Source: Phycisphaerales bacterium
Lineage (GTDB): Bacteria; Planctomycetota; Phycisphaerae; Phycisphaerales; SM1A02
DNA: 10,186 bases
Direction: 5' to 3'
Assembly (NCBI GenBank): GCA_003520025.1
Contig: DOVP01000298.1
Location: 1 to 10,186 of the forward strand
Every line of letters begins with the position of its first letter. Positions within the stretch are counted from its first letter, which is position 1. This document shows, in pieces, positions 1-10,186 of the stretch. Both the position numbers and the translations under genes were made by a program. The notes under the pieces are model-generated. The model did no database searches, was not told the origin of the DNA, and saw only the letters and a program-made list of their open reading frames with translations.

Positions 1-971
1 GTGGGCCAGCGTGAACGGGTGATACCGACGGATGCCCCAACCGCGAGCAGTTGTTTCATCACGTCCGCATGGCAGTGTCGCGCCGCCTCCTGCATGGGTG
101 ACCAGCCATCGGGGAGGGATGCGTCGGGGTCTGCATTATGATCGAGCAGGAGCGTAACGCACGAGGTACACCCACTCCGGGCCGCCGCCATGAGCGCGGT
201 CCATCCGTGGATCGTCGCGCGATCGGCAGTAGCGCCCGCGTCGAGCAGGAGTTTGAGACAGTCGGCGTGACCGCGAAGCGCGGCAAAGTACACACCGTCG
301 TGACCAGTATGATCCGTCGCGAGCAGGTCCGGGTCATGGCGAAGGAGTTCCTGCAGCACCGAGGGGGATCCCCACCACGCGGCCGCCATGAGCGGCGTCA
401 CCCCATCGATCGTGCCGGCATGTGGATCGGCACCGTGTTCGATCAACAGGCGAGCGACCGATGGACAGGCACCCTGACACGTGGCGAGCAATGGTGTCAT
501 GCCACGGATTCCGCGACGGATGCTGACCGAAGCACCGTGATTGACGAGCACCTGCGTTACATCGAGTCGGCAGGCAACCGCCGCGTTCCACAGTGGAGGG
601 CGCGCCCCGGGCGGCCCATTCGGCACCGCGCCAGACTTGAGGAGAACTCTCACCATGGCCACGTCGCCGCGAGCAGCGGCAACTCCCAGTGGACTGACCC
701 GCAGGCCATCCTGTAATACCGGCCCAACCGCATTCGGGTTTCCACCCTCTTCTTCGAGGATGCGGGCGAGCGTCGCCATCTCGCCACTGGCAGCGGCACG
801 TATCAGACCACTCAACCTCTCATGCTCAACCTGCCCGACCTTCAGAATCCAGTTCGCCGTAGGCAGCGCGAGGGCCGGCACCTCCACCGGAGGTGGAGAC
901 GCCGCCATCGTCCCAGAGATCAGGAGTACCAGTACTCCCCGTCCAAACCATGTCAGTCCCAACCTAGGCAC
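1..971 (-). CDS. Secreted ankyrin-repeat protein (3' end beyond the window)
   Basis: Read on the minus strand the frame is open from 971 through base 1, at least 323 codons. I chose the GTG at 971-969 because a clear AGGAG lies at 983-979 with a 7-nt spacer, and because a signal peptide follows at once: a basic start (PRLGLTWFGRG), a hydrophobic core (VLVLLISG) and a TMAAS cleavage region at about residue 23. From about residue 53 there are eight ankyrin-type repeats of about 33 residues, with the usual TPL..AA..G....V..LL..GAD pattern. Examples are VTPLMAAAWWGSPSVLQELL and WTALMAAARSGCTSCVTLLL. Ankyrin stacks bind other proteins; the partner is unknown. The signal peptide suggests an exported protein rather than a cytoplasmic one. 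The end of the protein is not visible. The gene diverges from the gene at 1090. Confidence 0.87.
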   Translation of the reverse strand, partial: MPRLGLTWFGRGVLVLLISGTMAASPPPVEVPALALPTANWILKVGQVEHERLSGLIRAAASGEMATLARILEEEGGNPNAVGPVLQDGLRVSPLGVAAARGDVAMVRVLLKSGAVPNGPPGARPPLWNAAVACRLDVTQVLVNHGASVSIRRGIRGMTPLLATCQGACPSVARLLIEHGADPHAGTIDGVTPLMAAAWWGSPSVLQELLRHDPDLLATDHTGHDGVYFAALRGHADCLKLLLDAGATADRATIHGWTALMAAARSGCTSCVTLLLDHNADPDASLPDGWSPMQEAARHCHADVMKQLLAVGASVGITRSRWP

Positions 972-984
972 AAAAATGCTCCTG

Positions 985-1000
985 AAAAAAGGCCTTTTTT
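985..1000. repeat. Perfect 16-bp AT palindrome in the ankyrin gene leader
   Basis: AAAAAAGGCCTTTTTT is a perfect palindrome one base upstream of the AGGAG ribosome binding site (979-983) of the minus-strand ankyrin gene. As RNA it could form only a weak A-U hairpin with a GGCC loop. As DNA it could be a protein site or a bent A-tract element. No function can be assigned from sequence alone. Confidence 0.5.
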
Positions 1001-1089
1001 GAAGCCTCGAAGGGCTCACTGGGCAGTCTATCGATTCCCCCCGAAACATCCCGGAAGGCAGCAGCATTGTCCATGTTGGAGGTTCCCGA

Positions 1090-1464
1090 ATGCCACATAT
1101 CAGGCCAGCCAGCGACAACACGAATCCCACCCACTCGGATGACGCCGATCGGGCGCTCGCCCGGGTGTGGCCGGTCGTGTCGGTCAATTGGGTCGATGCC
1201 GAGGCCCGGGGTGGCCCTGGATGGGAAGATCCGGAGGACATGGTGGAATTCGCGCTGCGACCGCTCGCCACGGTGCACACGGTTGGGCTGCTGATTCATG
1301 AGTGTGAGCAGTTCGTTGCGTTGACCGATTCCCGGGCCCCGGACCAGGTTGGCGCGGTGCAGAAGATCCCGAAAGCATGGATTACCTCGATGGAGTTCAT
1401 GGTGCCCACAAAGGAAGAAGAAGTACCACCGACGCTGCCGATGGATGGATCTCGCGCCGGGTGA
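1090..1464 (+). CDS. Small conserved hypothetical protein, phage-like family
   Basis: The ATG at 1090 has a GGAGG at 1078-1082 with a 7-nt spacer, so the start is well supported; the product is 124 aa. The core (residues about 26-100) reads VVSVNWVDAEARGGPGWEDP, then a P-L-A-x-V-H-T-V-G-L-L-I-H stretch, then IPKAWITSMEFM. I recall this layout (a V.W.DA...GW start, a VGYL.H centre and an IPK/IPR end) from small proteins common in phages and prophage-like islands, with no known function. The C-terminal tail is acidic and proline-rich (PTKEEEVPPTLP) and looks disordered. No signal peptide or membrane segment is present. It diverges from the ankyrin gene across 118 bp, and its transcript would run into the hairpin at 1627-1658. 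The family assignment is from memory of the pattern. Confidence 0.72.
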   Translation: MPHIRPASDNTNPTHSDDADRALARVWPVVSVNWVDAEARGGPGWEDPEDMVEFALRPLATVHTVGLLIHECEQFVALTDSRAPDQVGAVQKIPKAWITSMEFMVPTKEEEVPPTLPMDGSRAG

Positions 1465-1620
1465 CCGTGAGGCCGTCAGGGAAGCGGAAGAACAGAACAA
1501 CTGAAGTAACGTGTCATTCACGGACGGATGTGTTCGGTTGCAGATCGAAACGCAATTCTCCCGTCTCCTTTCTGTGAACGTCTCCCCCACTTCGTGGGAG
1601 GAAGAGAAACATCACCCACC

Positions 1621-1658
1621 AAAAACGCAAGGACGAGTCCTAACGGACTCGTCCTTGC
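1621..1658 (-). terminator. Strong intrinsic terminator hairpin, probably usable from both sides
   Basis: A perfect 14-bp stem (1627-1640 with 1645-1658, GCAAGGACGAGTCC) closes a 4-base loop at 1641-1644. On the minus strand the stem is followed by G and five T (1626-1621), the classic layout for ending the non-coding RNA that comes from the right. On the plus strand it is followed by TTCTTCTCT (1659-1667), a weaker tract that could also stop transcription of the 1090-1464 gene. The hairpin therefore sits between two converging transcription units. Confidence 0.85.
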
Positions 1659-1674
1659 TTCTTCTCTCCTCCCC

Positions 1675-1701
1675 CGAGTGATGGGGGCCCCCCCACACTC
1701 G
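1675..1701 (-). other. Hairpin between the closing stem and the terminator of the RNA
   Basis: CGAGTG (1675-1680) pairs with CACTCG (1696-1701), and inside it a G-run faces a C-run, giving about 11 bp with a one-base bulge. It lies four bases outside the closing stem arm (1706-1732) and 16 bases before the terminator stem. It is probably a separate 3' domain of the RNA. Confidence 0.6.
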
Positions 1702-1705
1702 AGGA

Positions 1706-1732
1706 TGTCGCTGACTGTTCGACCGGGTCGGA
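1706..1732 (-). repeat. 3' arm of the long closing stem (inverted copy of 2653-2679)
   Basis: This 27-base segment matches the reverse complement of 2653-2679 at 25 of 27 positions; the mismatches are at positions 9 and 23 of the arm. The shared core is CTGTTCGACCGGG. It would hold the ends of the RNA together. The alternative reading is a terminal inverted repeat of a non-autonomous mobile element. I see no flanking target duplication: GAGGA precedes 1706 and ACGTG follows 2679. Confidence 0.75.
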
Positions 1733-2364
1733 GCCGGGCCGATCGTCATTGCAGTGTCTTTCGACTCCTGCGATGATCGGTGCTCGCGGTGATCTCGGCA
1801 GGCGACCCTGCCTTACCCGGTGCACATCGGGCGTGTCGGTGTCCTTGGAATGGCTGCGTCTCCCCTCGCGATGCCTCGCTTCCTGGGGACGTTCTTGCAT
1901 GTACGCTCCATTCCCTTTGAGCGATGCCTCTGCGTGACCTGACATTCGGTGCTCCCGTGCCTCCCGTCGGCTGCACGGATCTCAGGTCGCTCGGCATCAG
2001 ATCCTCCTCGCGGTCTTGGCAAGACTTCCACAGACCTTGACGCTGCACACGAATGTGCGTTGTCGCTCCACGTCCGGTGTGGGGCATCGGTCTGCTGCTC
2101 GACTTGGTCGCGTGAGGTGGTTCACAACATCTTTTTGCTCAGGCCGCCGGAACCGCCGGCCTGGGCAAATCATGCTGCCCTCAAACTCCTCGTCCTCTGC
2201 TTCCTTCGTCTCGTGCAGGACACGATTCGATCTTCGCATGGCGAGGTTTGGACTGTCACAATCATCGGCTCACGTGCTCGCTGCCATACGCTTTTGAGGG
2301 CGTGGGCATCGTGCTCGCTTTCTTGAGTCGTTGATCCGTTGCTGGTGGTCACCAATGTCGCCTT

Positions 2365-2408
2365 CCCGCTTTCGCGGGCATGTACCGAAGCACAAGTGCC
2401 GAAGCACT
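2365..2408 (-). other. Three back-to-back tetraloop hairpins within the RNA
   Basis: Hairpin one, 2365-2378: CCCGC/GCGGG closing a GAAA loop on the minus strand. Hairpin two, 2381-2394: five pairs closing C(UUCG)G, including a G-U pair that exists only on the minus strand (A-C on plus). Hairpin three, 2395-2408: AGUGC(UUCG)GCACU, directly abutting hairpin two. Three standard RNA tetraloops in 44 bases strongly suggest a folded RNA and set its strand. Confidence 0.8.
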
Positions 2409-2652
2409 CCTCGGGAGCATTGGTCCTGCCGGCAACCATCCGGTTCTGCAGTGCATTGCGCGGTTTCTCCGCGGTTTGCCCGAATGTGACTGTGAAGAAC
2501 GGGTGCTTCCCGGTATCCGGTGATCCGCATCGTGGAATGTCGGGAAACCACGCGCGTCGAGTTCGGTCTTTCGACCTCTCTCCGTTCCAGATCGGGGGCG
2601 TTCTTCGCCGTCCGACACGTACTTCTCCGCTTTTCAAAGAGCCTTGCGCCAG

Positions 2653-2679
2653 TCCGCCCCGGTCGAACAGGCAGCGACA
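2653..2679 (-). repeat. 5' arm of the long closing stem (inverted copy of 1706-1732)
   Basis: This is the partner arm of 1706-1732, 25 of 27 positions complementary. It begins about three bases after the transcription start predicted from the promoter at 2717-2689, as expected for the first helix of a structured RNA. Confidence 0.75.
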
Positions 2680-2688
2680 ACGTGTGTA

Positions 2689-2717
2689 GTAATACGATGG
2701 GCAACTCCACCTTGCAA
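2689..2717 (-). promoter_or_regulatory. Sigma70-like promoter for the structured RNA
   Basis: On the minus strand, TTGCAA (2717-2712, 4 of 6 to TTGACA) and TATTAC (2694-2689, 4 of 6 to TATAAT) are separated by exactly 17 bases. Transcription would begin near 2682. Each hexamer is only a moderate match. The spacing and the placement at the base of the closing stem are what support it. Confidence 0.5.
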
Positions 2718-2731
2718 GCGACCACCAGATC

Positions 2732-2771
2732 GTGGACGAGTCGGTGGAGAACTCGGTGGACAAATGGTGGA
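2732..2771. repeat. Four GTGGA repeats at 12/12/11-bp spacing
   Basis: GTGGA occurs at 2732, 2744, 2756 and 2767. The middle two units are nearly identical over 12 bases (GTGGAGAACTCG, GTGGACAAATG). An 8-bp inverted repeat, GGAGAACT (2746-2753) and AGTTCTCC (2783-2790), overlaps the array. It lies between the SYLF gene stop (2792) and the RNA promoter, so it could be a phased regulator site upstream of that promoter, or a poor terminator for the SYLF gene. There is no T-run. Confidence 0.4.
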
Positions 2772-2791
2772 GTCGTTGCCCCAGTTCTCCG

Positions 2792-3346
2792 TTACTTGGC
2801 CGTATAGTGGAACTTCTGGCCACCGATGTCAGCCGCCAAAATGAGGCCATCGTTGTTGCTTGTAAAAATGGCAACACCGTGGCTGTAATCGGCCATGGCA
2901 GAATTTCCACTTTTTCCAGCAACGGCGGCCGCGGAAGCCTGCCCGGTGAGTTGATCATTGGTGAACTTGTCGAAGGCGAAGCGATTCTCAAAGAAGATGA
3001 TCTCCGAGAATGTCTGTCCGCCGATCTGTGCACCGATCGTCACACTCGTTGCTTTGGCATACCCGACAAGACGCCCATTCCTGTGCACCTCGCCATTACC
3101 GTCAGACACGCCGAGTCCGAGGGCACCCTTGGTGATCTTTGGAAAAACCGCATAGGCAAACGCGGAGTCAAAGAACTTCGACACTTTGGAATCATTGCGA
3201 AAGTTCTTGATGGCTGTGGCGGAGGCATTGGCACTGTCCAGTCGCTGTCCATCGGTTGAGGGGGCTGATGACCCGGATGAACAACTGAAGCCAGTACACA
3301 GCAGGACAGTGGTGGCGATGAGGGAGAGACAATGGCGAGTATGCAT
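2792..3346 (-). CDS. SYLF-domain (Ysc84-like) lipid-binding protein, likely exported
   Basis: The product is 184 aa. The frame could extend upstream to 3436, but I chose the ATG at 3346: AAGGG lies 7 bases before it, and a signal sequence follows (MHTRHCLSLIATTVLLCTGF). Cleavage is probably before or near Cys22 (GFSC-SSG). That is an imperfect lipobox, so lipidation is possible but not certain. From about residue 40 the protein follows the SYLF pattern: KNFRNDSKVSKFFDSAFAYA, FPKITKGALGLGVSDGNGEV, a TSVTIGAQIGGQTFSEIIFF core and a GLILAADIGGQKFHY end. The family binds phosphoinositide-type or other lipids in eukaryotes; its bacterial role is unclear, probably at an envelope membrane. It is divergent from the methyltransferase gene across 104 bp and ends 75 bases before the promoter of the structured RNA. 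Confidence 0.88.
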   Translation of the reverse strand: MHTRHCLSLIATTVLLCTGFSCSSGSSAPSTDGQRLDSANASATAIKNFRNDSKVSKFFDSAFAYAVFPKITKGALGLGVSDGNGEVHRNGRLVGYAKATSVTIGAQIGGQTFSEIIFFENRFAFDKFTNDQLTGQASAAAVAGKSGNSAMADYSHGVAIFTSNNDGLILAADIGGQKFHYTAK

Positions 3347-3450
3347 GGCGAGACCCTTTAAAATGAGATTGCAAATAGTTACCAACCAGTCCAGCACAAT
3401 ACCACACCAATTCAGCAAGGAATTGTCACCGCTCAAACGCCGGGTGGTCT

Positions 3451-5175
3451 ATGGTGAATGCCATGATGGCCATGCTGGAACCCTTGATCAGGCAGATCAC
3501 AACGCTTGCAGATGAACTGGACAGCACCTGCAAAAACGATGCCGAGCGTTTACTCCATGCAGCTGCCGTCTACATGAGATCCTGCGGATCTGAGCAACCG
3601 GAGTTGGAGCGATTGATCCCAGACCTTGGCAGCATGCTCCGCTGTGAAGGAACAACAGGCAAGGCCGCTCGGCAGCGAGCGGGTGCCTATTACACGCCGC
3701 CGATGCTCGTTGGTTTCATCCTCGATCACACGCTTGATCTCTGGTTGGCCGAAAATCCAGATTGCGAACCAACCGTACTTGATCCTTCCTGCGGCACGGG
3801 CCGGTTCCTGCTCGCTGCCGGACGACGCTTGGTGCGGCGCCATATCAGCCGCACCGGTGAGTCCGAATCGGCGGCATGGCGACATGTCGGCCCGCTCCTG
3901 CTGGGCTTGGACAGCGATCAGATCGCCACTGCGTGGCTTGCGGGGCGTATTCAATCGCTCGCCGGAGGTGACCACGCCGCCGCGACCGGTATTCGAACGA
4001 CCGACGCGCTCGGCGAGGAAGGCATCCGAAACTGTCGCGCCGACATTGTCGTGGGAAATCCTCCATTTGGCAGCCCGCTGAAACAAGCATCGGACGCCGA
4101 GGCGGCCCGCCGCGCGATGAAGGCGTTGGGTGGGCGGGTCGGCCCGTACACCGACCTTGCCGCGATCTTTCTCGGGCATGCCCGAGCCGCCGTGAACGAT
4201 GGTGGGTTTCTAGCAATGGTGCAGCCACTATCGGTGTTGGCATCCCGCGATGCGGATCAGGTTCGAGCGGCACTCCTGGAAACCTGCACACCCACTGCGG
4301 CGTGGGCCAGCGGGAAACGCATTTTCGATGCCGATGTATTCACATGCGCGGTGGTGTTCAAAAAAGGACCATCGCCCCGGGAGTGCCACGTGAGCAGATT
4401 CCGTGATCTGCCTGCACATGCATGTGGATCCGCCACGATCGGCACTGGTGATCGATCCTGGTCGCCGCTGGCCACCGCTGCGATGGGATTCCCGGATGTG
4501 CCGGAGTTTCAGGATGCGGGCACCATCGGTGATATCGCCGAAGCCACGGCTGACTTTCGAGATCAGTATTACGGGCTGAAACAAGCCATCATCGAATGTG
4601 GCACCTCGCTTGAGGATGGAGTTGCTCCGGTTGTCACGACGGGCGTGCTTGACTCGGCCCGCTGCTATTGGGGGGACCGTCCGATTCGGCTGTTCGGCCA
4701 GTTGTGGAATCGTCCCGGCATTGTGATTTCCTCGCTTGACACATCGATGCAGGAATGGGCCACGGCTCGGTTGGTACCCAAACTCATGCTTCCGACACAG
4801 ACCCGCACCCTTGAGCCGGTACTCGACCTCGATGGGCGCTGGCTTCCGAGTGTGCCGATCATCTCGATCACGGCGCGCCGCTTGAGCGACCTGCCCCGTA
4901 TCGCCGCCGTGCTCGCCTGTCCACTGATATCCCTGCTCGCCCTGCATCGGTGCCTCGGAACTGCTCGCAGTCCCAAGGCCATCAAACTCTCGGCAAGCGA
5001 TGTGCTGTCGCTTCCAACGCCGGCAGATGAAGCGGCGTGGGAGGCTGGTGCCCGCGCCTTCGTGTTGGCCCAGCAGACTCAGGATCAGGCGGAGCGTGAT
5101 GCATGCCTACTGCAGTGCAGCGAACACATGCTGACCGCCTATCGCGTCGAGCATGGTGCAATCGAGTCTGGCTGA
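3451..5175 (+). CDS. Orphan N6-adenine DNA methyltransferase, Eco57I/HsdM-like
   Basis: The product is 574 aa. It transfers a methyl group from S-adenosylmethionine to adenine in DNA. Visible in order: an N-terminal helical part; the lead-in RQRAGAYYTPPMLVGFILDH (74-93), typical of this class; motif I DPSCGTGRFL (111-120), the SAM-binding loop; LGLDSD (151-156), a likely motif II acidic position; and the catalytic motif IV NPPFG (203-207). The C-terminal half carries a candidate target-recognition segment ending in AIKLSASDVLSLP (510-522), as in type IIG and type I-related enzymes. It lacks an N-terminal nuclease domain, and there is no restriction, specificity or helicase gene next to it. 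It therefore acts alone, or its partners lie elsewhere. The start is uncertain: ATG at 3451 has only a weak GGTGG upstream, and ATGs at 3463, 3466 and 3472 are in frame. Confidence 0.88.
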   Translation: MVNAMMAMLEPLIRQITTLADELDSTCKNDAERLLHAAAVYMRSCGSEQPELERLIPDLGSMLRCEGTTGKAARQRAGAYYTPPMLVGFILDHTLDLWLAENPDCEPTVLDPSCGTGRFLLAAGRRLVRRHISRTGESESAAWRHVGPLLLGLDSDQIATAWLAGRIQSLAGGDHAAATGIRTTDALGEEGIRNCRADIVVGNPPFGSPLKQASDAEAARRAMKALGGRVGPYTDLAAIFLGHARAAVNDGGFLAMVQPLSVLASRDADQVRAALLETCTPTAAWASGKRIFDADVFTCAVVFKKGPSPRECHVSRFRDLPAHACGSATIGTGDRSWSPLATAAMGFPDVPEFQDAGTIGDIAEATADFRDQYYGLKQAIIECGTSLEDGVAPVVTTGVLDSARCYWGDRPIRLFGQLWNRPGIVISSLDTSMQEWATARLVPKLMLPTQTRTLEPVLDLDGRWLPSVPIISITARRLSDLPRIAAVLACPLISLLALHRCLGTARSPKAIKLSASDVLSLPTPADEAAWEAGARAFVLAQQTQDQAERDACLLQCSEHMLTAYRVEHGAIESG

Positions 5176-5245
5176 GGCGGCAAGCCCTCTCTGCTCCAAA
5201 ACGATGCGATACTCGAGCCTTGCTCTATCTGAAATTGGCAGCGAC

Positions 5246-5887
5246 TCAACGGGTTCCGAACATGCGGTCTCCCGCGTCTCCAAGCCCCGGAAGGATGTAC
5301 CCAAGGTCATTGAGTTGTCGATCGAGGGCGGCCGTAAAGATGGGAACTCGCGGGTCGGCCTCCAACATGGCCTTGACTCCCTCAGGCGCCGCCACGAGGC
5401 AGATGAGGCGAATGTCCTCGCATCCATTCTCCCGCAGTAGCCGCACCGCCGCAGCTGCCGAGCCACCTGTTGCGAGCATCGGGTCCACCAAGAAGACAGG
5501 CCCCTTCGCAACATCATCCGGGAGTTTGCAGTAGTAACTGACCGGCTCAAGCGAGTCTTCGTCGCGATAGAGTCCGACGTGCCCCACCCGCGCCTCCGGC
5601 ATCAAGGACATCACACCATCGGCAAGGCCGATGCCCGCGCGGAGAATCGGCACGATGGTCACCGGAGCGGCAAGCCGAAACGCCCGCACAGTCTCAAGCG
5701 GCGTCTGCACTTCTTCGGCCCGAGTCGGAAGATCCCGACTCGCCTGAAACACCATGAGTCCGGCGACCTGTGAGACGAGCGAACGGAAGTATCCCGCATC
5801 TGTCTCGCGGTCTCGAATACGAGCGAGTTTGTCCTGGATCAGAGGGTGTTCGAGAATCTGCAAATTGGGATGGTCAGGGTGGGTCAT
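5246..5887 (-). CDS. upp: Uracil phosphoribosyltransferase
   Basis: The product is 213 aa, the usual length for this family. It makes UMP from uracil and PRPP in pyrimidine salvage, in the cytosol. Seen in the protein: HPLIQDKLARIRDRET near the N-terminus, VPILRAGIGLADGV (79-92), the PRPP-binding loop VFLVDPMLATGGSA (131-144), and the uracil-binding C-terminus YILPGLGDAGDRMFGT (197-212). All key motifs are intact. The ATG at 5887 lacks a good ribosome binding site. It is 18 bp downstream of the flippase stop codon on the same strand, so translation may depend on the upstream gene. It converges on the methyltransferase gene with 70 bp between the stop codons and no clear terminator there. Confidence 0.97.
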   Translation of the reverse strand: MTHPDHPNLQILEHPLIQDKLARIRDRETDAGYFRSLVSQVAGLMVFQASRDLPTRAEEVQTPLETVRAFRLAAPVTIVPILRAGIGLADGVMSLMPEARVGHVGLYRDEDSLEPVSYYCKLPDDVAKGPVFLVDPMLATGGSAAAAVRLLRENGCEDIRLICLVAAPEGVKAMLEADPRVPIFTAALDRQLNDLGYILPGLGDAGDRMFGTR

Positions 5888-5905
5888 GGTATGGACTATA
5901 CGGGG

Positions 5906-7513
5906 TCAACCCCCAGCGCCCGATGCCATCCCGCGCATGGCTCGCAGTATTCGCGTTCGCTCCTCGGAGGCCAAGAGGAAGATCCACGCGCATCCTGCGT
6001 ACACGGCGGCGTAAGTCACCAGTCCCAGCCCAAGGTCCAGAAGCCCCCACGCCTCACCTGACGTGCGGAACACCGGCACCCACTCCGGCCAGATCAGGAG
6101 CGGAGACAGAACGACGGCCAGAACAAGCGGCCACAGAGTCGGCAGGAGAAACATCGATACCGGTACTTTGAGAATCTTCGCGCCACGAATCGGCAACCAA
6201 ATGCCCGGGAAGACCACAAACGTCACGGTGATCGCCCAGGACGGCCCGGCGATATTGCTCCAAGCCGAGTCGCCATCGCCCACAGCGGGAAGCAGTGTGA
6301 TGAGCACAATCGCGAGCAATGGGTCGAGCACACCGCCACCGAGCAGGATCTTGGCGTACTTGCTGATGTAGCCCGCACCGTACAGCAGGAAGACCCATCC
6401 GTCGGAAATGGCGCGGGCTGCCAAGCCAAGTGCCGCGACCCGCACCAGCATCGACATGACGTCAAGGTACTTTTCCGGATCCTCAAGTGAACTGCCGATC
6501 CACAACCGGAGTAACTCATCAGCCAATACAAACGCCGCCACCGCGGCCGGCCAAGCCATCAATGCATGCATTCGAGATACCGTATGAAGCATGCGTTGCA
6601 GCGACTTTCCGCCATCGGACTTCGCTGCAAGCCGGGCGCCGACTGCATCGACCCCGAAGGTCATGCCGATGGTCACCATCCGGATATAGCTCACCAGCCG
6701 CGTGGCCATGCCGAAGACTGTGGCGCCGAACAGTCCAAACCAGATGGTGATGATGAACAACCCCGCCCGATCGTGCAGATTGGTGGCGACGGCCGTACCG
6801 GTATTCCAGCCGAACGTCCCCATGATCGCCCTGATTGAATCCTTCTTGGCCCTCCAAGGCACACCGAAGAGTCGTCGATCCCGCATCGCCATCCAAAACG
6901 CTGGAAGCGTCACGAGGACCACCCGCAACCCGGCAGCAATGCCCGCAAAGACAATGAACCCTTCGGCGGGGGATGCCTCCGGCCAAGCAGCACGACAAAT
7001 GAGCACGGAAATGAGATAGTCAGCTCGCCGAATTCCAAAGAACAAGTTCTGAAGAATGAACTCTTCCCGCACCACGAACATGTTTGTCGCGGGCGCCCAC
7101 AACACATTGACAACCGTGAAAATGAACTCAAAAACGAGCATCCACCGGGCGGCGATCCAAAACGTGGGGTCGATATTGAGAAACGGGATCACGGCAATCA
7201 GTATTCCGTAGGAGGCGGCCGCCAAGATGACCACCCCGAGACAGACCAGCACGGCCGCATCACATACTTCACTAAAGTCCCGCTCACCATGCCACGCCGC
7301 TGCCAACTCGCGGATCAGACTGGCCCGAATCACCTCATGGAACATGGATGCCAATCCCACTTGGGCAAGCAGGAGCAGGTAGAGACCGAGCGCATCTGCC
7401 CCCAGCCACCGCGCCAGCAAAGGAGCCACGATGATTCCGAAAACAAGCGTCGTCAACAACCGTGCGTAGTTGCTGCCAACTCGGACCAGACCTCGGTTTG
7501 CTTCTGTCGACAT
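5906..7513 (-). CDS. Polysaccharide/oligosaccharide flippase (MOP superfamily)
   Basis: The product is 535 aa with about a dozen hydrophobic membrane segments spread along its length, for example LLTTLVFGIIVAPLLARWLG, ALGLYLLLLAQVGLASMF and LVCLGVVILAAASYGILIAV. The N-terminal pattern (helix one, then WLGADALGLYLLL) is typical of Wzx/RfbX-like flippases that move lipid-linked sugar repeats across the inner membrane. The substrate cannot be told, and no glycosyltransferase genes are beside it. The frame continues upstream to a GTG at 7561, but the ATG at 7513 is preferred because AAGGA lies 4 bases before it. The stop codon sits in the loop of a small GGGG/CCCC hairpin (5902-5913). It is probably co-transcribed with upp, which starts 18 bp after it; there is no obvious functional link. 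Confidence 0.85.
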   Translation of the reverse strand: MSTEANRGLVRVGSNYARLLTTLVFGIIVAPLLARWLGADALGLYLLLLAQVGLASMFHEVIRASLIRELAAAWHGERDFSEVCDAAVLVCLGVVILAAASYGILIAVIPFLNIDPTFWIAARWMLVFEFIFTVVNVLWAPATNMFVVREEFILQNLFFGIRRADYLISVLICRAAWPEASPAEGFIVFAGIAAGLRVVLVTLPAFWMAMRDRRLFGVPWRAKKDSIRAIMGTFGWNTGTAVATNLHDRAGLFIITIWFGLFGATVFGMATRLVSYIRMVTIGMTFGVDAVGARLAAKSDGGKSLQRMLHTVSRMHALMAWPAAVAAFVLADELLRLWIGSSLEDPEKYLDVMSMLVRVAALGLAARAISDGWVFLLYGAGYISKYAKILLGGGVLDPLLAIVLITLLPAVGDGDSAWSNIAGPSWAITVTFVVFPGIWLPIRGAKILKVPVSMFLLPTLWPLVLAVVLSPLLIWPEWVPVFRTSGEAWGLLDLGLGLVTYAAVYAGCAWIFLLASEERTRILRAMRGMASGAGG

Positions 7514-7626
7514 ATCGTCCTTGATCACAGGTACTCGCGAGGTGCTGCGTACTTGAGACACCTGTGTACGGATAGCGTACCGCGTCGTCCGCGATCAGGT
7601 ATCCGTCACAACCTCATGAGATCGGA

Positions 7627-7648
7627 CAACAAACAGGCCAGCGGCTGT
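7627..7648 (-). terminator. Possible terminator after the FG-GAP gene
   Basis: On the minus strand ACAGCC (7648-7643) pairs with GGC and TGT (7639-7633) around a GCT loop with a one-base bulge, and is followed by TTGTTG. The hairpin begins inside the stop codon of the FG-GAP gene. The stem is short, so this is a moderate candidate. Confidence 0.4.
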
Positions 7649-9084
7649 CAGTGACAGGGGCCCCAAGCACCGATCACTTCCAGAAGATCGTCAACCCCAA
7701 CATCGTCATCACCGTTGACATCCGCAGCGCAGTCCTCGTCACAGTTCACATCGGCGCAGACCGTCCAGTCGCCCACCCATACACCGCCGAAGTGCTCGCA
7801 CTCAACTCTGGTGCCTATTGCGCAGGTGCCATTGGTGCAGCAGGCACCCTCGGGAAGATTCTCTGCACTGATATCGAAGGCATAGACGGCACCGGCGTCG
7901 GCAACACCATCGGCATCATGCCAATTTGCTCCAACCAGAACCGAATCGCCATCAAGTCCGATGGAACGCCCGAAGATGTCGCTGGTTTGGCCGTCGCTGG
8001 CGTTCAGTTCCGCAACCTCACTCCAGACCGAACCATTTTGGCGCCAGACCCAAGCCGCTCCCTTGTCGTCGTTCCCATACCAACCACCCAGAACTGCAAC
8101 ATCTCCCTGCAGGCGGCAACACTGGCCCGCCATGTCCTGAACATCGCCGTTCGAGGGAACGAGTTTAAATTGCTCTGTCCACACACCATCGATCCGATCG
8201 AAGACATAGCCGGATCCAGATTGCCAGCCCATGTCGTCGTCATAGATACTTGTCGTGAGAAGTCGATCACCGTCGATGGAGACCTTCCAACCGAAATAAT
8301 CTTCATTCGCCTGATCGGACGGAGTCAAGCGATCAACCTCCCCCCATACGCCTTCATCAAGATCGAAGATGAACAGCGAACCACACCGATTGCTCCCCCC
8401 ACATCCAGCTGCATAGTAGGGGCAGCCGACCGCAATCGTATCTCCATCGACATCCACGGCTCGACCGAAGTGATCGCCTGCATCAATACCGCTGCCCACA
8501 AGCTCGGCCGTAAATATCCAGTTGTCTCCATCGCGATCGAACACGTAGACACGGCCTTCGTCGCCGTCAGCCTTGTTCGCGCCGATCACAATCGTGTCGC
8601 CGTCGGTCGCAACACTCCACCCGAAACTCGCTCCCATCTCTGGACTTGGCGCTGTCAATTTGGCCGTCTCGATCCATGTGCCATCATCATCCGGGGCGAA
8701 CACATAGGCAGCACCACTGTCGACCTCGCTTCCTGCATCGTGATGTCGCGAGCCGACAACCATCACCTCCCCATGCAGGGCCGTCGAATATCCAAACTCG
8801 TCAAACCAAGCGGTGTCGCTCCCGATGACCGTCTGAAGTTCTGTGAACTCACCATCGCATCCTCGGACAAACACCCAACTCACTCCCGAGTCGAGTCCGA
8901 GGAAATCGTTGCCCGGAGATCCGATCACAACCGTATCTCCATCGAGTGCCAGGTCGATACCGAAGCTGCCGTACTCGGCGACATCATTCGGGTTGATTTC
9001 CTGCACCTCGTATACGACATTTGCGGTGGCCGGAAGTACCGCAAGAGCCGTCGTTGCAATAACTGTTGATATCTGAATCGTCAT
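7648..9084 (-). CDS. Exported FG-GAP beta-propeller protein with dockerin-like C-terminus
   Basis: The product is 478 aa. A signal peptide (MTIQISTVIATTALAVLPATA, residues 1-21) precedes seven FG-GAP-type repeats with the core FG.....DGDT..VG. Examples are FGIDLALDGDTVVIGSPG, FGWSVATDGDTIVIGANK and FGRSIGLDGDSVLVGANW. Seven repeats fit one seven-bladed propeller; the acidic DGD turns suggest calcium sites. The fifth and sixth repeats are the most degenerate, and the sixth has MAGQCC in place of FG. Near the C-terminus is a Cys-rich block (GACCTNGTCAIG, then GGVWVGDWTVC) and then the tail ADVNGDDDVGVDDLLEVIG-AWGPCH, which resembles half of a dockerin EF-hand and is common in Phycisphaerae surface proteins. 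The role is probably at the cell surface; the ligand is unknown. AGGAAGGGA precedes the ATG at 9084. The gene follows the PEP-CTERM gene by 21 bp. Confidence 0.9.
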   Translation of the reverse strand: MTIQISTVIATTALAVLPATANVVYEVQEINPNDVAEYGSFGIDLALDGDTVVIGSPGNDFLGLDSGVSWVFVRGCDGEFTELQTVIGSDTAWFDEFGYSTALHGEVMVVGSRHHDAGSEVDSGAAYVFAPDDDGTWIETAKLTAPSPEMGASFGWSVATDGDTIVIGANKADGDEGRVYVFDRDGDNWIFTAELVGSGIDAGDHFGRAVDVDGDTIAVGCPYYAAGCGGSNRCGSLFIFDLDEGVWGEVDRLTPSDQANEDYFGWKVSIDGDRLLTTSIYDDDMGWQSGSGYVFDRIDGVWTEQFKLVPSNGDVQDMAGQCCRLQGDVAVLGGWYGNDDKGAAWVWRQNGSVWSEVAELNASDGQTSDIFGRSIGLDGDSVLVGANWHDADGVADAGAVYAFDISAENLPEGACCTNGTCAIGTRVECEHFGGVWVGDWTVCADVNCDEDCAADVNGDDDVGVDDLLEVIGAWGPCH

Positions 9085-9105
9085 GAGTCGTTCCCTTCCT
9101 CGGAA

Positions 9106-9807
9106 TCAGCGGCGACGTCGGCGACCAGCCAACATGCCCAAACTCAGCACTGCCAAAGCGGACGGGGCTGGGATGAAATTGAGTTCGAACGAGACGCCTT
9201 CGGCGATCCACTCGCCGCCATCAGCATTGGTGCCGCGGAAGTTGGCTTGGCCGATGATCGATGTGCTCGGTGCACCGAACACCGTCAACTGCGCCAGCAG
9301 CACTCGCCACTGACCATCCGGACCTTGCTCAGCCAGACCCTGCCCACTGGCTTGCGTCACAGACCATCCCCCATTGTTGACGAAGAGTGCCGAGCCCTGA
9401 TTGAAGGCATTGAAGGTGACGTTGTCGATCGAGAGCGAGTTGTCATGCACGCTGTCAGCACCAATCGTCATCCAACTGTCGTAGGCCAAGTCGGGAATCG
9501 ACGCAAAGTCCGCAGGATCAATGTCCAGTGATGTCGGTCCACCAAACACGTTCTGGTAGAACTGACTCTCCGCGGCCCAGAACATGTGGTTCTCAGCTGT
9601 TCCGTACACCTCCAGAAGGCTGTCGCCCTCTTCGACCACAGCGAAGACGCGTCCGGTCCAGGTCTCTGGTGGATCATCATGACCTGGGACGGTCACCGGA
9701 CCATAGGTCGCCGTCAAATCGGCTTCAATACTCTGAAATCCGCCGAGAGTTGTACCGGCCGCGAGCATGCTCGCCGCCACGCCTGCCACGATTGTGGTTC
9801 GGGTCAT
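9106..9807 (-). CDS. PEP-CTERM-like exported protein
   Basis: The product is 233 aa. It has an N-terminal signal peptide (MTRTTIVAGVAASMLAAGTT, cleavage near residue 22). The body is beta-rich and aromatic with no recognised catalytic motif (VFAVVEEGDSLLEVYGTAEN, SWMTIGADS, FVNNGGWSV). The C-terminal sorting signal is IPAPSALAVLSLGMLAG followed by five arginines: the PAP variant of the PEP motif, then one hydrophobic helix, then a basic tail. Such signals are processed by an exosortase/archaeosortase-type system; the protein is likely released or anchored at the surface. The start at 9807 has AGGAGG at 9823-9818 with a 10-base spacer. It is first in a probable two-gene unit with the FG-GAP gene. 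The body also resembles other Phycisphaerae PEP-CTERM proteins of unknown function. Confidence 0.88.
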   Translation of the reverse strand: MTRTTIVAGVAASMLAAGTTLGGFQSIEADLTATYGPVTVPGHDDPPETWTGRVFAVVEEGDSLLEVYGTAENHMFWAAESQFYQNVFGGPTSLDIDPADFASIPDLAYDSWMTIGADSVHDNSLSIDNVTFNAFNQGSALFVNNGGWSVTQASGQGLAEQGPDGQWRVLLAQLTVFGAPSTSIIGQANFRGTNADGGEWIAEGVSFELNFIPAPSALAVLSLGMLAGRRRRR

Positions 9808-9826
9808 TTCTGCTCGTCCTCCTGTT

Positions 9827-9842
9827 GCCCCCCGCAGGGGGC
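9827..9842 (-). promoter_or_regulatory. GC-rich leader hairpin next to the ribosome binding site
   Basis: GCCCCC (9842-9837 on the minus strand) pairs with GGGGGC (9832-9827) around a TGCG loop: six G-C pairs. The stem ends three bases before AGGAGG (9823-9818) of the PEP-CTERM gene. It could influence translation or protect the transcript's 5' part. On the plus strand it is followed by TTCTTCCTTT and would look like a weak terminator, but no plus-strand gene is seen to use it. Confidence 0.5.
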
Positions 9843-9961
9843 TTCTTCCTTTCGGAGCCGATCCTTGCGAATGAAGTCACGATCCGGCTCATCTTGACAC
9901 TTGGTTGCATCGGGGCCATTGGAAGTTGCCAAAAAGCCTCGATACGGGCGCGAACACCGCG

Positions 9962-9990
9962 ATTGTAGACCGGTAACCTTGATGGGCCAA
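9962..9990 (-). promoter_or_regulatory. Sigma70-like promoter for the PEP-CTERM/FG-GAP unit
   Basis: On the minus strand TTGGCC (9990-9985, 4 of 6) and TACAAT (9967-9962, 5 of 6) are spaced by exactly 17 bases. The predicted start near 9955 gives a leader of about 150 nt containing the hairpin at 9827-9842. The same nonamer GATTGTAGA occurs 42 bp upstream at 10003-10011, without a fitting -35 box. Confidence 0.5.
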
Positions 9991-10186
9991 AGAGAATATT
10001 CAGATTGTAGAAGAGGCTGTAAGTGCTTGGATTCAAGGCGTTTCAGGAGGCGTGGACGGGGTTGTCTTCTGGGGCATTCTTGGGCTTGACTCGAATACAG
10101 CGAGGATCTGGAGGGGAGCAGCACGAAGAACACCGCTGAGTAGTGGATTGGGCGTTTGACTGCACCATCGACCACGAGGAAGCGGC
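9991..10186. other. Unassigned right end
   Basis: No coding frame here has protein-like composition or a ribosome binding site. One minus-strand frame is open from the right edge but becomes arginine/serine-rich and runs on into the leader region of the PEP-CTERM gene. I see no RNA gene or repeat apart from the GATTGTAGA copy at 10003-10011. Confidence 0.4.

Follow-up and report, generated by a model that had tools for sequence, protein, structure and literature searches.

The window analysed here (the whole stretch of DNA, 10,186 nt in length) carries on its minus strand what is, as judged from sequence, a single-copy, free-standing gene that specifies a large ornate non-coding RNA. Comparison of homologous copies shows the predicted limits of the gene, its conserved fold, its non-coding status, and a putative promoter and terminator of its own. 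The predicted transcript is approximately 1.06 kb long, with the 5′ end near 2682-2684. The features of the locus are as follows, in the direction of transcription.

1621..2682, minus strand: large structured non-coding RNA gene (fold, homologs, covariation, and non-coding pattern)
2731..2774, minus strand: four TCCACC/TCCACG iterons of the TTNTNCAC type, spaced at 11-12 bp, ahead of the -35 box (sequence and oriented enrichment)
2712..2717, minus strand: putative -35 hexamer TTGCAA (sequence; similar in alignment A1)
2689..2694, minus strand: putative -10 hexamer TATTAC, 17 bp from the -35 hexamer (sequence; similar in A1)
2649..2678, minus strand: 5′ strand of P1, the end-to-end helix (Helix 1, 28 pairs, 98.2% of cells paired)
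2631..2642, minus strand: boxA-type element GCUCUUUGAAAA, resembling the UCUUUGRCAAGUGA found in 16S leaders of related genomes
2612..2618, minus strand: 5′ strand of hub helix H3, GUGUCGG (A1 and cross-family test)
2180..2185, minus strand: 5′ strand of helix HE, partner 1916-1921 (five inner pairs covary across families)
2124..2178, minus strand: helix HC (2172-2178 with 2124-2130) and its enclosed hairpin (A1 and cross-family test)
1916..1921, minus strand: 3′ strand of HE (cross-family test)
1833..1839, minus strand: 3′ strand of H3, CCGACAC (A1 and cross-family test)
1815..1832, minus strand: hairpin with the palindrome GUGCAC in its loop (1820-1825), followed by a conserved GGGUAAG (14 of 14 copies)
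1797..1812, minus strand: covarying hairpin GGCAGG-GUCG-CCUGCC (Helix 31, both-side change in 3 of 6 pairs)
1782..1794, minus strand: trailer-side strand that can pair with boxA, GAUCACCGCGAGC (duplex test)
1707..1736, minus strand: 3′ strand of P1 (A1 covariation analysis)
1621..1658, minus strand: predicted intrinsic terminator, a 14-bp hairpin with a T-run (terminator scan; conserved in A1)

An earlier note on this DNA had proposed a promoter with a 17-bp spacer, which is found as TTGCAA-17-TATTAC at 2717-2689. Promoter-like hexamers with equal spacing precede six of the seven genus copies, the six being those that are long enough. A sigma-70 scan of the window did not list this promoter, which has 8 of 12 matches and no T at its last position. 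The proposed 14-bp terminator hairpin was recovered by the terminator scan at 1658-1627. Our terminator script found a hairpin with a T-run in 12 of the 14 copies, of which that of G029 is doubtful, and none in G048 and G069, yet stems with T-runs are visible in both of these sequences. The minus strand, also called previously, was chosen because of the direction of the promoter, terminator, and boxA element. The minus-strand consensus holds 162 G-U cells versus 31 A-C cells, but this test is partial and partly circular because a model built for the plus strand favors the plus strand as well (124 versus 37). The alifold energy is lower on the minus strand (-258.7) than on the plus strand (-231.9).

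The view that no protein gene lies here holds up. None of the nine open reading frames inside or overlapping the RNA has a Pfam family above the cut-off (two sub-threshold matches had E values of 0.017 and 0.071). In five pairwise comparisons of copies, substitutions are spread evenly over the three codon phases, 68 of 73 indel runs have lengths not divisible by 3, and no codon-type substitution was found. A cmscan search of the window against Rfam at E values up to 5 left the RNA unmatched and returned only two chance snoRNA matches, both outside it, while a search of 14 sources (11 with the RNA) at the gathering score gave only three tRNAs. The Rfam models of rRNA, group I and II introns, RNase P, tmRNA, SRP RNA, GOLLD, ROOL, and OLE do not match the RNA, which agrees with the earlier description of an unrecognized family. 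The homologs likewise support the interpretation as a large structured minus-strand RNA.

The minus strand folds with a minimum free energy (MFE) of -479.3 kcal/mol versus -401.3 ± 8.4 for 40 dinucleotide shuffles (z, -9.3; z without the terminator, -5.6). The plus strand folds well too (MFE, -486.0; z, -7.4), which counts against the strand call. Six hairpins ending in GAAA or UUCG had been claimed for the minus strand only; in the MFE structures, GNRA or UUCG tetraloops are indeed absent from the plus strand, but the minus strand contains five rather than six. All 13 copies with a 5′ end fold better than their shuffles (z, -5.2 to -12.6; 24 shuffles each). Alignment A1 comprises seven genus sequences, that of G004 being without the 5′ end, and its consensus contains 249 pairs. 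Standard pairs make up 94.9% of 1,663 cells versus 86.7% in shuffled alignments and 36 to 41% with partners slid, and both-side changes occur in 89 of the 249 pairs versus a shuffled mean of 39.6 and 12 to 22 in slid versions, an excess over slid versions that arises partly because the structure was derived from A1 itself. The observed values were matched by none of 500 shuffles, all of which leave the relatedness of the sequences in place. Covarying pairs, which the proposal of a structured RNA called for, are thus abundant. The end-to-end helix, previously drawn over 27 positions, appears as 28 consensus pairs (2678-2649 with 1736-1707), 3 of them with both-side changes, and the HC hairpin apex, GGCGGUUCCGGC, is unchanged in all seven genus copies.

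Three helices were compared across families, each in 13 of the 14 copies. Canonical pairs account for 95.6% of H3 (7 pairs; 87.7% shuffled), 100% of the five inner pairs of HE (90.7% shuffled), and 100% of HC (7 pairs; 88.9% shuffled), and none of 2,000 shuffles was as high as observed for any of them, in a comparison that favors pairing because the helix blocks were anchored by eye. G056 is missing from the HE and HC sets, where it was unplaceable, and G004 has no 5′ end. The outermost HE pair, excluded from the test, is non-canonical in G040, G069, and G096. This is almost certainly a real structured RNA family, and it displays the hallmarks of a large ornate RNA, being long and non-coding with extensive conserved, covarying structure.

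A BLAST search of 61 genomes placed the RNA in seven of nine genus genomes, its own included (G000-G005 and G008), and returned short matches in G028, G029, and G040. Two covariance models (R1 and R2) of a 63- to 67-nt core near the 3′ end extended the search. Thresholds were passed by 46 of 301 and 36 of 400 genomes of the order, 13 of 347 of the class, and 16 of 392 of the phylum; the 36 of 400 matched at E values up to 0.001, and 14 of them were judged real. These 14 carriers, all scoring at least 36.6 bits, belong to families f1, f5, and f6 of one order, and the G069 copy was confirmed by reading its locus. No match above 31 bits was found outside the order in the class and phylum sets, both of which overlap the order set. 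Two sets of weak loci were read by eye, 13 (3 of them the RNA) and 16 (only L100 the RNA), out of a larger number of weak matches; the rejected ones contain no other motifs of the RNA and are mostly coding-DNA- or terminator-like. A motif regular expression run on weak loci carries no evidence because it missed L100 too. A pattern scan of genome contigs gave 17 stretches, 11 of which are the RNA, in records labeled as Phycisphaerales, Phycisphaeraceae, Phycisphaera, and Planctomycetota metagenome-assembled genomes and as Planctomycetales bacterium ZRK34; the other six (L073, L074, L076, L082, L083, and L085) are not the RNA. ZRK34 is a carrier and a named strain with a complete genome, and a literature search for its transcriptome found no paper naming it. 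A search for large complex bacterial RNAs described from Planctomycetota found none, the available portion of PMC2864571 naming Planctomycetes once. Two genus copies (L033 of G003 and L035 of G005) have an RNA body approximately 115 to 170 nt longer than the other complete genus copies (1,111 and 1,086 nt from P1 end to P1 end versus 938 to 973 nt), with the insertions in the variable middle.

The gene order methylase, Ysc84, RNA, hypothetical protein, ankyrin protein is common to G000, G001, G002, G003, and G008; G005 gave no Ysc84 match, and the G004 contig starts within the RNA. The hypothetical protein (1090-1464) shows 72 to 90% identity among six carriers and matches no Pfam family. The ankyrin-repeat reading frame of the window (3-1280), as listed, begins antisense to the hypothetical gene, and its true start is therefore probably further on. 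The gene at 3451-5175 encodes an N6 DNA methylase (N6_Mtase above the cut-off, Eco57I below it); the other seven proteins scanned have no restriction enzyme family match. With a Ysc84-type gene just upstream on the same strand, the RNA might be taken for a regulatory or attenuating leader of a neighboring gene. This is highly improbable, because the RNA follows the Ysc84-type gene with its own predicted promoter and terminator, its downstream neighbor is convergent, and the neighbors change between families. Ysc84 was also rejected as a fixed partner: it lies on other contigs in G028, G040, G048, G069, and G096 and was not found in G029 and G005. The best of three Ysc84 copies in G056 (C1:4121470-4121985) lies approximately 1.3 kb downstream of the RNA core, on the other side from that in the window's genus.

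Two members of the genus, G006 and G007, have no RNA sequence by blastn (E below 1e-3), and the distance from Ysc84 to the hypothetical gene is 73 and 334 bp in them versus 1,196 to 1,410 bp in G000, G001, G002, G003, and G008. These two keep the neighbors without it, so that the RNA forms a discrete unit dispensable to part of the genus. Such clean absence, together with neighbors that vary by family and a patchy presence in the order (14 of 400 genomes accepted as carriers), would also be expected of a mobile or selfish RNA element moving between loci, with the empty sites reflecting insertion. We regard this as improbable: the RNA has its own predicted promoter and terminator, matches no Rfam intron family, occurs once in its own genome (84% complete), and has neighbors common to the genus copies compared, and searches found no similar phage or plasmid DNA and no exact core-pattern match in viral contigs.

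The array upstream of the promoter recurs with the RNA. Thirteen upstream stretches (185 to 190 bp each) contain 17 forward and no reverse copies of TTNTNCAC, against a background of 0.035 per stretch (305 kb of G056). At least one copy is present in 10 of the 13, and none in G001, G005, and G028. Of four genomes scanned with the pattern TTTTCCACN{8,32}TTNTNCAC, three (G040, G056, and G096) have one match each, always upstream of the RNA, and the fourth, G029, has none; the backward control gave four matches in G056 and none in the other genomes. The TTNTNCAC iterons resemble DnaA boxes. A role of the array as oriC is not supported in G056, where the RNA (4.12 Mb) is far from the switch in sampled GC skew, which flips sign between 2.15 and 2.45 Mb apart from a single outlier at 1.85 Mb. 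Of the two dnaA-type genes of G056, one is located at 2.44 Mb.

A UCUUUGA-like strand lies near the 5′ end in all 13 copies with that part, with the variants CAUUGA in G028 and CCUUGA in G029 and G048. The copies of the window's genus match the boxA element loosely (GCUCUUUGAAAAG), and the G069 RNA carries TCTTTGRCAAGTGA letter for letter. The element is shared with the 16S leaders of families f5 and f6. In G056 (f5), the 16S leader reads UUCUUUGACAAGUGAACAG and the trailer can pair around the boxA element, which, as we read it, sits inside the leader-trailer helix. A total of 65 of 121 order genomes contain TCTTTGRCAAGTGA (one match in the backward control); 30 of its loci were fetched and 20 scanned, and small-subunit rRNA starts downstream in 14 of the 20, all of family f6. 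In the window's family, f1, no 16S gene was found in G000, G001, and G003, and G008 yielded just a 3′ portion of one. A second boxA-like match in the window's own genome was set aside as coding-DNA-like, with no Rfam match.

Other occurrences of the pattern are recorded here for their own sake. Two genomes of genus g41 (G053 and G111) contain TCTTTGRCAAGTGA 33 and 38 times, often near contig ends; in the two loci read, L192 and L191, it precedes AGCAGGGGCG, and neither locus yielded an rRNA. These copies could be either a dispersed repeat or another boxA-led family. In L206 (G119), eight clustered tRNA genes surround the element. Inverted copies approximately 1.97 kb apart occur in G079 (C1:2842038-2844024) and G085 (C1:215777-217761 and 719892-721876), the arrangement to be expected if they were the leader and trailer flanking a 16S gene.

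The boxA strand of the RNA can pair with its own 3′ region directly after GAGAUC. For 9 of the 13 leader copies, near-identical genus members being dropped, cognate leader-trailer duplexes average -18.0 kcal/mol versus -14.2 for non-cognate ones (P = 5e-5; 20,000 permutations). The own trailer is the best partner for five of the nine leaders (G028, G040, G048, G056, and G096), and some foreign trailers outscore it for G000, G008, G029, and G069. Paired with their own trailers, the leaders of the six genus copies get no further than -12 to -15 kcal/mol, and RNAalifold puts the genus boxA into a local hairpin instead. According to the available parts of PMC10250234 and PMC12691694, rRNA boxA binds NusB and rRNA leader-trailer helices are cut by RNase III. 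Production of our RNA by a boxA-type route is likely. A narrower alternative is a large structured RNA in which boxA is only a shared antitermination signal, with neither rRNA-like processing nor self-association. Antitermination complexes serve CRISPR arrays too (PMC12691694, in the part available), and four of nine leaders pair better with foreign trailers, as such an RNA would allow; the cognate advantage over the nine representatives and P1, a 28-pair end helix with compensatory change, weigh against it, and we consider it unlikely.

The palindrome GUGCAC occupies the core-hairpin loop in all 14 copies; models R1 and R2 were trained with it included. It occurs only once in 9 of 13 RNAs counted, three times in G008, and twice in G040, G048, and G096. 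Because the loop is self-complementary, an RNA with no second copy could pair it fully only with another molecule, which suggests kissing dimers; the absence of covariation for this contact follows from GUGCAC never varying. The sequence may instead be kept for protein binding. In the available text of PMC12286853, OLE, ROOL, and GOLLD are reported as homo-oligomers with kissing loops, and the kissing loops of GOLLD and OLE as self-pairing. We put the chance that this RNA self-associates at a little under even. The second GUGCAC of L037, L072, and L080 (G040, G096, and G048, respectively) lies in a shared GUGCACARGCCGGC, 156 to 182 nt before the core loop, and cis or trans pairing between the two palindromes is conceivable.

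The explanation that we find probable is a large ornate RNA of an uncatalogued family, with rRNA-type antitermination and processing, perhaps oligomeric and perhaps with a structural or scaffold role. That the RNA would be produced like ribosomal RNA has support in its boxA element and pairing ends; that it may be a multi-domain, self-associating structural or scaffold RNA has weaker support. On this explanation, the RNA would use the boxA-type element near its 5′ end to recruit NusB and S10 to the polymerase, which could then finish approximately 1 kb of untranslated RNA without Rho termination. The ends of the RNA, boxA strand included, would pair as a leader-trailer-like stem to be trimmed by an RNase III-type enzyme, and the mature RNA would close into a multi-domain particle, self-associating via its exposed GUGCAC kissing loop as OLE, ROOL, and GOLLD do via their own loops and serving as a structural or scaffold component. 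Switching of the gene would fall to a regulator that reads the TTNTNCAC array. The existence of G006 and G007 without the RNA counts against this explanation. The boldest version, in which a giant non-ribosomal RNA made on the rRNA production line, switched by the array, and assembled through GUGCAC into a symmetric particle represents a new self-assembling class, is conceivable but doubtful.

New relative to the earlier note are the likeness to pre-16S rRNA in boxA and in the putative leader-trailer pairing, the array before the promoter, the loop with GUGCAC, and the empty sites. Few known bacterial RNAs match this one in size and complexity, and the roles of those that do are open; this family would tie large ornate RNAs to the route of rRNA antitermination and processing. 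With natural carriers and non-carriers in one genus, plus the complete genome of ZRK34, its production, assembly, and need are directly testable.

The RNA resembles GOLLD, ROOL, and OLE in its size class, many covarying helices, lack of coding, and stand-alone gene, and differs from them in matching no Rfam model and in occurring in other bacteria. The rRNA-type boxA and the putative leader-trailer pairing described here are unreported for those three in the available text of PMC12286853. With the pre-16S rRNA of related bacteria it shares the UCUUUGRCAAGUGA boxA and a leader strand that would pair with a trailer beyond the body, whereas its body matches no rRNA model. BoxA is also used in antitermination on CRISPR arrays. 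These provide a parallel for antitermination on a long untranslated non-rRNA transcript (PMC12691694, as far as the available text goes), a process only inferred for our RNA. Unlike CRISPR arrays, this is one structured RNA with no repeat array. The dimerization initiation site of HIV-1 is a hairpin loop with the same GUGCAC palindrome, an unrelated element that offers an analogy for the putative kissing-loop mechanism only.
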